Source: an uncultured Saprospiraceae bacterium
Lineage (GTDB): Bacteria > Bacteroidota > Bacteroidia > Chitinophagales > Saprospiraceae
Direction: 5' to 3'
Length of the DNA: 64,000 nt
Assembly: GCA_937928045.1 (NCBI GenBank)
Contig: CALFWO010000025.1
Location: 1-64,000 of the forward strand
In this document: positions 1 through 64,000 of the stretch, one piece after another
Numbering within the stretch: the stretch's first letter is position 1
Layout: each line of letters begins with the position of its first letter
Position numbers and translations under genes: made by a program
The notes under the pieces: generated by a model
Told to the model about the DNA's origin: nothing
The model's input: only the letters and a program-made list of their open reading frames with translations
Database searches by the model: none

Positions 1-2790
1 TTCGGAAACCAAATTTACTTTGATGATTACGCAATGTACTGCTGTGAGGACATAGGAAACAATGTTCAAACTGTATTCCGTGTATTTGATAGAGATCCAG
101 GAGCTGGACCGGTTAACCCGACTAGAATGAGACCTGGTGGAGACCTTTACGGACACTACAACGACTGTATGGTTGATGTACAAGTTCAAGATAAATTACC
201 ACCAGCAATCACTTGTCCTCCAGACATCACAGTTGACTGTGCATTCTGGTTTGACATGGAAGACTTGAACGGTACTTTCGGTACTGTAAGAGATGATATT
301 GCTGATGTTCAGTACATCATTGTTAATGGTGTAAATGTTGGATCTGACGGTGTTGCTGGTGACAACTGTTCTGTTGTTATCTCTGAAAATGTTGTTGACA
401 ACTTAGAATGTGGACAAGGTACTATCACTCGTATCTTCACGGCTACTGATCCTGACGGAAGAACTGCTTCTTGTGTTCAGAGAATCACTATCGTGGATAA
501 CGATCCTTACTTCATCAATGATACGAACTGCTTTAACTTCGATAACAATGATGGTGTTAGATGGCCATGTGACTTTAACTCTTCTTCTTGTGGTCAAGGT
601 ACTGATCCTTCTACAACTGGAGAGCCTCAGATCTTCAACGATGATAACTGTGCTTTAATCTCAGTTACTTATGATGATGAAGAATTCCCTGTAGTTCCTG
701 ATGCTTGTTTCAAAATCAAGCGTATCTGGACTGTTACTGACTGGTGTACTTTTGACCAGTTTGATTCTGACAACAACGACGTATTTGATCCAACTGATGA
801 TGGCGTTATCGCTGGACAGTGGGAATATGTTCAATACATCAAAGTATTGACTTCAAATGCTCCTGACGTAAGAGATATCACTTATGATAACTGTTCTTAC
901 AACACTGATTGCTCTGGTGATCCTACATTTAGCGTAATCATCTCTGATGATTGTACTCCTAATGATCTACTTGTTGTAGATTTCAAATTGGATGCTAACA
1001 ATGATGGAACTTATGATGCAATTGGAGCTAACGTTACTCCTTATCCTTATCCAACAAATGGACTTCCTGTATTGCCAGTTTCTTACACTGACAATGGTGA
1101 CGGAACTTACACTGCAAGTGTATCTTTCACTGGAATTCCTTTAGAAGTTGAGCATAGCATCCTTTGGTCTGCTGAAGATGTTTGTTCTAACGTTGGAACT
1201 GAATATGAAGAATTTACAATCAACGATTGTAAGTTACCTACACCGAAGCTATTGAACGGACTAGTTATTGAGAACATGCCTTCGTCTTGTACGATTGATG
1301 TTCCTGCAATGATGTTCGACGCAGGAAGCTTTGACAACTGTGGTGTTCAACAGTTATTGATCCAAAGCGAAAGCCAAGGACCTGGACAAACTGCACCACC
1401 TGCAACTGCTAAGGCAGTATGGACTTTCGATGAAAATGACATCGGAAACAACACTGTTGATATTTGGGTACAAGATGTGAATGGAAACTGGGCTTACGCT
1501 ACTACATTCCTAGTACTTCAAGACAACACTGGATCTTGTTCTGGACCTCAAGCTAACATCTCTGGTATCTTGAATAGCGAAGCTAATGATGCTGCTGCTA
1601 ATGTTGATATCCAATTGATGGGTACAAGCGGAATGGTTAACGAAACTGTTTCTAACGAATCAGGAGAGTATGACATGAACGCTGCTACAGATCAGAACTA
1701 CTCAGTTTCTCCAGAGAAATTGGATGAAGTAAGAGAAGGAATCTCTACTTTGGATCTAGTATTGATTAGCCGTCACTTGATTGGATTGCAACCATTGGAT
1801 TCTCCATACAAGATGATCGCTGCTGATGTAAACAATGACAGTGGAATCGATGCATTTGACTTGATCGACCTTCAAAAGGTGATCTTGTTCATCTACGATG
1901 AATTCCCGAATAACAAGTCTTTCCGTTTCATTGATGAGGCGTATGACTTTGCTGGTAACTCTCCGTTTGCTACTGCATTCCCAGAGCAAGTTGATATCAA
2001 TGGTCTTTCTAACGACGAGGTTGCAAACTTCGTAGCAGTGAAGACTGGAGACGTTAACGGTTCTGCTCAGATGAATGCTAACGCTGCATCTGGTAACAGA
2101 AGCTACACTGGAGAATTCTTCTTCAACGTTGCTGACCAAGCATTGGTTGCTGGAGAAACTTACACTGTTGACTTTACTACTAATGAGTATACTGACTTAT
2201 TAGGATACCAATTCGCAATGGACTTCGACCAGTCTGCTGTAAACTTCGTTGATGCGGCTGCTGGAAACACTGCTGTTGAATTCGGAACTAGCTTATTGGA
2301 CAATGGAGTATTGACTGCTTCTTACGGAAGTACTAAAGCTCAAACTATCGAGAACGGAACTGTAGCATTTAGCATGACTTTGACTGCTAAAACTAATGCT
2401 CAGTTGAGTGATGTATTGAACATCAACAGAACTCGTTACACTAGAGCGGAAGCTTACCAAGCTAGCCTTGATCACTTGAACGTGAACATCCAGTTCACTC
2501 AAGATGGTACTACTACTGTAGCGGCTTCTAACTTCGAATTATTACAGAATCAACCAAATCCATTCAAGGATGCGACTGAGATTAGCTTTGTATTGCCTGA
2601 GGCTGCAGCAGCTACTTTGACTATCTACGATGTATCTGGAAGAATCTTAAACGTAATCGAAGGTGACTACGCTAAAGGTTACAACAAGGTAACAGTAAGA
2701 ACTGCTGAGTTAGATGCAACTGGAGTTTTATACTACCAATTGGATACTGACGATTTCAGTGCTACTAAGAAGATGATTGTTATTGAATAA
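1..2790 (+). CDS. Large HYR/dockerin/cohesin-like surface protein with T9SS type A sorting domain (5' truncated)
   Basis: The reading frame is open from base 1, so the start lies upstream of the window; 929 residues are visible. The first half is Cys/Asp/Asn-rich with HYR-like modules (pattern CPPDITVDC near base 214) that build extracellular adhesins. Around 1556-1720 is a carboxypeptidase-regulatory-like segment, around 1735-1900 a dockerin-like Ca-binding repeat (DVNNDSGIDAFDLIDLQ), around 2125-2450 a cohesin-like beta domain, and from about 2527 a type A sorting domain beginning NQPNPF and ending MIVIE. The protein is therefore expected to cross the outer membrane by T9SS and be anchored or released outside. 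Codon use is strongly skewed (AAC, GAC, TTC, GGA/GGT, ACT), unlike the following genes, which suggests high expression. A strong terminator follows. The exact ligand is unknown. Confidence 0.9.
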   Translation, partial: FGNQIYFDDYAMYCCEDIGNNVQTVFRVFDRDPGAGPVNPTRMRPGGDLYGHYNDCMVDVQVQDKLPPAITCPPDITVDCAFWFDMEDLNGTFGTVRDDIADVQYIIVNGVNVGSDGVAGDNCSVVISENVVDNLECGQGTITRIFTATDPDGRTASCVQRITIVDNDPYFINDTNCFNFDNNDGVRWPCDFNSSSCGQGTDPSTTGEPQIFNDDNCALISVTYDDEEFPVVPDACFKIKRIWTVTDWCTFDQFDSDNNDVFDPTDDGVIAGQWEYVQYIKVLTSNAPDVRDITYDNCSYNTDCSGDPTFSVIISDDCTPNDLLVVDFKLDANNDGTYDAIGANVTPYPYPTNGLPVLPVSYTDNGDGTYTASVSFTGIPLEVEHSILWSAEDVCSNVGTEYEEFTINDCKLPTPKLLNGLVIENMPSSCTIDVPAMMFDAGSFDNCGVQQLLIQSESQGPGQTAPPATAKAVWTFDENDIGNNTVDIWVQDVNGNWAYATTFLVLQDNTGSCSGPQANISGILNSEANDAAANVDIQLMGTSGMVNETVSNESGEYDMNAATDQNYSVSPEKLDEVREGISTLDLVLISRHLIGLQPLDSPYKMIAADVNNDSGIDAFDLIDLQKVILFIYDEFPNNKSFRFIDEAYDFAGNSPFATAFPEQVDINGLSNDEVANFVAVKTGDVNGSAQMNANAASGNRSYTGEFFFNVADQALVAGETYTVDFTTNEYTDLLGYQFAMDFDQSAVNFVDAAAGNTAVEFGTSLLDNGVLTASYGSTKAQTIENGTVAFSMTLTAKTNAQLSDVLNINRTRYTRAEAYQASLDHLNVNIQFTQDGTTTVAASNFELLQNQPNPFKDATEISFVLPEAAAATLTIYDVSGRILNVIEGDYAKGYNKVTVRTAELDATGVLYYQLDTDDFSATKKMIVIE

Positions 2791-2832
2791 TCAGATAAAT
2801 ACTGTTCTATATCAGTATTTGTAAAATAAATT

Positions 2833-2866
2833 GGGCTTCTCCATTCATTTGGAGGAGCCCTTTTTT
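2833..2866 (+). terminator. Rho-independent terminator of the surface protein gene
   Basis: A 10-bp stem (2833-2842 with 2851-2860, one G-T pair) with an 8-base loop is followed directly by six T. It lies 43 bases after the stop codon and isolates this gene from the next one. Confidence 0.88.
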
Positions 2867-2934
2867 AATGCATAAAATGCGACATCCAGTAATTTTTAGA
2901 CAAGAGTTATTAATTTATTTCTCATTTTTGAGGT

Positions 2935-4539
2935 ATGAATCGAATCATTAGCTGTCTATTGTTGGTGTGTATAATCCAGTTAAATGGATTTACACAAAAC
3001 ACCATAGGAATATTACAGAATGAAGTTTCATCCCAAAATGGTTATACACTATTTAGTAATAGCAAAAAGACTTTTCTTATAAACAACTGTGGCGAAAAAG
3101 TTCATCAATGGGAAAGTCAATTTAGACCAGGTGCGGCTGTTTATCTCATGCCAGATGGAAATTTATTGCGTACAAATAGAATCTTAGGTGAGTTCAATGC
3201 AGGAGGTGTAGGAGGTGGTTTAGAAATTCTGGATAAAAATAGTAACCTATTATGGTCCTATAGGATAGCTGACGAGTTTCAACATTCCCATCACGATGTC
3301 AGTGTAATGCCTAATGGAAACATTTTAGTAATAGTTTGGGATTTAATTACACCATTGGAAAGTATTCAATTTGGAAGAAAACAAATTGCCGAAATTTGGT
3401 CAGAAAAAATAGTAGAGATAGAACCGGTTGGTATCGATGAAGCAAATATTGTTTGGGAATGGAAACTAAAGGATCACCTTATTCAAGATCATGACAGCAG
3501 CGCAATGAATTATGGACAGATCAGTGATCATCCGGAAAGAATTGATTTCAATTATTTGGGCGATGGAGCTGCACCAGATGGTGATTGGGCTCATTTAAAT
3601 GGGATTAGTTATCACGAACCATCAGATCAAATTGTAGTTTCTTCAAGACATTTTGGGGAAATTTGGATAATTGATCACTCTACAACTACCAGTGAAGCTT
3701 CCAGTTCGGAAGGTGGCAATTTCAACAAAGGCGGAGACATCTTATATCGATTTGGAAATCCATTTGCCTACAAAAGAGGAAGTCAATCAGATCAACTTTT
3801 TGTAGGTCCACATAGTCCTACTTGGACATCTGAAAAATCGCTAATGGTATTCAATAATGTCTACACGACAGAAAATTCAAGCGTTGAAAGATGGACTTTG
3901 CCTCTAGATCAGAACAATCAATATATAATTGAAAATAATTCTTCTTTTGGCCCAATAGAAGTAGATTGGCGCTATACAGAAAATGATTTTTCCTCCAAAA
4001 TCATGTCCAGTGCGCAAGAATTGGCCAATGGTAATATTTTGATATGCGAAGCCATTGACGGTCGTTTTTTTGAGGTAACCATGGAGAAAGAAACGGTATG
4101 GGAGTATATAAATCCCGTGAGAACTAATGATATGATTTTTGAACAAGGAACAATTCCTCTTCAAACCGAGACTTTTCATGTTACCAGATATTTGGCCAAT
4201 GATCCCATACTACAAGATTATGACTTAATGAGTGAAGGCCCAATTGAATTCAGCCCCACCCCAAATAATTGCACAATCACTAGCGCAGAATTTGACAAAC
4301 ATAAATCAATACCAATTGTCAAACTACATGGCAACCCTACAAGCCAGATTTTAAATTTCACAAGTTCTACTAGTAAATTGCGATACAACATTATTTCCTT
4401 AGATGGCAGGCTTCTACTTTCAACTTCAAACATGGAAAACAACAATTCAGTTGATGTAAGTAGATATCCCAGTGGTGTATATTTCCTTCAAGTTTTTACT
4501 TTACATGGCATCCAAACAATAAAATGGTTGAAACTTTAG
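2935..4539 (+). CDS. Arylsulfotransferase (ASST)-like secreted protein with T9SS type A domain
   Basis: A signal peptide occupies about residues 1-20 (ending NGFTQ). The body resembles the arylsulfotransferase beta-propeller family: blades with repeated forms of G-N-I-L-V and W-E-W, a PDGNLLR motif near residue 75, HSHHDVSVMPNGNIL near 116 and an AHLNGISYHEPSDQIVVSSR stretch near 220. Family enzymes move a sulfate group between phenols through a His, but many Bacteroidota relatives are of unknown activity. The last ~75 residues form a type A sorting domain (GNPTSQILNF...YPSGVYFLQV), so this is predicted to be exported by T9SS, whereas the known bacterial enzyme is periplasmic. The gene stands alone between terminator 2833-2866 and a long gap. 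Confidence 0.78.
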   Translation: MNRIISCLLLVCIIQLNGFTQNTIGILQNEVSSQNGYTLFSNSKKTFLINNCGEKVHQWESQFRPGAAVYLMPDGNLLRTNRILGEFNAGGVGGGLEILDKNSNLLWSYRIADEFQHSHHDVSVMPNGNILVIVWDLITPLESIQFGRKQIAEIWSEKIVEIEPVGIDEANIVWEWKLKDHLIQDHDSSAMNYGQISDHPERIDFNYLGDGAAPDGDWAHLNGISYHEPSDQIVVSSRHFGEIWIIDHSTTTSEASSSEGGNFNKGGDILYRFGNPFAYKRGSQSDQLFVGPHSPTWTSEKSLMVFNNVYTTENSSVERWTLPLDQNNQYIIENNSSFGPIEVDWRYTENDFSSKIMSSAQELANGNILICEAIDGRFFEVTMEKETVWEYINPVRTNDMIFEQGTIPLQTETFHVTRYLANDPILQDYDLMSEGPIEFSPTPNNCTITSAEFDKHKSIPIVKLHGNPTSQILNFTSSTSKLRYNIISLDGRLLLSTSNMENNNSVDVSRYPSGVYFLQVFTLHGIQTIKWLKL

Positions 4540-4887
4540 TATTCTAAGCGAATACTGAAACCTTTAATAGTTAGGCAAAGCGTAAAGTTTGGGTTAGTTT
4601 TTGATTAGTAGAATTAGAAAGAATCTATAGACATTCAATTAAGATACGACATCGACTATAATTAGCTGATTTTCTGATTCTTAAACTATACAATAGGTAG
4701 TAAAGCTTAAATCACAAGTAACTCAATTGTATAGAATTAGACAAATGTCAAATTCTTATGACAAATAACAAGCTTAAAATTACCTTTTCTTTATTTCTAA
4801 GAGGATAAGGTCTTATAGGTTGGTTATCTTTACAGCCAGGGATCATTGTAATAATTACAATGTGAATTGAATAAATTGTAATTAACA
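4540..4887. promoter_or_regulatory. 348-base intergenic region with clustered ATTGTA/TACAAT half-sites
   Basis: No gene is visible. The hexamer ATTGTA or its complement occurs at 4689-4694, 4726-4731, 4845-4850, 4856-4861 and 4875-4880, and continues inside the next gene at 4907-4912 and 4912-4917. Two pairs form inverted repeats: CTATACAAT (4686-4694) with ATTGTATAG (4726-4734), and ATTGTAAT-A-ATTACAAT (4845-4861). A third, ATTGT-AATTA-ACAAT (4875-4889), overlaps the start codon at 4888. A TATCTTTA element at 4825-4832 resembles a Bacteroidota -7 box, without a clear -33 box. This looks like an operator region for the downstream cassette; the regulator is unknown. Confidence 0.5.
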
Positions 4888-5583
4888 ATGTTTGATATAT
4901 CATCGCTACAATACAATTCTGACAATCCTGCATTGATTGCAATCATCTTCACTGTATTAGCAGCAGTAGCCTTAGGGACATTGATTGCTTTCACCTATGA
5001 AAAGACGACCAGAGATATCGAAAGACCTGATCACTTTCTTCAAGCTATGGTTTTAATTACCGTAGTAGCAGCAACCATTCTACAAGCAATTGGAGATAGT
5101 GTTGCAAGAGGATTGGGTATGTTAGGAGCATTGTCTATTATTCGATTTCGAACTACGATAAGAAATCCTAGAAACATTGTTTTTATGTTCAGTTCAATTG
5201 CAGCAGGAATTGCGTGCGGAGTATATGGTTTCATGATCGCATTCGTTGGTACAATTGGCTTTTGTCTAACTGCCTTTATTTTAAGACTAAGTTCATTTAG
5301 TCCCAAAAAATCATTAATAGGAACTTTGAGAATAGAAGTGCCAAGAAATTATTCAGAATTTCCAACGATGGAAAAAATATTGAATAGATTTTGCGCCAAA
5401 TATGTATTGGCAAGTTACAAAGTATATTCTGGTGAAAAAAAGGCCAACATGATGCAATACGAATATAGAATAAAGCTGAAAGATACAAGTCAGGGAGGTG
5501 AGTTGGTTGCGGAACTGAATGAATTCATAGAATTAAAAGTGACAAATTTGAGTTTTAAGGGAAGTACATCCGATCAAATTTAA
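4888..5583 (+). CDS. DUF4956 family inner-membrane protein
   Basis: The protein has 231 residues with about four hydrophobic segments in the first ~135 residues and a soluble C-terminal ~95-residue domain. The signature GALSIIRFRTTIRNPRN around residues 77-93 followed by a small-residue helix (IAAGIACGVYG) is typical of DUF4956. Family members are often found beside VTC-type polyphosphate polymerases and CotH-like kinases, but neither is present here. Instead it opens a tight cassette with an HlyD-type adaptor (gap 23 bases) and a TolC-like protein. Its role is unknown; from context it may be the inner-membrane part of a tripartite assembly. The start codon overlaps a palindrome, which suggests repression at or near translation start. 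Confidence 0.85.
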   Translation: MFDISSLQYNSDNPALIAIIFTVLAAVALGTLIAFTYEKTTRDIERPDHFLQAMVLITVVAATILQAIGDSVARGLGMLGALSIIRFRTTIRNPRNIVFMFSSIAAGIACGVYGFMIAFVGTIGFCLTAFILRLSSFSPKKSLIGTLRIEVPRNYSEFPTMEKILNRFCAKYVLASYKVYSGEKKANMMQYEYRIKLKDTSQGGELVAELNEFIELKVTNLSFKGSTSDQI

Positions 5584-5606
5584 CTTGTACCATTGGTTAT
5601 AAGCTT

Positions 5607-6704
5607 ATGTTAAAAAAGATAAATATACTTTATATACTATTCATTCCATTATGCTATGTGTTATGGCAAATGAACGTTGGCCTAACCCAAACGTCTCCAT
5701 TTTTTTATGGTTTTGCAGAAAACAAAGAGACCGAATTGAGCCATTATGAACACGTAACCGTAGAGAAAATTCATGTAACACCTGGTCAGCAGGTCGTAAA
5801 AGGTCAACTACTTCTTGAAGTAAAACAATCCAATATTGATTTAAAAATTGGAGCGGCTGGAATGGATATAGAAAGACTTAACGTAATAACTCAACAGGAA
5901 AAACTAAATATTAAAGCGAAAATTCGGGAACTAAGTTTACGAATTGAGAATGAAGTAAGTGAGCACCTAGTTAATAAAAGGAATTTAGAGTTAAGTATAG
6001 AAAGTAAAAATGATTTACTTAAAGGATTAAAAAGTTTTGAAGATGTTCCAACTAATACAAATTCTTCTGATGCGCTAAAATTAGCAGCTTTAGATGAAAA
6101 ACTTGAAATCACACTAGCTCCAATTAAACTTGAAATTTCAGAACTTAATAGGCAACTGTCTAATAGCCAAAGTCCAGAACAAATCAGACAGCAATCTTTA
6201 GAACAAGAAATTAGTTATCTCAAAAAAGAGCAAGACAAACTGTCCATTCTTGCACCATCGGATGGTTTAATAGGAAACATACTTTGCAAAGAAGATGAAA
6301 ACATTAATGGATTCTCAACTTTAATCAATTTCTATGAACGTTACCCTACTCTAGTCAAAGGTTTCGTTCACGAAAGCCTTATTCTCAAAGTAAAAGTTGA
6401 TGATAGTTTGGTGGTATCGAGTACTATGCATCCAGATCATAAAGTGAAAGGAATTGTAGTAGGAATGGGAACCAGAATAGTAGAAATTCCAGAAAGGCTA
6501 AGGAAAATACCAGATTTCAAAACTTATGGTCGAGAAGTACTTATTAGAATTCCTTCAAAAAATCCTTTTTTGCAGAAAGAAAAAGTTATGCTAAATTCCT
6601 TAAGTGGAGAAGAACAAAGCAGTCTTTCTGTCATGTTATCTCAATTTACTAATTACAATAGTAAAGAGAAAAAAAGAATATCTAAATCTTTACAAAACAA
6701 CTGA
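5607..6704 (+). CDS. HlyD-type periplasmic adaptor (membrane fusion protein)
   Basis: The protein has 365 residues: an N-terminal membrane anchor (about residues 5-22), a split lipoyl-like half-motif (VEKIHVTPGQQVVKGQLLLE, about 51-70), a long charged coiled-coil hairpin (about 90-205), the matching second half with APSDGLIGNI near 213-222, and a beta-barrel region. This order is that of adaptors linking inner-membrane pumps to TolC-type channels. The coiled coil is long, which suits docking onto the outer-membrane protein encoded 13 bases downstream. No ABC, RND or MFS transporter gene is adjacent, so the energised partner is either elsewhere or is the DUF4956 protein. Confidence 0.82.
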   Translation: MLKKINILYILFIPLCYVLWQMNVGLTQTSPFFYGFAENKETELSHYEHVTVEKIHVTPGQQVVKGQLLLEVKQSNIDLKIGAAGMDIERLNVITQQEKLNIKAKIRELSLRIENEVSEHLVNKRNLELSIESKNDLLKGLKSFEDVPTNTNSSDALKLAALDEKLEITLAPIKLEISELNRQLSNSQSPEQIRQQSLEQEISYLKKEQDKLSILAPSDGLIGNILCKEDENINGFSTLINFYERYPTLVKGFVHESLILKVKVDDSLVVSSTMHPDHKVKGIVVGMGTRIVEIPERLRKIPDFKTYGREVLIRIPSKNPFLQKEKVMLNSLSGEEQSSLSVMLSQFTNYNSKEKKRISKSLQNN

Positions 6705-6717
6705 TTGGATATATTGC

Positions 6718-7986
6718 ATGAGTAATTTCGCACTAATATATTTTCGCAAATTTTGCACTTTGATTTTCGTCGTTCTACTAAGTTCGACTCTCTTATTAGC
6801 GCAAGAAAATTCCGTCAAAGATGTCTTAGCCCCTTTGCATAAAGCTAATTTCAACATCAACTATGGAGATCAACTAAATTTCTTACTAAACGAAAACCAA
6901 AATATTCCAATTCTGGACAAGTTAGAATTCAGAACCGAAACTGATGAAATGGATTTATCTAGACAAGAATATCTTTTCAGAACAAGTTTCAACAGTTTTG
7001 GTAGCAATAAAATACAAAACAAAATTACTTCAAACTCTGTATCATACTACCAATTAAAAGATCAGCAATTAGCAGAAATACAACTAAAAAACCAGTACGA
7101 AAGAATTGTTGATTGGTACTACGAAACTAATAAACTTGATTTAGTAAAAGCTCAGCTAGTTATCGAAAAGGACAAATTAGTCGTTCTTAAAAAAATGGTA
7201 ACTACTTCACAAGAAATTGATTTAGTAAATATTCTTAAGCTTGAAAATGAAATAATAAATTTAGAAAGAGATCAGTTAAGAATTTCAAGTAACATTGAAC
7301 AAAGAAAGCAGCTCATTTTTAAGCAGATCGGTAAAAATTCTGGAACCAATCTATATACGCAGAATTGGATTTCTTTAGATCAAATGTACACTCTGCTAAC
7401 TTCTCAACGTCCAGATGAGTTTCCATCCACGGACCAGCAGTTACTTTCTAATCGTCTTGAAGAAGCTGAGTTAGCACTAGCCTTTGAAAATTCCGAACGT
7501 AAAAAAATACTAGACTTTGTTCAATTCAAATATTCTGGGAGAGAAACGAACTTAATTAGAAATGAAATTTCTTTTGGCGCCGGAATTAACATCCCCACTC
7601 CGTCAAGTGAACGACGAAGAATGAATGAAAGGCAAATTGAAATATTTGATGAACAATTCAAAATTGATCTTTTTCAATATAAATTGGAATCTGAACTACA
7701 AGAGCTGCTAAATGAGTTTATGAATATTAGAGCTGAATATTTGCTTATAGAAAAGCAAGAAAAACAGCAAGATTTAAAAGGAACCTTAGCATCATATACG
7801 AAATCTGGTTTTGCCCAACCGCTAAGCTTGTTACAAATCAATGAATCAATATTGGACTATAAAAAATCGCTTCATGATCTGGAACATGACGCATGCAAAG
7901 TGTATATAGACTATTTAATGACGCAGGGAAAGATCAACATACTTTCCAATACCAACTTCTTGTCTAACGACCTTGAAACTTTTTAA
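6718..7986 (+). CDS. TolC-like outer-membrane channel protein
   Basis: I choose the ATG at 6718 because it gives a signal peptide (about residues 1-29, ending LLLAQ); an upstream in-frame start at 6604 would overlap the adaptor gene by 100 bases. The 422-residue protein is dominated by long amphipathic helices rich in Glu, Lys, Leu and Gln, with a repeat of the form found in outer-membrane efflux proteins (helices at about 140-200 and 330-410) and a beta-strand segment near 285-315 (GAGINIPTP). It would form the outer-membrane exit duct for the preceding adaptor. Sequence divergence from classical TolC is high, so the assignment rests on architecture and context. Confidence 0.72.
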   Translation: MSNFALIYFRKFCTLIFVVLLSSTLLLAQENSVKDVLAPLHKANFNINYGDQLNFLLNENQNIPILDKLEFRTETDEMDLSRQEYLFRTSFNSFGSNKIQNKITSNSVSYYQLKDQQLAEIQLKNQYERIVDWYYETNKLDLVKAQLVIEKDKLVVLKKMVTTSQEIDLVNILKLENEIINLERDQLRISSNIEQRKQLIFKQIGKNSGTNLYTQNWISLDQMYTLLTSQRPDEFPSTDQQLLSNRLEEAELALAFENSERKKILDFVQFKYSGRETNLIRNEISFGAGINIPTPSSERRRMNERQIEIFDEQFKIDLFQYKLESELQELLNEFMNIRAEYLLIEKQEKQQDLKGTLASYTKSGFAQPLSLLQINESILDYKKSLHDLEHDACKVYIDYLMTQGKINILSNTNFLSNDLETF

Positions 7987-8029
7987 CAATATTTTTGCTA
8001 GCTACCGCTATTTGAAAAGCTTTAATAAA

Positions 8030-8692
8030 TTACTTAAGCAAAAAAGAAACTTCCATACTATACCCCTTGTATCTTCCTTCGCTTTCCGCAAATTTAGTTG
8101 TAATCTTCCCAAAACTCCCAAAAGGTGCTGGAGTCATACCTAATACAGCTCCTGTATTGTCATTTATGGAAATTAATTCTACATCATTATACCCTCTCAA
8201 TCTGGCCACATTTAATGCTTTTCTCTTGGCTTCTTCAAACGCTTTGACTGCCCAATTGTCTTGTTCTTCTAAATCGTATTCTGGAAAATGAGAAAAGTAT
8301 GTGAAATTCTCTGCGAAACCTTCTTTGGCCCATTTATACATTGCTCTCATTTCTTCTTCCGAATTGTACTCAAAGGAATAGGTTCTTTTAGAATTTTTTG
8401 TAAAGTAATCTTCCATTTTATCAACTAAAACAATACGATCAGAAACATCTGTATTGTTGATAATTTCATAAATGAAAAAATTGTATTGCTCTTCTAATGT
8501 TTCGAATTGGGCATTGGGTCCGCAAGTAACTCCATTTTCAACAAAAGAAAATTCCATAGTGTGAGAAACGGGCATATCTTTCCAGTCATACCTACCAGTA
8601 ACTGTTATCATATTATCAGCTTGGGCTTGGACACCAATATTTAAACAGAAGATTATGACGAACAAAAACAAATTTTTAATCCAATAGCTCAT
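8030..8692 (-). CDS. SIMPL-like (DUF541-related) secreted protein
   Basis: A signal peptide occupies about residues 1-24 (ending GVQAQ). The pattern AVKAFEEAKRKALNVARLRG near residue 150 followed by a short beta segment mentioning the effect of maturation (VELISINDN) and a final strand pair (YSMEVSFLLK) matches the SIMPL/DUF541 fold, though the N-terminal half is divergent and carries an inserted Cys (TCGPNAQ). It overlaps the end of the upstream SIMPL gene by 17 bases, so the two are co-transcribed and probably act together in the periplasm or at the outer membrane. The function of SIMPL proteins in Bacteroidota is not established. Confidence 0.7.
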   Translation of the reverse strand: MSYWIKNLFLFVIIFCLNIGVQAQADNMITVTGRYDWKDMPVSHTMEFSFVENGVTCGPNAQFETLEEQYNFFIYEIINNTDVSDRIVLVDKMEDYFTKNSKRTYSFEYNSEEEMRAMYKWAKEGFAENFTYFSHFPEYDLEEQDNWAVKAFEEAKRKALNVARLRGYNDVELISINDNTGAVLGMTPAPFGSFGKITTKFAESEGRYKGYSMEVSFLLK

Positions 8693-9287
8693 AAGTAATC
8701 ACTAGTTTATAATTAAAATTAGATGTACTTCCTTTTTTTGACCCAATAAATCGTTTTTTACTAGACGCCATATCCTCAATATTTATAACATCTCCTACTT
8801 TCTTACCTACATGTTTTGCTAACGCCTCTGCCTTTCTTTTAGCATCACTCATGGCCATTTTGGCCATTTCATAATCATCGAATTCTAACTCTGAATTATA
8901 AACATATTCAAAGCCTTGTGCTGAAAATCCTTTTATTGAAAACTTAGTAATCTGTTTTGCATCTTCTATTGACTTTACATTAAGAAAATAATCAGTAGCC
9001 TCTACCTTTTTATAATTTCTTTTTGGAGGCCATATTTCTTCTAAGTCATTGATCGAATAACCCAATGTCTTGAGATTAGCATCCAATTCCAATTTGACTT
9101 CTTCTAAACTCTTTTCTCTTATTTTTTGATATTCGTCCCTGGCTATTTCCGTCACCGTCAATTTGATTCGCATGTCATCAGCTGGTACTTCCAAATTGGC
9201 TATACCTACTATTTTGATAAATTTTTCGCCCTGGCTAATGGCCAAAATCGGAATACAAAGCAAAAAGGTGATTAGGTAATTTTTCAT
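8676..9287 (-). CDS. SIMPL domain (DUF541) periplasmic protein
   Basis: The start at 9287 puts a clean signal peptide first (MKNYLITFLLCIPILAIS); an ATG four codons upstream (9299) is an alternative. The mature part begins with the SIMPL-type strand IKIVGIANLEVPADDMRIKL and contains the diagnostic MAMSDAKRKAEALAKHVGKK near residue 150 and a closing strand KLVITYELLD. SIMPL proteins form oligomeric shells or signalling adaptors in other bacteria; here the role is unknown. It is the first gene of a two-gene minus-strand operon convergent with the TolC-like gene. Confidence 0.82.
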   Translation of the reverse strand: MKNYLITFLLCIPILAISQGEKFIKIVGIANLEVPADDMRIKLTVTEIARDEYQKIREKSLEEVKLELDANLKTLGYSINDLEEIWPPKRNYKKVEATDYFLNVKSIEDAKQITKFSIKGFSAQGFEYVYNSELEFDDYEMAKMAMSDAKRKAEALAKHVGKKVGDVINIEDMASSKKRFIGSKKGSTSNFNYKLVITYELLD

Positions 9288-9405
9288 GATTATTGGCATT
9301 TGTATTTAATTTTCTGAAGCTAAGATAAGTATTTCAAATGGGTCTATAACAAGGTATTAGGGAACTACTGAATCTAAACATTTGGAAAAATAACATATAT
9401 TTTAT

Positions 9406-9436
9406 TTTGAAAGTTCGAAAGTTGCCGTTACCTTGC
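9406..9436 (+). promoter_or_regulatory. Bacteroidota-type promoter for the small leader-peptide gene
   Basis: TTTG at 9406-9409 is followed after exactly 19 bases by TACCTTGC at 9429-9436, close to the consensus TTTG-N19-TAnnTTTG of Bacteroidota housekeeping promoters. Transcription would begin near 9443, about 30 bases before the ATG at 9474. Confidence 0.55.
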
Positions 9437-9473
9437 GGGATATCAGGATCGAAAATCACTAAATAGATTCAAT

Positions 9474-9623
9474 ATGATTGATAAAATGACGTTAAAATTG
9501 GGCAGTCTTGGAGATGACTTCCAGCTTATCAACCCTGATTCTATGTCGAAAATCACGGGAGGAGCTACTCTTTCTAGACCGCCAAGTCTAATTTCTACAT
9601 GTGGAGGAATCATGCCTTCATAG
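9474..9623 (+). CDS. Small double-glycine leader peptide (candidate RiPP/bacteriocin precursor)
   Basis: A 49-codon gene with its own promoter and terminator. The N-terminal 30 residues end in KITGG and show the alternating hydrophobic pattern of double-glycine leaders (LKLGSLGDDFQLI then MSKITGG), very like the short leaders of Bacteroidota natural-product precursors. Cleavage after Gly30 would release a 19-residue core rich in Ser, Thr, Pro and Gly with a single Cys (ATLSRPPSLISTCGGIMPS). A second ATG at codon 5 (9486) could also be used. No modifying enzyme, peptidase or C39-type ABC transporter is encoded nearby, so the peptide is an orphan in this window; it could also be a signal peptide of a quorum-type system. 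Confidence 0.68.
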   Translation: MIDKMTLKLGSLGDDFQLINPDSMSKITGGATLSRPPSLISTCGGIMPS

Positions 9624-9648
9624 CCGATCTAATGATTCAGACAAGAAA

Positions 9649-9679
9649 GGCAATACCATTCATTGGTATTGCCTTTTTT
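9649..9679 (+). terminator. Rho-independent terminator of the leader-peptide gene
   Basis: A perfect 10-bp stem (9649-9658 with 9664-9673) with a 5-base loop is followed by six T. It ends a transcript of about 240 bases, which supports the small gene being a real monocistronic unit. Confidence 0.9.
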
Positions 9680-9779
9680 CATTTATATATTACCTCTTAA
9701 CATTTGATCGTCAAAATGGCAAATTGACTACCTTTAACAATGACATAGCAAATCAGGCTTGAAAAACATAAATTGATGT

Positions 9780-10646
9780 ATGAATCGTTTAAATTTTAAA
9801 CTCTTCATTGTCTTGCTCCTTTGGAGTCTTACTATCAAAGGCCAGTCTCTAGAAAATAAGGATTGTTCTACTGCATTGGATCTTTGCGGAGTATCACCCT
9901 TTCAACTAATTTCAACAGAGGGGGTTGGAATGCAAGATACCATTCTACAGAATTCGTGCTTGGCTTCAGAATACAATTCCCTCTGGATCAAAATAAACAT
10001 TCAATCAGAAGGTTATCTTACTTTCAAGTTCACACCTAACAATCCTACAGTCGATTTAGACTTTGCAGTATTTAGAAGTGCACTATCGAACTGTGAAAAC
10101 AATGAGTTGATTAGATGTATGGCTTCGGGAATTAATATTGGTAATCCCGATTCTACACAACTCGATCGATGTCTAGGAGCAACAGGATTGAGGGAAAATG
10201 AAATTGACTTTGAAGAAACTAGTGGATGTCAAGCTGCTGATAACAATTTTCTCGCGCCAATTGACTGCCAATTAGGGGAAGTCTATTACATCATATTAAA
10301 CGATTTCTCTTACGCCTTGGATACGACAATGCTGGAATTCGGTGGCACCGCTGAGATCAATTGTATTACGACAAATATTTCTGAATCGAATTTTAAACCA
10401 GAACAAATTTCTCTATTCCCTAATCCTTCAGTTGGCCCGATCAACTACCATATACCTGAACAATATGTTGGAGGATCACTAAGACTAATTGACCTGCAAG
10501 GAAATACGGTTCATTTTATTGAAAAATTAGTTTCCCGTTCAGGAAATTTACTTTTGAGTCAATTAGAAAATGGAATGTATAGCATTGTCATTTCAAATAA
10601 GAATAGTTCAATTGCCGAACGATTTCAAATATTCCACCATAACTAG
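9780..10646 (+). CDS. Secreted protein with T9SS type A sorting domain
   Basis: The 288-residue protein begins with a signal peptide (about 1-22, ending TIKGQ). Residues ~25-195 form a Cys-containing beta domain with the pattern found in many Bacteroidota secreted proteins: CSTALDLCG, then SLWIKINIQSEGYLTFKF, then DLDFAVFR, and a final YYIILNDFS. This resembles the pre-peptidase C-terminal or jelly-roll modules. A type A sorting domain begins near residue 208 (LFPNPSVGPINYHI) and ends with MYSIVISN and FQIFHHN. It is likely exported and surface-attached; no enzymatic motif is visible. Confidence 0.85.
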   Translation: MNRLNFKLFIVLLLWSLTIKGQSLENKDCSTALDLCGVSPFQLISTEGVGMQDTILQNSCLASEYNSLWIKINIQSEGYLTFKFTPNNPTVDLDFAVFRSALSNCENNELIRCMASGINIGNPDSTQLDRCLGATGLRENEIDFEETSGCQAADNNFLAPIDCQLGEVYYIILNDFSYALDTTMLEFGGTAEINCITTNISESNFKPEQISLFPNPSVGPINYHIPEQYVGGSLRLIDLQGNTVHFIEKLVSRSGNLLLSQLENGMYSIVISNKNSSIAERFQIFHHN

Positions 10647-10711
10647 TTAATCAAAATAAATTGTTACCATTTAAAAGGTGCCTACAAAACATTTTAGTTT
10701 CTCTACTCCTA

Positions 10712-12241
10712 CTATTTTAGTTGATTGAATAACACCGTAATATCATTTTTTGAAGATAGCCATAATTGCTTCAGTGTTTCTGGAATTGGTTGAGGTGATA
10801 TAGTAAATTGTCCTAAAATTAAATCTTGATCACCATCGCCATCAAAATCTGCCTTTTCTAAACATAACGAACGGACAGGCATATCAGACGGAATTAGTTG
10901 TGTCTTAAACTCAAACTGTTGGCCTTCCGAGATATTCTCCAAATAGACAAAACTTTCCTCTATTAGATTATCAAAGTCGGGAAAAAAAGCTGAGGTTGCT
11001 ATGTCCAAATCTCCATCCTGATCAAAATCAAAAGGAATTACTTTCGTACTACCGTAAATTGGATAAAAGTATTGCTCCTTGTAACTATCTTCCTCTGCTA
11101 TAAATATTCTTACTCCATGAAAATTTTTTAAACTATAAGAGTAATCTGCATTGTCACCATGAGCGGTAGTTATATCAAATCGCCCATCTTGATTATAATC
11201 TGTCAATTCAAAATCACTGGTACCAAATCCAGGAGGAAATCTTAAAATTCTTTTTGCATCAAACTGTAAATCTTCTCGCTGATAAAAAGTAAAAATAGAT
11301 TCGTCTCCTTGGGCAAAAAGTGCAACAATGTCCATTTTTCCATCATTGTCCATATCTTTGATCTTAAACTTAATTACCCCCGGTAGTTCTAATAAAGTTG
11401 ATCTTCGATATTCATCATTTATCGATTCAAATAAAAATAAACCGCCAATATCATTACCAAACTCAGCAACTATTATTTCATCTATTCCATCGCCATTCAA
11501 ATCTGCGAGGTCAGCTTGAACTGGTCTCCTTAATGAATCAATCAAAATTTTTCCATTGATTTTATTAGTAAAAATAACTTTTCCATTTTTTAAGTTAGAA
11601 GGAAAAAGCGAACCAATTTCACTCCAGCCGACATAGTTATCACTAAAATTAAAATCGACCACAGGACTGGCTACTCTAGAAATTAACTTTTCATCTTTCG
11701 ACCAATGATGAATTGTTTTATTGAAATCTGCCAACCACAATTCCTTTTTTTCTTCATCAAATTCAATAGCACAAATATTGGCTCCTAAGTTATCATCGAT
11801 TGGAAAGTCTCTTCGCACAAATTGCTTACTCTCAACATTCCTGGCTAATCTTGTTTCATCAAAAGAGATACTATCTGGAGCCAGATCAATAACATACTTC
11901 TTTAAGCGCTCCCATTCATCATCTTCAATTATTTTTTCATACTTATCGAGATTATACTTCCGCAATTCTATCTGTTCAGCCATAGATAATCTTTGCAAAG
12001 GATCTAATTTTGCATTCGGAATGCCCAAGCGAATGCCCATTCTTGGTAAAATTGACGCTTCCCAAATATCTTTACTTAGTGATGCTGGATCAGGAACTAA
12101 GTGGCAAGAACCACAATAAATTTGGTAATCTTTTTCGATCTCAGAGCGTTGCTCATGATTATTGACACATGAAAAAAATGTGAAAATAAAGCAGCTTGCG
12201 AATAGCAATTTTAAGTTAAATAGATTAAGTACTCCTGACAT
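10712..12241 (-). CDS. Lipoprotein with cytochrome c motif and FG-GAP/VCBS repeats
   Basis: The 509-residue protein has a lipobox-like end of the signal peptide (FTFFSC, Cys25). A single haem-binding CxxCH (CGSCH, about residues 43-47) lies in a short cytochrome-like domain that runs to about 120. The rest is a beta-propeller of FG-GAP/VCBS type with repeated Ca-binding loops: DLNGDGIDE, DMDNDGKMD, DYNQDGRFD, DFDQDGDLD and DFDGDGDQD. Its ATG shares one base with the stop codon of the upstream 2069-residue gene (TAATG), so the two are translationally coupled. It probably sits on the outer membrane; redox or ligand-binding function is not known. Confidence 0.85.
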   Translation of the reverse strand: MSGVLNLFNLKLLFASCFIFTFFSCVNNHEQRSEIEKDYQIYCGSCHLVPDPASLSKDIWEASILPRMGIRLGIPNAKLDPLQRLSMAEQIELRKYNLDKYEKIIEDDEWERLKKYVIDLAPDSISFDETRLARNVESKQFVRRDFPIDDNLGANICAIEFDEEKKELWLADFNKTIHHWSKDEKLISRVASPVVDFNFSDNYVGWSEIGSLFPSNLKNGKVIFTNKINGKILIDSLRRPVQADLADLNGDGIDEIIVAEFGNDIGGLFLFESINDEYRRSTLLELPGVIKFKIKDMDNDGKMDIVALFAQGDESIFTFYQREDLQFDAKRILRFPPGFGTSDFELTDYNQDGRFDITTAHGDNADYSYSLKNFHGVRIFIAEEDSYKEQYFYPIYGSTKVIPFDFDQDGDLDIATSAFFPDFDNLIEESFVYLENISEGQQFEFKTQLIPSDMPVRSLCLEKADFDGDGDQDLILGQFTISPQPIPETLKQLWLSSKNDITVLFNQLK

Positions 12242-15200
12242 TATTTCATTAATGTAACGTCTCCTTTGTAATCACTAATTGTTCCATCCAGCCATTCCAC
12301 ATTAATATAATAAACAAAAACACCAGGATTTAATTCAGCTCCTTTATGAGTTCCATCCCAACCAAGACCAGTATCATTCGGCAAAAAATTATCATTGGCA
12401 AAAACTATTGCCCCCCAACGATCAACGACAATCATTCTTTTTACTTCCACAACTTTCGACAGGTCCGTAAAAACTGTAAAGCCATCGTTGTTGCCATCAT
12501 TATTGGGGCTAAAGGCATTGGGAATAAATAAATCTTTGTCATTTCTAACCTTAAAGAAGACTTCTGTATCCGTAAGACATCCATCTTCCGTAATTATCTC
12601 AAGTCGATAAGTTTGATCAGTTATTGGACTAGCAAAAGGTTCTAAACAGTTATTGCAACTCAGCCCCTCTGATGGACTCCAAATAACAGACTGTATAATA
12701 TTTTCTGAAAAATTTATTATTGGAAGCAATTGGACCGAATCTCCATAATCGATTTCAATTTCTGTTTCCAATTCAGAAAATAAAAATGGGGCACTGTTTA
12801 CTTGCAGTTGGTCAGTCCATTCACAATCTCCAGAATCTTGAATCACTAAATCATAATTTCCGGAAGACAAATTATTGTATGCTGTAATTCCCGAAAATGA
12901 CTGCCCTCCATCTATCGAATAGACATATGGAGGCAGACCTCCTTGCACATTATCAAATTCAATACTTCCAGTCTCCCCAAAACAAATTGGAGATTGTAGT
13001 CTAGCTTCTGCCAATACCGGATCTTCTTGAGAAACAATAATATCGACCGTGTTGGAACAACCATTATCATCGGCTATAAAAGTTACCGAATAGCTGCCAG
13101 GATTTTCAACAGTTGGGTTTGCAATATTCGAATTAAATCCATTGGTCCCTACCCATTGAATAGTTCCAGATTCATTTGTAGTGGCTTCAATTAAAACATT
13201 AATCTCATCACATTCGATTTGAGCATCTTCGGATATTAATGCAGGCAATTCAAAATCTCCAATAACCTCAGCAGTTTGAACATTTGCACATCCATTGTCT
13301 CCAGTGATTTCCAAATTATAGAAACCAACTTCTTGAACATTTATCGATTGTGATGAAGCAGTAAAGTTATTTGGTCCAGTCCAAACATAATCTGCATTCA
13401 TAATATTTGCAGACAAAGTTGAACTCGTCAATTGACAGTTTAAAACAACATCTGAAAGACTAAAAGCCGGAAGAAGCGTATCCACATCAATGTTAGACAT
13501 CAAATGTTGTGTACAGCCATTTAATCCTTCTACCAACAAAGTATATTCCCCTCCTTCAGTTACCGTTGGACTTTGTTCGGAACTCATAAATCCATTTGGA
13601 CCGGACCATTGAAAAACAAATCCAGTCGGATTCCCTAAAGCGGAAAGTTGAATACTTGGATTGTTGCAGGTAATCTCATTATCGCCAGTCATGAATTGTG
13701 GTTCCGTAAAATCACTAGAAATGTTTACAATGTTTCCAGTAGAACAACCATTCGGAAAAAATGAAGTCAAAGTGTAAAACCCTTCGTCGAAAACATCAAC
13801 ATCTTGAGTAAAAGCCGCAAAACCATTTGGGCCAGACCATTCCCATGCTGATACGTTATCCATGGTTTCGGGAGCTAATGCTAATGTTGGATTTGAACAA
13901 TTGAGTTCACCACCAACCAGACTAACGTTAGGTACAGCAAAGTCATCATCGACGACGATTGTTTCAATTGCCTTACATCCATTTGGCAATTCATAGACTA
14001 CTTCAAATTGTCCAGCTTCCAGAACAATGTAGTTGGGTCCAGTTCCAACTTCTACCCCACCTTCAAACCAAGTATAGTTTCCGCCACTAAGATCGGCAGT
14101 GGCTTGCATGCTATCAATTTCATTTGTACAATCGAGAAACGGAACATAAACAGCCAGTTGCGGGATATCTACATTAGCAGTTACGGTAACATCTTGATTA
14201 CTAGAACATCCATTTGCTAATATGATTTCTAGCGAATAGACTCCGGCTATCGGCACATTAATCATCTCTTGAGTGGAAGAAAAACTATTTGGACCTGTCC
14301 ATGAATAATCCCCAACTATGAATTCATTTGCACGCAGTTCAACGGTATCCTCATCACAAGTCAATTGTACATCCGAAATAGTAAATATTGGAGTGATCGT
14401 ATCTATGTTTATCTGTAAAGGTGCTTCTTGTATACATTCACTACCAAAATCGAAAACTAGAAGTTTATATAACCCAGCCTGGTCAATTGTCTGAAAATTA
14501 GATCCTAGCGTATCGCCTAAAGGGTCTTCCCAAATGATACCATAACCACCTTGCACTCCATCGCTGATATAGGAAAGTTGAGCAGTGGGATTATTGCAAT
14601 CCAAATTTGTTCCTACCGGCGTATAATTTGGAACACTAAAGTCTTCAGTTACTTCAATTGTTGAAATCCTAGAACATCCATTCGCTTTAAAAGAAATCAA
14701 TTCATAAGTTCCAATGTCATAGGTAAAGGTGTTCTGGTCATTGGAAGAAAAACCATTTGGTCCAGACCACTGATAGTTAACAACATCATTGTTGATAGGA
14801 TTTGCTAGAAGAACTGCAGAATCTTTTGCGCAATTAATTAAGCTTGTTGTAACATTTACCATCGGGACAGAAAAATCTGAAACTACCTCTATCGTCCCTT
14901 GAACCTGACAACCGTTAGCCGATTCAACCTGTACTGTATATATGCCTTCAACAGAAACTATTGGCTGATTGTCATTTGAAAAAACACCACTGTCATCACT
15001 CCAGCTTACTAAATTACTGATATCATCTAATAGTAAATCTAAATTTACTGTTGGATTATTACAATTTATTTGAAGTTGTGGACTTAGAGAAAAAGATGGT
15101 AAATCATCGTCTTGAGGGATATCAATATTCGCAGAATTGACACAGCCTGCTGCATTGTCGATAGTTACAAAATATTCTCCGGCTACACTAATCTCTGGCG

Positions 15201-18200
15201 AAGACTCAATGCTAGAAAATCCATTTGGACCGGACCACGTAAAATTAACGATTGCTTGATCGCTAGTAGCTACAAGATTGATTATAGGATTCGCACAATT
15301 CAATGTATCCGGTTGGATATCAACTAATGGTATATTTCCCAGCGCTTCGACCACAATAGTTTCCATATTAGTACATCCTTTATTGTCCTCGATCTCTACA
15401 GTATAGATTCCAGGGTTGGAAACCAACGGATTTGGTATAATAGATGTAAACCCAGTTGGACCAGACCAAGAGAAGCTGACGGCTTCTGGAGCCACTGCGT
15501 TGAGTTGCGCCTCGGTCGCGCCACATGGCAAATCTTCTCCTGTGACACTGATACCGGGCGGAGCATTTTCCAAAAATACTTCTACTAACTGCGAAGAAAC
15601 ACAACCATTAGACCCACTTACAGAAAAAGTGTATTCACCAGGCTCCGAGACCACCGGCATTGTATCTGTAGATTGATATCCATTAGGTCCCGCCCAAATG
15701 TAAGTCACATTATTTGTTGTAGATGACCCTTGCAAGGTGACAGAATCTGGATCGCAAAAGATTGTTCCGCCAGTAGCTGAAATATTTGGCAAATCGGCAT
15801 CTGGTGCTATCACGATACTATCCCGAGCTGTACAATTCCCTATGGTAAAAACTTGTAAATAATAAGTTCCAGCTTGTCCGATAGTAGGCATTGAATCATT
15901 GCTCATATAACCAGATGGCCCAGTCCAATTGTATTCATTAATATTAAACGAACTAGAAGGCATCAAAGTCGAAGTAGGTATTTGACAAGTGAGATCATCA
16001 CCAGAAATTCCTAAATCAATTATTTCATTGCTGGCAAGCACATCTACAATTTCTGTATTTACACATCCATTCATTCCCACAATTGTTATTTCAAAATTTA
16101 CTGGGGTGCTAACATTAATTATAGAATCTTGAAAGGTCTCATTGGTTGTTAAATTAGTCCAAACATAAGTTGCAACATCATCTGAAGAAAACGTAATTGG
16201 AATCGACGCCTCTTCACATGCTAAAATATAATCCGATGTATTTAAATCAGGAATTTGAAAATCAGAAGCAACGGCAACGGGAAGCATAGCTTCACATCCA
16301 TTGCCTGCGATAACTGTAAAAGTATAGGTCCCAGAATCTTGAACGATCGGATTCAAGTCAGTACTAGAAAAACCATTTGGACCTGACCAAGAATAGGTAA
16401 CACCAGTGGTAGTTGAATTTCCATTCAATATTAAAGAATCCATATTACAATCCAACATTCCACCGGCAGCAGAAATATTAGGTACATTCGCATCCGCAAA
16501 TACTTCGGCGGTTTGAATAGTTGAACATCCATTAGGTGCGTTGGCGGTAACGATGTAATCACCGATCTGACTTACAACAATTGAAGTACCTGATCCGACA
16601 AAACCATTTGGGCCAGTCCATGAATAACTTGTACCTGCAACCGTATCAATAATCCCCAAGGTAACATCATTTGCCAAACAAGTTAAAGTATCTCCATTTA
16701 CTTGAAGCGATGGCGCAATGGTATCTGTTAATACTTCTATGGAATCATTCACATCACAATTTGCTCCTGCAGAAATTGTCAAATAATAAATACCGCCTTC
16801 TAAAACCGTTGGATTAGCCAATGTATCAGAAAAGCCATTTGGTCCAGTCCAAGCATAAGTGACATTTGGGGAATCACTGGTTCCATCTAATATTAATGAA
16901 TCATTTGCGCAAGAAAGAACTCCTCCTTCAGGACTGATTTCTGGAAGCGCGGCATCTTGCGCAATGATAGCCACTGAAGTCATTTGACAACCAGTAACAT
17001 CATTTGTAACCAGCAAAGTATAAACTCCTGTTTCAGAAATTTCATGATTTATTCCAGTTCCAGTTCCACCCGGACCAGTCCATACATAAGAAATATCGGG
17101 CCCAGCATCTGATCCTGTTCCGTCTAAAGTTATGGGAAAGGATTCACCACATGCGAGCGTAACATTCCCACCTGCATCTGCAATAGGAAAATTCACATTT
17201 TCGTCAACTAGGATTGATTGAAAAAAACTACAAGTTATTCCATTCAACAATACATCCAAAGTCAAAACATAGAGTCCGGGGTCACCGACGACAATATTTA
17301 AATCTCCTGAAGAAAAACTATTGGGTCCGGACCAATTTATATTTATTGGCAATCCATCTGTATCGACAAATGGGTTTAAATTAACATTAGTATTTTGACA
17401 AGTGATCATTCCTGGATCAGGAATAATTATCGAAGGATTATTTTCGACGATATTTAAAATTACGGTAGAATCACATCCATCGGTGGTCATCATATCGATG
17501 ACATATTCATCTTCGCCGCAATAAGATATTCCGTCAACAATTACACAATTGTTATCTACGCAAACAGTTTCGTTTATAAAGGTAGTTTGAGGTTGACTCA
17601 AAGTAATAGTTACTTCATCTGTTGCCACACAAACTTCATTAAAAGTAATGTCATCTAATGCGAAATCATTTCCTGATGGATTTGTGTTTTGATTTACGAT
17701 ACAAATTTCCGCAGTGGAACTTCCTCCAGAATTCCAAGTTGCATTAAATGGAGTCCAGGCACAAGGTGTGGGATTTGCATTAAACTGACCACCTATCAAA
17801 GTTCCGTTAATCGAAAATTGCAAAATAGCCGGGGAAGTATTTATAACCATAGCGACCCATGTTCCAAATTCGTATTCCGTTCCTGGATTAATACTGACCG
17901 TTTGACACCAAACATTTTGATTTGCTTGAGCCGCTCCATTTATGACCATCATATTCCCGGTTGCATCTCCAGTATGATCAGAACAAGGCGAAAAATTATT
18001 GTGGGTACTTGCTGGATTGTTGGAAACTGCATATTGTCCTTCATTGCTTAATAAGCCAAAAGGACCACCAGTACCTGGAATATAGTCACTGGAAAAATTA
18101 GCGTCTCCAAGATTAAAATCTCCATTAACCACCAAATTCACTGGATCTATTAGTCGCGTCTCTAGCGTATAAGTAATCGTTCCATTTATTGTTGCTGTTG

Positions 18201-18450
18201 GGTTCAAAATAAAAGGATTGGAAAGACCTGTGGTGGGCGTCCAACTTACTGAAGCAAAATTATCACTAATCGAACCATTGAGTTGAACTACATCCCCGGG
18301 ATTACAAACGATTTGATCAGGACCGGCGTTTGCGGTTAGGGAACAAGCAAGGTTCGTTAGATTGGTGTTCTTGCCATTGTTTGCGCTTACAGAAATACAA
18401 GCGAATAGAATGAAAAAAATGGATGGTAATGCTTTGAACATAGTTACCAT
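12241..18450 (-). CDS. Giant Ig-repeat adhesin with SprB-like repeat and T9SS type B (gliding-motility) sorting domain
   Basis: The 2069-residue protein has a signal peptide (about 1-23), an Ig/PKD-like module (about 33-90), a carbohydrate-binding-like jelly-roll domain (about 100-270) and then about 18-20 tandem modules of roughly 80 residues, each with the core W(S/T)GPNGF(S) and conserved Cys pairs. Near residues 1815-1890 is a SprB-type repeat (PICFGETGSIEFDNVQGG then PPYVYSIDGG). The final ~95 residues form the type B sorting domain (FIPNAFSPNNDGNNDGF, VVDRWG, WDGTHKG, GVFVYYI). It is a predicted surface adhesin. The next gene downstream overlaps its stop codon. Two Met codons (18450, 18441) are possible starts. 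Confidence 0.9.
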   Translation of the reverse strand: MVTMFKALPSIFFILFACISVSANNGKNTNLTNLACSLTANAGPDQIVCNPGDVVQLNGSISDNFASVSWTPTTGLSNPFILNPTATINGTITYTLETRLIDPVNLVVNGDFNLGDANFSSDYIPGTGGPFGLLSNEGQYAVSNNPASTHNNFSPCSDHTGDATGNMMVINGAAQANQNVWCQTVSINPGTEYEFGTWVAMVINTSPAILQFSINGTLIGGQFNANPTPCAWTPFNATWNSGGSSTAEICIVNQNTNPSGNDFALDDITFNEVCVATDEVTITLSQPQTTFINETVCVDNNCVIVDGISYCGEDEYVIDMMTTDGCDSTVILNIVENNPSIIIPDPGMITCQNTNVNLNPFVDTDGLPININWSGPNSFSSGDLNIVVGDPGLYVLTLDVLLNGITCSFFQSILVDENVNFPIADAGGNVTLACGESFPITLDGTGSDAGPDISYVWTGPGGTGTGINHEISETGVYTLLVTNDVTGCQMTSVAIIAQDAALPEISPEGGVLSCANDSLILDGTSDSPNVTYAWTGPNGFSDTLANPTVLEGGIYYLTISAGANCDVNDSIEVLTDTIAPSLQVNGDTLTCLANDVTLGIIDTVAGTSYSWTGPNGFVGSGTSIVVSQIGDYIVTANAPNGCSTIQTAEVFADANVPNISAAGGMLDCNMDSLILNGNSTTTGVTYSWSGPNGFSSTDLNPIVQDSGTYTFTVIAGNGCEAMLPVAVASDFQIPDLNTSDYILACEEASIPITFSSDDVATYVWTNLTTNETFQDSIINVSTPVNFEITIVGMNGCVNTEIVDVLASNEIIDLGISGDDLTCQIPTSTLMPSSSFNINEYNWTGPSGYMSNDSMPTIGQAGTYYLQVFTIGNCTARDSIVIAPDADLPNISATGGTIFCDPDSVTLQGSSTTNNVTYIWAGPNGYQSTDTMPVVSEPGEYTFSVSGSNGCVSSQLVEVFLENAPPGISVTGEDLPCGATEAQLNAVAPEAVSFSWSGPTGFTSIIPNPLVSNPGIYTVEIEDNKGCTNMETIVVEALGNIPLVDIQPDTLNCANPIINLVATSDQAIVNFTWSGPNGFSSIESSPEISVAGEYFVTIDNAAGCVNSANIDIPQDDDLPSFSLSPQLQINCNNPTVNLDLLLDDISNLVSWSDDSGVFSNDNQPIVSVEGIYTVQVESANGCQVQGTIEVVSDFSVPMVNVTTSLINCAKDSAVLLANPINNDVVNYQWSGPNGFSSNDQNTFTYDIGTYELISFKANGCSRISTIEVTEDFSVPNYTPVGTNLDCNNPTAQLSYISDGVQGGYGIIWEDPLGDTLGSNFQTIDQAGLYKLLVFDFGSECIQEAPLQINIDTITPIFTISDVQLTCDEDTVELRANEFIVGDYSWTGPNSFSSTQEMINVPIAGVYSLEIILANGCSSNQDVTVTANVDIPQLAVYVPFLDCTNEIDSMQATADLSGGNYTWFEGGVEVGTGPNYIVLEAGQFEVVYELPNGCKAIETIVVDDDFAVPNVSLVGGELNCSNPTLALAPETMDNVSAWEWSGPNGFAAFTQDVDVFDEGFYTLTSFFPNGCSTGNIVNISSDFTEPQFMTGDNEITCNNPSIQLSALGNPTGFVFQWSGPNGFMSSEQSPTVTEGGEYTLLVEGLNGCTQHLMSNIDVDTLLPAFSLSDVVLNCQLTSSTLSANIMNADYVWTGPNNFTASSQSINVQEVGFYNLEITGDNGCANVQTAEVIGDFELPALISEDAQIECDEINVLIEATTNESGTIQWVGTNGFNSNIANPTVENPGSYSVTFIADDNGCSNTVDIIVSQEDPVLAEARLQSPICFGETGSIEFDNVQGGLPPYVYSIDGGQSFSGITAYNNLSSGNYDLVIQDSGDCEWTDQLQVNSAPFLFSELETEIEIDYGDSVQLLPIINFSENIIQSVIWSPSEGLSCNNCLEPFASPITDQTYRLEIITEDGCLTDTEVFFKVRNDKDLFIPNAFSPNNDGNNDGFTVFTDLSKVVEVKRMIVVDRWGAIVFANDNFLPNDTGLGWDGTHKGAELNPGVFVYYINVEWLDGTISDYKGDVTLMK

Positions 18451-18495
18451 AAATATAAGGCTATTTGTGAAAAAGTTCCAGCATATAATTACAGC

Positions 18496-19794
18496 TTAGA
18501 CTTCATAAACACGGACCTTTCGCTTTTTAATACGGGTGTTGTCCAAAAAGCGAATAACTTGGATCATTTTCTTCTCTTTAACCGCTACAAAAGCACAATC
18601 ATTTTTCAATTCAATAATGCCCAGCTCATCTTTCTTGAGCTCTCCTTGTTTGAAAAAATGGCCAGCGATATCACCTTTAGAAATCTTATCCTTCCGACCT
18701 CCAGAAACAAACAAGGTCGACCATGCTGCCTTTTCGGGAATTGGAGCCGCTGAGATTTCTTCAACCTCTAAATCTCCAATAAAATCTGGCGCAGTTTCCT
18801 CTTTCCACTTCAATACATAAGCCGTACCATCGGCATTCATTCTTGCAGTTCTTCCATTTCTATGTGTGAACTCTTCTAGTCTTGGCGGCAAGTGATAATG
18901 AATGATAAATTTAATTTCCGGGACATCGATTCCTCTAGCTGCTAAATCGGTTGCAATCAACAACTGATGCGTACCATTTCTGAATTTGATTAATGCTCTT
19001 TCCCGATCTATTTGCTCCATTCCACCATAGAAGCAAGCATGAGCAATTCCTTTTTCTCTAAGAAAATCACTGACTCTTTGAATGGAATCTTTGTAGTTGC
19101 AAAAAATAATTCCAGGATCTGATCCGAGTTGACAAACGGCTTGAAACAATGTTTCTAGTTTATCTTTTTCCGGAGATATAATGAATTTAATTTGAAGCTT
19201 AGAAACACCATCGCCGAGATGATCAATGGTTGTTGGTGATTTTATCTTTACGAATTCTGGGAGTTCTACTCCTTGAGTAGCCGAGGTTAATATTTTCTTT
19301 TGAATGTTTGGAAGTGCAGAAATTATGGCTTCCATTTCTTCTTCAAATCCAATTTCCAGAGATTTGTCAAATTCATCTAAAATGAGATGGCTGACAGTTC
19401 GAGTATCAAAAGTTCTTTTTCTAACATGATGGGTTACGCGACCAGGAGTTCCTATCAAAATAGCGGGTCGATGTTGCAGTTCCATTTTATCCTTGCTTGC
19501 CGCTCTACCACCGTATACTGCATTGCATTTAAATCCCGCTCCCATATCTCGCACCACTTGTTCAATTTGAATTGCGAGTTCTCTTGAAGGCACTAAAATC
19601 AAGGCTTGAACTTCCTCCAGTTTAGGATCTAGTTCTTTTAATATGGGTAGTAAAAAAGCAAGGGTCTTACCGGTTCCAGTTGGAGATAACAATATAACTT
19701 CTTCGGTATTGGCGATTGCCAACTCCGCTTCTTCTTGCATTTCATTCAATCGCTCAATTCCTAACTTCGCAAGAATTTGCTCTTTATTTTTCAT
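18496..19794 (-). CDS. DEAD-box RNA helicase with DbpA-type C-terminal RNA-binding domain
   Basis: All helicase motifs are visible: I SPTGTGKT (about 37-44), Ia PSRELA, Ib TPGR, II DEFD (unusual in place of DEAD), III SAT, IV IIFCN, V ATDLAARGID and VI HRNGRTAR. The C-terminal ~70 residues (KGDIAGHFFKQGELKKDELG, then FVAVKEKK and KKRKVRVYEV) match the DbpA RNA-binding domain, which in E. coli targets 23S rRNA during large-subunit assembly. This protein is a candidate for that role or for a cold-shock helicase. It lies 52 bases downstream of hflC in the same direction. An AAGGAGG sequence at 19805-19811 precedes the start, which is uncommon in this phylum. Confidence 0.93.
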   Translation of the reverse strand: MKNKEQILAKLGIERLNEMQEEAELAIANTEEVILLSPTGTGKTLAFLLPILKELDPKLEEVQALILVPSRELAIQIEQVVRDMGAGFKCNAVYGGRAASKDKMELQHRPAILIGTPGRVTHHVRKRTFDTRTVSHLILDEFDKSLEIGFEEEMEAIISALPNIQKKILTSATQGVELPEFVKIKSPTTIDHLGDGVSKLQIKFIISPEKDKLETLFQAVCQLGSDPGIIFCNYKDSIQRVSDFLREKGIAHACFYGGMEQIDRERALIKFRNGTHQLLIATDLAARGIDVPEIKFIIHYHLPPRLEEFTHRNGRTARMNADGTAYVLKWKEETAPDFIGDLEVEEISAAPIPEKAAWSTLFVSGGRKDKISKGDIAGHFFKQGELKKDELGIIELKNDCAFVAVKEKKMIQVIRFLDNTRIKKRKVRVYEV

Positions 19795-19804
19795 AAAAAA
19801 TTGT

Positions 19805-19811
19805 CCTCCTT
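19805..19811 (-). promoter_or_regulatory. Strong Shine-Dalgarno sequence before the DEAD-box helicase
   Basis: On the minus strand AAGGAGG ends ten bases before the ATG at 19794. Other genes in the window mostly have A/T-rich leaders without such a site, as is usual for Bacteroidota, so this one is unusual and supports the chosen start. Confidence 0.55.
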
Positions 19812-19846
19812 ATTCTAACCAAAATAATCCATGAGCGCTAAAAGCC

Positions 19847-20788
19847 TTATTTCATGCTCTTGAGATACTTGTACAAATCACTGTTAGTAGACAAAATAAC
19901 ATTGGTCTCATCATCAAAAGTCTCTTGGAAAGTTTCCATTGATTTTAAAAAAGAATATAGATCTCTTGCTGCTGCAGATTTATTGTAAGCTCCCGCATAT
20001 ATCGCCGCTGCTTCGGCATCAGCCTTTCCTTTGATTTCTTCTGCCAATCTAAATGCCTCCGATTGGATAGTCAACAGTTCCCGATCTTTTTCTCCACTAA
20101 TTCTAGAGGCTTCCCCTTGTCCTTCCGATCGAAACTTATCGGCGATTCTATATCGCTCAGATTTCATTCTTTCGAAAACCTGCTTTTTTACTTCGTTAAC
20201 ATAGTTGATTCTTTTGAATCTAAAATCCAAAATTTCAATTCCTAAATCTCCCGCTTGTGTATTTGAAGAAGTCAATATTTCATCCTGAATCAAAGCACGA
20301 CCAACACTAATTGGCGTAAGTGTATCCTTCAATTCGCCATCAGTTAATTTAGATTGAATCGGAGTTCTATTAGTCGATCGAACCAATTCACGAATCTTAT
20401 TTTTCGCAATGTAATCTTTGGTTTCACCATCTAAAATATCGTCAATTCTAGATTGCGCCCCTCGCTCATTGGTCAATCGTTTGAAGAACTGAAGTGGGTC
20501 AGTAATTTGCCATCGTGCATAGGTATCGACAAAGATCAATTGTTTTTCTTCCGTGGATACTTGTGCTCTATCACCATCCCAAGCTAGAAATCTTCTGTCA
20601 AAATAATTGACATCTTGAATGAATGGGAATTTAAAATATAAACCTGGTTCTGTAATTGCAGTTCCCACCGGTTTTCCGAACTCAGTAATGACCACCTGTT
20701 GTGTTTCATTAACAATGAATGTTGATGAAATCAAAACGAAAATGGCTATAAAAAATATGACAATTATTGGTAGTGATTTATTTTTCAT
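19847..20788 (-). CDS. hflC: HflC-like SPFH/band-7 protease modulator
   Basis: The 313-residue protein has an N-terminal transmembrane segment (about 7-25) and a band-7/SPFH domain: VVITEFGKPVGTAITEPGLY near 32-52, FDRRFLAWDGD near 62-72 and the HflC-type IDDILDGETKDYIAKNKI near 134-151. The C-terminal half is helical and Ala/Glu-rich (GEASRISGEKDREL, then AAAIYAGAYNK). HflC pairs with HflK to surround the FtsH membrane protease and control its access to substrates. The gene overlaps hflK by 11 bases and follows it, the standard order. Confidence 0.93.
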   Translation of the reverse strand: MKNKSLPIIVIFFIAIFVLISSTFIVNETQQVVITEFGKPVGTAITEPGLYFKFPFIQDVNYFDRRFLAWDGDRAQVSTEEKQLIFVDTYARWQITDPLQFFKRLTNERGAQSRIDDILDGETKDYIAKNKIRELVRSTNRTPIQSKLTDGELKDTLTPISVGRALIQDEILTSSNTQAGDLGIEILDFRFKRINYVNEVKKQVFERMKSERYRIADKFRSEGQGEASRISGEKDRELLTIQSEAFRLAEEIKGKADAEAAAIYAGAYNKSAAARDLYSFLKSMETFQETFDDETNVILSTNSDLYKYLKSMK

Positions 20789-21770
20789 TGGTCGCTTTTT
20801 TTAGTTGCATTTGTAAAAGTGGAAGCACGTTACTACCTTTTTCATCGGTAATAATTTTGTTTCCGAGTTTAGGCATGACTTCCGCCATGGTTTCTAAATA
20901 AATACGACTACGCGTTACTTCTGGCGCCTTGATGTATTCCTTGTAAAGTGCCTCAAACCTAGCAACTTCTCCTCTGGCTCTGTTTACCCGAGCGGTCGCG
21001 TATCCTTCCGCTTTCTGGATAGTTTCTTGCGCTTGACCTTTGGCTTTTGGAATTACCTTATTGTTTTCAGATTCTGCTTGGTTGATCAAAGTCTCTTTTT
21101 CCTGTTCAGCTTCGTTAACTGCATTGAATGCCTCTTTTACTGGGCCAGGAGGATTTACATCTTGCAATACCACCTGCTCTATTTTTATCCCTAATGAATA
21201 TTCTCTGCAGACCTCTTGCAGAAGTTCTTGCATTTCAATCCCCATTTGGGTACGTCCAACGGTAATCACCTCATTTACAGTTCTGTCACCAACTATCTGT
21301 CGCATGGTTGCTTCAGAGATATCTTTCAAGGTAGATTCTGGATTTCGAACTTTAAACAAGTAGTTATACGGATTATCAACCCGGTATTGAATTACCCATT
21401 CTACGTCGGCTAAATTCAAATCTCCAGTCAACATATTGGCTTGTTCCTGCTCTTTCACCCCCCTTTTATATTGTGAGCGAACATCTGCTTTAACAGTTTT
21501 GAATCCAAACTCTACCTTTTGTTGCCTTTCAACAGGCACTAAATAGACCTTTTCGACAAAAGGAATTTTGAATTTAAGACCAGGCTCAACTGTTCGGGAA
21601 TACTTACCAAATCTGGTAATTACACCGACTTCTTCAGTTTCGACTGTAAAGAAGGAACCCATAAAGGCTACTAAAAGAAATAATAAGATTACAATAATTT
21701 TCCACTGGCCTAATAGCTTTTTTAGCTCTGGTGGAATGGTGAATAAGTTCGGATCACGGTTGATAGTCAT
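20778..21770 (-). CDS. hflK: HflK-like SPFH/band-7 protease modulator
   Basis: The 330-residue protein has a short cytoplasmic N-terminus, one membrane helix (about 25-43) and the HflK band-7 core: TEEVGVITRFGKYSRTVEPG near 48-67, DVEWVIQYRVDNPYNYLFKV near 123-142 and the diagnostic VVLQDVNPPGPVKEAFNAVN near 201-220. It forms the HflKC cage with the following gene product and modulates FtsH. It is the first gene of the minus-strand block that continues with hflC and a DEAD-box helicase. Confidence 0.94.
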   Translation of the reverse strand: MTINRDPNLFTIPPELKKLLGQWKIIVILLFLLVAFMGSFFTVETEEVGVITRFGKYSRTVEPGLKFKIPFVEKVYLVPVERQQKVEFGFKTVKADVRSQYKRGVKEQEQANMLTGDLNLADVEWVIQYRVDNPYNYLFKVRNPESTLKDISEATMRQIVGDRTVNEVITVGRTQMGIEMQELLQEVCREYSLGIKIEQVVLQDVNPPGPVKEAFNAVNEAEQEKETLINQAESENNKVIPKAKGQAQETIQKAEGYATARVNRARGEVARFEALYKEYIKAPEVTRSRIYLETMAEVMPKLGNKIITDEKGSNVLPLLQMQLKKATNEK

Positions 21771-22036
21771 TCGAGCAGTAATTGGTGAAATCTAAAGGTA
21801 CAAAAGCTTGTGTTAAAAACGGCTTAGTCACCTTCTACCGCCTAAATTCACTTGATTTTCTCCAATAAAAACCAGCATATTAGGGGATCAAGAGCTTCCC
21901 TTCGTTCTTCCCTCATTTTTTATCACAGATCCAGCTGCTGCTGGCTTAATTTTTGCTTCCTATTGCTTGAGACAGGACCTTCAGGGCTGTCACAAACATA
22001 ATAGTCAAGAAATTTAAAAACATACTATTGTTCCCT

Positions 22037-22981
22037 ATGAATAAAACACACCTAACAAAAACACTTCAAACGCTTTTTATCCTTCTGGCAGTCAGTACTT
22101 TAACTTTTGCCCAAAAGGAAAACGCAGATTTAGAGACTTTCAAGCTTCATGTCAACTTTCAACCAACACAAGGGGAAATGATTCAACAGAATCTCAGGCG
22201 GGAAGAAGCGAGCAATTTTGATGCTCCAAACTACATTGCAACCAATAAGGACAATGGTACCGTAAGGATTTTCGGAACTCAAAAAAGTGCTAGCGATTTC
22301 AAATATTTCAATTTTGATTCCAGTAACCTTTCCAAAGAGGAGGATTGTGCTAAGTTCTGTGAGAAAATTACCAAACTAGAACGTGTGCCTTACTTCGGCT
22401 TTGCGATCAAACCAATGGAAGATTTCTCTGGAGTTGAGATTACCAATATCATTGAAGATAGCAATGCGGCTGATTCTCCATTAGAAGTTGGCGACATTAT
22501 CACTTCCATTGAAACTGCAGAAACTACGAACCCATGTGAACTTTTGAGAGCCGTAGATGATCAAACGGTTGACGAATGGGTGGAAGTCAATTACATTCGA
22601 AATGGAAAATCAAAATCCACCATGATCTTGATGGGATACAGAGTCAAAAAGCATGTGACTTGGGTGGCTTGTTGCGACAATATTACAAATGAAGATCCAC
22701 AAATCATCGCTACACCAACTGCTCATTTGAATTTAGATATTTTTCCAAATCCAACTGCAGGTGTAACACAATTTGAAATAGGAACTTCATCAATAAATAA
22801 AACAACTATTCAATTGATGAATTTGAACGGTCAAGTATTAAAAGAAATGAAAGTATTTCCAATTGATGGTTACTGGCAAGATTATCTAGATTTATCAAAA
22901 TATGCTGATGGCGTATATGTTCTTCATGTAACGCAAGATAAAGCAAAGACATCCAAACGAATAGTTCTACAAAAGAAGTAA
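22037..22981 (+). CDS. Secreted PDZ-domain protein with T9SS type A sorting domain
   Basis: I use the ATG at 22037; a TTG three codons upstream is less likely. The signal peptide covers about residues 1-27 (ending LTFAQ). A PDZ domain lies near 115-200: YFGFAIKPMEDFSGVEITNI, then GDIITSIETAET and a Cys pair (CEL, CC) around it. There is no protease domain, so the PDZ probably binds peptides or proteins outside the cell. The last ~75 residues form a type A sorting domain (LDIFPNPTAGVTQFEI, DGVYVLHVTQ, KRIVLQKK). A strong terminator follows. Confidence 0.87.
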   Translation: MNKTHLTKTLQTLFILLAVSTLTFAQKENADLETFKLHVNFQPTQGEMIQQNLRREEASNFDAPNYIATNKDNGTVRIFGTQKSASDFKYFNFDSSNLSKEEDCAKFCEKITKLERVPYFGFAIKPMEDFSGVEITNIIEDSNAADSPLEVGDIITSIETAETTNPCELLRAVDDQTVDEWVEVNYIRNGKSKSTMILMGYRVKKHVTWVACCDNITNEDPQIIATPTAHLNLDIFPNPTAGVTQFEIGTSSINKTTIQLMNLNGQVLKEMKVFPIDGYWQDYLDLSKYADGVYVLHVTQDKAKTSKRIVLQKK

Positions 22982-22998
22982 GTTTTAATAAATTACTT

Positions 22999-23038
22999 AA
23001 AAAGCCCATTAATATCTGAAGATGTTAATGGGCTTTTT
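22999..23038 (+). terminator. Rho-independent terminator after the PDZ protein gene
   Basis: A 14-bp inverted repeat (22999-23012 with 23025-23038) rich in A at the left and ending in five T at the right gives a bidirectional-looking terminator 18 bases after the stop codon. Confidence 0.9.
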
Positions 23039-23070
23039 AATGTATCAAATGCATTATCTTTTCTATTGGT

Positions 23071-23078
23071 TATCTTTG
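23071..23078 (+). promoter_or_regulatory. Candidate -7 box (TATCTTTG) for the next T9SS cargo gene
   Basis: TATCTTTG exactly fits the Bacteroidota TAnnTTTG box, 16 bases before the ATG at 23095. No good TTTG lies 19 bases upstream (AATG at 23048-23051), so the promoter would be partial. Confidence 0.35.
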
Positions 23079-23094
23079 GAAAGATTTAAAATTA

Positions 23095-24477
23095 ATGATT
23101 TTAAGATTTATCCAAATATTATCTAGTACAAAAGGAATACCATTTCTGGTATTTCTAACATTAAATTTTCAATATTCACTTGCTCAAAATAATTTTGTTC
23201 CGAATGGTAGTTTTGAAGAAATCATCAATTGCGATATTCAATTTGGCGAAGTTTTCAAAACACCTCCTTGGGAAAATATAGACATCACAGCCGTAACAAC
23301 TCCCGACTTATTCCACGATTGTTGTACAAATAATTTCTATGGAATACCTTCTGGCGGGTGCAATGTTGTATATCCCAATACTGGAAAAGGTATGGTTGCA
23401 ATGGTCAACCTATATGCAGAAGAGGGATTACGAATTCGCTTGACAGCAGACTTACCCCAAGGTCAGGACATTTATGTCTCCTGCGCCGTAATACCACGAG
23501 AGAAATGCAGCACACCAATGGAAACTTTATGTTACTCCAATACACCTTGCTTGGTGTTCTCTGATTTTCAATTTCAAAACCAAGTAGTAACCTTGGAAAC
23601 AGATACAATTATCAATAGAACAGATGCTTGGACAAATTTGCAAAATTGTTATCAATCTAATGGAACCGAAAAGTGGGTGCTGCTTGGAAATTTCAAATCA
23701 GCCGTTGAAGAAAAAAGAGATTGTGATTTCATTTCGGAACAAAATTTTTCCTATTACTTCATAGACGATATCATAGTTTCTCCGTTTGATGTCGTACCTG
23801 ATACCTTAGTCCTTTGTGGCAATGAAAGTATTTATTGGGATGCTACTTTCTATGAAGTTCCCATATCATGGTCCGATGGAAATGAAGGTCCAATCAAGAC
23901 AATAGATGAGCCTGGATTATATACTGTTTTTGGAGCATTAGAAAATTGCATGATGACTGACAATGTTGTTGTTATTCGAATACCAGATGAGGATCAATAC
24001 TTTGATTTATCCATCTGTCAAGGTGCTCAATTAACTTTAACTACGCCTGTAACAGCTTTATGGCCCAATGGCCAGCGATCAAAAAATTATACAATTAGTA
24101 GCCCGGGGAATTTTATTGCCGAATTAGAAAGCGACTGTGGCGAACAACGCAGTATTTTTAACATTGAAGAATTGCCTTGTAATATTGAATATTATGTTCC
24201 CAATGCGTTTAGTCCAAACGGCGACGGTACAAACGATCAAATGGAATTCTTTTTTAGCTCAGCATTTGAATTCATAGGTGAACTATTGATCTACGATCGT
24301 TGGGGCAATCTGCTCAAAACATTCGATGCAGTCAACCAAAATAATTTACCGAAATGGAATGGAACTTTCAAGGGCAAGCAATTAAACCCAGCTGTCTTCG
24401 TTTGGGTTTTCAAATATACCAGCATCAAAGATAATGTGGAAAGATTTGAGACTGGAGATTTTGTACTGATGAGATAG
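23095..24477 (+). CDS. Secreted protein with T9SS type B (gliding-motility) sorting domain
   Basis: The 460-residue protein has a long signal peptide (about 1-31, ending YSLAQ). The first domain starts NFVPNGSFEEIINC, the usual opening of a jelly-roll domain in Bacteroidota surface proteins, and carries several Cys pairs (HDCCTNN, CSTPMETLCYSNTPC). A middle Ig/PKD-like part (about 235-360) includes ISWSDGNEGP. The final ~95 residues are the type B sorting domain: YVPNAFSPNGDGTNDQ, LLIYDRWGNLL, WNGTFKGKQL and FVLMR. Surface attachment through T9SS is expected; the ligand is unknown. Confidence 0.88.
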   Translation: MILRFIQILSSTKGIPFLVFLTLNFQYSLAQNNFVPNGSFEEIINCDIQFGEVFKTPPWENIDITAVTTPDLFHDCCTNNFYGIPSGGCNVVYPNTGKGMVAMVNLYAEEGLRIRLTADLPQGQDIYVSCAVIPREKCSTPMETLCYSNTPCLVFSDFQFQNQVVTLETDTIINRTDAWTNLQNCYQSNGTEKWVLLGNFKSAVEEKRDCDFISEQNFSYYFIDDIIVSPFDVVPDTLVLCGNESIYWDATFYEVPISWSDGNEGPIKTIDEPGLYTVFGALENCMMTDNVVVIRIPDEDQYFDLSICQGAQLTLTTPVTALWPNGQRSKNYTISSPGNFIAELESDCGEQRSIFNIEELPCNIEYYVPNAFSPNGDGTNDQMEFFFSSAFEFIGELLIYDRWGNLLKTFDAVNQNNLPKWNGTFKGKQLNPAVFVWVFKYTSIKDNVERFETGDFVLMR

Positions 24478-24644
24478 CGTTTGGGATTTTGGGAAAAACA
24501 TTGAAGGTGATCATGCTTAGAATAACTAAAAAGCTGCGATTCCAACTTCCTGTAGGACATTATGGCCAATTGAATTACAAATTAGCTCTCCTTAATATTT
24601 TTTAGCACCACTTCTGGATCATTAGACACTAGACTTTTTGACAA

Positions 24645-26186
24645 TTATGATTTCTTTTCAGAAGACTCCAACTTCTTTTCTTCAGAGGATTTATTTAAAG
24701 CAGCTTCTCTTTTTTGTTTAACTTTCTTGATTACCCGCTGAGCATAAATGACTTGCGTATCAATGTCAGAAAGCAATTCAAAAATCGAAGGACTATACTT
24801 AATAGTCGGCTTTACGCCTTCCATTTCTTCGTTAAAACAGGCGGTATACATCTTTGTAGTTGACAATCGAACATTGATACCTGAGTTCGCCAATTTTTCT
24901 CGGATTGGATTTGCTCTAAATATTTTAGTTCCACCAGTTTCTTCGCCGATAATCATCCCCATTCGATAGCACTGGAATGTACTGGCAAAGCTTGAGGCTG
25001 CAGAGTAAGAATCTCTATTCGTCAATAGGTATACATCTCCAGAATATTCGAAGCTTTCCGTGTTGGGTTCTTCATTGAAGAATGTTGACTCATCTATAAA
25101 TTGTCCAATCTCTCTGTTCATTATTGCATTTAAATCTACAAAATGCCGACGCTTAGGAATGGTAAAACTTCGAGACCTTAACATTGGATATTTGTCATAG
25201 AAATAATTTCTATAAGGATAGCTGACTTTCATGGTAGATCGTGCCATTGTTTTAAAGTAGGTTTCAGAAATGTAATGAAATAATTCTGAAGCAATCTTCG
25301 GCCATCCGCCATAATTTCCTCTTATATCAATGATTAATGAATGAATGCTATCATTTCTAATTGACTTAAATGTTTTCAAAAGAAAACGATTGTAAGTGTC
25401 AATATCTGGCGCATAAAATCCATAAATACTTATCATTCCGATTCCATCCTTTACTTTGTGATAAGCGTATGGCTTCCCTTGAGCGATTAGCAACTCTCTT
25501 TCCTCTCTATCATCTTTTTGGAAACTCTTCCAATCTTTAAAAGGCATTGTTTTTACCACTGTTTCATGTTCCTTTAAGTTGTAGTATTTAAATGTCAAAT
25601 CATTACATTTACTAAAAACCAAATAGAGATACTTTTCAAAATCATCATCAATCAAAGTGTTTCTAAAGTTCAACTTCTCATAAGAAATATAAGGATCTAC
25701 CATTGCCAAAAAACTATCTACCGAAACTCCTTCAATAGCCAAAATTTTATCACCAGGCTTCATAGCACCATCGTTGAAATTTTCCAAAACAAATAACTCA
25801 TTGTCATTATTCAGGTGCAACTTGTATGGAAAACAGCCAAACTCTTTTCTTTTCTTCTCCTTCCAAAATTGTGAAAAATAAACCGAGCTGTGACCATCCT
25901 TTATTAAAGCCACGACCGAGGATAATTTTTTATAAAATTCAAGTTGAGAGTGTGGCTTGTTTAAAGATCCTTTTACCGCTTTTAATTGTTTATCAAAATC
26001 CTTTTCAGAAATATGCGTATATGGATCTGGATGAGCACGTAGGAACTGCTCAAAATTCTCAAAATCTTTCAATAATTTTTTCTCTGGTATTAATTTATCC
26101 TCTTGAGCTTGCAATTGAAAACAGGAAAGTGCAATGATTAGCAAACAAAAAAAAGTACGAAAGTGAATATTAGATTGGTAATACAT
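24645..26186 (-). CDS. S41 family (tail-specific/C-terminal-processing type) peptidase, secreted
   Basis: The 513-residue protein has a signal peptide (about 1-27, ending FQLQAQ), an N-terminal helical region, a PDZ-like piece (MKPGDKILAIEGVSVDSFLA near 142-161) and the S41 core: IIDIRGNYGG near 288-297, NRDSYSAASSF with the probable nucleophile Ser near 393, and IGEETGGTK with the probable general-base Lys near 418. It resembles Bacteroidota S41 peptidases of unknown substrate. The C-terminus is highly charged (KKVKQKREAALNK). It is preceded on its strand by a 434-base region with a large hairpin. Confidence 0.85.
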   Translation of the reverse strand: MYYQSNIHFRTFFCLLIIALSCFQLQAQEDKLIPEKKLLKDFENFEQFLRAHPDPYTHISEKDFDKQLKAVKGSLNKPHSQLEFYKKLSSVVALIKDGHSSVYFSQFWKEKKRKEFGCFPYKLHLNNDNELFVLENFNDGAMKPGDKILAIEGVSVDSFLAMVDPYISYEKLNFRNTLIDDDFEKYLYLVFSKCNDLTFKYYNLKEHETVVKTMPFKDWKSFQKDDREERELLIAQGKPYAYHKVKDGIGMISIYGFYAPDIDTYNRFLLKTFKSIRNDSIHSLIIDIRGNYGGWPKIASELFHYISETYFKTMARSTMKVSYPYRNYFYDKYPMLRSRSFTIPKRRHFVDLNAIMNREIGQFIDESTFFNEEPNTESFEYSGDVYLLTNRDSYSAASSFASTFQCYRMGMIIGEETGGTKIFRANPIREKLANSGINVRLSTTKMYTACFNEEMEGVKPTIKYSPSIFELLSDIDTQVIYAQRVIKKVKQKREAALNKSSEEKKLESSEKKS

Positions 26187-26299
26187 CTTATAGCTTTATA
26201 CTTGGTAGGTAATAAATAAATGGCCTGTTACTAGGCTGCGTCAAAAATAGTAATAATAGTGTTATTCTCTAAGCAATAAATAAAAAATAATTGAGAAAA

Positions 26300-26443
26300 T
26301 TAAAAAATAGGGCCCGAAGTAATCACTCCCACCGCCCCAATCACCTTCAATGTTTTCCCCAAATCACAACCATCAATAAATGAACTGAGCATAACCGCAT
26401 CCTTTCTAGTCCGTACGCTCGCAACGTGAAAATTAACGCAAAA
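26300..26443 (-). pseudogene. Short coding remnant (possible gene 3' end)
   Basis: A 47-codon open stretch ends in TAA at 26300. Its translation is protein-like, with SSFIDGCDLGKTLKVIGAVG followed by a hydrophobic tail VITSGPIF. It has a Met at 26392 that would give only 30 residues. The GKTL(K)VIGA part matches similar sequence at 26582-26608 and 32147-32172. I do not recognise the parent family. It may be a gene fragment left by an old insertion or a repeated extragenic sequence that happens to be open. Confidence 0.3.
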
Positions 26444-26479
26444 TTAAATTCTGCAGAACTGCCAGTCGCATCACTATAT

Positions 26480-26534
26480 ACATTTCTACTTGACTTACTT
26501 GAAGCTACGCTTCAAGTAAGTCAAGTAGAAATGT
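26480..26534. repeat. 26-bp perfect inverted repeat (3-base loop)
   Basis: Bases 26480-26505 are exactly complementary to 26509-26534, with only TAC between them. The right arm runs into five T on the plus strand, but no plus-strand gene ends nearby; on the minus strand it lies 87 bases after the stop of the 1767-residue gene. It is far longer and more perfect than the other terminators here, so it may be a terminator, a transcript-stabilising hairpin or a trace of a mobile element. Confidence 0.85.
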
Positions 26535-26620
26535 TTTTGAATACGATTTAATATTTCCTTAGCCTTTCCAATATCATCTGAGGCCAATCAACGTTTTACC
26601 TAAATCATCTGCACTTTGTT

Positions 26621-29600
26621 TTATTCTTTTTCCAAGGCTTCGATTCGAAGCACTAATTTTTCCAGTAGCAATTTAATATCCTCGTTTTCTTTTTTCAAAT
26701 CTTCATTCTCTTTCACTAATTTTTCGCTGGTTTCCTTTGCTGTTTTGGATTCATCATACAATGCTTGTATAGCTGCTAAGGCCACTCCACTTGCATCCAC
26801 GGTAGAAATAGATTTATCATTTCCTCCGAGTCCAAATGTTTCATAAAATTCTTCGGCGATCGGTCCTAGGTGCGTTGCAGAACTATCCAATTTGTAATTC
26901 CATTTCAAAATATTCAATGCTGCCAATTTTACCAAAATATCTTGGGAGACGACAGATTCGAAATTATGTTTGAGGTCACGACTACTGGCGTTGGTCCAAG
27001 CCCCTCCGGTAGTTAAATGTGCGCCGCTGGCTGCTCTAATCAATTGGTCCGGGTTATCCACCACATTGTTTCCAATCAGTAAATGTCCATTTTCTAATAT
27101 CTGTAAATGTTCAGTAGTCCCAGTTCTAACGATCAGTGGATCATCAGAAGATTGGGCGTTTACTTCCAGTGTTTTAGTAGGAGTAGCATCATTGATACCT
27201 ACCATCTCGTTTCCTTTGACAGTCATAACATCACCCGCGCCGTCGATATAAAAATTAAGCAAAGCGTTATCTGTGGTTGTACTGGGTCTTGCAGCGATGG
27301 TTATGAATTCATTTGTGCTGTTAGACATCTTAATTCTAGAATATCCGCTGGTAGTTTCAATTATATTGAGATGAGGATTATTGGTATCGGAATCTCTTTT
27401 CACTTGCAATGTTCCATTCATATCTAATGCTCTTTGTGGATCATTTACATCTATTCCAAGCCGTCCATTGCGGACATCAAAGTCGAAGGAAGGCGATGAA
27501 CCTTGGGCCAAAAAGGTTCCCAATTTAAAGTGAGGTGATGGCTGGCCTTGAGCTGTACTGTTAAAGTCAAAAAGTAAATCTTCATTATTCGTAGTCAGAT
27601 CGATTACATTGCCTCCACTACCTTGAAATCTAGTAACTGTGTTTCTTGCTATATGCAAATCAGCTTCTGGTTCTTCCAGTTTTATACCTACATTCATATC
27701 TGCCCAAGTGTACTCATCATTCCCATTTTTTTGGTAAAGCCAACCTCCAAAAAGTCTGTCTAAATTCACACTGAAATTATTTGACGTAGATTCAACTTCC
27801 AAGGAATGACGTATCTCTGAATCAAAAGGATTTACTTGAAGAAAGACATTTTCGATGCCTGAATTGGTTGATGAAGTGTCCTGTTGAGTCTGCCTAATTT
27901 GTTCTAATTGATCATCTAAATAAGCTTTATTTACGGCTTCTCCAGGATTAATTGGATTTGGTAATTGCTCGATTGGAAATCCTGACATATTCAAAGGTTC
28001 CATTGCAATATGACTGCCGAGATCATCTTGAAAATTAGTTAAAGGCTCATTTATTGTAGTTAGTGATTGCCATCCTTTGCTGGTAAATCCTTCCAAGTCT
28101 GTACCATTAAATCTTATTGAACCAGGGAAAGGTATGTTGCTATTGCTCATAGCCACACTTCCCAATACTTGAAGCTTGGTAATAGGATCTTCTACATCTA
28201 TTCCAACATTTGTTGAATCCGCATTTTCAAAACTTAACTCAGAAATACATAAATCAAATGCAGTATTATCATTGTTGCTTATAGGAGAAACAGCGATTAA
28301 AATCTCGTCCGTTTCTTGCATGACAATGATTGCACTATCTGTGTTGCAGACTATTTCTTGTCCTAAGCAATCGCCATCGAAAATAGTTAAGATGATTGGT
28401 TTGGTATTATTTAATACATTGATTTTTAAATTCACATTATCCGATGCTTGGAATTGATACCAAAGTTCGCGCAAGCCATTTTGACAATTGAACTTAGCAT
28501 CATAAGCAGCATTGGTATTTCCACTTATTGCCGCATTACAACTTGATGAAGACAAACTTAAAGATATGGCATCGGAACATTCATCATTAATGGCAGGAGG
28601 CGGATAGGCAAAAACACATAACTCAACATTCAAAAATGCTTCAGCCATTTGATCATTTCGACAATTGGGATCACTGCTTTGGGCGCAGTTCGTAGTAATT
28701 TCACTCTGATCAATTGCTCCGACTATTTCAATAAAATATTGATTACCTGGGATTAAATTAGAGATATTAGAATCAAAAGCTCCACGACTACTAAATATGA
28801 TATTTCCACCACATGCGTCGTGTACTCTGAAGCTAGTGATGCTACTAAATAGTCCACTCTCTTCGGTCAAAGAAACACCAACAGCAGGTGTGGAAGGTAC
28901 GAATGAATACCATACGGTAGTCGGTCCAAAAGAACTTAAAGGAAGATTTACCAATAAGGGAGCCGTGCAGCTTAATTGTTCTAAACTACCATAGTCTTCC
29001 GCATATTCACAAAAGCTGATTGGAGGTATTTGATCAATTCCTCTTTCAATTAAAAAATTATAATAAAAATCAGATTCGATTTTAATCAATACTTCTGTTC
29101 CAGGAGGAACTCCTTCTACAACTAGGTTTGATTCAATGTCAAAAGAACCATACTCTACTAATTCGCCACAACCACCGGTATAAACAGTTACTTCAAATTG
29201 TACATCAGTAGAAAGCTCATAACTAATACCATCTTCTTTTATAAATTTATAAAAAACTCCGTCGACGGTGGTATAACTATAACCTTCTATGGGATTTAAG
29301 AAATCTGAATCGCTTAATAATTCGGCTGTAACACAAGTCTTATTTGCCCCAGCTGGCTCAGGTGAGTATACTTGACTAGAATAAACATCACTATTAGAGG
29401 CATTGGTTCTTAAGATATATTCTTTGTTTTCAGTAAGTCCAGTAAATACCACTTTGCTACCTGATGAACAAGGCTGGAATACAGTACCTCCACAGAAATC
29501 GTAAAGTTCCACAAAATACTCGGTATTCACATCCAGATATTCATCTGACTCAACAACAATAATTCCTTGATTACTTGGAGTCATTTTGTAGTAAACATCT

Positions 29601-31924
29601 GACACAGTAGGATTACAAGTATTTGTGGGTGTACTATTAAATTCCCCTTGCTTATTTAATTCTGTAGGTCCGTTATTAATTTCTATGTCAGAAGAACTTA
29701 GGCAAACGTCATTTTCAGCAAGAACTTCAATAGAACGATACATGACATCCCCTCTCTGTTGGCTACGTGGCAAGGACAATCTCAAATAATATTCGATCCC
29801 AGTAGGTAGTTCGACTATTCTAGAATTGTCCTTTAGATTAAAACATTCAATTTCTGACAAAGATTCACAGCTTCCAGAATAAATATTAAAATAAACATTT
29901 TTATCAGCGGTTAGCTCTATGGCATTTGATCCACTTGGAATTTGAAATTGGTACCAAGCATCATTAAAGGAACTACTGGCACAGATAGCTGGGTCTAAAA
30001 TATCATAGGCCTTAAGATTAGACTCGTCAAAAACTTCAAATCCCGTATTTAAATTAATTAATTCAGGGTTTTCACAATTGGAGTCACTGTCAAAGTTTTT
30101 AGTTAAAAGTATTCTTTGGTCAGCAGATAAATTTGCACTTAGTATATACGTCGTGTTAGGTTCAAATGCAACTCCGACTTCTAGATTTCCGGGAACCTCA
30201 TCTGAAAAACAAGCTAAAGGTGTTAAATTGGAACATGAACCTTCATATACCGTAATTCCTTTTCCGATGTTCCAATAAGTCTCCTCTCCAAAAGTAGCTT
30301 CATACCATAAGGTAGGTAGTTGCTCATTATCATTATTGGGGAAGCAAGAAGGAATACCAGAATTATCAGGAGTTGCTAAACTAAAATCATAAGGAGGGCG
30401 AATGGAAGTTTTTGGAATAAATAATTCTGCACCTGCACAATTATTGTTAGCGGGGACACTACCTGAGATTATCGATCCATTTACTCTGAAAGAAAAATCA
30501 GTTATAGCGCCTGACGAACTGCTGAGTTTCATCCTCACTACTTTGTTAGGGGTACTTAAAAATTCGAAACTTTGCCCAGCTGAATTAAAAATTTGGTGGG
30601 CAAACTCTACCTGATTAACACAGTTGTTTCCATTGTAAAAAGTAACTTCGAAAGGATTGCTGGATGTACTAACAAAGGTTAAATTATGCGGATTGTTTAA
30701 TCCTTGAATTTTGTACCAGTGCTCTGGTGCATATAGAAAATTTCCCGTTTGGCTAAAACTATTAATGAGGACACCATCTGCCTCCGAACAAATAGTATTG
30801 CTAACTGCGGGTAAATACTCTTCTATTCTAAATGTCTGATCATTAAATCCTGTAGTCATATGTTTTTGCAAATAGTAAGTTTGACCAGGTGTCAAATTAA
30901 GAAAAAAGTTCTCTTGCCAAGGGCTAACAATAATTTGATTAGATGGATTGTCTAGAATAAGTTGATCTGATCCATTACCGCCATAAATAACAACTGCTCC
31001 AGACACGGGGGCTACGAAAGAATAAAATCCTGATCTAAATAAAACAGGAGGGGTTCGGCTAAAATTCCTCGAATTATAAATTACATCTTGATCCAGCGAA
31101 ATGCTCGTTGCACCTGATATTTCATCATTGATTGCTCTCTCAGCAGTGGATATTCTAAAATATTCGAAGTTAGATTTAATGGTATATATTTCTCCGCTTC
31201 GCAGCACTTGAGAAGTGTTAGGTGTTAAAGATGAACAAGTTCCTGTAAATATGTCACCTGATGAACTTTCTAGAACACGATCTTCACTAAGTGTTACTTT
31301 AAAGTAAAGGTTTCCAGTTTCTGTTCCTTCTGGTAAATCATAACTATAGCGAAAGGCATTTGATGAATTTAACGTAATAGTTTGGGAACCCGAACAGCTG
31401 AAATCTGGTAAATCCTCGAAGAAATCCATCTGCCATGAAAATCCATCCTGATCTGAATCATATCCTATACCTGGACCAAGCAATCGCAACCGCTGAACGA
31501 AGTAAGTCGTATTGGGTGAAAGCTGATATACCGGAGCTCCATTGATTTCTGTTACTGGTAATTTGCTTGAAAGGTCACATGAGGTATAGATATTAAAATT
31601 TGCCACATAAACCTCTGAAAAAGGATTTTGATTTGTTTCCCTAGATAGGGCGGAAACGTACTCAAAATTTCCACTATTAAATTGGAAGAATAAATCCCTT
31701 CCTCCATAGTTAACTGCTGGGTCATTTAGTACTGCTGGACAGGACTCATTTAGCCCACTATTTGCATAAGCTGGCCAATTGATTGGTGGTAAAAACATAT
31801 TACCAGATGAACTTATTGACCTAGTCGGATTTCCAATAGAGCAAGAACTGCTGTAACTATTGACGTAATTAGCAAAAAGATTGCAAAATGTTAAGGATAA
31901 AATGATTGTTAAAAGGACTCGCAT
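26621..31924 (-). CDS. Giant secreted protein with repeated beta modules and C-terminal S74 (tail-spike chaperone) domain
   Basis: The 1767-residue protein has a signal peptide (about 1-18). Residues ~25-1230 contain roughly eight to nine modules of ~130 residues with conserved pieces such as (I/V)Y(T/S)G(S)C..L..(I)(E)CF and a closing G..Y(F)L, similar to pre-peptidase C-terminal or jelly-roll domains. From ~1230 the protein becomes tail-fibre-like (LGIDVNDPQRALDMNGTLQV). The end is a Peptidase_S74 intramolecular chaperone: SSRDLKHNFESV with the Ser...Lys pair used for self-cleavage, then LGPIAEEFYETFGLG and a terminal coiled coil. No T9SS sorting domain was found. S74 domains normally trimerise and cut themselves off, as in phage tail spikes. 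Confidence 0.85.
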   Translation of the reverse strand: MRVLLTIILSLTFCNLFANYVNSYSSSCSIGNPTRSISSSGNMFLPPINWPAYANSGLNESCPAVLNDPAVNYGGRDLFFQFNSGNFEYVSALSRETNQNPFSEVYVANFNIYTSCDLSSKLPVTEINGAPVYQLSPNTTYFVQRLRLLGPGIGYDSDQDGFSWQMDFFEDLPDFSCSGSQTITLNSSNAFRYSYDLPEGTETGNLYFKVTLSEDRVLESSSGDIFTGTCSSLTPNTSQVLRSGEIYTIKSNFEYFRISTAERAINDEISGATSISLDQDVIYNSRNFSRTPPVLFRSGFYSFVAPVSGAVVIYGGNGSDQLILDNPSNQIIVSPWQENFFLNLTPGQTYYLQKHMTTGFNDQTFRIEEYLPAVSNTICSEADGVLINSFSQTGNFLYAPEHWYKIQGLNNPHNLTFVSTSSNPFEVTFYNGNNCVNQVEFAHQIFNSAGQSFEFLSTPNKVVRMKLSSSSGAITDFSFRVNGSIISGSVPANNNCAGAELFIPKTSIRPPYDFSLATPDNSGIPSCFPNNDNEQLPTLWYEATFGEETYWNIGKGITVYEGSCSNLTPLACFSDEVPGNLEVGVAFEPNTTYILSANLSADQRILLTKNFDSDSNCENPELINLNTGFEVFDESNLKAYDILDPAICASSSFNDAWYQFQIPSGSNAIELTADKNVYFNIYSGSCESLSEIECFNLKDNSRIVELPTGIEYYLRLSLPRSQQRGDVMYRSIEVLAENDVCLSSSDIEINNGPTELNKQGEFNSTPTNTCNPTVSDVYYKMTPSNQGIIVVESDEYLDVNTEYFVELYDFCGGTVFQPCSSGSKVVFTGLTENKEYILRTNASNSDVYSSQVYSPEPAGANKTCVTAELLSDSDFLNPIEGYSYTTVDGVFYKFIKEDGISYELSTDVQFEVTVYTGGCGELVEYGSFDIESNLVVEGVPPGTEVLIKIESDFYYNFLIERGIDQIPPISFCEYAEDYGSLEQLSCTAPLLVNLPLSSFGPTTVWYSFVPSTPAVGVSLTEESGLFSSITSFRVHDACGGNIIFSSRGAFDSNISNLIPGNQYFIEIVGAIDQSEITTNCAQSSDPNCRNDQMAEAFLNVELCVFAYPPPAINDECSDAISLSLSSSSCNAAISGNTNAAYDAKFNCQNGLRELWYQFQASDNVNLKINVLNNTKPIILTIFDGDCLGQEIVCNTDSAIIVMQETDEILIAVSPISNNDNTAFDLCISELSFENADSTNVGIDVEDPITKLQVLGSVAMSNSNIPFPGSIRFNGTDLEGFTSKGWQSLTTINEPLTNFQDDLGSHIAMEPLNMSGFPIEQLPNPINPGEAVNKAYLDDQLEQIRQTQQDTSSTNSGIENVFLQVNPFDSEIRHSLEVESTSNNFSVNLDRLFGGWLYQKNGNDEYTWADMNVGIKLEEPEADLHIARNTVTRFQGSGGNVIDLTTNNEDLLFDFNSTAQGQPSPHFKLGTFLAQGSSPSFDFDVRNGRLGIDVNDPQRALDMNGTLQVKRDSDTNNPHLNIIETTSGYSRIKMSNSTNEFITIAARPSTTTDNALLNFYIDGAGDVMTVKGNEMVGINDATPTKTLEVNAQSSDDPLIVRTGTTEHLQILENGHLLIGNNVVDNPDQLIRAASGAHLTTGGAWTNASSRDLKHNFESVVSQDILVKLAALNILKWNYKLDSSATHLGPIAEEFYETFGLGGNDKSISTVDASGVALAAIQALYDESKTAKETSEKLVKENEDLKKENEDIKLLLEKLVLRIEALEKE

Positions 31925-32146
31925 AAGGATATTTGATTTGGAACAAATATCAGCTTACTAAAGCATCAATCATTCATCCTTTAGGGTGAATTTCAGCTGG
32001 ATTACTAATTTAAGTTTCGGCATTAAGCGTAGTCCATATACTTCTTAGAAATCCAACAACTATTTTAATAAATGTTTAATGGTAAGTCTTTTTACAAACC
32101 AAGTTAGGTCAAAATATCCTCAGGATTAACTAAAGCAAACCCTCAA

Positions 32147-32172
32147 GCTCCGATCACAATCAACGTTTTCCA
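32147..32172 (-). repeat. Short interspersed sequence, copy 3
   Basis: This stretch just downstream of the ACP phosphodiesterase gene reads GKTLIVIGA in one minus-strand frame and is similar in DNA to 26333-26360 and, more weakly, to 26582-26608. All three lie downstream of minus-strand genes. The element type is unknown. Confidence 0.35.
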
Positions 32173-32185
32173 CTCCCCCCAACCC

Positions 32186-32773
32186 TCACACATTCAACTC
32201 ACAAAACACCCGACTCATTTCTTGCAACTCTGGAAAGAATTTCAAAAATCCCGCTTCGTAAAAAGCATAATCTTTGTAAAAATCTTCGACAGCATTGGGT
32301 AAACTATTTTCAAATTTTACGCGTTTGGTTAATCTTTCGAAAGTGTATTCAAGTCCGCTGCGATGTTCGTAACTCATGAGCCAATTTCCCTTGATCATGG
32401 CGGGAAGGGATTTCATTAATTTCTTGGGTAGGATGTCGTAGTGCGATTCTAGTTGCTTGTAGGTGTGGGTGGCGAATAGATCAATGTGGACATCGGAATA
32501 ATTGTTCCAATTTCTGGCGAGCAGGTGATCGTAGCAGATGTCCAATACAACTGGGGCATATTTCCCCTGGTGTTTTCTAAGACGCGATAGACCTTCTTTT
32601 ACGATCTTATGATCATCGGTGAACTCATCTATCATTCGATGCAGTTTTATACCAACTTGAATTTTATCGTCGAAATCTTTCTCTTGTGGCTTAGTGATGA
32701 AGTCGGTGATGAAGTTGCCGATCAGGATGTCTTCGTTATAATTGGAAAGTAGCAAATGAGCCAAATAATTCAT
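32186..32773 (-). CDS. acpH: Acyl carrier protein phosphodiesterase (AcpH family)
   Basis: The 195-residue protein opens with MNYLAHLLLSNYNEDILIGN and contains GIKLHRMIDEFTDDH near residues 42-56 and DICYDHLLARNW near 78-89. These His and Asp positions match the metal-dependent HD-like site of AcpH, which removes the phosphopantetheine arm from acyl carrier protein. Length fits the family. It is a single gene, divergent from ychF, with a 102-base gap that contains the ychF promoter. Confidence 0.9.
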   Translation of the reverse strand: MNYLAHLLLSNYNEDILIGNFITDFITKPQEKDFDDKIQVGIKLHRMIDEFTDDHKIVKEGLSRLRKHQGKYAPVVLDICYDHLLARNWNNYSDVHIDLFATHTYKQLESHYDILPKKLMKSLPAMIKGNWLMSYEHRSGLEYTFERLTKRVKFENSLPNAVEDFYKDYAFYEAGFLKFFPELQEMSRVFCELNV

Positions 32774-32796
32774 GTGGTAGTTATATCCCGAAGCTG

Positions 32797-32827
32797 TTGA
32801 ATCGAGTTGTGAAAAAAACTATCTTTG
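32797..32827 (+). promoter_or_regulatory. Bacteroidota promoter of ychF
   Basis: TATCTTTG at 32820-32827 is a perfect TAnnTTTG box; TTG at 32797-32799 lies 20 bases upstream as a -33 element. The start codon of ychF is 49 bases further on. Confidence 0.6.
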
Positions 32828-32875
32828 CGCCGCCTAAAGCAAGGCATTATTTTATAAAAATTCAAAGCTAGTCAA

Positions 32876-33973
32876 ATGGCCTTAAAGTGTGGAATCGTTG
32901 GGTTACCAAATGTTGGAAAATCAACCTTATTTAATGCATTAACGTCTGGAAAGGCCTTAGCAGCCAATTATCCATTCGCAACCAAGGATCCGAATGTAGG
33001 GATGATCCATGTTCCGGATACGCGCATGGATCAACTAGCGGCTTTGGTGAATCCTCAAAAGACGATTCCTACGACTATTGAGATTGTAGATATTGCAGGA
33101 TTGATTAAGGGAGCTTCACAAGGGGAAGGGCTTGGTAATCAATTCCTTGCGAATATCAGAGAAGTAGATGCCATTGTTCATGTGGTTCGATGCTTTGAAA
33201 ATGAAAATGTCGTGCATGTGGATGGATCGGTTGATCCGGTGAGAGATAAGGAGATTATTGATACCGAGTTGATTCTGAAAGACATAGACACTGTTGAAAA
33301 GCGTTTAGAGAAGTTAAAGAAAGCGGCAAAAACCGCTGAAAAAGAGGCGGTTAGAAAACTTGGTACTGCGGAAAAAATATTGGCACACCTTAACGAAGAG
33401 CAACCTGCACGAAAATTAGAATTGGATGAAGATGAGATGGCGCTGTTCAATGAGATGCAATTGTTAACAGCAAAGCCGATTTTATATGTCTGCAATGTTG
33501 ATGAAGATTCTGTAAAGGATGGAAACGAGCACACCAAGCGATTTGTGGAGGCAGTAGCTGGAGAAAATGCAGAAACGATCTATATCTCTGCTGGAATTGA
33601 AGCTGATATTGCGGAATTAGACACCAAAGAGGAGAGATTGGAATTCTTGGAAGATATGGGTCTAACTGAGCCTGGCGTAAACAAGTTGATCCAAGCTTGT
33701 TACAAGCTGCTCAACTTAATCACTTATTTCACAGCCGGAGAAAAAGAAGTTCGTGCTTGGACAATCATCAACGGCACCAAGGCTCCTGGCGCAGCTGGCG
33801 TAATTCATACTGATTTCGAAAAAGGATTTATCCGAGCGGAAGTGATCAAGTATGCTGACTTTGTGGAGTACAAATCTGAATCTGCAGCTCGAGATGCCGG
33901 AAAACAAGGTATTGAGGGAAAAGAATATGTGGTGACCGATGGTGATGTGATGCACTTTAGGTTCAATGTTTAA
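32876..33973 (+). CDS. ychF: Ribosome-binding ATPase YchF (Obg-family)
   Basis: The 365-residue protein matches YchF along its length: P-loop GLPNVGKST near 8-16, YPFATKDPNVGMIHVPD near 36-52 containing switch I, DIAGLIKGASQGEGLGNQFL near 73-92, the NVDE motif near 201-204 that favours ATP over GTP, and the C-terminal TGS-like domain with TYFTAGEKEVRAWTI and ADFVEYKSE. It binds the ribosome and links translation with redox stress. Very high conservation indicates a normal housekeeping gene. Confidence 0.97.
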   Translation: MALKCGIVGLPNVGKSTLFNALTSGKALAANYPFATKDPNVGMIHVPDTRMDQLAALVNPQKTIPTTIEIVDIAGLIKGASQGEGLGNQFLANIREVDAIVHVVRCFENENVVHVDGSVDPVRDKEIIDTELILKDIDTVEKRLEKLKKAAKTAEKEAVRKLGTAEKILAHLNEEQPARKLELDEDEMALFNEMQLLTAKPILYVCNVDEDSVKDGNEHTKRFVEAVAGENAETIYISAGIEADIAELDTKEERLEFLEDMGLTEPGVNKLIQACYKLLNLITYFTAGEKEVRAWTIINGTKAPGAAGVIHTDFEKGFIRAEVIKYADFVEYKSESAARDAGKQGIEGKEYVVTDGDVMHFRFNV

Positions 33974-34006
33974 AAAAAGATTGATTTTTAATCATGATAT
34001 CAACAT

Positions 34007-34576
34007 TTGCTTTACCTAATCAATAAGCCTTTTGGCACGTTAAGTCAATTCACTAGAGAACATCCCAGCCACAATGTTCTTGGCGACTTATACGACTTTC
34101 CCAAAGACGTTTACCCCATTGGTCGATTGGATAAGGACAGTGAAGGATTGCTATTGCTTTCTGCTGATAAAAAGTGGAACAATCAGATTCTCGACCCCAA
34201 GCGTAAATTGACTAAGGAGTATTGGGTGCAAGTGGAAGGCGCTCCAAATGCAACTGATTTAAGTGCCTTTGGCAAAGGCATTACGATCAAACTAAAATCC
34301 GGTCCTTACAAATGCTTGCCAACCTCGGCTGAAATCATGGCCCCCCCAGATAATATCTGGGACAGAATTCCTCCAATTCGAGAGCGAAAAAATATTCCAA
34401 CAACCTGGTTGAAGATTCAATTGCAGGAGGGTAAGAATAGGCAAGTTCGTAAAATGTGTGCGAAAATTGGATTCCCTGTATTGAGGCTCATACGTTGGCG
34501 TATTGGTAATTGGACCTTGAAAGGCGTTTCTTCAGGAGATGTGGTCCTAATTGATCCTGCAAAATCTCCAAATTAG
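34007..34576 (+). CDS. rluE: 23S rRNA pseudouridine synthase, RluE/RsuA family
   Basis: The start is a TTG at 34007: a stop codon lies three codons upstream in frame (33995) and the only nearby ATG (33994) is out of frame, while the encoded LYLINKPFGTLSQFT opening aligns with the family start. The catalytic Asp lies in GRLDKDSEGLLLL near residues 39-51, followed by KEYWVQVEG and the closing EGKNRQVRKMCAKIGFPVLR motif. RluE modifies U2457 of 23S rRNA in E. coli. The 189-residue length fits; there is no S4 domain, as expected for RluE. Confidence 0.9.
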   Translation: MLYLINKPFGTLSQFTREHPSHNVLGDLYDFPKDVYPIGRLDKDSEGLLLLSADKKWNNQILDPKRKLTKEYWVQVEGAPNATDLSAFGKGITIKLKSGPYKCLPTSAEIMAPPDNIWDRIPPIRERKNIPTTWLKIQLQEGKNRQVRKMCAKIGFPVLRLIRWRIGNWTLKGVSSGDVVLIDPAKSPN

Positions 34577-34621
34577 TCATCTTAAAACTTCTGCTTACAT
34601 AGAGATTATGTAACTTCGGGC

Positions 34622-36706
34622 ATGCGATTAGCCCAGGCTTCTTTTCTCCTTTTCTTTCTGTTGTTTACGACAGTAAGTTCTTGGGCTCAGCGCGATTCTA
34701 CCCTAGATGTCAACGAATTTTTAAATCCTGATTTGATCGAGGATTTCGTGGCTGATGGCGACAACAATTTTGAGTTTGATGCCTTCCTAGATGCCTTGAA
34801 TGTTTATCGCAAAAAACCACTTAATTTAAATAAAGCGGGTGCTGCAGACTTGGCGGCTTTGCGTATGTTGTCTCCGAGTCAAGTAGATGCTTTCATTGCG
34901 CATCGTTCCAGATTTGGTGACTTCATAAGCATATATGAACTTCAGGTAATTCCAGGCTTCACCCCAGAGTTGATTCGAGCAATGGAACCTTTTGTCAAAC
35001 TAAGCGGGGATCTCGATGATTATGGAATCAAGCTTGGAAAAATGATTACTACAGGCTCCAATGAATTGTATTTACGTTGGAATCAGTTCTTCCCTAGAAC
35101 TTCGAACTATGATATTCGAGAAGAGGAAGATGCTCCGCGCTTTGAAGGAAATCCGGCGCGCTATTATCTAAGATATCGACACAGTAATTCCAATAAATTA
35201 AGTTATGGATTCACTGCGGAAAAAGATCCAGGTGAAGCTTTCTTCAAAAAATCTAACAAGCAAGGTTTCGATTTTTATTCTGCGCACTTTTATATGAAGA
35301 ATTATAAAAAGTGGTTAAAATCCTTGGCGATTGGAGACTTTAGATTAAGCATGGGACAGGGCCTAATTTTCTATTCAGGATTTGGGGCAAGAAAAGGAGG
35401 ACAAGTTATTCAAATCAAAAGAGGAACTTCGGGCTTGGCAGCTTTTCGATCTGTAGATGAAAACAATTATCTACGAGGAGCAGGAACGGAAATAGAAGTT
35501 TTAGATAATCTGAGCATTATGGCTTTTGGTTCGGTTAGAAAAAGAGATGCCAATCAAACTACCTTAGAAGGCATTGATGATGAAATTTTGGGAGTTACTT
35601 CTTTGCTTTCAGCAGGCCTACACAGAACGGAGAATGAGATTGAAGATGAAAAAAGTATTGATCAATATACCGCAGGTGGATATATTAAATATGAACTTCC
35701 AAAACTCAAGGTTGCTGCAAACTTAGTACATCACCAATTGTCAATTCCGTTAGAATTAAATTTAAAACCTTATAATCAGTTTTATTTTCAGGGAGATCGA
35801 ATCACCAATGCTTCATTTGACTATCGATATCAATTTCGTAATATTAATATATTCGGTGAATGGGCCATTAGTAGCAATGGAGGGACCGCCTATACCAATG
35901 GTTTAATTATCAATTTAAATCGAATCGCAGATATCGCAGTATTGAATAGGAATTTTTCAAGGGATTATCAAACGCTAAATCCAGCACCTTTTGCGGAAAC
36001 TTCCAATGCCCGAAATGAGCGCGGTACTTACATCGGATTTGATATCAAGCCTAATATCCATTGGCAGCTTTCGGCCTACTACGATTTGTACGAATTCAAT
36101 TGGTTGAGATTTACCGCAGATGCACCTAGCAATGGCCAAGATTTCAGAGGGCGATTGACCTACAAGATCAAGCGAAAATTAGAGACTTATCTAGAATACC
36201 GACAAGAAACTAGACAAGACAATCAGCCTGGCAATACCACAGCTTTTGACTTCTTGGTTCCAAATAAGCGTGTACAAGCTAGGTGGCACTTAAAATACAA
36301 CGTGAATAAAGCCTTGACTTGGCGTTCTAGGTTTGACTGGGGATTCTCGGAAGTTGACGGAGAAAAGCAGTTTGGAACAGCGGTATACCAAGATTTTGTT
36401 TATAAACCAATTGGAATTCCATTGTCTTTTACCTCCAGAATAGCCTTTTTCGACACTGAAAGTTACCGCATTAGATTCTACTCTTATGAAAACAATTTGT
36501 TAGGTTTTTTCAGTATTCCCGCCTATTTCGGCAAAGGAATGCGCTACTATCTCAATTTGCGTTATAGAGGAATTCGCAATGTCACACTTGAAGCAAGATA
36601 TGCTCAAACCTTGTTTCCTGATGCTGTGGCCATATTATCGACAGAAGGTATCGCCTTGGGAAATGTCCGAAGAGAATTAGGACTTCAAATGAAATTAAAA
36701 TTCTAA
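34622..36706 (+). CDS. Outer-membrane beta-barrel protein with ComEA-like helix-hairpin-helix domain
   Basis: The 694-residue protein has a signal peptide (about 1-22, ending SSWAQ). Residues ~60-125 form two helix-hairpin-helix units (PLNLNKAGAADLAALRMLSP, then FGDFISIYELQVIPGF) of the ComEA type, which bind DNA or serve protein contacts. The remainder is a series of alternating aromatic strands ending in Phe (LGLQMKLKF), typical of an outer-membrane barrel. Many Bacteroidota carry such a protein of unknown function; a role in DNA uptake is possible but unproven. Confidence 0.82.
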   Translation: MRLAQASFLLFFLLFTTVSSWAQRDSTLDVNEFLNPDLIEDFVADGDNNFEFDAFLDALNVYRKKPLNLNKAGAADLAALRMLSPSQVDAFIAHRSRFGDFISIYELQVIPGFTPELIRAMEPFVKLSGDLDDYGIKLGKMITTGSNELYLRWNQFFPRTSNYDIREEEDAPRFEGNPARYYLRYRHSNSNKLSYGFTAEKDPGEAFFKKSNKQGFDFYSAHFYMKNYKKWLKSLAIGDFRLSMGQGLIFYSGFGARKGGQVIQIKRGTSGLAAFRSVDENNYLRGAGTEIEVLDNLSIMAFGSVRKRDANQTTLEGIDDEILGVTSLLSAGLHRTENEIEDEKSIDQYTAGGYIKYELPKLKVAANLVHHQLSIPLELNLKPYNQFYFQGDRITNASFDYRYQFRNINIFGEWAISSNGGTAYTNGLIINLNRIADIAVLNRNFSRDYQTLNPAPFAETSNARNERGTYIGFDIKPNIHWQLSAYYDLYEFNWLRFTADAPSNGQDFRGRLTYKIKRKLETYLEYRQETRQDNQPGNTTAFDFLVPNKRVQARWHLKYNVNKALTWRSRFDWGFSEVDGEKQFGTAVYQDFVYKPIGIPLSFTSRIAFFDTESYRIRFYSYENNLLGFFSIPAYFGKGMRYYLNLRYRGIRNVTLEARYAQTLFPDAVAILSTEGIALGNVRRELGLQMKLKF

Positions 36707-36836
36707 GAAAGACTGATTAGAACTGGAAGCTTCATCATCTTTTGTTTTTTAATGACTAAAGGCCTACATAAAACTGAAACTCAAGCACAAGTCTTGCGTT
36801 AACAACAGGTCACCTGCTCGATATAATGGCAACATA

Positions 36837-38900
36837 ATGAAATTCCATTTTCTGGTATTCTGGTTTTTGTCGCTTTCCTTTATTTCCTTTGCTTCGCCAA
36901 AGGACAGTCTATTGAATGAAATTGCTCACCTTTCAGACGATTCACTTTTATGTCAATCCTATATCAAGTTGTGCGAAGCTGTAATGTATGAAGCTATCGA
37001 TACGGGCAACTATTTTGGCAATTTAGCTCTGGATTTGGCGAGGACGAATAAATTTCAGGAATTGGAATTGGAATCCTTGTACATGCTTGCTTTGACAAAT
37101 TATGAAACCGGTAAATTTCCAAATGCCATAAAATATTATAATGAGCTTGTAGATCAATCAACAGTTTATCGAGATACACTGTCTTTAGCTAAAGCAAAGA
37201 ATGGATTAGGATTGATTCAATGGAAACTGCGAAGGAATGATCTCGCAATAAAATATTTTCATGAAGTACATAAATACTCGAAAATATTAAATAGTGATTT
37301 GCTATACAAAAAGGCATTGAACAACATTGGACTTATTAATGCAATTGAAAAAAGGTTTGATCAGGCCTTGATGTATTTTGACAAGCTTTACAAATTTGCT
37401 GAGGAGAAAGATGATAACAATGCATTTTTTCTAGCATTGATCAATAAGGCGCACATTCACTTAAATACAGAAAAATACGAACTAGCAGAAAAAGAACTAC
37501 AAAGGTGTATTAAAATAGCCATTGCAGCAGATATTCCACCAGAAATATCGGTGACTTACACGCATTTCAGTTATCTCTACCACTCTACAAAGGAGTATAG
37601 TAAAGCATTAAAGAATTCAGAATTAGCTCTAGACTATGCAAATAGATTCAATTTGGAGGATTTGCAAATTGAAAACATAAATATGAAGTCGAAGATTCTG
37701 TTGGCGATGAATCAATTCGAGGAATCAATATTCTGGTGTAAAAAAGGGATTCAAAAAGCCAAAGCGCTTCAATTAAGCAATCCTGAATTATATGAAACCT
37801 TAGCTGAATCATATAAGCGATTGAATAATTATGAAGCCGCCTATAAAGCTAAAACCGCGCTTCATGAAATGAAAGATAGCATGTTTAGCTTGGAAAAAGA
37901 TAAAGAGTTTGCCGCATTAGAAATAAGCTTCAATTCAGAACAAACCATAGCAGAAAATAAATTTCTAATAGAAAAACAACAAAAACAAGCGGAAACGGCG
38001 GTACAAAAATCGATCATTATCGTAATGATAAGTGCAGTAATGATCTTATTACTGGCCCTTGCTACACAATTATACTTTGCGCGAAGAAGGGAACGAACTG
38101 CCAAAATTGACTTAAAAAAAGAAGTTAAACGACAAACAGCAGAGATAAACAAAGCCAATCAAGAACTGCTCAGAACCAATCAAGAACTAAAAAGATTTGC
38201 ATTTATAACTTCTCATGACTTAAAGGAACCTATTCGAAATATAGGTGGATTTATTTCATTAATTAAAAGAGGAAAAGGAAAAATAAGCCAAGAAACTACC
38301 GAAGAATATTTATCGTATATTGAAAAGAGTAATTATCAACTTAAGGAGCTTATCGACAGTATAATGTTCTATTCCAATATTGACACTGCGAGAAAGAGAG
38401 ATCGAGAGCCAACAGACTTAAAAGACATCATAAAAGATGTCACTAGGTTATTGAGTAATCAGATTTTGAAGAAAAATTATAAGATTGAATTTGAAAATTT
38501 ACCAATCATTAATTACTATCCATATGTACTTAAGATCGTATTGAAAAATCTAATTGAGAATGGTCTTAAATATAATAAAAGTGAATGCCCCACCATTAAA
38601 ATACGTGCAATCGAAGAAGGGAATATTGTTAAGTTATTTGTAAAAGATAATGGTATCGGAATTGACCCAAGATTTAATGAAAAAATATTTGAAATGTTCT
38701 CAAGACTCAATAGTCGAGATAAATATACTGGCAGTGGTATGGGGCTCGCCTTTTGCAAAAAGATCCTGAATAAATATGATGGTCAAATAGCGGTGGATTT
38801 CGCAAAAGACAAATTTAATACTTCCGGTAGCCTATTCATTTTGACTTTGGACGCCGAAGTAATTCACGATCCTATTGAATCCATTAATTTAGCTGGTTGA
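36837..38900 (+). CDS. TPR-sensor histidine kinase
   Basis: The 687-residue protein has a signal peptide (about 1-19), a periplasmic stack of TPR repeats (about 60-365), a coiled region, one transmembrane helix (about 394-415) and a cytoplasmic kinase: H-box SHDLKEPIRN with phospho-acceptor His near 460, N-box IENGLKYN near 573, G1 DNGIGID near 604 and G2 GSGMGLAF near 632. No receiver domain or response regulator gene adjoins it, so it is an orphan kinase. The SHDLKEP form of the H-box is common in Bacteroidota and phytochrome-like kinases. The TPR part probably senses a protein partner or peptide in the periplasm. Confidence 0.92.
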   Translation: MKFHFLVFWFLSLSFISFASPKDSLLNEIAHLSDDSLLCQSYIKLCEAVMYEAIDTGNYFGNLALDLARTNKFQELELESLYMLALTNYETGKFPNAIKYYNELVDQSTVYRDTLSLAKAKNGLGLIQWKLRRNDLAIKYFHEVHKYSKILNSDLLYKKALNNIGLINAIEKRFDQALMYFDKLYKFAEEKDDNNAFFLALINKAHIHLNTEKYELAEKELQRCIKIAIAADIPPEISVTYTHFSYLYHSTKEYSKALKNSELALDYANRFNLEDLQIENINMKSKILLAMNQFEESIFWCKKGIQKAKALQLSNPELYETLAESYKRLNNYEAAYKAKTALHEMKDSMFSLEKDKEFAALEISFNSEQTIAENKFLIEKQQKQAETAVQKSIIIVMISAVMILLLALATQLYFARRRERTAKIDLKKEVKRQTAEINKANQELLRTNQELKRFAFITSHDLKEPIRNIGGFISLIKRGKGKISQETTEEYLSYIEKSNYQLKELIDSIMFYSNIDTARKRDREPTDLKDIIKDVTRLLSNQILKKNYKIEFENLPIINYYPYVLKIVLKNLIENGLKYNKSECPTIKIRAIEEGNIVKLFVKDNGIGIDPRFNEKIFEMFSRLNSRDKYTGSGMGLAFCKKILNKYDGQIAVDFAKDKFNTSGSLFILTLDAEVIHDPIESINLAG

Positions 38901-39084
38901 ATAATTCAACATTTTTTTTTCTAAACGCTTATCTAATTGTAAATACAACATCGAATCGAGTGATAAACCAAACGGCATGTTTTTAGCAAAATTAATTACC
39001 AGCAACAAAATTATGGTTAAAAAAATACTTAAACAGTAAAAGTTAATTATTTTTTTAATGCTTAGCGTTAGAATATAAAAGAAG

Positions 39085-39117
39085 GAGATGTCTCATTAGA
39101 ACCCAGGCATCTCTTTT
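39085..39117 (+). terminator. Rho-independent terminator downstream of the histidine kinase
   Basis: A 9-bp stem (39085-39093 with 39105-39113, one G-T pair) is followed by four T. It lies between the convergent kinase gene and the next minus-strand gene and could serve the kinase transcript. Confidence 0.6.
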
Positions 39118-39158
39118 GGGTTTTCAATTCGACTAATCGCAATCGATAATTAAAAAAA

Positions 39159-41288
39159 CTACTGCAATAAATGTATGGCAGTAGAATATTGAATACCTTT
39201 TTCTGCCGTATGAAGTTCTAACCAATACAATCCATTAGGTTGAATTGACAAATCTAGCATGTTAATCAAGTTTCCACTTTGGACAACTTGACCGTTTACA
39301 TTATAAATTCTATAAGTAAATTCTCCTGCAAGGTCATGCACAATTTGAATCAAACCACTTGACGGATTCGGATAAACTTCAAAATTCAATTCTTGTGGAT
39401 CGTTAATACTCACAATAAAATCATCCCCATCACAATTCTCATCCACTCCGTTGCTTGGAATTTCAATGGCATCTGGATTTATATCTACGTTTGTATCATC
39501 ACAATCTAAATCATTTTGCACGAACCCAGTAGGCTCTAAACAGGAAACCATTGAGCTGTCCATATCGCCATAGCCGTCACCATCTAGATCCACAAAGAAA
39601 GTCATCAAATTGTTATTCGTTCCAGAAATAATATTTGTTGTTATTCCTAAGCTCGTATTAAAATATGATCCGCTACCAGTATCCTCAAGTCTCACTGCCT
39701 TAACCATGTAATCGAATTGCATATTTGAAGCTACACAATTATCAATGAAAAAGTTTTCATTCGCCAATTCCGTAATTGGAACCCACTCTCCCCCTTCTGT
39801 TTTACGATAAACGATATACCCATGACTAGCATCAGGGCTACTGTCCCAATTTAATTCAATATCGCCTTGATCAAAGGTAGCTATAAGATTTTCTGGACGT
39901 TTCACCGCGTGCAATCGCAATGTTGGATCTCCCATTAAAGCTATATGAGTAGCTCTTGCACTAAACCCTTGATTGAAAAAAGTACCACTAGCATTTTGAG
40001 ATAATTTTGCACAATATCCTATATTCTTACCTAGCGCCATATCATAGAGTTGCCAAGCTGGTCTTCCTGCCCATCCATTGGTCAAAACATCTCCACTTCC
40101 TAAAGCTGCACGCATGAAATTATTCTGACTGTCCCAATCTCCAAAGTAACTTCCAAAATTTAATGTAAATATTGTTTTGATCTCTTTCGCCGCCCAAAAA
40201 TTTTGAGTAGTTCCAACTCCAGAACAACTTGTATAAGAACCTCCCCCAGCGGCATAGGAAAACAAATATTTTTCGTTCTCAAGTTCAGCGTTATAATCTT
40301 GAACGGATACACTATCGCCTCCAAACAAAGTAGAAAAATTTCTCCAACCACTTTGTCCAAAACCTTCATTCAAATTTCCAAAATTATTTTCTACCAAAGC
40401 TCTTCTGGGATATTCCTTATTTCCAACTTTGAAATCATGATTTTTCACAAGATATTGCCTTGTAAGTTCGATTTGACTTTCTGAGAAGGCAGGTAAGTTA
40501 TAGAAATCTACTCTGCCGATTTCAATTTCAATATCCGAAGGAATGGTAGTTTGATCATATTTCCCGTCATTGGGAATGTTTCTGTTTTGAACTCTTGCTG
40601 GTGTAACATTATTTACCGTAACATCAGTCCAATTCCCATCAATATCTCCATAAAAAGAATCTGCTGCCCAGGCACCTTGGTGGTTGGCGTGGCCATCATG
40701 AGCCGAATTTCCCGAATATGGTACCGGAATATGTCCCAACAAATAAAGGGCTTGTGATTTTTCATAGGTTGAATCATACCAATCTACTACGCTAGACTTA
40801 ACAGCAGTTACTTCTTCAATTTGATTGACATGAATGGTATCTACTTTCCATCCATCCATTTGCAAATCTTGAATCATTTGATCCAATTCGGCTACTAATG
40901 GATCAACTAGTATATCATCTATTGCCACCAAACATCTTCCTCTTTGATGAACAATAGGTATTTCTACACCTATTGTAATTATACCCCTTCCTGTATTATC
41001 TTTTCTTAAATGGTATATGCTTTTTTTTCCTATTTCTATTGGATCCAACTGATAAAAAGTCTCTGAACCATTTAATGTTGCAATATCCGTTATTGAATAA
41101 GTGGAAGAGCTCTCACCCAAATAGTAATTCTCGGCGTTGTTATCAGCAATCCACTTTAAAGTTGGCTGATTTGAAGAGGAGTCAAATTCCATCCAAACAG
41201 GAACTGACCTCGCCATATCTACAGGAATCTGTCCATTTAAAAAAAATGTAAATATTGAAAAAGTGAAAATTAAAATTGATTTGGTCAT
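39159..41288 (-). CDS. Large secreted protein with caspase/gingipain-like region, MopE-like motif and T9SS type A domain
   Basis: The 709-residue protein has a signal peptide (about 1-19). Residues ~115-440 resemble the C25/gingipain peptidase fold in layout: a strand ALYLLGHIPVPYSGNSAHDG (His present) near 180, IEIGRVDFYNLPAF near 254, FSYAAGGGSYTSCSGVG with a Cys near 353, and THIALMGDPTLRLHAV near 452-467, the common close of C25 domains. Catalytic residues are not secure. A fibronectin-III-like module (about 475-555) is followed by a Cu-binding-MopE-like motif (DLDGDGYGD, then DCDDTNVDINPDAIE and NGVDENCDGDD) and a type A sorting domain (YPNPSSGLIQI, GLYWLELHT). Probably a surface protease or a non-catalytic relative. 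Confidence 0.75.
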   Translation of the reverse strand: MTKSILIFTFSIFTFFLNGQIPVDMARSVPVWMEFDSSSNQPTLKWIADNNAENYYLGESSSTYSITDIATLNGSETFYQLDPIEIGKKSIYHLRKDNTGRGIITIGVEIPIVHQRGRCLVAIDDILVDPLVAELDQMIQDLQMDGWKVDTIHVNQIEEVTAVKSSVVDWYDSTYEKSQALYLLGHIPVPYSGNSAHDGHANHQGAWAADSFYGDIDGNWTDVTVNNVTPARVQNRNIPNDGKYDQTTIPSDIEIEIGRVDFYNLPAFSESQIELTRQYLVKNHDFKVGNKEYPRRALVENNFGNLNEGFGQSGWRNFSTLFGGDSVSVQDYNAELENEKYLFSYAAGGGSYTSCSGVGTTQNFWAAKEIKTIFTLNFGSYFGDWDSQNNFMRAALGSGDVLTNGWAGRPAWQLYDMALGKNIGYCAKLSQNASGTFFNQGFSARATHIALMGDPTLRLHAVKRPENLIATFDQGDIELNWDSSPDASHGYIVYRKTEGGEWVPITELANENFFIDNCVASNMQFDYMVKAVRLEDTGSGSYFNTSLGITTNIISGTNNNLMTFFVDLDGDGYGDMDSSMVSCLEPTGFVQNDLDCDDTNVDINPDAIEIPSNGVDENCDGDDFIVSINDPQELNFEVYPNPSSGLIQIVHDLAGEFTYRIYNVNGQVVQSGNLINMLDLSIQPNGLYWLELHTAEKGIQYSTAIHLLQ

Positions 41289-41488
41289 TTGGGGAATATT
41301 ATAAATTCAAAATATGCTTAAAAAGCAGAATATAATACAATGTGTAATATAGATTGCTTTATTTCCAAAAAGAAATATCAACAATAGAAAAATAATTTTA
41401 TCAACATAGAATATTCTCAAAAGCAACCTTCTTTGCTTATTCTTCATCTTGTCCTTAGGAATTGAGCTTGGATCGAAAATATTTCAGC

Positions 41489-41938
41489 ATGAATACAAAT
41501 TATGGCAACGCATTCTTTGGATTATCTTTTTTATTTCTCTCTACGATTGTTATTCTTATGATGAGAGACTTAGCCCCCCCTACTTCTTATGATCACTCTT
41601 TGGGCATACATTCCTTAGATGATTATGAGTCATTAGTGGATCTCAAAATTTTCCCTACCAATAAAATCCCAGAAGAAGCACATAGAAGTATTGCAAATAG
41701 TCTACAATTTAATAATCAAAGAGATCTTATATCGGGAAGCATTGTAGAAGTTCAAACTTATCTAAGCTATCAAGAACAGCTTCTCTTCTTACAACTACTT
41801 TTTGGAGCAAAGGTCAATTTAATTTCTGAAAACTACGGAGATAATATGAGCAATAGTTCCGCTATATTAACCAATAATACCGCCCTATATTTAGTAACAG
41901 AGATAAACGGAAAATTTCAAGTATTAACCGGGGTTTGA
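41489..41938 (+). CDS. Hypothetical membrane-anchored protein
   Basis: The 149-residue protein starts at the ATG at 41489; a TTG at 41462 is a less likely start. It has one N-terminal hydrophobic segment (about residues 8-25, LSFLFLSTIVILMMRD) and a soluble domain with the pattern YLSYQEQLLFLQLLFGAKVN and a closing strand YLVTEINGKFQVL. I recognise no family. Neighbours on both sides are unrelated, and no RNA or terminator signal is clear. Confidence 0.6.
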   Translation: MNTNYGNAFFGLSFLFLSTIVILMMRDLAPPTSYDHSLGIHSLDDYESLVDLKIFPTNKIPEEAHRSIANSLQFNNQRDLISGSIVEVQTYLSYQEQLLFLQLLFGAKVNLISENYGDNMSNSSAILTNNTALYLVTEINGKFQVLTGV

Positions 41939-42146
41939 TCACCTTCCACTTTTCTCCAGAAAATTTCAAGAATTCGAATTGATATTATTTCCAACCGTTT
42001 AACGAATATACTCATTCGGAATTGTGATCAATTTAAGAACTAATTTCTTGTAAATAACCCTTTCAAACATTAAACTATAAATACGCTTTATTCATTGTTC
42101 TTCATCCATTCAAAAGGTTATATATTAGCAGCATCAATATAACTGA

Positions 42147-43349
42147 ATGCTGAAATACGATTTCGATCAGATCATCGATCGCAAAAACACCAATGCGATG
42201 TCGCTTTGCGGATATCGAGGTTACCTCTTTGATCCAAATGAAGACTTGTCTGGCAAATATCCAGAGGAAGATTTTATTCCCATGTGGGTAGCTGATATGG
42301 AATTTGCCATCGCTCCAGAGATTATCCAAGCAATGAAAGAGCGATTAGCACATCCCTTACTCGGTTACACTATGGTCGCTGATCCTGCTTATCCCCTGGC
42401 ATTTCAAACTTGGTGTCAATCTCGCTACAATTGGAAATTTGAATCGGAACATTTGGTTTATGCCAAAGGTGTCATTCCAGCGCTCTTTAGTTTAATCGGT
42501 TCCATTTGCAAGTCAGATGAAAAAGTACTGATAGTAACACCATCTTATGCTTTTTTCAAACACGGTGCAGACTATAATGGAATCGAATTAATTTGCTCAA
42601 ATTTAATTTATGATGATGGAAGTTTCCGAATGGATTTTGATGACATCGCTGAAAAAGCAGCCGATGAAAAATGCGTTCTAGGGATTTTTTGTAGCCCTCA
42701 CAATCCTACTGGAAAAGTTTGGTCCGAAGTTGAATTAAAAGAATTAGGAGAAATATGTTTAGGAAATAACTTGACCATTATTTCCGATGAAATTCATTGT
42801 GATTTATTGAGAAGTGAGCAAACTTTTTGCCCCATGGCAAAATTATTTCCTTCCTCCGATCGCATTATTACTTGTATGGCTCCGAGCAAAACTTTTAATT
42901 TAGCAGGGAACATGTTTGCCAATATCATTATTCCAAACGAAGAATTGAGAAATGAATATAAGTCTAGAAATTTACCTGTGGAAAATCCACTGAGTATCGT
43001 TGCAGCACAAGCTGCCTATGAAAAAGGAGCCGATTGGCTAAATAATTTGACCAGCTATCTTGATCAAAATTTTAAACATTTAAATGAGCAACTTTCCAAA
43101 CACTTACCAAAGGCTAAATTCAAAATTCCCGATGCTACTTACTTAGCATGGATTGATGTCAGCGCTTATTTTTCGGATGAAGAAAATCTAACGCTATTCT
43201 TTGCCAAAAATGCAGGAGTTTTGCTAGAAGGGGGCGACATGTTTGTCGACAATGCTCATGGATTTATAAGACTTAATTTAGCTGCACCACGCCAGCAATT
43301 GGCAATTGGAATACAACGAATTATTGAAGCCATCTTGGAAAGGGCATAA
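42147..43349 (+). CDS. PLP-dependent C-S lyase, MalY/PatB family
   Basis: The 400-residue protein matches cystathionine beta-lyase-type aminotransferases: MWVADMEFAIAPEIIQAM near residues 46-63, GYTMVADPAYPLAF near 73-86, SPHNPTGKVW near 184-193, SDEIHCDLL near 214-222 and the PLP-binding Lys in APSKTFNLAGNMFANI near 249. It should cleave cystathionine to homocysteine, or other C-S substrates. Start at 42147 gives the usual family N-terminus. The following mqo gene is 48 bases away in the same direction. Confidence 0.92.
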   Translation: MLKYDFDQIIDRKNTNAMSLCGYRGYLFDPNEDLSGKYPEEDFIPMWVADMEFAIAPEIIQAMKERLAHPLLGYTMVADPAYPLAFQTWCQSRYNWKFESEHLVYAKGVIPALFSLIGSICKSDEKVLIVTPSYAFFKHGADYNGIELICSNLIYDDGSFRMDFDDIAEKAADEKCVLGIFCSPHNPTGKVWSEVELKELGEICLGNNLTIISDEIHCDLLRSEQTFCPMAKLFPSSDRIITCMAPSKTFNLAGNMFANIIIPNEELRNEYKSRNLPVENPLSIVAAQAAYEKGADWLNNLTSYLDQNFKHLNEQLSKHLPKAKFKIPDATYLAWIDVSAYFSDEENLTLFFAKNAGVLLEGGDMFVDNAHGFIRLNLAAPRQQLAIGIQRIIEAILERA

Positions 43350-43397
43350 GGTAATATTTACTATTAAAGTTGTTGAAAAAATACTGATATTCAAAAT

Positions 43398-44882
43398 ATG
43401 AACAATCAAAAACACTATGTTTTAATAGGCGCAGGAATTATGAGCGCCACCCTGGGAGTACTTCTAAAAAAATTAATGCCGAATTGCAAATTATCCATAT
43501 TTGAACGGCTCAATAAAGTTGGAGCCGAATCATCGGATGCTTGGAACAATGCCGGTACTGGCCACTCTGCTTTTTGTGAATTAAATTATACACCACTTAA
43601 AGAAAATGGAGAAGTTGACATTACTAAAGCACTAAAGATTTCTCAAGCATTTGAAGAGTCGAAGCAATTATGGGCTTACCTTAAAAATGAAGGCAATCTC
43701 AAATCAGAATCCGCCTTCATTAACGACATCGATCACATGAGCTTTGTTTGGGGACAAGAAAATATTGCCTTCTTACAAAAACGACATCGGGCATTAACTA
43801 AATATGCCATGTTCGAAGATATGCTTTACAGTGAGGACTTCAAACAAATTGGGGAGTGGGCACCCTTAATGATGAAAGGCCGAAATACCAAAGAAGAGAT
43901 TGCTGTGACAAGAATGGCCATTGGTACAGATGTAAATTTTGGAGCCATAACAAGAGGTATGATTCAATATTTAGAAACATGCCCAGGTGTTGAAGTTCTT
44001 TTAGGTCATCAAGTAGAAGATTTATGGCAAGAACCAAATGGCAATTGGCGAGTGGAAGTGACTGATCTTGATAACGATAAAGAAAAGGAAGTCGAAAGCG
44101 ACTTTGTATTTATTGGCGCTGGAGGCGGTGCGTTAAAATTGTTAGAGAAATCAGATATTCCAGAAGGTCGTGGTTATGGCGGATTTCCAGTAAGCGGTCA
44201 ATTTTTAAAATGTAATAATCCGGATGTCGTTACCCAACATGAGGCCAAAGTATATGGAAAGGCGGCACATGGTTCTCCTCCGATGTCGGTTCCGCATTTG
44301 GACACTCGAATGTTGGACGGTCAGCGCTCGCTACTTTTTGGGCCTTATGCCGGCTTTTCGACCAAGTTTTTGAAAAATGGATCCTATATGGATCTTCCGC
44401 TTTCTATAGAAGCGCATAATATTTGGCCGATGGTTTCTGCTGGTCTTCAGAACATTGGGCTTACAAAATATCTGATAGAGCAGGTTTTCCAATCTCCAGA
44501 GGATCGATTTATTGCACTGCAAGCCTATTATCCAGAAGCGAAATTCGAAGATTGGAAACTTATCACTGCTGGTCAGCGAGTTCAAATTATCAAAAAGGAT
44601 GAAGAAGACGGCGGAAAACTTCAATTCGGGACAGAGATCGTCAGTAGCGCTGACAACAAGCTTGCAGCCTTGTTGGGAGCCTCTCCAGGCGCCTCCACTT
44701 CAGTAACTATTATGCTTAATGTCCTCAAGAAATGTTTTCCTCTGGAGATGGAATCTAACAACTGGCAAAGTGTTTTAACAGAGATGATTCCAAGCTTTGG
44801 ACAATCTTTAATTGAGGATGGTGCCCTGTGTTTGAAGATGAGAAAATACTCCACCGAAGTGTTGAAATTGTCGGATTTTTAG
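43398..44882 (+). CDS. mqo: Malate:quinone oxidoreductase
   Basis: The 494-residue protein has the FAD-binding GAGIMSATLGVLLK near residues 11-24, the Mqo motif RLNKVGAESSDAWNNAGTGH near 37-56, FIGAGGGALKLLEKSDIPEG near 236-255 and SPGASTSVTIMLNV near 429-442. It oxidises malate to oxaloacetate and passes electrons to the quinone pool, at the inner face of the membrane. The gene is probably transcribed with the MalY-like lyase upstream. Confidence 0.96.
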   Translation: MNNQKHYVLIGAGIMSATLGVLLKKLMPNCKLSIFERLNKVGAESSDAWNNAGTGHSAFCELNYTPLKENGEVDITKALKISQAFEESKQLWAYLKNEGNLKSESAFINDIDHMSFVWGQENIAFLQKRHRALTKYAMFEDMLYSEDFKQIGEWAPLMMKGRNTKEEIAVTRMAIGTDVNFGAITRGMIQYLETCPGVEVLLGHQVEDLWQEPNGNWRVEVTDLDNDKEKEVESDFVFIGAGGGALKLLEKSDIPEGRGYGGFPVSGQFLKCNNPDVVTQHEAKVYGKAAHGSPPMSVPHLDTRMLDGQRSLLFGPYAGFSTKFLKNGSYMDLPLSIEAHNIWPMVSAGLQNIGLTKYLIEQVFQSPEDRFIALQAYYPEAKFEDWKLITAGQRVQIIKKDEEDGGKLQFGTEIVSSADNKLAALLGASPGASTSVTIMLNVLKKCFPLEMESNNWQSVLTEMIPSFGQSLIEDGALCLKMRKYSTEVLKLSDF

Positions 44883-45192
44883 AAGAATTAAAGGATTTTA
44901 GGAAAAAACTTGTATCATTTAATGCTTTAAGAAATATTCTTTTTGTAGGCCAAAACTCAATGGTCATAAGCATTTCAGTCGAATTTTCAAAAATATTCTT
45001 TAATTTTTTTGTGACAAATTGCTTCAAATTCCGTCCTAACCACACATATGATCATTATTAATGTATCTTTGTATTGAAATTTTAAGTTCTCAGGTTTTTT
45101 TCAACCTTTCTGTTTGCATCTTCCTCCCTTAGTTTTTCACCCAACATTATTTTTTTACTAATTCCGATTTAATCGGGATATCACTTTTTATT
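44883..45192 (+). promoter_or_regulatory. 310-base leader region of the RRM gene
   Basis: No gene is seen. A perfect -7 box TATCTTTG lies at 45064-45071, without a good -33 element, so the RNA would carry an untranslated leader of about 115 bases. Near the end is a small hairpin CCGATT-T-AATCGG (45164-45176). Long leaders are typical of cold-inducible RNA-binding protein genes. Confidence 0.45.
45064..45071 (+). promoter_or_regulatory. Candidate -7 box of the RRM gene
   Basis: TATCTTTG fits TAnnTTTG exactly, 122 bases before the start codon at 45193. The matching upstream TTTG is absent at the usual spacing. Confidence 0.4.
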
Positions 45193-45540
45193 ATGAATAT
45201 TTTTGTTGCAAAATTAAACTTCGACACAAGAGAGTCGGATTTGCAAAACGCATTTGAGCAATTTGGAGCTGTTGATTCTGTAAAGATCATCATGGACAAA
45301 TTCTCTGGAAAATCTAAAGGATTTGGCTTTGTTGAAATGCCAAACGATGAAGAAGCACAAGCTGCAATCGATGATTTGAATGACCAAGAATTCGACGGTC
45401 GTACAATCGTTGTTAAAAAAGCTGAACCTCGTGAGAACAGAGGTGGTGGTGGATTCAACCGCGGAGGCGGAGGTGGTGGTTACAACCGCGGAGGCGGAGG
45501 TGGCGGCTTCAACCGTGGAGGTGGTGACCGTAGATATTAA
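45193..45540 (+). CDS. Glycine-rich RRM RNA-binding protein
   Basis: The 115-residue protein has one RRM domain (about 1-80) with RNP2 IFVAKLNF near 3-10 and RNP1 KSKGFGFVEM near 39-48, followed by a Gly/Arg/Asn tail of three near-repeats (NRGGGGGGYNRGG...). Such proteins are common in Bacteroidota and cyanobacteria, act as RNA chaperones and are often cold-induced. Codon use is biased as in a highly expressed gene, and a strong terminator follows. Confidence 0.94.
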   Translation: MNIFVAKLNFDTRESDLQNAFEQFGAVDSVKIIMDKFSGKSKGFGFVEMPNDEEAQAAIDDLNDQEFDGRTIVVKKAEPRENRGGGGFNRGGGGGGYNRGGGGGGFNRGGGDRRY

Positions 45541-45581
45541 AAATTAGCGCATTTATTGCGTAAATTAATATACGACATTAC

Positions 45582-45615
45582 AACGCTCTTTGGCCTCGGT
45601 CAAAGGGCGTTTTTT
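45582..45615 (+). terminator. Rho-independent terminator of the RRM gene
   Basis: An 11-bp stem (45582-45592 with 45601-45611, one G-T pair) and a loop GCCTCGGT end in six T, 42 bases after the stop codon. Confidence 0.88.
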
Positions 45616-45651
45616 AATTAAAATTCCTTCGCCAAAACTTGTTTCAAGACG

Positions 45652-45682
45652 CTTGAAAACATTTAGAATAATATTACTTTTG
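45652..45682 (+). promoter_or_regulatory. Bacteroidota promoter of the cyclophilin gene
   Basis: CTTG at 45652-45655 is followed after 19 bases by TACTTTTG at 45675-45682, an exact TAnnTTTG box. The start codon is 15 bases beyond, so the leader is short. Confidence 0.65.
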
Positions 45683-45696
45683 CCTCAAAAATTAAT

Positions 45697-46197
45697 ATGA
45701 ACGCACGGGATAAAATAGATTTGGCAGAGATCCAGCTGTCAATGGAAAACGCAAGTTACGATGCTGATTTGAATGTTTGTATCAAAACCAGTAAAGGAGA
45801 TATCAACCTTACTTTGTTTGCTACGAAAACACCAAAAACTGTTACCAACTTTATAGAATTGGCTAAAAAAGGCTATTACGATGGGCTTATTTTTCATCGT
45901 GTCATTCCTGACTTTATGATCCAAGGTGGATGTCCAGATGGAAGAGGAAGCGGTGGACCAGGATATCAGTTTGCAGATGAATTTGATCCTAGCTTGACTC
46001 ATGATGGCCCGGGTGTTTTATCTATGGCGAATGCCGGACCTGGAACCAATGGGAGCCAGTTTTTCATTACACACGTCGAAACAGCATGGTTGGACGGAAA
46101 ACATACAGTATTTGGAAAAGTAAAATCTGAAGCCGATCAAACTGTTGTAAATGACATCCGAATGGGCGATTCTATCAATGCAATTACGGTAGGATAA
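45697..46197 (+). CDS. Cyclophilin-type peptidyl-prolyl cis-trans isomerase
   Basis: The 166-residue protein carries the cyclophilin active site: [20 protein letters not shown] near 49-68 with the catalytic Arg, [20 protein letters not shown] near 69-88, [19 protein letters not shown] near 109-127 and [11 protein letters not shown] near 132-142. It isomerises prolyl bonds in the cytoplasm, since no signal peptide is present. It has its own promoter and terminator. Confidence 0.96.
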
Positions 46198-46217
46198 ATT
46201 TACCTTTAGATCAACTC

Positions 46218-46255
46218 AAAAGCATCAATGAAGTAATTTTTCATTGATGCTTTTT
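46218..46255 (+). terminator. Rho-independent terminator of the cyclophilin gene
   Basis: A perfect 15-base inverted repeat (46218-46232 with 46240-46254) with a 7-base loop ends in five T, 20 bases after the stop codon. Confidence 0.9.
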
Positions 46256-46321
46256 GATTTAATTATATTTAAACATTGGACTTTTAGTGAACATTAAAAA
46301 TTGTCTAAGCGGCTTCCGATA

Positions 46322-47086
46322 ATGAACTTTCGATTCTCTAAATATTTCTATCTCTTAGGCCTAGCGTTTTTTGCTTGCGCTACTCCATCCAGTAATGTTG
46401 TTAGAATTGCCGCAGCTTCGAACATGCAGTTTGCACTACAAAAATTGACGAAAATTTTCGAAGCGAAAACGTCCATCAAAACACAATTGATAATCGCCTC
46501 ATCTGGAAAACATACGGCCCAAATAATGGAAGGTGCTCCTTTCGATGTTTTTCTATCAGCAGACATGGCATACCCCGAAAGTATTTATAAAAAAGGACTG
46601 AGTTCATCTGCTCCAAAGGTTTATGCCCAAGGGCAATTGGTACTTTGGGCCGGCAAAAAAAATGATGAACTGAGTTTGAACACCTTACTTGATACAGACA
46701 TCAATCATATTGCGATTGCGAATCCCAAAACGGCTCCTTATGGAATCGCAGCCAGTCAAATCTTAGATAGCTATGATTTGATTTCCTCTGTGAAAAACAA
46801 ACTGGTCTTTGGAGAAAGTATCTCCCAGGTAAATCAATTTATTAGTACTGGAGCCGTGCAATTAGGATTCACAGTTAAATCTGTTGTCATGGCCAATAAG
46901 TTAAATTTCGAAGGCTCTTGGATTGACTTACCAAAAGAGACTTATGAGCCAGTTAACCAAGGAATTGTACTGCTTGACAAAAAGAATGGAAAGAACCAGA
47001 ATGCCTTAGAATTTTATAATTTTCTTTTTTCCAATGAAGCGCAGCAAGTTTTGAAAGATTTCGGATATTTAGGTATTGATAATTAA
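46322..47086 (+). CDS. modA: Molybdate-binding lipoprotein of the ABC transporter
   Basis: I use the ATG at 46322 because it places a lipoprotein signal (LGLAFFAC, Cys near 19) at the start; a TTG at 46301 is an alternative. The mature protein follows the ModA pattern: VRIAAASNMQFALQKL near 28-43, IASSGKHTAQIMEGAPFDVF near 58-77, IANPKTAPYGIAASQIL near 134-150 and a late GIVLLDKKNGKNQNALEFYN. It binds molybdate outside the inner membrane and hands it to ModB. First of a three-gene operon. Confidence 0.94.
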   Translation: MNFRFSKYFYLLGLAFFACATPSSNVVRIAAASNMQFALQKLTKIFEAKTSIKTQLIIASSGKHTAQIMEGAPFDVFLSADMAYPESIYKKGLSSSAPKVYAQGQLVLWAGKKNDELSLNTLLDTDINHIAIANPKTAPYGIAASQILDSYDLISSVKNKLVFGESISQVNQFISTGAVQLGFTVKSVVMANKLNFEGSWIDLPKETYEPVNQGIVLLDKKNGKNQNALEFYNFLFSNEAQQVLKDFGYLGIDN

Positions 47087-47104
47087 ATACCTTCATTAGA
47101 CTGA

Positions 47105-47779
47105 ATGACCAATTGGGCTCCTCTTATACTCACTTTGAAACTAGCCTTGATCACCACGTTCATTCTTCTAATCCTTAGCATACCCGTGGCTTTTTGGTTA
47201 TCTCGAACCAAATCTAGAATCAAACCTATAATCGAGACCATTGTTACCATGCCATTGGTTTTGCCGCCTACGGTACTGGGCTTTTATTTTTTACTAGCTT
47301 TTAGTCCGAACAATTCTTTCGGAGCTTGGCTTGACAACACCTTTGGATTACAATTGCTATTTTCATTCACTGGATTGGTGATTGCTTCCGTTATTTATAG
47401 TTTACCTTTTATGGTTCAACCTATTCAATCGGGTCTAAAAAATCTATCTCCCTCTTTAGCAGAAGCAGCTTACTTGATGGGCAAGTCAAAATGGGAAACT
47501 TTGCGTCATGTTCAACTTCCGAATATTAAGGCTTCAGTAATTACAGGGATTGTTTTGTCTTTCGCACATACGGTTGGAGAATTCGGTGTAGTATTAATGA
47601 TAGGAGGTAATATCCCCGGTCAGACTAAGGTAGCTTCCATTGCCATATATGATGAAGTTGAAGCAATGAATTATTCCGCAGCACATTTCTACTCCTTTGT
47701 TTTGTTTGCCATCACTTTTTGTATTCTACTTTCCGTTTATTCGTTAAACAATAGACATTTTAAAGGTCTGTGGAGATGA
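47105..47779 (+). CDS. modB: Molybdate ABC transporter permease
   Basis: The 224-residue protein has about five membrane helices and the ModB features: TMPLVLPPTVLGFYFLLAF near 49-67, the EAA loop AEAAYLMGKSKWETLRHVQL near 119-138 that contacts ModC, and SFAHTVGEFGVVLMIGGNIP near 153-172. It forms the membrane channel for molybdate. The stop codon overlaps the start of modC. Confidence 0.96.
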   Translation: MTNWAPLILTLKLALITTFILLILSIPVAFWLSRTKSRIKPIIETIVTMPLVLPPTVLGFYFLLAFSPNNSFGAWLDNTFGLQLLFSFTGLVIASVIYSLPFMVQPIQSGLKNLSPSLAEAAYLMGKSKWETLRHVQLPNIKASVITGIVLSFAHTVGEFGVVLMIGGNIPGQTKVASIAIYDEVEAMNYSAAHFYSFVLFAITFCILLSVYSLNNRHFKGLWR

Positions 47780-48618
47780 TAAACATTACATTACAAAAGC
47801 GATTAAATTCCGCCAAAGGAGAAATGCTTTTGGATATTCAATTCAAAGTTGCAAATGGAGAATTTATTGCTTTGTATGGTCCTTCAGGAGCTGGAAAAAC
47901 GTCAACCCTAAAAATGATTGCTGGATTATTGAAGCCAGATAATGGACTTTTGAAAGTGTCCGAACAAACTTGGTTTGATCAATCTGCCAAAGTCAATTTG
48001 TCTGCGCAAAAGCGAAATATTGGATTTGTTTTTCAAGACTACGCTCTTTTTCCAAACATGACAGTCCTAGAAAATTTAAAATTTGCAAGTCAGAATGCTC
48101 CAAATCTAATTTCAGAATTAATAACCATTATGGAACTTGGATCATTAAAAGATGTTCTTCCTTCTCAACTATCCGGTGGTCAGCAACAGCGAGTAGCTTT
48201 GGCTCGAGCGGCTGTCCAGCAACCTAATATATTATTGCTAGACGAACCACTTTCCGCGGTTGACAACTTACTTCGCTCCAAACTTCAAGATTACATACTG
48301 CAGATTCACGAACGTTTTAAATTTACTACTATAATGATTAGCCATGATCAAAAAGAAATATTAAAAATGGCTAATCGATGTATTATTTTGAACAATGGGA
48401 AAATTACTACCGATGGCCCACCAACTGATGTTTTCTTTACCGATCTCATAACTACAACGGATAAATTAGAGGCAAAAATTATTCACATCGCAATTAATTC
48501 TGAAAATGCAGTACTCACTATAGAATTACAAAATAGTTTGATTCGAACCCAGGTTAGTTTAGCGAAAGCGGCAACTTTAAATATTGGGGATAGAATTTCT
48601 CTTCAAGCTAGTTTATAA
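47776..48618 (+). CDS. modC: Molybdate ABC transporter ATP-binding protein
   Basis: The start is taken at ATG 47776, overlapping the modB stop in an ATGA-like junction; a GTG two codons upstream is also open. Walker A GPSGAGKT is at 35-42, the Q-loop in GFVFQDYALFPNM near 83-95, the signature LSGGQQQRVALARA near 133-146, Walker B ILLLDEP near 152-158 and the H-loop ISHDQ. A short C-terminal region (about 230-280) resembles one TOBE half-domain that senses molybdate. ATP hydrolysis here drives uptake by ModAB. Confidence 0.95.
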   Translation: MINITLQKRLNSAKGEMLLDIQFKVANGEFIALYGPSGAGKTSTLKMIAGLLKPDNGLLKVSEQTWFDQSAKVNLSAQKRNIGFVFQDYALFPNMTVLENLKFASQNAPNLISELITIMELGSLKDVLPSQLSGGQQQRVALARAAVQQPNILLLDEPLSAVDNLLRSKLQDYILQIHERFKFTTIMISHDQKEILKMANRCIILNNGKITTDGPPTDVFFTDLITTTDKLEAKIIHIAINSENAVLTIELQNSLIRTQVSLAKAATLNIGDRISLQASL

Positions 48619-48667
48619 ATTCACTTTTCAGTTTTAGTTTTTTATCCAATCTTACTAAGAACATTTC

Positions 48668-49186
48668 ATGCAAATCCTAAAAACACATTATCATCCTGAC
48701 ATTAAAGATCTCGGAAATAAAACAGTATTTACAAGATTGGCAACCAGGAGCATCGCAGTACAAGGACAAAATATCTTATTAATGTATACCGAACGATATG
48801 AAGATTACAGTCTACCCGGTGGTGGAATTGATTTAGGAGAAGATAGAATTTCGGGAATGAAAAGAGAACTTATTGAAGAAACTGGAGCTCAAAATATTAG
48901 AAATATCAAACCCTTTGGGGCTTATGAAGAATATAGACCTTGGTACAAACCGGACTATGATATCCAACACATGATCTCTTATTGTTACACTTGCGAAATT
49001 GAAAAAGAGTTGGGAGCGTCGAAACTTGAATCCTATGAAATAAAAAATGGTATGAAAGCATTATGGGTAAATATTAATGTTGCTATTCGTCATAATGAAG
49101 AAACTATGGCAAACAGTACAAAAAAAGGAATGTCCATTGAACGAGAGACTTTTTTGCTAAGGGAAATATTGAAGACTTTGGATTAG
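48668..49186 (+). CDS. Nudix hydrolase
   Basis: The 172-residue protein contains a full Nudix box between residues ~52 and 74: G, five residues, E, seven residues, REL, then EETGA (sequence around GIDLGEDRISGMKREL). A strand YSLPGGG precedes it. Nudix enzymes split nucleoside diphosphates linked to another group; the substrate cannot be told. It is a single gene after modC with a 49-base gap. Confidence 0.93.
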   Translation: MQILKTHYHPDIKDLGNKTVFTRLATRSIAVQGQNILLMYTERYEDYSLPGGGIDLGEDRISGMKRELIEETGAQNIRNIKPFGAYEEYRPWYKPDYDIQHMISYCYTCEIEKELGASKLESYEIKNGMKALWVNINVAIRHNEETMANSTKKGMSIERETFLLREILKTLD

Positions 49187-49298
49187 TTGATTTTCATTTT
49201 CTAAAATTGTCATTCCTAACAAAATTATCCTACTACTTACACAACTTAACAATAATAAATCGCATCTCATTAATTGATAGCTTTTAGTAATACAAACT

Positions 49299-50546
49299 AT
49301 GAAAACGTTTAAGCGAATAGCATTAATTGTTACATTGACATTAATTTGGGCAATGTTCATTGGCGGTGGATTAATAAAAGGATACTTACTAAAACCAATT
49401 GCATCTAAGAATGATTCTGATGCTTTCGTCGAAGCATTGAAAGACAAAATAGAAAGTAAATTTGTTGGAAACCTAGCTTTCGTTCTTATCGAAAATGGTG
49501 TTGTAACTAGAGATTATTTTTATTCTGTAGACCAACCTATTGACAGCCATTCCATTTTCCCTGTTGCTTCCATTAGCAAATGGGTGACATCATTCGGTGT
49601 GCTAAAACTAGTCGAACAAGGGATATTAGATTTGGATCAACCAGTGGAGTCTTACTTAACTAGATGGAATCTACCTGAAACAAAATTTGACAATAATAAA
49701 GTAACCATCAGGAACTTACTATCGCATTCATCTGGCTTGGTTGACGACCTTGGTTACGATGGATTTGATTTAGACGAAAGTGTTCAAACAATTGAAGAAT
49801 CTTTAACCAAAGCATCAGACGCTCCTTATTCTGAGGGCATCGCAAAAATTGGCTATGAGCCAGATAGCGAATATAAATACTCAGGAGCTGGTTATACAAT
49901 TCTACAGTTGGTCATTGAAGAAGTCACCGGAATGACCTTTAGAAAGTTTATGAAAAAAGAGGTATTTCTACCTTTAGAAATGAATAACTCTGATTTTTTA
50001 ATTTCAGAAAAGAATAGGCCATTCCTTGTTCCAATTTATAAGAATGATAGCACAATCAGAGCCTATAGAAAATTCACGGCATTAGCGGCTGCCTCATTAC
50101 TAACTTCTACTTCCGATCTATCTAAGTTTGTATTGGCCAATATATCATCGAATGAGGTAGTTGGAAAAAATACAATTAATCTGATGAGTGAGCCTCAATC
50201 ATTTAGAAATAACACTCCAATGCATGGTTTGGGTCCACATCTTTATAGCCAGCATGATTCTAAATCCAAAATTATCGGTCATGATGGAAGTGGGAATAAT
50301 GCACTAAATACTGCGGCCAGAATTAATCTTAATTCAAAAAATGGAATAATAATATTAGAGACTGGTAATTTCGATATCGCCTCTACTCTAGCAGATGAAT
50401 GGTTATTTTGGGATGCCGGTATAGCAGACTATGTCGTTATCACAAGAAACATCAGATACTTGGCAACGTTACTAATCATTGGAATTGTTTTAATAATTTT
50501 TTCTTCAATATTATTAAACAAAAGAGTTTCTATTGAAAAAAACTGA
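49299..50546 (+). CDS. Serine hydrolase of the beta-lactamase/class C fold
   Basis: The 415-residue protein has an N-terminal membrane segment (about 8-29), the SxxK motif SISK near 93-96 with the nucleophile Ser, a YSGAGY motif near 193 in place of YxN, and a late HDGSGNNALNTAARI in place of the KTG/HxG box. A C-terminal membrane helix (about 385-405) follows. It is probably a membrane-bound esterase, peptidase or amidase of the beta-lactamase-related family rather than a true resistance enzyme. Confidence 0.88.
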   Translation: MKTFKRIALIVTLTLIWAMFIGGGLIKGYLLKPIASKNDSDAFVEALKDKIESKFVGNLAFVLIENGVVTRDYFYSVDQPIDSHSIFPVASISKWVTSFGVLKLVEQGILDLDQPVESYLTRWNLPETKFDNNKVTIRNLLSHSSGLVDDLGYDGFDLDESVQTIEESLTKASDAPYSEGIAKIGYEPDSEYKYSGAGYTILQLVIEEVTGMTFRKFMKKEVFLPLEMNNSDFLISEKNRPFLVPIYKNDSTIRAYRKFTALAAASLLTSTSDLSKFVLANISSNEVVGKNTINLMSEPQSFRNNTPMHGLGPHLYSQHDSKSKIIGHDGSGNNALNTAARINLNSKNGIIILETGNFDIASTLADEWLFWDAGIADYVVITRNIRYLATLLIIGIVLIIFSSILLNKRVSIEKN

Positions 50547-50631
50547 TACATGCAATGATCACGATATTGCCCATTGCATGTATTAAGATTATAAAATTAA
50601 CCAAGCTAAAAAACTTAGTTGCCCTTTAAGA

Positions 50632-53600
50632 CTAATTTTTAAATGATAAGGTGGTCATAGAACCAACCGAAGCTCCTGATTGATTCGACTTGAACTTTAA
50701 AATTATGTCATGAACTCCTGTTAGAGCTGAAATTGGAACAACCATTTCATTTGGAGGTCCATTCAATTGACTTTCTACCATTTCTCCTGAGAATATTGCA
50801 TCACTGTTGGTATTATCTAAATAGATTTTTACTTGACCACCTACATTAAATTCTTTAGGCGCTGAATAATTAATTGTCAATGTACTTAGACCTGTTAAAT
50901 CCAAATCACTGTAAGTAATCACTGCCTCATCATTTACAATTACGATATCGAATTCTTCCTCCAATCCAGGCACCATATCTGCAGTAATTGTCATTTTCGT
51001 GGCCTTCTCGGCTGATGTAAATTGAGTTGCAGATAAGTTCGCAGGAAGCAATGTAATATTTGAAAAAGTTCGAATTGGTTCAATTCCGTTCGCACCTTTA
51101 TCAGTATAAGAAGCTTTCAAGACAAATTTACCTCCTGAGCTTTTTCCTTTTGGAATTTTCAAATCGTAAGATCCTGTTGCTGGCAATGATACTGTCTTTT
51201 TTTCTTCTGTTAATCCCAATATATAATTAGCCATAGACCTGACATCAGATGGTTTCAAATCAGGATGCGCTGCCATCGCTGTTTCGCCCCAAACACCTCC
51301 ACCACCATTTTTGATTTTGGCGGTTAGATAGTCGATTTTCTTGGATCTAACTATGTTTTGTTTTACATACTTTTTGCTTATATCAATATAACTAGGCCCA
51401 ATAGACTTTTCATTTACTTTATGGCAACTTACGCAATCTGATTTACCAATTGCTTCCAACCCAGGTGAACTGGACTTTATTTGAGACAAGGCCATATGTC
51501 CTTGCGCTATACTCGTCTCATCATATCCCATTTCCAGATAATCGACTGTCAAAGCAATTTTACTCTCTGCAATTGCTCCATCTTCTTGATCACTAACCAG
51601 CACTTTATAATTAATAGTTTGATCAGGAAAATAAAAGTTACTATTTCCAGCAAGTTGAACATCGACTTCCGGTGGAGTGTTACCTGCCAATATTTTAATT
51701 TGGGTAGCATTTGATTCTCCTGAATCATCAGACACTACCAATTTAGCTTGATAAATCCCAGCGTTTTCATAAGTGTGACTAACTGTTTTTCCTAAAGCAG
51801 TAGCACCATCTCCGAATTCCCAACTATAAGTTAAGTTGTCTCCATCTGGATCAACTGAATTTGAAGCATCAAAATTGGCAACGAATGGAATTGCGGCCGA
51901 AGTTTTATCTACCTTAATTTTAGCAGCAGGAACTCGATTTCCTCTTAAATATTTTACTCTACTGAGTACGGCATTTTCATTTGCTGTAAACCAACCGGAA
52001 CCATATTCCAAAGTATAGAAATAGCCATCCTTTCCTAAAGCCACATCCATTAGATTGTTCCATTTCGTACCGGGCATAAAAGGTTCAATTCTTTTCCGAT
52101 CTCCATTCTCATCAAAAGAAACGGACATTATCCAACCACGCATCCAGTCATACACAAAGAGTTTATCATCGTAATAATCAGGAAATCTATTTTCATGTGT
52201 AAACTTTTCTTTGTGGAAAATAGGACCGGCCATAGCATTTCTAGAACCTGATCCCATTAGCGGAAAATCATCTGATTTTGCATAAGGATACCAAATCATT
52301 GCTGCTTGCGCCGGTGGTAATATTTTTTCTCCCGTATTGTTCGGAGAATCATTTACTGGCTTTTGAGGATCACGTTGCTGACTTGATTTTTTAGCCGCAA
52401 AATTGTAATCATTGTAAGCATAATTATTTCCAATAAAATATGGCCAACCAAAAAATCCAGGTGCTTTGGCTTGATTTACTTCATCATATCCTCTTGGGCC
52501 AAAGCCCAATGAATCCACATTCGAATCAGGTCCAACTTCTCCCCAATAAACATAGTTGGTTTCAGAATCTATTGAAAATCTAAAAGGATTTCTACAGCCC
52601 ATTACATATATCTCTGGACGGCCTTTTGAACCATCTTTAGGAAATAAATTTCCATCGGGAATGTCATAGGTTCCATCAGCATTCACTTTTATACGCAATA
52701 ACTTCCCTCGAAGATCAGCTGTATTGGAAGAGGATTTTTGCGCATCAAAAGGACCTCTTCCTTCTTGCTCATCGGTAGGACTGAATCCATTAGACTCATG
52801 TGGATTTGTATTGTCCCCAATAGAAATCCATAAATAACCGTTATGATCAAATTCTAAGGAACCACCACTGTGGCAACATTCATCTCTTTGAACTGGAACT
52901 TTTAATATTACCTTTTCATTTTTCAAAACATCTCCAGGTTCTGCTTCATAATCAAAATCAAATCTAGATATTGATTGATACGGCTGATCTGGATGAGAAT
53001 AAGTCAAGAAAATATGTTTGGTCTTTTCAAAATTCGGATCTAAAGCAAGTCCTATTAGTCCATCTTCCTCTCCGGAATAAACTTCGACATTGGTCAAAGT
53101 TCTTGTTGCTTCCATATCTAAGTCATACAATTTTATCGCCCCTTTTCTTTCAATAAAAACAATATGGCCTTCTGGTAACAAATCCAACTCCATTGGTTCT
53201 TGAAAGTAGTTGTCCAATTCCTCTTTTACAAATCTATTTTCCTCAGGAATAATTCCTGGTTTATTATAGTTCAGCTCGTTAAAATTAGCAGCTGTCCATA
53301 ATAAAGCTTCCTCTAAATGTTTGATGAATTTGGGATCTTCAAACGATTCATCGGTATGTCCTCCACCAGTATAAAACGCCCTTCCCCCATCAAATTCATG
53401 ATACCAAGCAATTGGATGTGTATCTCCATTTGTACCTCCTTCGTAGGAGCTTTCATCCAAATTCAGTACTGAAATAACATTTGGATTAATCTTTTTATAG
53501 TTATACCATTCATCATTTCTTTCCCATTGTTGCGGCAAGTGATCTGTACATCTGTGATGGTTCTTTGTCTTTTCTACAACTGCTGTTCTTACATTCGGAT

Positions 53601-54000
53601 TATTCGGATGGCCATTAAAATAGGCGCCAACCAATTCACCGTACCAAGGCCATTCATATTCTGTATCAGCCGCGGCATGAATTCCTAAAAATCCACCACC
53701 GGCCTGTATATATCTTTTGAATTCCAGTTCTTGTGATCGTGTAAAAACATCACCCGTAGTACTTAAGAAAACTACTGAAGCATATTGCTTCAAATTGTTA
53801 CTATTAAAGTCTTCTGCGCTCTCTGTTTTTTCTATGATCCAATTGTTCTTTTCAGCTAAAGATTCAAACATCTTAATACCTACTGCAATTGACTCATGAC
53901 GAAACCCTTCAGTTTTGCTGAAAATTAATATTTTAACTGGCTCCTTTTTACAACCAATAAACAATGATATTATAAATAGAAAAGTGATTAATTTTTTCAT
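50632..54000 (-). CDS. Multidomain lipoprotein: ThuA, glucose/sorbosone dehydrogenase, PKD, cytochrome c, carbohydrate-binding
   Basis: I start at ATG 54000, which gives a lipoprotein signal (LFIGC, Cys near 17); an upstream ATG at 54045 adds 15 residues. The 1122 residues run as ThuA-like domain (about 20-240: KTEGFRHESI, GGGFLGIHAAADTEYEWPWY), PQQ-dependent sugar dehydrogenase propeller (about 265-690: GLIGLALDPNFEK, DECCHSGGSLEF, GCRNPFRFSID), PKD (about 690-765: DPDGDNLTYSWEFGDG), cytochrome c (CVSCH near 855, with a later Met), and a CBM6-like end (about 985-1122). It should oxidise sugars at the outer membrane and pass electrons to its haem. Separated from the Ter operon by a terminator. 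Confidence 0.9.
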   Translation of the reverse strand: MKKLITFLFIISLFIGCKKEPVKILIFSKTEGFRHESIAVGIKMFESLAEKNNWIIEKTESAEDFNSNNLKQYASVVFLSTTGDVFTRSQELEFKRYIQAGGGFLGIHAAADTEYEWPWYGELVGAYFNGHPNNPNVRTAVVEKTKNHHRCTDHLPQQWERNDEWYNYKKINPNVISVLNLDESSYEGGTNGDTHPIAWYHEFDGGRAFYTGGGHTDESFEDPKFIKHLEEALLWTAANFNELNYNKPGIIPEENRFVKEELDNYFQEPMELDLLPEGHIVFIERKGAIKLYDLDMEATRTLTNVEVYSGEEDGLIGLALDPNFEKTKHIFLTYSHPDQPYQSISRFDFDYEAEPGDVLKNEKVILKVPVQRDECCHSGGSLEFDHNGYLWISIGDNTNPHESNGFSPTDEQEGRGPFDAQKSSSNTADLRGKLLRIKVNADGTYDIPDGNLFPKDGSKGRPEIYVMGCRNPFRFSIDSETNYVYWGEVGPDSNVDSLGFGPRGYDEVNQAKAPGFFGWPYFIGNNYAYNDYNFAAKKSSQQRDPQKPVNDSPNNTGEKILPPAQAAMIWYPYAKSDDFPLMGSGSRNAMAGPIFHKEKFTHENRFPDYYDDKLFVYDWMRGWIMSVSFDENGDRKRIEPFMPGTKWNNLMDVALGKDGYFYTLEYGSGWFTANENAVLSRVKYLRGNRVPAAKIKVDKTSAAIPFVANFDASNSVDPDGDNLTYSWEFGDGATALGKTVSHTYENAGIYQAKLVVSDDSGESNATQIKILAGNTPPEVDVQLAGNSNFYFPDQTINYKVLVSDQEDGAIAESKIALTVDYLEMGYDETSIAQGHMALSQIKSSSPGLEAIGKSDCVSCHKVNEKSIGPSYIDISKKYVKQNIVRSKKIDYLTAKIKNGGGGVWGETAMAAHPDLKPSDVRSMANYILGLTEEKKTVSLPATGSYDLKIPKGKSSGGKFVLKASYTDKGANGIEPIRTFSNITLLPANLSATQFTSAEKATKMTITADMVPGLEEEFDIVIVNDEAVITYSDLDLTGLSTLTINYSAPKEFNVGGQVKIYLDNTNSDAIFSGEMVESQLNGPPNEMVVPISALTGVHDIILKFKSNQSGASVGSMTTLSFKN

Positions 54001-54036
54001 ATAAACTAAATATTGTCGATTGAAAATTTGCACTAA

Positions 54037-54068
54037 GAAAGCCACAAAGATTCAACCTTGTGGCTTTC
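54037..54068 (-). terminator. Terminator at the end of the Ter operon
   Basis: An 11-bp perfect inverted repeat (54037-54047 with 54058-54068) with a 10-base loop lies 20 bases beyond the stop of the exchanger gene on the minus strand. The T run is weak, so efficiency is uncertain. Confidence 0.65.
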
Positions 54069-54088
54069 AAAAAATGAATTTAATCAAA

Positions 54089-55210
54089 TTATTGCGGTAC
54101 TAGACTTCTTAGGAATTCACCAAATTCCACTGCCCAACCGACTTCATATGCTTTGCTGGCTATAAATACAGTAAACCCAACATAGATTAATAAAAGTAAA
54201 ATGGCTTTTATTTTACCCATACCGTCACCCCACATATAAATAACGAAGGCCACAACTGTTGCCAAAAGCAAAATAACTCTTAACTCTGTAATATTGTCAA
54301 CTGTATCTGGACTCATTGCAATTGGTCCGTACATCATTGTATATACAAAGAGTGGTAAACCCAATGCAAAACAAACATCAAATATATTTGAGCCTAGGGC
54401 ATTCGCAACAGCATCATCATAATCACCATCCATGGCATCTCTATATGAGATAATGGTATCCGGAACTGATGTTGCCGCAGATGCTAAGATAACAGCTACA
54501 AAGTATGTTGCTATTCCCAGTTCATGTGCAAAACCTTCACAGGCTTGTACTAATAGTGCACATGCTCCCCCAATAATTATCATAGAAACGATTAGTAAGG
54601 TCCATGCATTTCCAGTTTTCATTTCACCTCTAACAAATATTGGTTCCAAATCAAGTGTGAGCAAACACATTAATATTGACTTTTCACTGTCTTGATCGTC
54701 TTCCTCCTCTTCTTCTTCCTCTTCCTCCTCAGATTTACTACCCATAGTGGTCAACATAATCGTCACATAGATACCATAAACGCACATCAGAATAAGTCCA
54801 TGCCACCATTCCAAAGCAGTTCCTTTGATTAAAAATATCAATATTAGTTCTGCAAAAATTAATGACAGACCATCTCTTAAAATCACCTTTTTTGAAACCG
54901 TCACCCTTTTAGCCAAACCATATCCAATGACTGCCAAGATTACAATCGCCGGGATAATCATCCCATTGAAAATCGCGGAACCGGCTGTTGTACCAATTCC
55001 ACTTGCAAAGCCATCTTTATCATGTAGTGCAAAAAGGAACCAGAATGTGGTAAAAAGCTCTGGCATAGAACTACCTATAGCATTGATAGTAGCACCACGA
55101 ACACCATCGGTCAGGTTTCTACCAATGTATTCGGAAGCGGCTTCAAAGCCATCACTCGCTCTCCATATAATTAGGCAGGTGAGTACAATTAAAAGTAAGT
55201 TGATTATCAT
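54089..55210 (-). CDS. Ca2+/cation antiporter (CaCA family) with acidic loop
   Basis: The 373-residue protein has about ten membrane helices and both CaCA alpha repeats: GATINAIGSSMPELFTTFWF near 39-58 and SAATSVPDTIISYRDAMDGD near 246-265 continuing to NALGSNIFDV. These bind the transported ion. The central cytoplasmic loop (about 155-178) contains ten consecutive Glu followed by Asp residues, an unusual cation-binding stretch. It ends the Ter operon, 11 bases after the kinase gene. In many ter clusters the membrane partner is TerC; here this exchanger could take that place, linking Ca2+ with the Ca-binding TerD proteins (inference). Confidence 0.9.
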   Translation of the reverse strand: MIINLLLIVLTCLIIWRASDGFEAASEYIGRNLTDGVRGATINAIGSSMPELFTTFWFLFALHDKDGFASGIGTTAGSAIFNGMIIPAIVILAVIGYGLAKRVTVSKKVILRDGLSLIFAELILIFLIKGTALEWWHGLILMCVYGIYVTIMLTTMGSKSEEEEEEEEEEDDQDSEKSILMCLLTLDLEPIFVRGEMKTGNAWTLLIVSMIIIGGACALLVQACEGFAHELGIATYFVAVILASAATSVPDTIISYRDAMDGDYDDAVANALGSNIFDVCFALGLPLFVYTMMYGPIAMSPDTVDNITELRVILLLATVVAFVIYMWGDGMGKIKAILLLLIYVGFTVFIASKAYEVGWAVEFGEFLRSLVPQ

Positions 55211-55221
55211 ATTGTTTGATT

Positions 55222-56718
55222 TTAAGAATTCACAATTTGTACTACCGCCAATCGAGCGGTAGGTTTATCTGAGAAAAGAAGTTTAACTCCTTCCTTTAAA
55301 TTTATTGATGCACCAATATCAATCATTTTATCATCTTCTACAGATTTCAAGCTGCTTAATGTTTGATTAATAAACAACCATTCGTTATGATGCAATACAA
55401 AATAGCCAACCGGTTTTTTGTCAGCAGCACTCAATCTTTCATTCGGAAACACTGATCGATCCACATGCCATTTGTATAAATACTGATTATGATAAACCAT
55501 TATTCTATGGTTGTCTGGCAAAAATTGACCTTCCATTTTAGAGGAATACAAATTAAGTATCGGTAGCTTTTGTGTATAAGGTGTATTGCAGAAAGGACAC
55601 TTTGGACTTGTGGTATTATCAAACACAAACCATTTTTGAGCACAAGAGTTATTCATGCAAGGTTGCATTAAATCTAATGTTTTGACCAAAGCAATTTCCC
55701 ACTCATTTGCAATCGGTCTTCCCATTGGATTGTGCAAATCAGATATAAATGCTCTGTCAAAAAGAACTTTCAAATATGGACCTGCCGCAGTATACGGAAT
55801 CGCTTCCACATCCGCCCAAGGCAAACTGCTCTTTTTAACATCATTCAGATTTGGGCGGTTGGAATGATCTGTTGGATGTTCAACAAATAAAGCTTTCTCC
55901 CCCATAGACAATTCTTCATCGATCTGCGGATCCATATCATGTACCTTACCTCCTCTTAACGGATGTCTGTAAAACAGATACATGTAGATCAAGATTGCTA
56001 ATGCGTGCTTGTCGGTATTCATACTCGGCAAAGCCTTATTCGCATCTCCAACTTTCAGGGACTTAGTCGCCATGACTTCCGGAGCAATGAAGTCGGGGGT
56101 TCCAACTACGTCTGGTGGATATTTTCCGGGTACAACCAAACTATCGTTGTCAATTATGCATGCATGACCACCCTCCGGGTCTATCAAAACATTTTTGTAA
56201 GATAAATCTGAGTGCGCCAGTCCCGCCGAATGCAATCTCTTAACTGCTCGACTTAACAAAATTCCTATTCTGAAATAACTTCGCCAATTTCCTTTTTCCC
56301 GATTGTCTAAAAATCTATTTTGATTTGATGCTGAAGCAAACCACTTTCCTTCTTTTTCATTTCCTTTAATCCCCAGCATGTCATTGTTTACTGAACCATA
56401 CTTAAAGAAAAATTCACTTCCATAAACTGGGCAAACAATTCCCAATTTGCCTTGATATTCAATCATATCATAAGGCCAAACCAACAATCCTTTCCAGTAT
56501 TCTCCGCCTTCCAAATTGAAAATACGCTCCCGGTAAGTCTCAACAATATTCTTTATACGTTCTTTAGAATTTGCATCTTGATCATCTCTATAAAATGCGA
56601 CAACATAATTTTTATTTTTCCCCCAATGAACATCCTTCATTCCTCCCTGCGCGAAGAAAGTCTCTTCCCATTCCAAACGTTTACCTCCAACAGATGTGCT
56701 ACTCACCATCCCCATCAA
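55222..56718 (-). CDS. Ser/Thr protein kinase of the TerY-phosphorylation triad, with zinc finger and FHA-like tail
   Basis: The 498-residue protein has an N-terminal glycine-containing loop (FAQGGMKDVHWG), catalytic loop HSDLSYKNVLID near 168-179, a DND in place of DFG near 189-191, and GTPDFIAPEVM near 206-216. A zinc finger CMNNSC...CPFC lies near 355-380. The last ~110 residues are beta-rich and resemble a degenerate FHA domain (inference). Such kinases pair with PP2C phosphatases and VWA proteins in Ter stress systems. The start overlaps the phosphatase stop by four bases, a sign of translational coupling. Substrate is unknown; TerY or TerD proteins are likely candidates. Confidence 0.88.
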   Translation of the reverse strand: MMGMVSSTSVGGKRLEWEETFFAQGGMKDVHWGKNKNYVVAFYRDDQDANSKERIKNIVETYRERIFNLEGGEYWKGLLVWPYDMIEYQGKLGIVCPVYGSEFFFKYGSVNNDMLGIKGNEKEGKWFASASNQNRFLDNREKGNWRSYFRIGILLSRAVKRLHSAGLAHSDLSYKNVLIDPEGGHACIIDNDSLVVPGKYPPDVVGTPDFIAPEVMATKSLKVGDANKALPSMNTDKHALAILIYMYLFYRHPLRGGKVHDMDPQIDEELSMGEKALFVEHPTDHSNRPNLNDVKKSSLPWADVEAIPYTAAGPYLKVLFDRAFISDLHNPMGRPIANEWEIALVKTLDLMQPCMNNSCAQKWFVFDNTTSPKCPFCNTPYTQKLPILNLYSSKMEGQFLPDNHRIMVYHNQYLYKWHVDRSVFPNERLSAADKKPVGYFVLHHNEWLFINQTLSSLKSVEDDKMIDIGASINLKEGVKLLFSDKPTARLAVVQIVNS

Positions 56719-58430
56719 TCATTAATTTTATTTCCTACAAATGCAATCGTGCGATCATCATGATTTCCTGGTGACCAAAAGTTAATCCAATCTTTAAATT
56801 GTTCTTGAACATCAACTTGATCAAAATCGACTTCCTTGGCGATAGAATCTTCCAGCTTTTCCCACGGTTCCTTTTCAGCCATGTTCGCATCTGTTTCAAA
56901 AAATGGATCAGATATACCATCCGTCATTAGATAAAGACCTTTTAATTCTTTAACAAAAGTGACCTTCATTCTTTGCGCTAAATCTTCCACTGCCTCAGGC
57001 ATAGTTAGGAACCTAGTTTGTCCAGCAAATTGGCCTCCATCAGGAACCGAAAGTAGTTTTATGTTATCGGAAACATGTGCAATAATTCCATCTCCAATAG
57101 AATACGATGCTATGAAATAATTATCTTGTAATTTTAAAATTAAAGAAAATAATAAGGTTGTTGAATAATCTTTTAATTCATGTCCTGCATCTTCCGCTCT
57201 TGATATTAATCCATTTCTAGCGTTCAAAACGGACTCAGAAATTAAAGCATATACTTGATTGGTTAAAGCATCTAAGCTGATTTTATCAGATCGATTAGCA
57301 TCTAGTTTTTCCGCCAAACCAATTAATTCTTCTAATGAGTTTTCAAGACCATTACTCATTGTCTCACACGCTTTATCACAAGCAATTTTGGAACCTTCTC
57401 GGGAATATTCTGAACTTCCTGCTCCATCGGCAACTGCGATAAAAAATCCTTTATCCCCTATTGGACTTAACACAAAATCATCATCTCTAAAAGTACCAGA
57501 ATGCGCATGTGAACGACCTCTATGGGAACCCGCAATTATATTGTAATTCGAAAACACTTTACTGTCGTAATCAAAATGGGCTTTGTGGTATAAAGCATCC
57601 TTCGGTGGATCTAAATCCTTCCAAAGACTTCTGGGATCCGGGTTTACAAGTACTCTTAATGTACAGGAAAAAAGCGGATTGTGATCAAGCTCAAATATTA
57701 TTGGAAAAGCAAATTCTCCATCTTGATTCGGTGTTCCTACTATCGTTTTGTCTTCTACATTAAAAACCAATCCTAACTCATCTAATTCTTGTACATCCTG
57801 AATCAGTTCTTCATCTAAGTCATTTATATCTGCCAAGGAAAAAACATATTTTTTACCAACCATTGCATTTCTTGCAATGAATAATTTCTCTTTTGGACCT
57901 GGTGAATTGGTTGATTCTGAAGGTTTAATTTTTGCCATATTATCCATTATCGGAATGATCTCGTCGTTTGATTTGTCCGCTAGCTCAAATTCTGCGGGCA
58001 ATTCTGTAGCATGATTTTCGAAAGTATTAGTTGAATTTTCATCTTTGTTTTCAATTTCACTATTTGTATCATCGTCAAATGACTTTAGTCCGGTTTCTTT
58101 CTTGGTTTCATTTTTCGCCTCTGAATCTATTTCATCAAGATGTTCTTGAATCTCCTTAGTATAATCAGATTCAGATTTAAAATCAATCTCGGTATTCAAA
58201 TTTTCTTCTTGACTATTGCCTTCTATTTCTTGTCCTACTTTTTCTACTGATTCCTCAAAGTTCTTCAATTGACTCGCCAAAAGAAGTCCTTCCTGTATTT
58301 TCAAATTGTTCAACACTTCTGTAAAATTGACACCTATATTTTCGAAATCAATTCCCATTGAGTTTTCAATGACATTTCGAAAGTCCTCAATGGCTCGAAC
58401 AATGTCCTCAATTTGTGTTGAATTATTCAT
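56715..58430 (-). CDS. PP2C-family protein phosphatase with Ig-like (He_PIG-type) domain
   Basis: The 571-residue protein starts with an acidic, coiled, low-complexity region (about 1-175). An Ig-like module follows (about 180-275), with the typical GLVFNVEDKTIVGTPNQDGE seen in putative Ig (He_PIG) domains. The PP2C domain covers ~285-571: GSHRGRSHAHSGTFRDDDF near 303-321, the metal-binding FIAVADGAGSSEYSREGSKI near 331-350, SIGDGIIAHV near 449-458, LMTDGISDPF near 497-506 and DDRTIAFV near the end. An Ig-like domain in a cytoplasmic phosphatase is unusual. It opposes the kinase encoded next. Confidence 0.88.
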   Translation of the reverse strand: MNNSTQIEDIVRAIEDFRNVIENSMGIDFENIGVNFTEVLNNLKIQEGLLLASQLKNFEESVEKVGQEIEGNSQEENLNTEIDFKSESDYTKEIQEHLDEIDSEAKNETKKETGLKSFDDDTNSEIENKDENSTNTFENHATELPAEFELADKSNDEIIPIMDNMAKIKPSESTNSPGPKEKLFIARNAMVGKKYVFSLADINDLDEELIQDVQELDELGLVFNVEDKTIVGTPNQDGEFAFPIIFELDHNPLFSCTLRVLVNPDPRSLWKDLDPPKDALYHKAHFDYDSKVFSNYNIIAGSHRGRSHAHSGTFRDDDFVLSPIGDKGFFIAVADGAGSSEYSREGSKIACDKACETMSNGLENSLEELIGLAEKLDANRSDKISLDALTNQVYALISESVLNARNGLISRAEDAGHELKDYSTTLLFSLILKLQDNYFIASYSIGDGIIAHVSDNIKLLSVPDGGQFAGQTRFLTMPEAVEDLAQRMKVTFVKELKGLYLMTDGISDPFFETDANMAEKEPWEKLEDSIAKEVDFDQVDVQEQFKDWINFWSPGNHDDRTIAFVGNKIND

Positions 58431-58448
58431 AAATTAATCTAAACTAGA

Positions 58449-59513
58449 TTATCCTTGTTGCCGATTAATATCAATATGACCACCACCGGCTCCAAAGTTT
58501 GAAGCTCTTCTACAATGGGGACAAGTTTGCATTCCGCCACCATCTACGCAGAAAATTCCACCACATTCACAAATACAAAGTGCAAATCTATTTCCGCAAG
58601 ATGGACAACCTGGAGCGCCTCTCAACATTTCTGTGCTGACTGAAGAGTTGGTTCGCTTTGAATCTTCCGTTGACAATTCGTCATAAGAATTGTCTAACTT
58701 ATAAGCTCCTTGCAGTCTGTAATTTTCTACCGACAAATGAGGCAAACCTTCAAAGCCAGGATTATGAGTTGATCGTTTATATTTAATTACATATCGATCT
58801 TTGTGATTTTGACAAATACCTTTAAAAATCGTGTATTGATCATCCACGTTTTTCATCTTACTCTGATCAAACGGATCTATTTTTTTTAACTTACTTTTAT
58901 CAAAACCTGACAAATTCACATCACCGCTTTTTCCCTCCTCTTCTACCTTTTGACTTTGTGTTTTAATAGAAGAAGTTACCCATCTGAAAAACTCCTTGTA
59001 AGAATTCTCGTCTGACTCGTCAAAAGACAATACACTATCAGAAATTCGTTTAAGAATTTCATGATCAGCATTATCACCTATAGATATAACTACCGTATTT
59101 AATTTATCCTTCCATTTCTGCTCCCAAAGTCCTAAGTCTATGACATAATTATCGGTTGGATTTCCATCCGTCATAAAATAGATAATTGGTTTCCAATCCC
59201 CTTTACTCGTAGGAGTTGAATGCTTAACATTCGCATCTAATTCTGATATCAAATGCTTTAATACATTTCCATATCCGGTTCCGGCTCCAATTGAAAATTT
59301 CGGAGGATAAAAGGAAATAATATCAGTTAACGGTACTAAAGTTTTTGCTTTACCCGCAAAAACAACAATAGAGACATAGGCTGTTTCTAGCGCGTAAGGA
59401 TCTTTTTTCAGCGCCATCATAATTGTGCGGATACCTTCTTCAACTTTAGCAATTGGATCGCCAACCATTGATTCAGAAACATCGACAACAAAATATATCG
59501 GTAATCTTCTCAT
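58449..59513 (-). CDS. terY: TerY-like VWA protein with C-terminal zinc-ribbon domain
   Basis: The 354-residue protein begins MRRLPIYFVVDVSESMVGDP: the MIDAS motif DVSES and a later MTDG near 115 coordinate a metal ion. The VWA domain runs to about 185, followed by a linker and a TerY-C-type tail with several Cys pairs (CPSC, CIC, CGGIFC, CPHC, about 305-340). Paralogue of the two shorter VWA proteins encoded upstream. The zinc part may be the contact point with kinase or phosphatase. Confidence 0.9.
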   Translation of the reverse strand: MRRLPIYFVVDVSESMVGDPIAKVEEGIRTIMMALKKDPYALETAYVSIVVFAGKAKTLVPLTDIISFYPPKFSIGAGTGYGNVLKHLISELDANVKHSTPTSKGDWKPIIYFMTDGNPTDNYVIDLGLWEQKWKDKLNTVVISIGDNADHEILKRISDSVLSFDESDENSYKEFFRWVTSSIKTQSQKVEEEGKSGDVNLSGFDKSKLKKIDPFDQSKMKNVDDQYTIFKGICQNHKDRYVIKYKRSTHNPGFEGLPHLSVENYRLQGAYKLDNSYDELSTEDSKRTNSSVSTEMLRGAPGCPSCGNRFALCICECGGIFCVDGGGMQTCPHCRRASNFGAGGGHIDINRQQG

Positions 59514-59522
59514 TGTTTTAAA

Positions 59523-60158
59523 TTATATTACCAAGTTTACTTCAGGAGGTGGAGGTGGCAAAACCATTTCATCACTAGCTCCGACGCTTTGGTTTCCAAC
59601 AGATACTGAGGCAGATACCCATTTGAAAAATTGTTGGAAAGCATTTGCATCCGTCGTATCCAAAGTCACCACATGATCAGCAAATAGTTTTAAGTACTCC
59701 TCCTTTGCTTTTGGTCCTGCTGCACAAGCAACGATGGATCCGAAATTCTTTTGTTTTAATTTGGGATATTGTTCTTCGAAAACTTGCAGATCAGAAGGTT
59801 TGCCATCTGTCATGATAAACAACAATGGCATCCAATCTCCTTTTGCTTCACTTGTAGAAATGGAAACTTCTTTATCCACTTGAGCGATCAACAACTTAAT
59901 GGCTTCACCCAAAAAAGTCGGGCCTGATTCCGGAGTTGTTATTTGAGGTAATTGTACCGAAGACAACTCTGTCAAACCGAAGATCAGGTTAACGTTTTTA
60001 TCGAAGGTTATCAATGACATATGAACAGAATCCAAAGCGTGCGGATCTTGGCGCAATGAAGCCATCATCGTTTGCAAACCATTGTTTACCGCATGGATTG
60101 CTTCACCTCTCATAGATCCCGAAGTATCAATTAATAAATATACTGGCAGTCTACGCAT
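59523..60158 (-). CDS. terY: TerY-like VWA protein
   Basis: The 211-residue protein is almost only a VWA domain: MRRLPVYLLIDTSGSMRGEA with MIDAS DTSGS, GPTFLGEAIKLL with the MIDAS Thr, and FIMTDGKPSDLQVFEEQYPK with MTDG. It ends in a proline-rich tail (PPPPPEVNLVI) shared with the next paralogue, a possible docking peptide. It is very like E. coli TerY in length and opening residues. Confidence 0.93.
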   Translation of the reverse strand: MRRLPVYLLIDTSGSMRGEAIHAVNNGLQTMMASLRQDPHALDSVHMSLITFDKNVNLIFGLTELSSVQLPQITTPESGPTFLGEAIKLLIAQVDKEVSISTSEAKGDWMPLLFIMTDGKPSDLQVFEEQYPKLKQKNFGSIVACAAGPKAKEEYLKLFADHVVTLDTTDANAFQQFFKWVSASVSVGNQSVGASDEMVLPPPPPEVNLVI

Positions 60159-60173
60159 TACTTATCATTCGTT

Positions 60174-60815
60174 TTAGTCTACTAAATTAATTTCTGGTGG
60201 TGGCGGTGGTAGCTCACTAGATTTCGTCAAATCAATATCAGATCCTGATTCTACTTTTTGAGAACTGGTACTTATGCTGGCAGAAACCCATTTAAAAAAT
60301 GCGGCAATACTATTGCTGTCAGCTTGATCAATTTCAACGACTATATCCGTGATCTTTTTAAGAACTTTAGAATTGGCGTGAGGACCGGCTGCGCAAGCCA
60401 CGGTAGCGCCAATACTCGCTGCTCGGAATGCTGGCAAACTTTTTTCCCAATCATCAGTGGGAACTCCATCCGTCATGATAAATACCATCGGCTTCCAATC
60501 ACCTTTAGATTCCGGTGTCGTCTTTGCCACTTCTGAATCTATTCGTTCTACCACTAACCTCAGCGCATCTCCCAATGCAGTTGTTCCAGTAGCGGTTAGA
60601 CTAGGCGTCAAGAATGCTGTTAATTCAGTGAGCGGAACAACCTGTTGAGCTGTAGCATTAAAAGTTATAATACTTAGATAAGCCGTTTCTAACGCATAAG
60701 GATCTTGTCTTAATGCGCTGACCAACATCTGTACACCACTTTTCAATGACTCGATTGGTTCACCATTCATAGAACCGGATGTATCTAGCAAAAGATACAC
60801 TGGAAGTCGCCTCAT
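60174..60815 (-). CDS. terY: TerY-like VWA protein
   Basis: The 213-residue protein has MIDAS DTSGS near 10-14, the Thr in TGTTALGDALRL and MTDG near 114, and ends PPPPPEINLVD. It shares start and tail with the neighbouring VWA protein, so the pair arose by tandem duplication. The gene starts one base after the TerD-family gene ends, so they are co-transcribed. Confidence 0.93.
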   Translation of the reverse strand: MRRLPVYLLLDTSGSMNGEPIESLKSGVQMLVSALRQDPYALETAYLSIITFNATAQQVVPLTELTAFLTPSLTATGTTALGDALRLVVERIDSEVAKTTPESKGDWKPMVFIMTDGVPTDDWEKSLPAFRAASIGATVACAAGPHANSKVLKKITDIVVEIDQADSNSIAAFFKWVSASISTSSQKVESGSDIDLTKSSELPPPPPEINLVD

Positions 60816-60816
60816 A

Positions 60817-61500
60817 CTATTTGTAGTTTCTAATAATATTTACAATCGACTCTGCAAAGTTACGATCAGCTGTTGCATCGCCAATAGCATTAAATTTCCA
60901 AGCTCCATTCTTCTTATAAAGTTTACCCATAATCATAGACTTTCTTCCTCTATAAGAAGGATCTGCAACTACATCGAATGTTGCATAAACATTATCCACC
61001 CTTGTTGGTGTTCCTTCATACATACGAATCTTAGCAAATGGAATTTGTGCAAAATCTTCGTTGGTCGCATTGTTTATAAAGAAATAAATACGATCAATTT
61101 GTGGATCGACTCGGGTAAGGTCAACTGAAATAATTTCGTTGTCTAGTCCATCATCGCCGTCCAAGTCACCTGTTCGGTCGTCTCCTGAGTGTCTCAAGGC
61201 TCCATCCCTGGATATCAATTTTCCAGGAGGGAAACCAGCTTTAGCCAATGCTCTAGGGTCATATTCCGGGGAATACAAATGATCCCATCTTTGGTCATCA
61301 TCGTAAAGTAAAATACATGATAAATCTAAGTCAACTGCCTTTTTAACTTTTTTCGTTCCTCCAAAGAATCGCTTTTTTTCTATTTCCAAAGCTCCCCAAT
61401 TCACACCAACACAAAATCTAGTTAATGTTCCTTCAGCAGCCCCTCCAGCTGATTTTTTAGTCAAATCAATTCTTTGACCTTTCTGCAAATTTATAGCCAT
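60817..61500 (-). CDS. TerD-family protein (TerZ-like)
   Basis: The 227-residue protein starts MAINLQKGQRIDLTKKS, has the TerD core DLDLSCILLYDDD near 76-88 and a Ca-binding acidic loop (DRTGDLDGDDGLDNEIISVD, about 108-127), then VDPQIDRIYFFINNA. An insertion with KKRFFGGTKKVKKAVDLD resembles that of TerZ. TerD proteins bind Ca2+ and confer tellurite, phage and colicin resistance in enterobacteria. It differs from the simpler TerD encoded upstream and may form the second subunit of a complex. Confidence 0.88.
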   Translation of the reverse strand: MAINLQKGQRIDLTKKSAGGAAEGTLTRFCVGVNWGALEIEKKRFFGGTKKVKKAVDLDLSCILLYDDDQRWDHLYSPEYDPRALAKAGFPPGKLISRDGALRHSGDDRTGDLDGDDGLDNEIISVDLTRVDPQIDRIYFFINNATNEDFAQIPFAKIRMYEGTPTRVDNVYATFDVVADPSYRGRKSMIMGKLYKKNGAWKFNAIGDATADRNFAESIVNIIRNYK

Positions 61501-61562
61501 GATTATATTTTGAGTAATTAATTAAAAGATAACTTGTTCAATTCAAACTGTAAAGGTTAATA

Positions 61563-62123
61563 TTAGGTCGTATATTTCTGAACAAAATAGTTCAAGTCTT
61601 CCTTATATCCATCTCCCATTGCTTGAAATTTCCACTCGTTATCCTTTCGATACAATCTTCCGAATTCAACAGAAGTTTCGATAGAAAAATCTTCTTCTAA
61701 TTCGTATTTAGCTATCTCAGCATTGTTAGAATTATCTAATATTCGAATGTAAGAGTTTCTTACTTGACCAAAATTTTGATTTCTAGCTTTAAAATCGTGA
61801 ATGGTAACAACGAAAACGATTTCTTTAATTTTAGCGTCAACCTTTGATAAGTTTACTTTGATTTGTTCATCATCATCTCCATCAGAAGCACCACCTGTTT
61901 GATCATCCTCTGCGCCTTCAACTGCTCCATCTGGAGAAAGTAAATTATTGTAAAAAATAAAATATTCGTCTTGAGGGATTTTACCGTTATCTCCCAAACA
62001 AAATGCAGAAGCATCTAGATCAAAATCTGCCCCTGTACTTTGGTTAGGATCCCAGCCCAAACCTAAAGTTACATTTGATAAACCTAAGGACATCCGTTGT
62101 CCTTTTTGCAAATTAATAGCCAT
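61563..62123 (-). CDS. terD: TerD/TerE-family Ca2+-binding stress protein
   Basis: The 186-residue protein follows TerD from end to end: MAINLQKGQRMSLGLSNVTL, GLGWDPNQSTGADFDLDASA near 21-40, the Ca-binding DDQTGGASDGDDDEQIKVNL near 77-96 and VVTIHDFKARNQNFGQV near 106-122. It lies after the 65-residue gene (gap 16) and before the TerZ-like gene (gap 62). It is the core binding protein of Ter stress systems. Confidence 0.95.
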   Translation of the reverse strand: MAINLQKGQRMSLGLSNVTLGLGWDPNQSTGADFDLDASAFCLGDNGKIPQDEYFIFYNNLLSPDGAVEGAEDDQTGGASDGDDDEQIKVNLSKVDAKIKEIVFVVTIHDFKARNQNFGQVRNSYIRILDNSNNAEIAKYELEEDFSIETSVEFGRLYRKDNEWKFQAMGDGYKEDLNYFVQKYTT

Positions 62124-62139
62124 ATTAAATTTTTGTTAT

Positions 62140-62337
62140 TTAGATATTAAAAATTCTTTTTCTTAATTCGATTTTGAAAACCTCTTCTGGCTTTCTTTTT
62201 TCACCATTATACATAACATAAGTTTGCAGTCTAGATCCATAAACACGAAGTCTTCTCGATGATCCTTCCTGCGATTCATGCTGAATCGTATAACCTAAAT
62301 GTTCTAATATTTCAAGAATTTCTGAGGTATCGAACAT
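62140..62337 (-). CDS. Small hypothetical protein at the head of the Ter operon
   Basis: A 65-residue protein with a helical start (TSEILEILEHLGYTI), a beta hairpin rich in Arg/Ser (GSSRRLRVYGSRLQTYVMYN) and a basic tail (FKIELRKRIFNI). It has no membrane segment or Cys. No family is recognised. It sits 16 bases before terD, so it belongs to the operon and may be a regulator or adaptor. Confidence 0.7.
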   Translation of the reverse strand: MFDTSEILEILEHLGYTIQHESQEGSSRRLRVYGSRLQTYVMYNGEKRKPEEVFKIELRKRIFNI

Positions 62338-62654
62338 AAACTGATGTATATGAGAACCTCAACAGATTGGAATAGAATTACCTGGGCTTAAAGCTTTAGG
62401 AACAGTCGTTCCTTTGGAATTAATTCATCATTTCCTTAAAGGAGAATGGTTTCTGTAGATTGTTCTTTATATGTGAATTATGTGCTGAGTAAAAATAATT
62501 TTTTTCTCGAATAATCGAGCATTTAAATGCGATTATTATACCATAAAAACTTCTAAAAATTTGAAAGGAAAATGCTACATCCCCATGTATTTACCAGCCT
62601 AAGCAACAGAATTTGTGCAGATTGATGTGGAATGCTTTACATTTGTTAAAAAAA
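62338..62654. promoter_or_regulatory. 317-base divergent intergenic region with palindromes
   Basis: It separates the Ter operon from the lipoprotein gene. Palindromes seen: AGGAAC-AGTC-GTTCCT (62398-62413) 61 bases upstream of the first Ter gene; CTCGA-ATAA-TCGAG (62506-62519); and an almost perfect 13-bp one (62510-62537) centred on GCATTTAAATGC. These may bind a regulator of the Ter operon. No clear -33/-7 pair was found. Confidence 0.45.
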
Positions 62655-63554
62655 ATGAGTTTGAGACCGATTATTTTGTTTTCAACAATCCTTGTTTTAC
62701 TAATCTGGAGTTGCGAAAGTCCGACAACATCTACTGAGAATGGATCGACTTCTTCGCGCCAAAATGCGGCAAAAGAAATTAAAGAAAATGTTATAGCTAC
62801 AACGGCCATAGTAGAGCTAAAATTTGGAAGTCTTGTCGTCAAAGTAGATACTGCAATCGGTGGTCGATTGGCATCAATTGGGTATGAAGGAGAACAAATG
62901 ATTAAATCCTCTAGAGATGTTAAAAACTTACAATGGGGATCAACTGTCTGGCCGTCACCTCAAAGTGATTGGGATTGGCCGCCGCCAGTGTCAATGGACC
63001 AAGGAGCTTACCAAATTAAAACCCAGGAATCAAACATGCTACTTTTAGAGAGCGAACCTAATGCTTATTTGGGACTAACCGTCAAAAAAAGATATCATTT
63101 AAGAGACCCTAGAACGATAGATATCACCTACCAATTCTTTAATGAAAAGGACACCACCATAAAAGTTGGTATTTGGGAAAATACTAGAGTTGATTATGAA
63201 GGTCAAATAAGTTGGGCAACCGATACCGAATTAAAGGAGTCTACCACGAACATGACTGATGTTGCAGACGAAACTAGATTGGTGTTGGAAGGTCAGACCG
63301 AGAAAAAGAAGTTATTTATCAATTCTAACAAAGGCTGGGTAGCTTACCAGAAAAATGGCGTGGAATTAAAGAAGACCTTTCCAATCATTGAAAAGGAAAA
63401 GATAGCAGAGGGGCAAGCTCAAATTGAAATCTATATAGACCCTGCCGATAATTTTGCCGAAATAGAAGAACATGGACCATATGAAGAATTGGGACCAGGA
63501 GGTGTAGCCACTTTTCGTGTTCGATGGAGTTTTAAAAAAATGCCAAACAACTAA
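62655..63554 (+). CDS. DUF4380-like lipoprotein
   Basis: The ATG at 62655 is used, since it gives a lipoprotein signal (LLIWSC, Cys near 20); a TTG at 62613 is less likely. The mature part has a galactose-mutarotase-like opening (VDTAIGGRLASIGYEGEQMI near 57-76) and a WPSPQSDWDWPPP stretch near 98-110, as in DUF4380 proteins of Bacteroidota. Function unknown; the fold suggests sugar binding. It is divergent from the Ter operon and convergent with glnS. Confidence 0.75.
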   Translation: MSLRPIILFSTILVLLIWSCESPTTSTENGSTSSRQNAAKEIKENVIATTAIVELKFGSLVVKVDTAIGGRLASIGYEGEQMIKSSRDVKNLQWGSTVWPSPQSDWDWPPPVSMDQGAYQIKTQESNMLLLESEPNAYLGLTVKKRYHLRDPRTIDITYQFFNEKDTTIKVGIWENTRVDYEGQISWATDTELKESTTNMTDVADETRLVLEGQTEKKKLFINSNKGWVAYQKNGVELKKTFPIIEKEKIAEGQAQIEIYIDPADNFAEIEEHGPYEELGPGGVATFRVRWSFKKMPNN

Positions 63555-63559
63555 CTAAA

Positions 63560-63603
63560 AAGGCCGAATTGAATTAAGATAATAATCAACTCAATTCGGC
63601 CTT
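63560..63603 (-). terminator. Terminator between the DUF4380-like gene and glnS
   Basis: A 13-bp perfect inverted repeat (63560-63572 with 63591-63603) lies between two convergent genes. On the minus strand it runs into TTTT, so it serves glnS best, but it may stop both transcripts. Confidence 0.78.
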
Positions 63604-63609
63604 CAGAAA

Positions 63610-64000
63610 TTATTTCTTTTCTTGTTTTTTTGCCCATCCATCTCTTAGCGTTACGGTTCGGTTAAAAACTAAATTTTCTGGCGTGCTGTCTTGATCTTTT
63701 ACAAAATATCCTTTTCTCATAAATTGAAAAAAGTCTCCCAATTTTGCATGCTTTAGCGAAGGTTCAATAATTGCTTTCGTAATTACTTTCAAAGCATCAG
63801 GATTTATAAATTCCTTGAAGTCTTTTTCCGGATCAGCCAAAGGAGCTTCTACTGAAAAAAGTCTATCATACAATCTAATCTCCGCAGGAATACCATGTGC
63901 AATGGAAACCCAATGCAAGGTTCCTTTTGCCTTTATTCCACTCGTGTCTTGACCGGATTTCGAATCAGGATAATAAGTACAATGTATTTCAGAAAGTGAT
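63610..64000 (-). CDS. glnS: Glutaminyl-tRNA synthetase, C-terminal part (truncated by window end)
   Basis: The frame is open through 64000, so only the last ~130 residues are seen. LHWVSIAHGIPAEIRLYDRL, then FINPDALKVI and DFFQFMRKGYFVKDQDS, and the final NRTVTLRDGWAKK match the anticodon-binding beta-barrel of GlnRS, which charges tRNA-Gln. The N-terminal catalytic part is outside the window. Confidence 0.95.
   Translation of the reverse strand, partial: SLSEIHCTYYPDSKSGQDTSGIKAKGTLHWVSIAHGIPAEIRLYDRLFSVEAPLADPEKDFKEFINPDALKVITKAIIEPSLKHAKLGDFFQFMRKGYFVKDQDSTPENLVFNRTVTLRDGWAKKQEKK

Follow-up and report, generated by a model that had tools for sequence, protein, structure and literature searches.

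The double-glycine leader peptide encoded at 9474-9623 of the window, by which we mean the whole 64,000-nucleotide stretch of DNA analysed, is probably a cell-to-cell signal, since in many bacteria of one Gram-negative family the genes of its relatives are flanked by genes for a sensor kinase and for the regulator paired with it. On balance, we favour a system in which a C39-exported peptide signal would be read by a cytosolic TPR kinase and in which the window copy would serve as a second, unlinked source. The linkage of the relatives, their co-occurrence with C39 transporters and the conserved C-terminal end of the peptide together make it fit for the peptide signal of a three-component system. 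The window gene comprises the following features.

9474-9623, forward strand: peptide open reading frame of 49 codons, with the leader MIDKMTLKLGSLGDDFQLINPDSMSKITGG and the core ATLSRPPSLISTCGGIMPS
9406-9436, forward strand: promoter-like site, with TTTG at 9406-9409, a 19-base spacer and TACCTTGC at 9429-9436
9474-9563, forward strand: double-glycine leader of 30 codons, ending in KITGG, with I-4, M-7, I-12 and F-15
9564-9620, forward strand: predicted mature core ATLSRPPSLISTCGGIMPS, 19 residues with one Cys, as expected from cleavage after GG
9597-9620, forward strand: conserved C-terminal end, here TCGGIMPS, corresponding to the motif [C]GGI[VLIM]P[Q/S] of the family
9643-9679, forward strand: intrinsic terminator of 16 pairs, followed by a T-run

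The sequence-only reading had described a 49-codon gene for a double-glycine leader peptide with a 19-residue, one-Cys core, and this gene is indeed present; it is real beyond chance. The C39-leader rule (hydrophobic residues at -4, -7, -12 and -15 relative to a GG, with 10-60 residues after it) was satisfied by 1 of the 422 window ORFs of 30-120 aa, versus 5 of 8440 residue-shuffled ORFs. The terminator claimed for the gene is confirmed, being the sole one found within 9250-9850 (0.2 in shuffles), while the promoter, described as near-consensus, stands in part. In Bacteroidota, the -33/-7 promoter pattern is TTTG / TAnnTTTG. The site at 9406-9436 is near this pattern but inexact, the exact -7 box being absent from the window, and an E. 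coli-type promoter scan did not include it in its output. On the other hand, TACCTT is enriched upstream of the peptide family (16 of 56 non-redundant upstream regions, 3.35 expected). The exact -7 box TAnnTTTG precedes 31 of the 61 family genes (mean 9.4 and maximum 19 in shuffles), and the window copy is not one of them. Terminators follow 34 of these 61 genes, versus 0-2 in five shuffles, so that a large share of the copies seem to be transcribed separately as short units, including those between the regulator and the kinase. No regulator-binding operator common to the family was found upstream; the search gave only the -7-like box and repeats from coding ends. Downstream of the window gene, a secreted protein (9780-10646) has relatives in five of six genomes, and the search with this protein did not point to any conservation of the gene neighbourhood around the window copy.

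The window peptide belongs to a family. Its own genome carries a paralogue with 63% identity on contig C13 (C13:75938-76084), and a genome of the same genus holds a relative that is 67% identical. With a profile built from 10 peptides (A1), matches at E<=0.05 were obtained in 172 of the 398 Saprospiraceae genomes, and with one built from 45 peptides (A2), matches at E<=0.01 in 187 of the 398, including 129 of the 275 genomes of higher completeness; the latter matches span 59 of 112 genera. Lewinella belongs to the same bacterial family as the peptide-positive genomes. At the level of the order, 16 of 198 genomes matched, all within the bacterial family of the window. In the initial peptide search, no match in a genome of another bacterial family scored better than E 0.2; plasmids gave no match to the peptide. 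Most of the 20 short loci fetched as weak matches of this initial search were rejected, as frames lying inside other genes or containing stops, and a first pattern scan of genome contigs with the peptide produced 353 pattern matches and no relative.

Peptide anatomy was compared over 50 peptides, namely 49 loci and the window copy, L028 having been left out beforehand as a match inside a long ORF. Since the peptides were found by profiles built from the same family, these figures are descriptive and do not constitute an independent test. The leader is hydrophobic at -4 in 98%, at -7 in 84%, at -12 in 100% and at -15 in 88% of the peptides, and 40 of the 50 carry D/E at -8. The core measures 16-24 residues and ends in a CGGI[VLIM]PQ-like motif, with the second-last Pro in 49, the last Gln in 43 and the motif Cys in 40 of the 50; the absence of Cys from ten cores indicates that this residue is not essential to the family. 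The last residue is Ser in three peptides, all apparently from the genus of the window, judging by the sequences compared. The most conserved part of the core is its extreme C-terminus and the remainder is variable. The C-terminal TCGGIMPS is identical in the window peptide and its C13 paralogue, which share all but one of their C-terminal nine residues. Conservation in relatives had been named beforehand as a check, and the leader is conserved and the homologous frames are open. The family is under purifying selection: two Neolewinella-type copies (L066 and L175) differ with dN 0.022 and dS 0.872, 16 of their 18 changed codons being synonymous, and in the comparison of the window and C13 copies 36 codons differ, 18 of them synonymously, with dS saturated.

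The C13 paralogue sits between a response regulator gene and a kinase gene. The window gene had been called an orphan, and this holds for the copy itself, with no regulator, kinase or C39 matched within the window (regulator and kinase threshold 1e-5), but not for its paralogue. The 49 loci consist of 40 neighbourhoods hand-chosen from the matches, mostly one per genus, and nine earlier ones. With neighbours required on the same strand, the regulator at most 900 bases upstream and the kinase at most 600 downstream, 34 loci have both, six the regulator only, three the kinase only and six neither. By Pfam, the regulators combine Response_reg with LytTR, and the kinases carry TPR repeats followed by His_kinase (PF06580) and HATPase_c. 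Viewed from the kinase, a named collection returned 80 loci, of which 27 have a close kinase (E<=4e-109) and 53 a more remote one (E>=2e-60). At E<0.05, the peptide accompanies 19 of the 27 close loci and none of the 53 distant ones, 46 of which have a LytTR regulator match. Lewinella cohaerens DSM 23179 and Neolewinella marina MKG-38 (loci L164 and L176) each have the full set of regulator, peptide and kinase. Where the regulator adjoining a close kinase has at least 48% identity, the peptide is present in 17 of 17 loci, against 2 of the 10 other close loci, some of which lie near contig ends; the loci of the collection are partly the same records as our genomes, so the two sets overlap. Among 23 peptide-negative genomes, a close kinase (E<1e-100) was detected in one, G028. 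Close TPR-kinase relatives that adjoin neither the peptide nor a close regulator also occur (L166, L174, L177 and L179-L183), several of them in Chitinophagales records.

The TPR kinase is predicted to be soluble: the maximum 19-residue hydropathy of 37 kinases is 0.55-1.58, versus 2.80-3.09 in five ion channels. For the L. cohaerens kinase, the TPR region was modelled with a pLDDT of 91. Among the 50 fold matches listed for this model, the best are LGN-type peptide-binding TPRs (Z up to 28.2), and 14 belong to the pheromone receptors Rap or NprR (Z 20.8-25.5), which account for all bacterial or phage chains listed. By sequence, the kinase TPRs match generic TPR chains at 9.7e-42 versus Rap at 3.6e-6. 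In the model, the kinase TPR domain thus resembles the Rap/NprR receptors, with other TPR proteins scoring equally or higher. TPR domains elsewhere recognise C-termini, and the conserved free C-terminus of the peptide, together with the TPR groove, suggests C-terminal recognition here. Comparison of the 36 TPR residues conserved in peptide-linked kinases revealed no peptide-specific signature: 27 are also conserved in seven kinases without the peptide and only three are lost.

Export by a C39 transporter is suggested by the leader and by the distribution of the transporter. The LahT C39 domain binds the leader pattern Val-4, Leu-7, Leu-12, according to passages of PMC6363468, and I-4, M-7 and I-12 of the window peptide, as well as the leader pattern of the family, agree with this substrate rule of C39 transporters (PCATs). 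The window peptide is therefore expected, from its sequence, to be cleaved after GG and exported by C39. To assess co-occurrence, 60 genomes at least 94% complete were hand-picked before testing. C39 was found in 37 of 37 peptide-positive versus 5 of 23 peptide-negative genomes (Fisher 3.6e-11, uncorrected for phylogeny) and, among genomes of up to 5 Mb, in 10 of 10 versus 3 of 19 (1.4e-5, likewise uncorrected). Exactly one C39 match occurs in 10 of the 37 positive genomes; in six of these ten (our own and nine fetched), a HlyD relative adjoins it. Around the ten single C39 genes, the leader rule gave candidates at three loci, only in frames within or across other ORFs. In five of the ten (L238, L239, L240, L243 and L065), a gene with the motif FMGTPxFAV, which we take to be a formyltransferase, lies near the C39 gene, a hint of a conserved exporter site.

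In the genome of the window, the single C39 match is a 729-aa ABC transporter at C26:23719. The genes after it encode HlyD and a Lant_dehydr_N-like protein of 802 aa, and the ORFs surrounding the transporter gene showed no GG precursor. The adaptor/TolC pair noted 1.5 kb upstream of the peptide is correctly placed, the two genes occupying 5607-7986, but the adaptor gave a weak RND_mfp match (9.4e-11, under the cut-off of that model) and the putative TolC gene no TolC match in NCBIfam or Pfam. This pair is probably irrelevant to the peptide, since the sole C39 transporter detected in this genome lies elsewhere, on C26, and has a HlyD gene to itself. In the same region of the window, 4888-7986 encodes in a row a DUF4956 membrane protein, the HlyD-like adaptor and the unconfirmed outer-membrane factor, without an ABC protein. 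On the reverse strand, 8030-9299 holds two further neighbours, one of 207 aa that matches SIMPL (DUF541) and one of 220 aa that has no clear Pfam match and looks alike by eye.

In the signalling system that we favour, the peptidase-containing ABC transporter on C26, with its HlyD, would cut the precursor after GG and export the resulting core, about 19 residues long. This signal would then be read, through its C-terminal CGGI-P-Q/S end, by a soluble histidine kinase with some nine TPR repeats, whose TPR domain is the presumed binding site and which would meet the peptide either after its return to the cytoplasm or before export. This kinase and the LytTR response regulator would be those encoded around the C13 paralogue, and the regulator would then change transcription. 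The window copy could feed the same kinase as a second signal source, as the near-identity of the C-terminal nine residues of the two copies suggests. More tentatively, and with less confidence than in the system as a whole, we propose that this Gram-negative family may have a distinct type of peptide signalling, in which the groove of the soluble TPR kinase would hold the exported peptide by the free C-terminal end, CGGI-P-Q. The kinase would then amount to a fusion of an RRNPP-like receptor with a LytS-type kinase, acting together with the LytTR regulator. If so, unlinked extra copies such as that of the window would place the supply of this receptor under a second promoter as well. Against a signal speak the missing linkage of the window copy and of six of the 49 other loci, as well as the C39 found in 5 of 23 peptide-negative genomes. 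The better matches of LGN-type and generic TPR proteins, the retention of nearly all conserved TPR residues in kinases without the peptide, and the failure to find a common upstream operator or an importer also count against it.

Of the three roles proposed from the sequence (RiPP, bacteriocin-like peptide or secreted signal), the last is favoured by the linkage of the homologues to the LytTR regulator and TPR kinase. The main rival, although an unlikely one, is a secreted effector: C39 would export a bacteriocin-like product, small and cationic, and the neighbouring two-component system would do no more than control its gene. Many homologues indeed have Lys-rich cores, with a net charge of +4 in two examples and +1 in the window copy, and weak Pfam Bacteriocin_IIc matches occur in 6 of 45 peptides. 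The generic bacteriocin leader model TIGR01847, covering 15 residues with a cut-off of 15.7 bits, is reached by three of 47 peptides (L085, 16.7; L088, 16.9; L096, 15.7), the window peptide giving no match; the six unlinked loci would also suit an effector. However, no immunity-type gene regularly adjoins the peptide in the loci surveyed, conservation concentrated at the extreme C-terminus of an otherwise variable core is more ligand-like, and retention of the peptide in all 17 regulator-kinase pairs is more typical of a system part than of a variable weapon.

We give a similarly low probability to an internal gauge, in which the kinase would bind the precursor or core inside the cytoplasm, prior to export, and measure export or peptide supply within one cell rather than population density. 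The predicted solubility of the kinase would suit such a role, and no importer was identified. Furthermore, G028, with its kinase and no C39 match, has a short ORF before the kinase (L138 / L114) that ends in CGVSTPQ and lacks GG, perhaps a leaderless relative; its match to the peptide profile is, however, insignificant (E 2.8). That almost every member has a leader tuned for C39 speaks for a real role of export.

That the peptide is a RiPP precursor modified at Cys, Ser or Thr, yielding a lanthipeptide, a radical-SAM product or the product of a LanB-like ligase, seems quite improbable. In favour of this reading, the C39 transporter gene on C26, the sole one detected, precedes those of HlyD and a Lant_dehydr_N protein (9.3e-17; in a row at L065:9908-15833), with no precursor seen nearby, and at E<=1 TIGR04149 matches were obtained for 16 of 45 peptides. 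In the search of RiPP leader models, which had been proposed as a check, the 25-bit cut-off of TIGR04149 was nevertheless reached by none of 47 peptides scanned singly (best 22.9; no match for the window peptide). As the sequence-only reading had noted for the window, no C39 peptidase, Lant_dehydr_N protein or radical-SAM protein was found on its contig, C25; the 16 radical-SAM matches of the genome include none on C25 or C13. A class I lanthipeptide is further disfavoured in that no LanB-type dehydratase lies by the precursor, the Lant_dehydr_N matches being on C26 and C38 only, and Cys is not constant, missing as it is from ten of 50 cores. The 802-aa C26 protein, considered as a dedicated modifying partner, gave relatives in 5 of the 37 genomes with the peptide and in none of the 23 without it; found in only five of the 60 genomes, it was dropped as a general partner. 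Having the Lant_dehydr_N domain only, it may be a LanB-like ligase that acts on its own. Elsewhere in the genome, a 767-aa frame at C38:67788-69728 matches Lant_dehydr_N far more strongly (1.8e-144). Finally, a chance ORF with a fortuitous promoter and terminator, to which the short length of the window peptide and its lack of any NCBIfam or Pfam match might point, is contradicted by conservation (paralogue, homologues, open frames and purifying selection) and can be dismissed.

Peptide quorum sensing has been described mainly for Gram-positive bacteria, and a candidate of this kind is not usually expected in a Gram-negative family, Gram-negative signals being given as small molecules in the relevant passages of PMC8895600. 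The peptide would be the first candidate ligand for soluble TPR histidine kinases. A set of peptide, kinase, regulator and exporter that is widespread in the family to which the culturable Lewinella belongs would make peptide communication in Bacteroidota directly testable. Our data also illustrate how the neighbours of a paralogue can explain an apparently orphan small gene.

Searches of the open-licence literature brought up no description of this peptide family, nor any of a Bacteroidota TPR histidine kinase that senses a peptide. Among known systems, TIGR04149 and related Bacteroidota GG-leader RiPP precursors have a similar leader end, and a paper on Bacteroidales RiPP clusters mentions, in one part, a cluster with a histidine kinase and a response regulator, suspecting signalling roles (PMC10352776). 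The present family differs from these RiPPs by its conserved C-terminal motif, by scores below the model cut-offs and by the absence from C25 and C13 of the modifying enzymes searched. The RRNPPA receptors (Rap, NprR and others) share a cytoplasmic TPR superhelix with the kinase, for the latter by prediction. Here, in contrast, the effector is a histidine kinase (PF06580, HATPase) with no HTH or Rap-type domain and the peptide has a GG leader; moreover, the RRNPPA family is treated as a Firmicutes one in sections of PMC9765709. The ComC/ComD/ComE (CSP) and BlpC/H/R systems of streptococci share with most of our loci a double-glycine peptide gene beside a kinase and a regulator, with C39 export presumed here. 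ComE is a LytTR-type regulator, like those in the loci of the peptide family. In passages of PMC7595303, the ComCDE and Blp peptides are indeed GG peptides exported by C39 and encoded next to a histidine kinase and a response regulator. The peptides do not reach the 50-bit cut-off of the ComC model (best 14.5). Unlike ComCDE, the system proposed here belongs to a Gram-negative family and would rely on a soluble kinase with TPR repeats instead of a membrane receptor; and whereas the window copy is unlinked, its paralogue and 34 of the 49 loci are linked to the kinase and the LytTR regulator.
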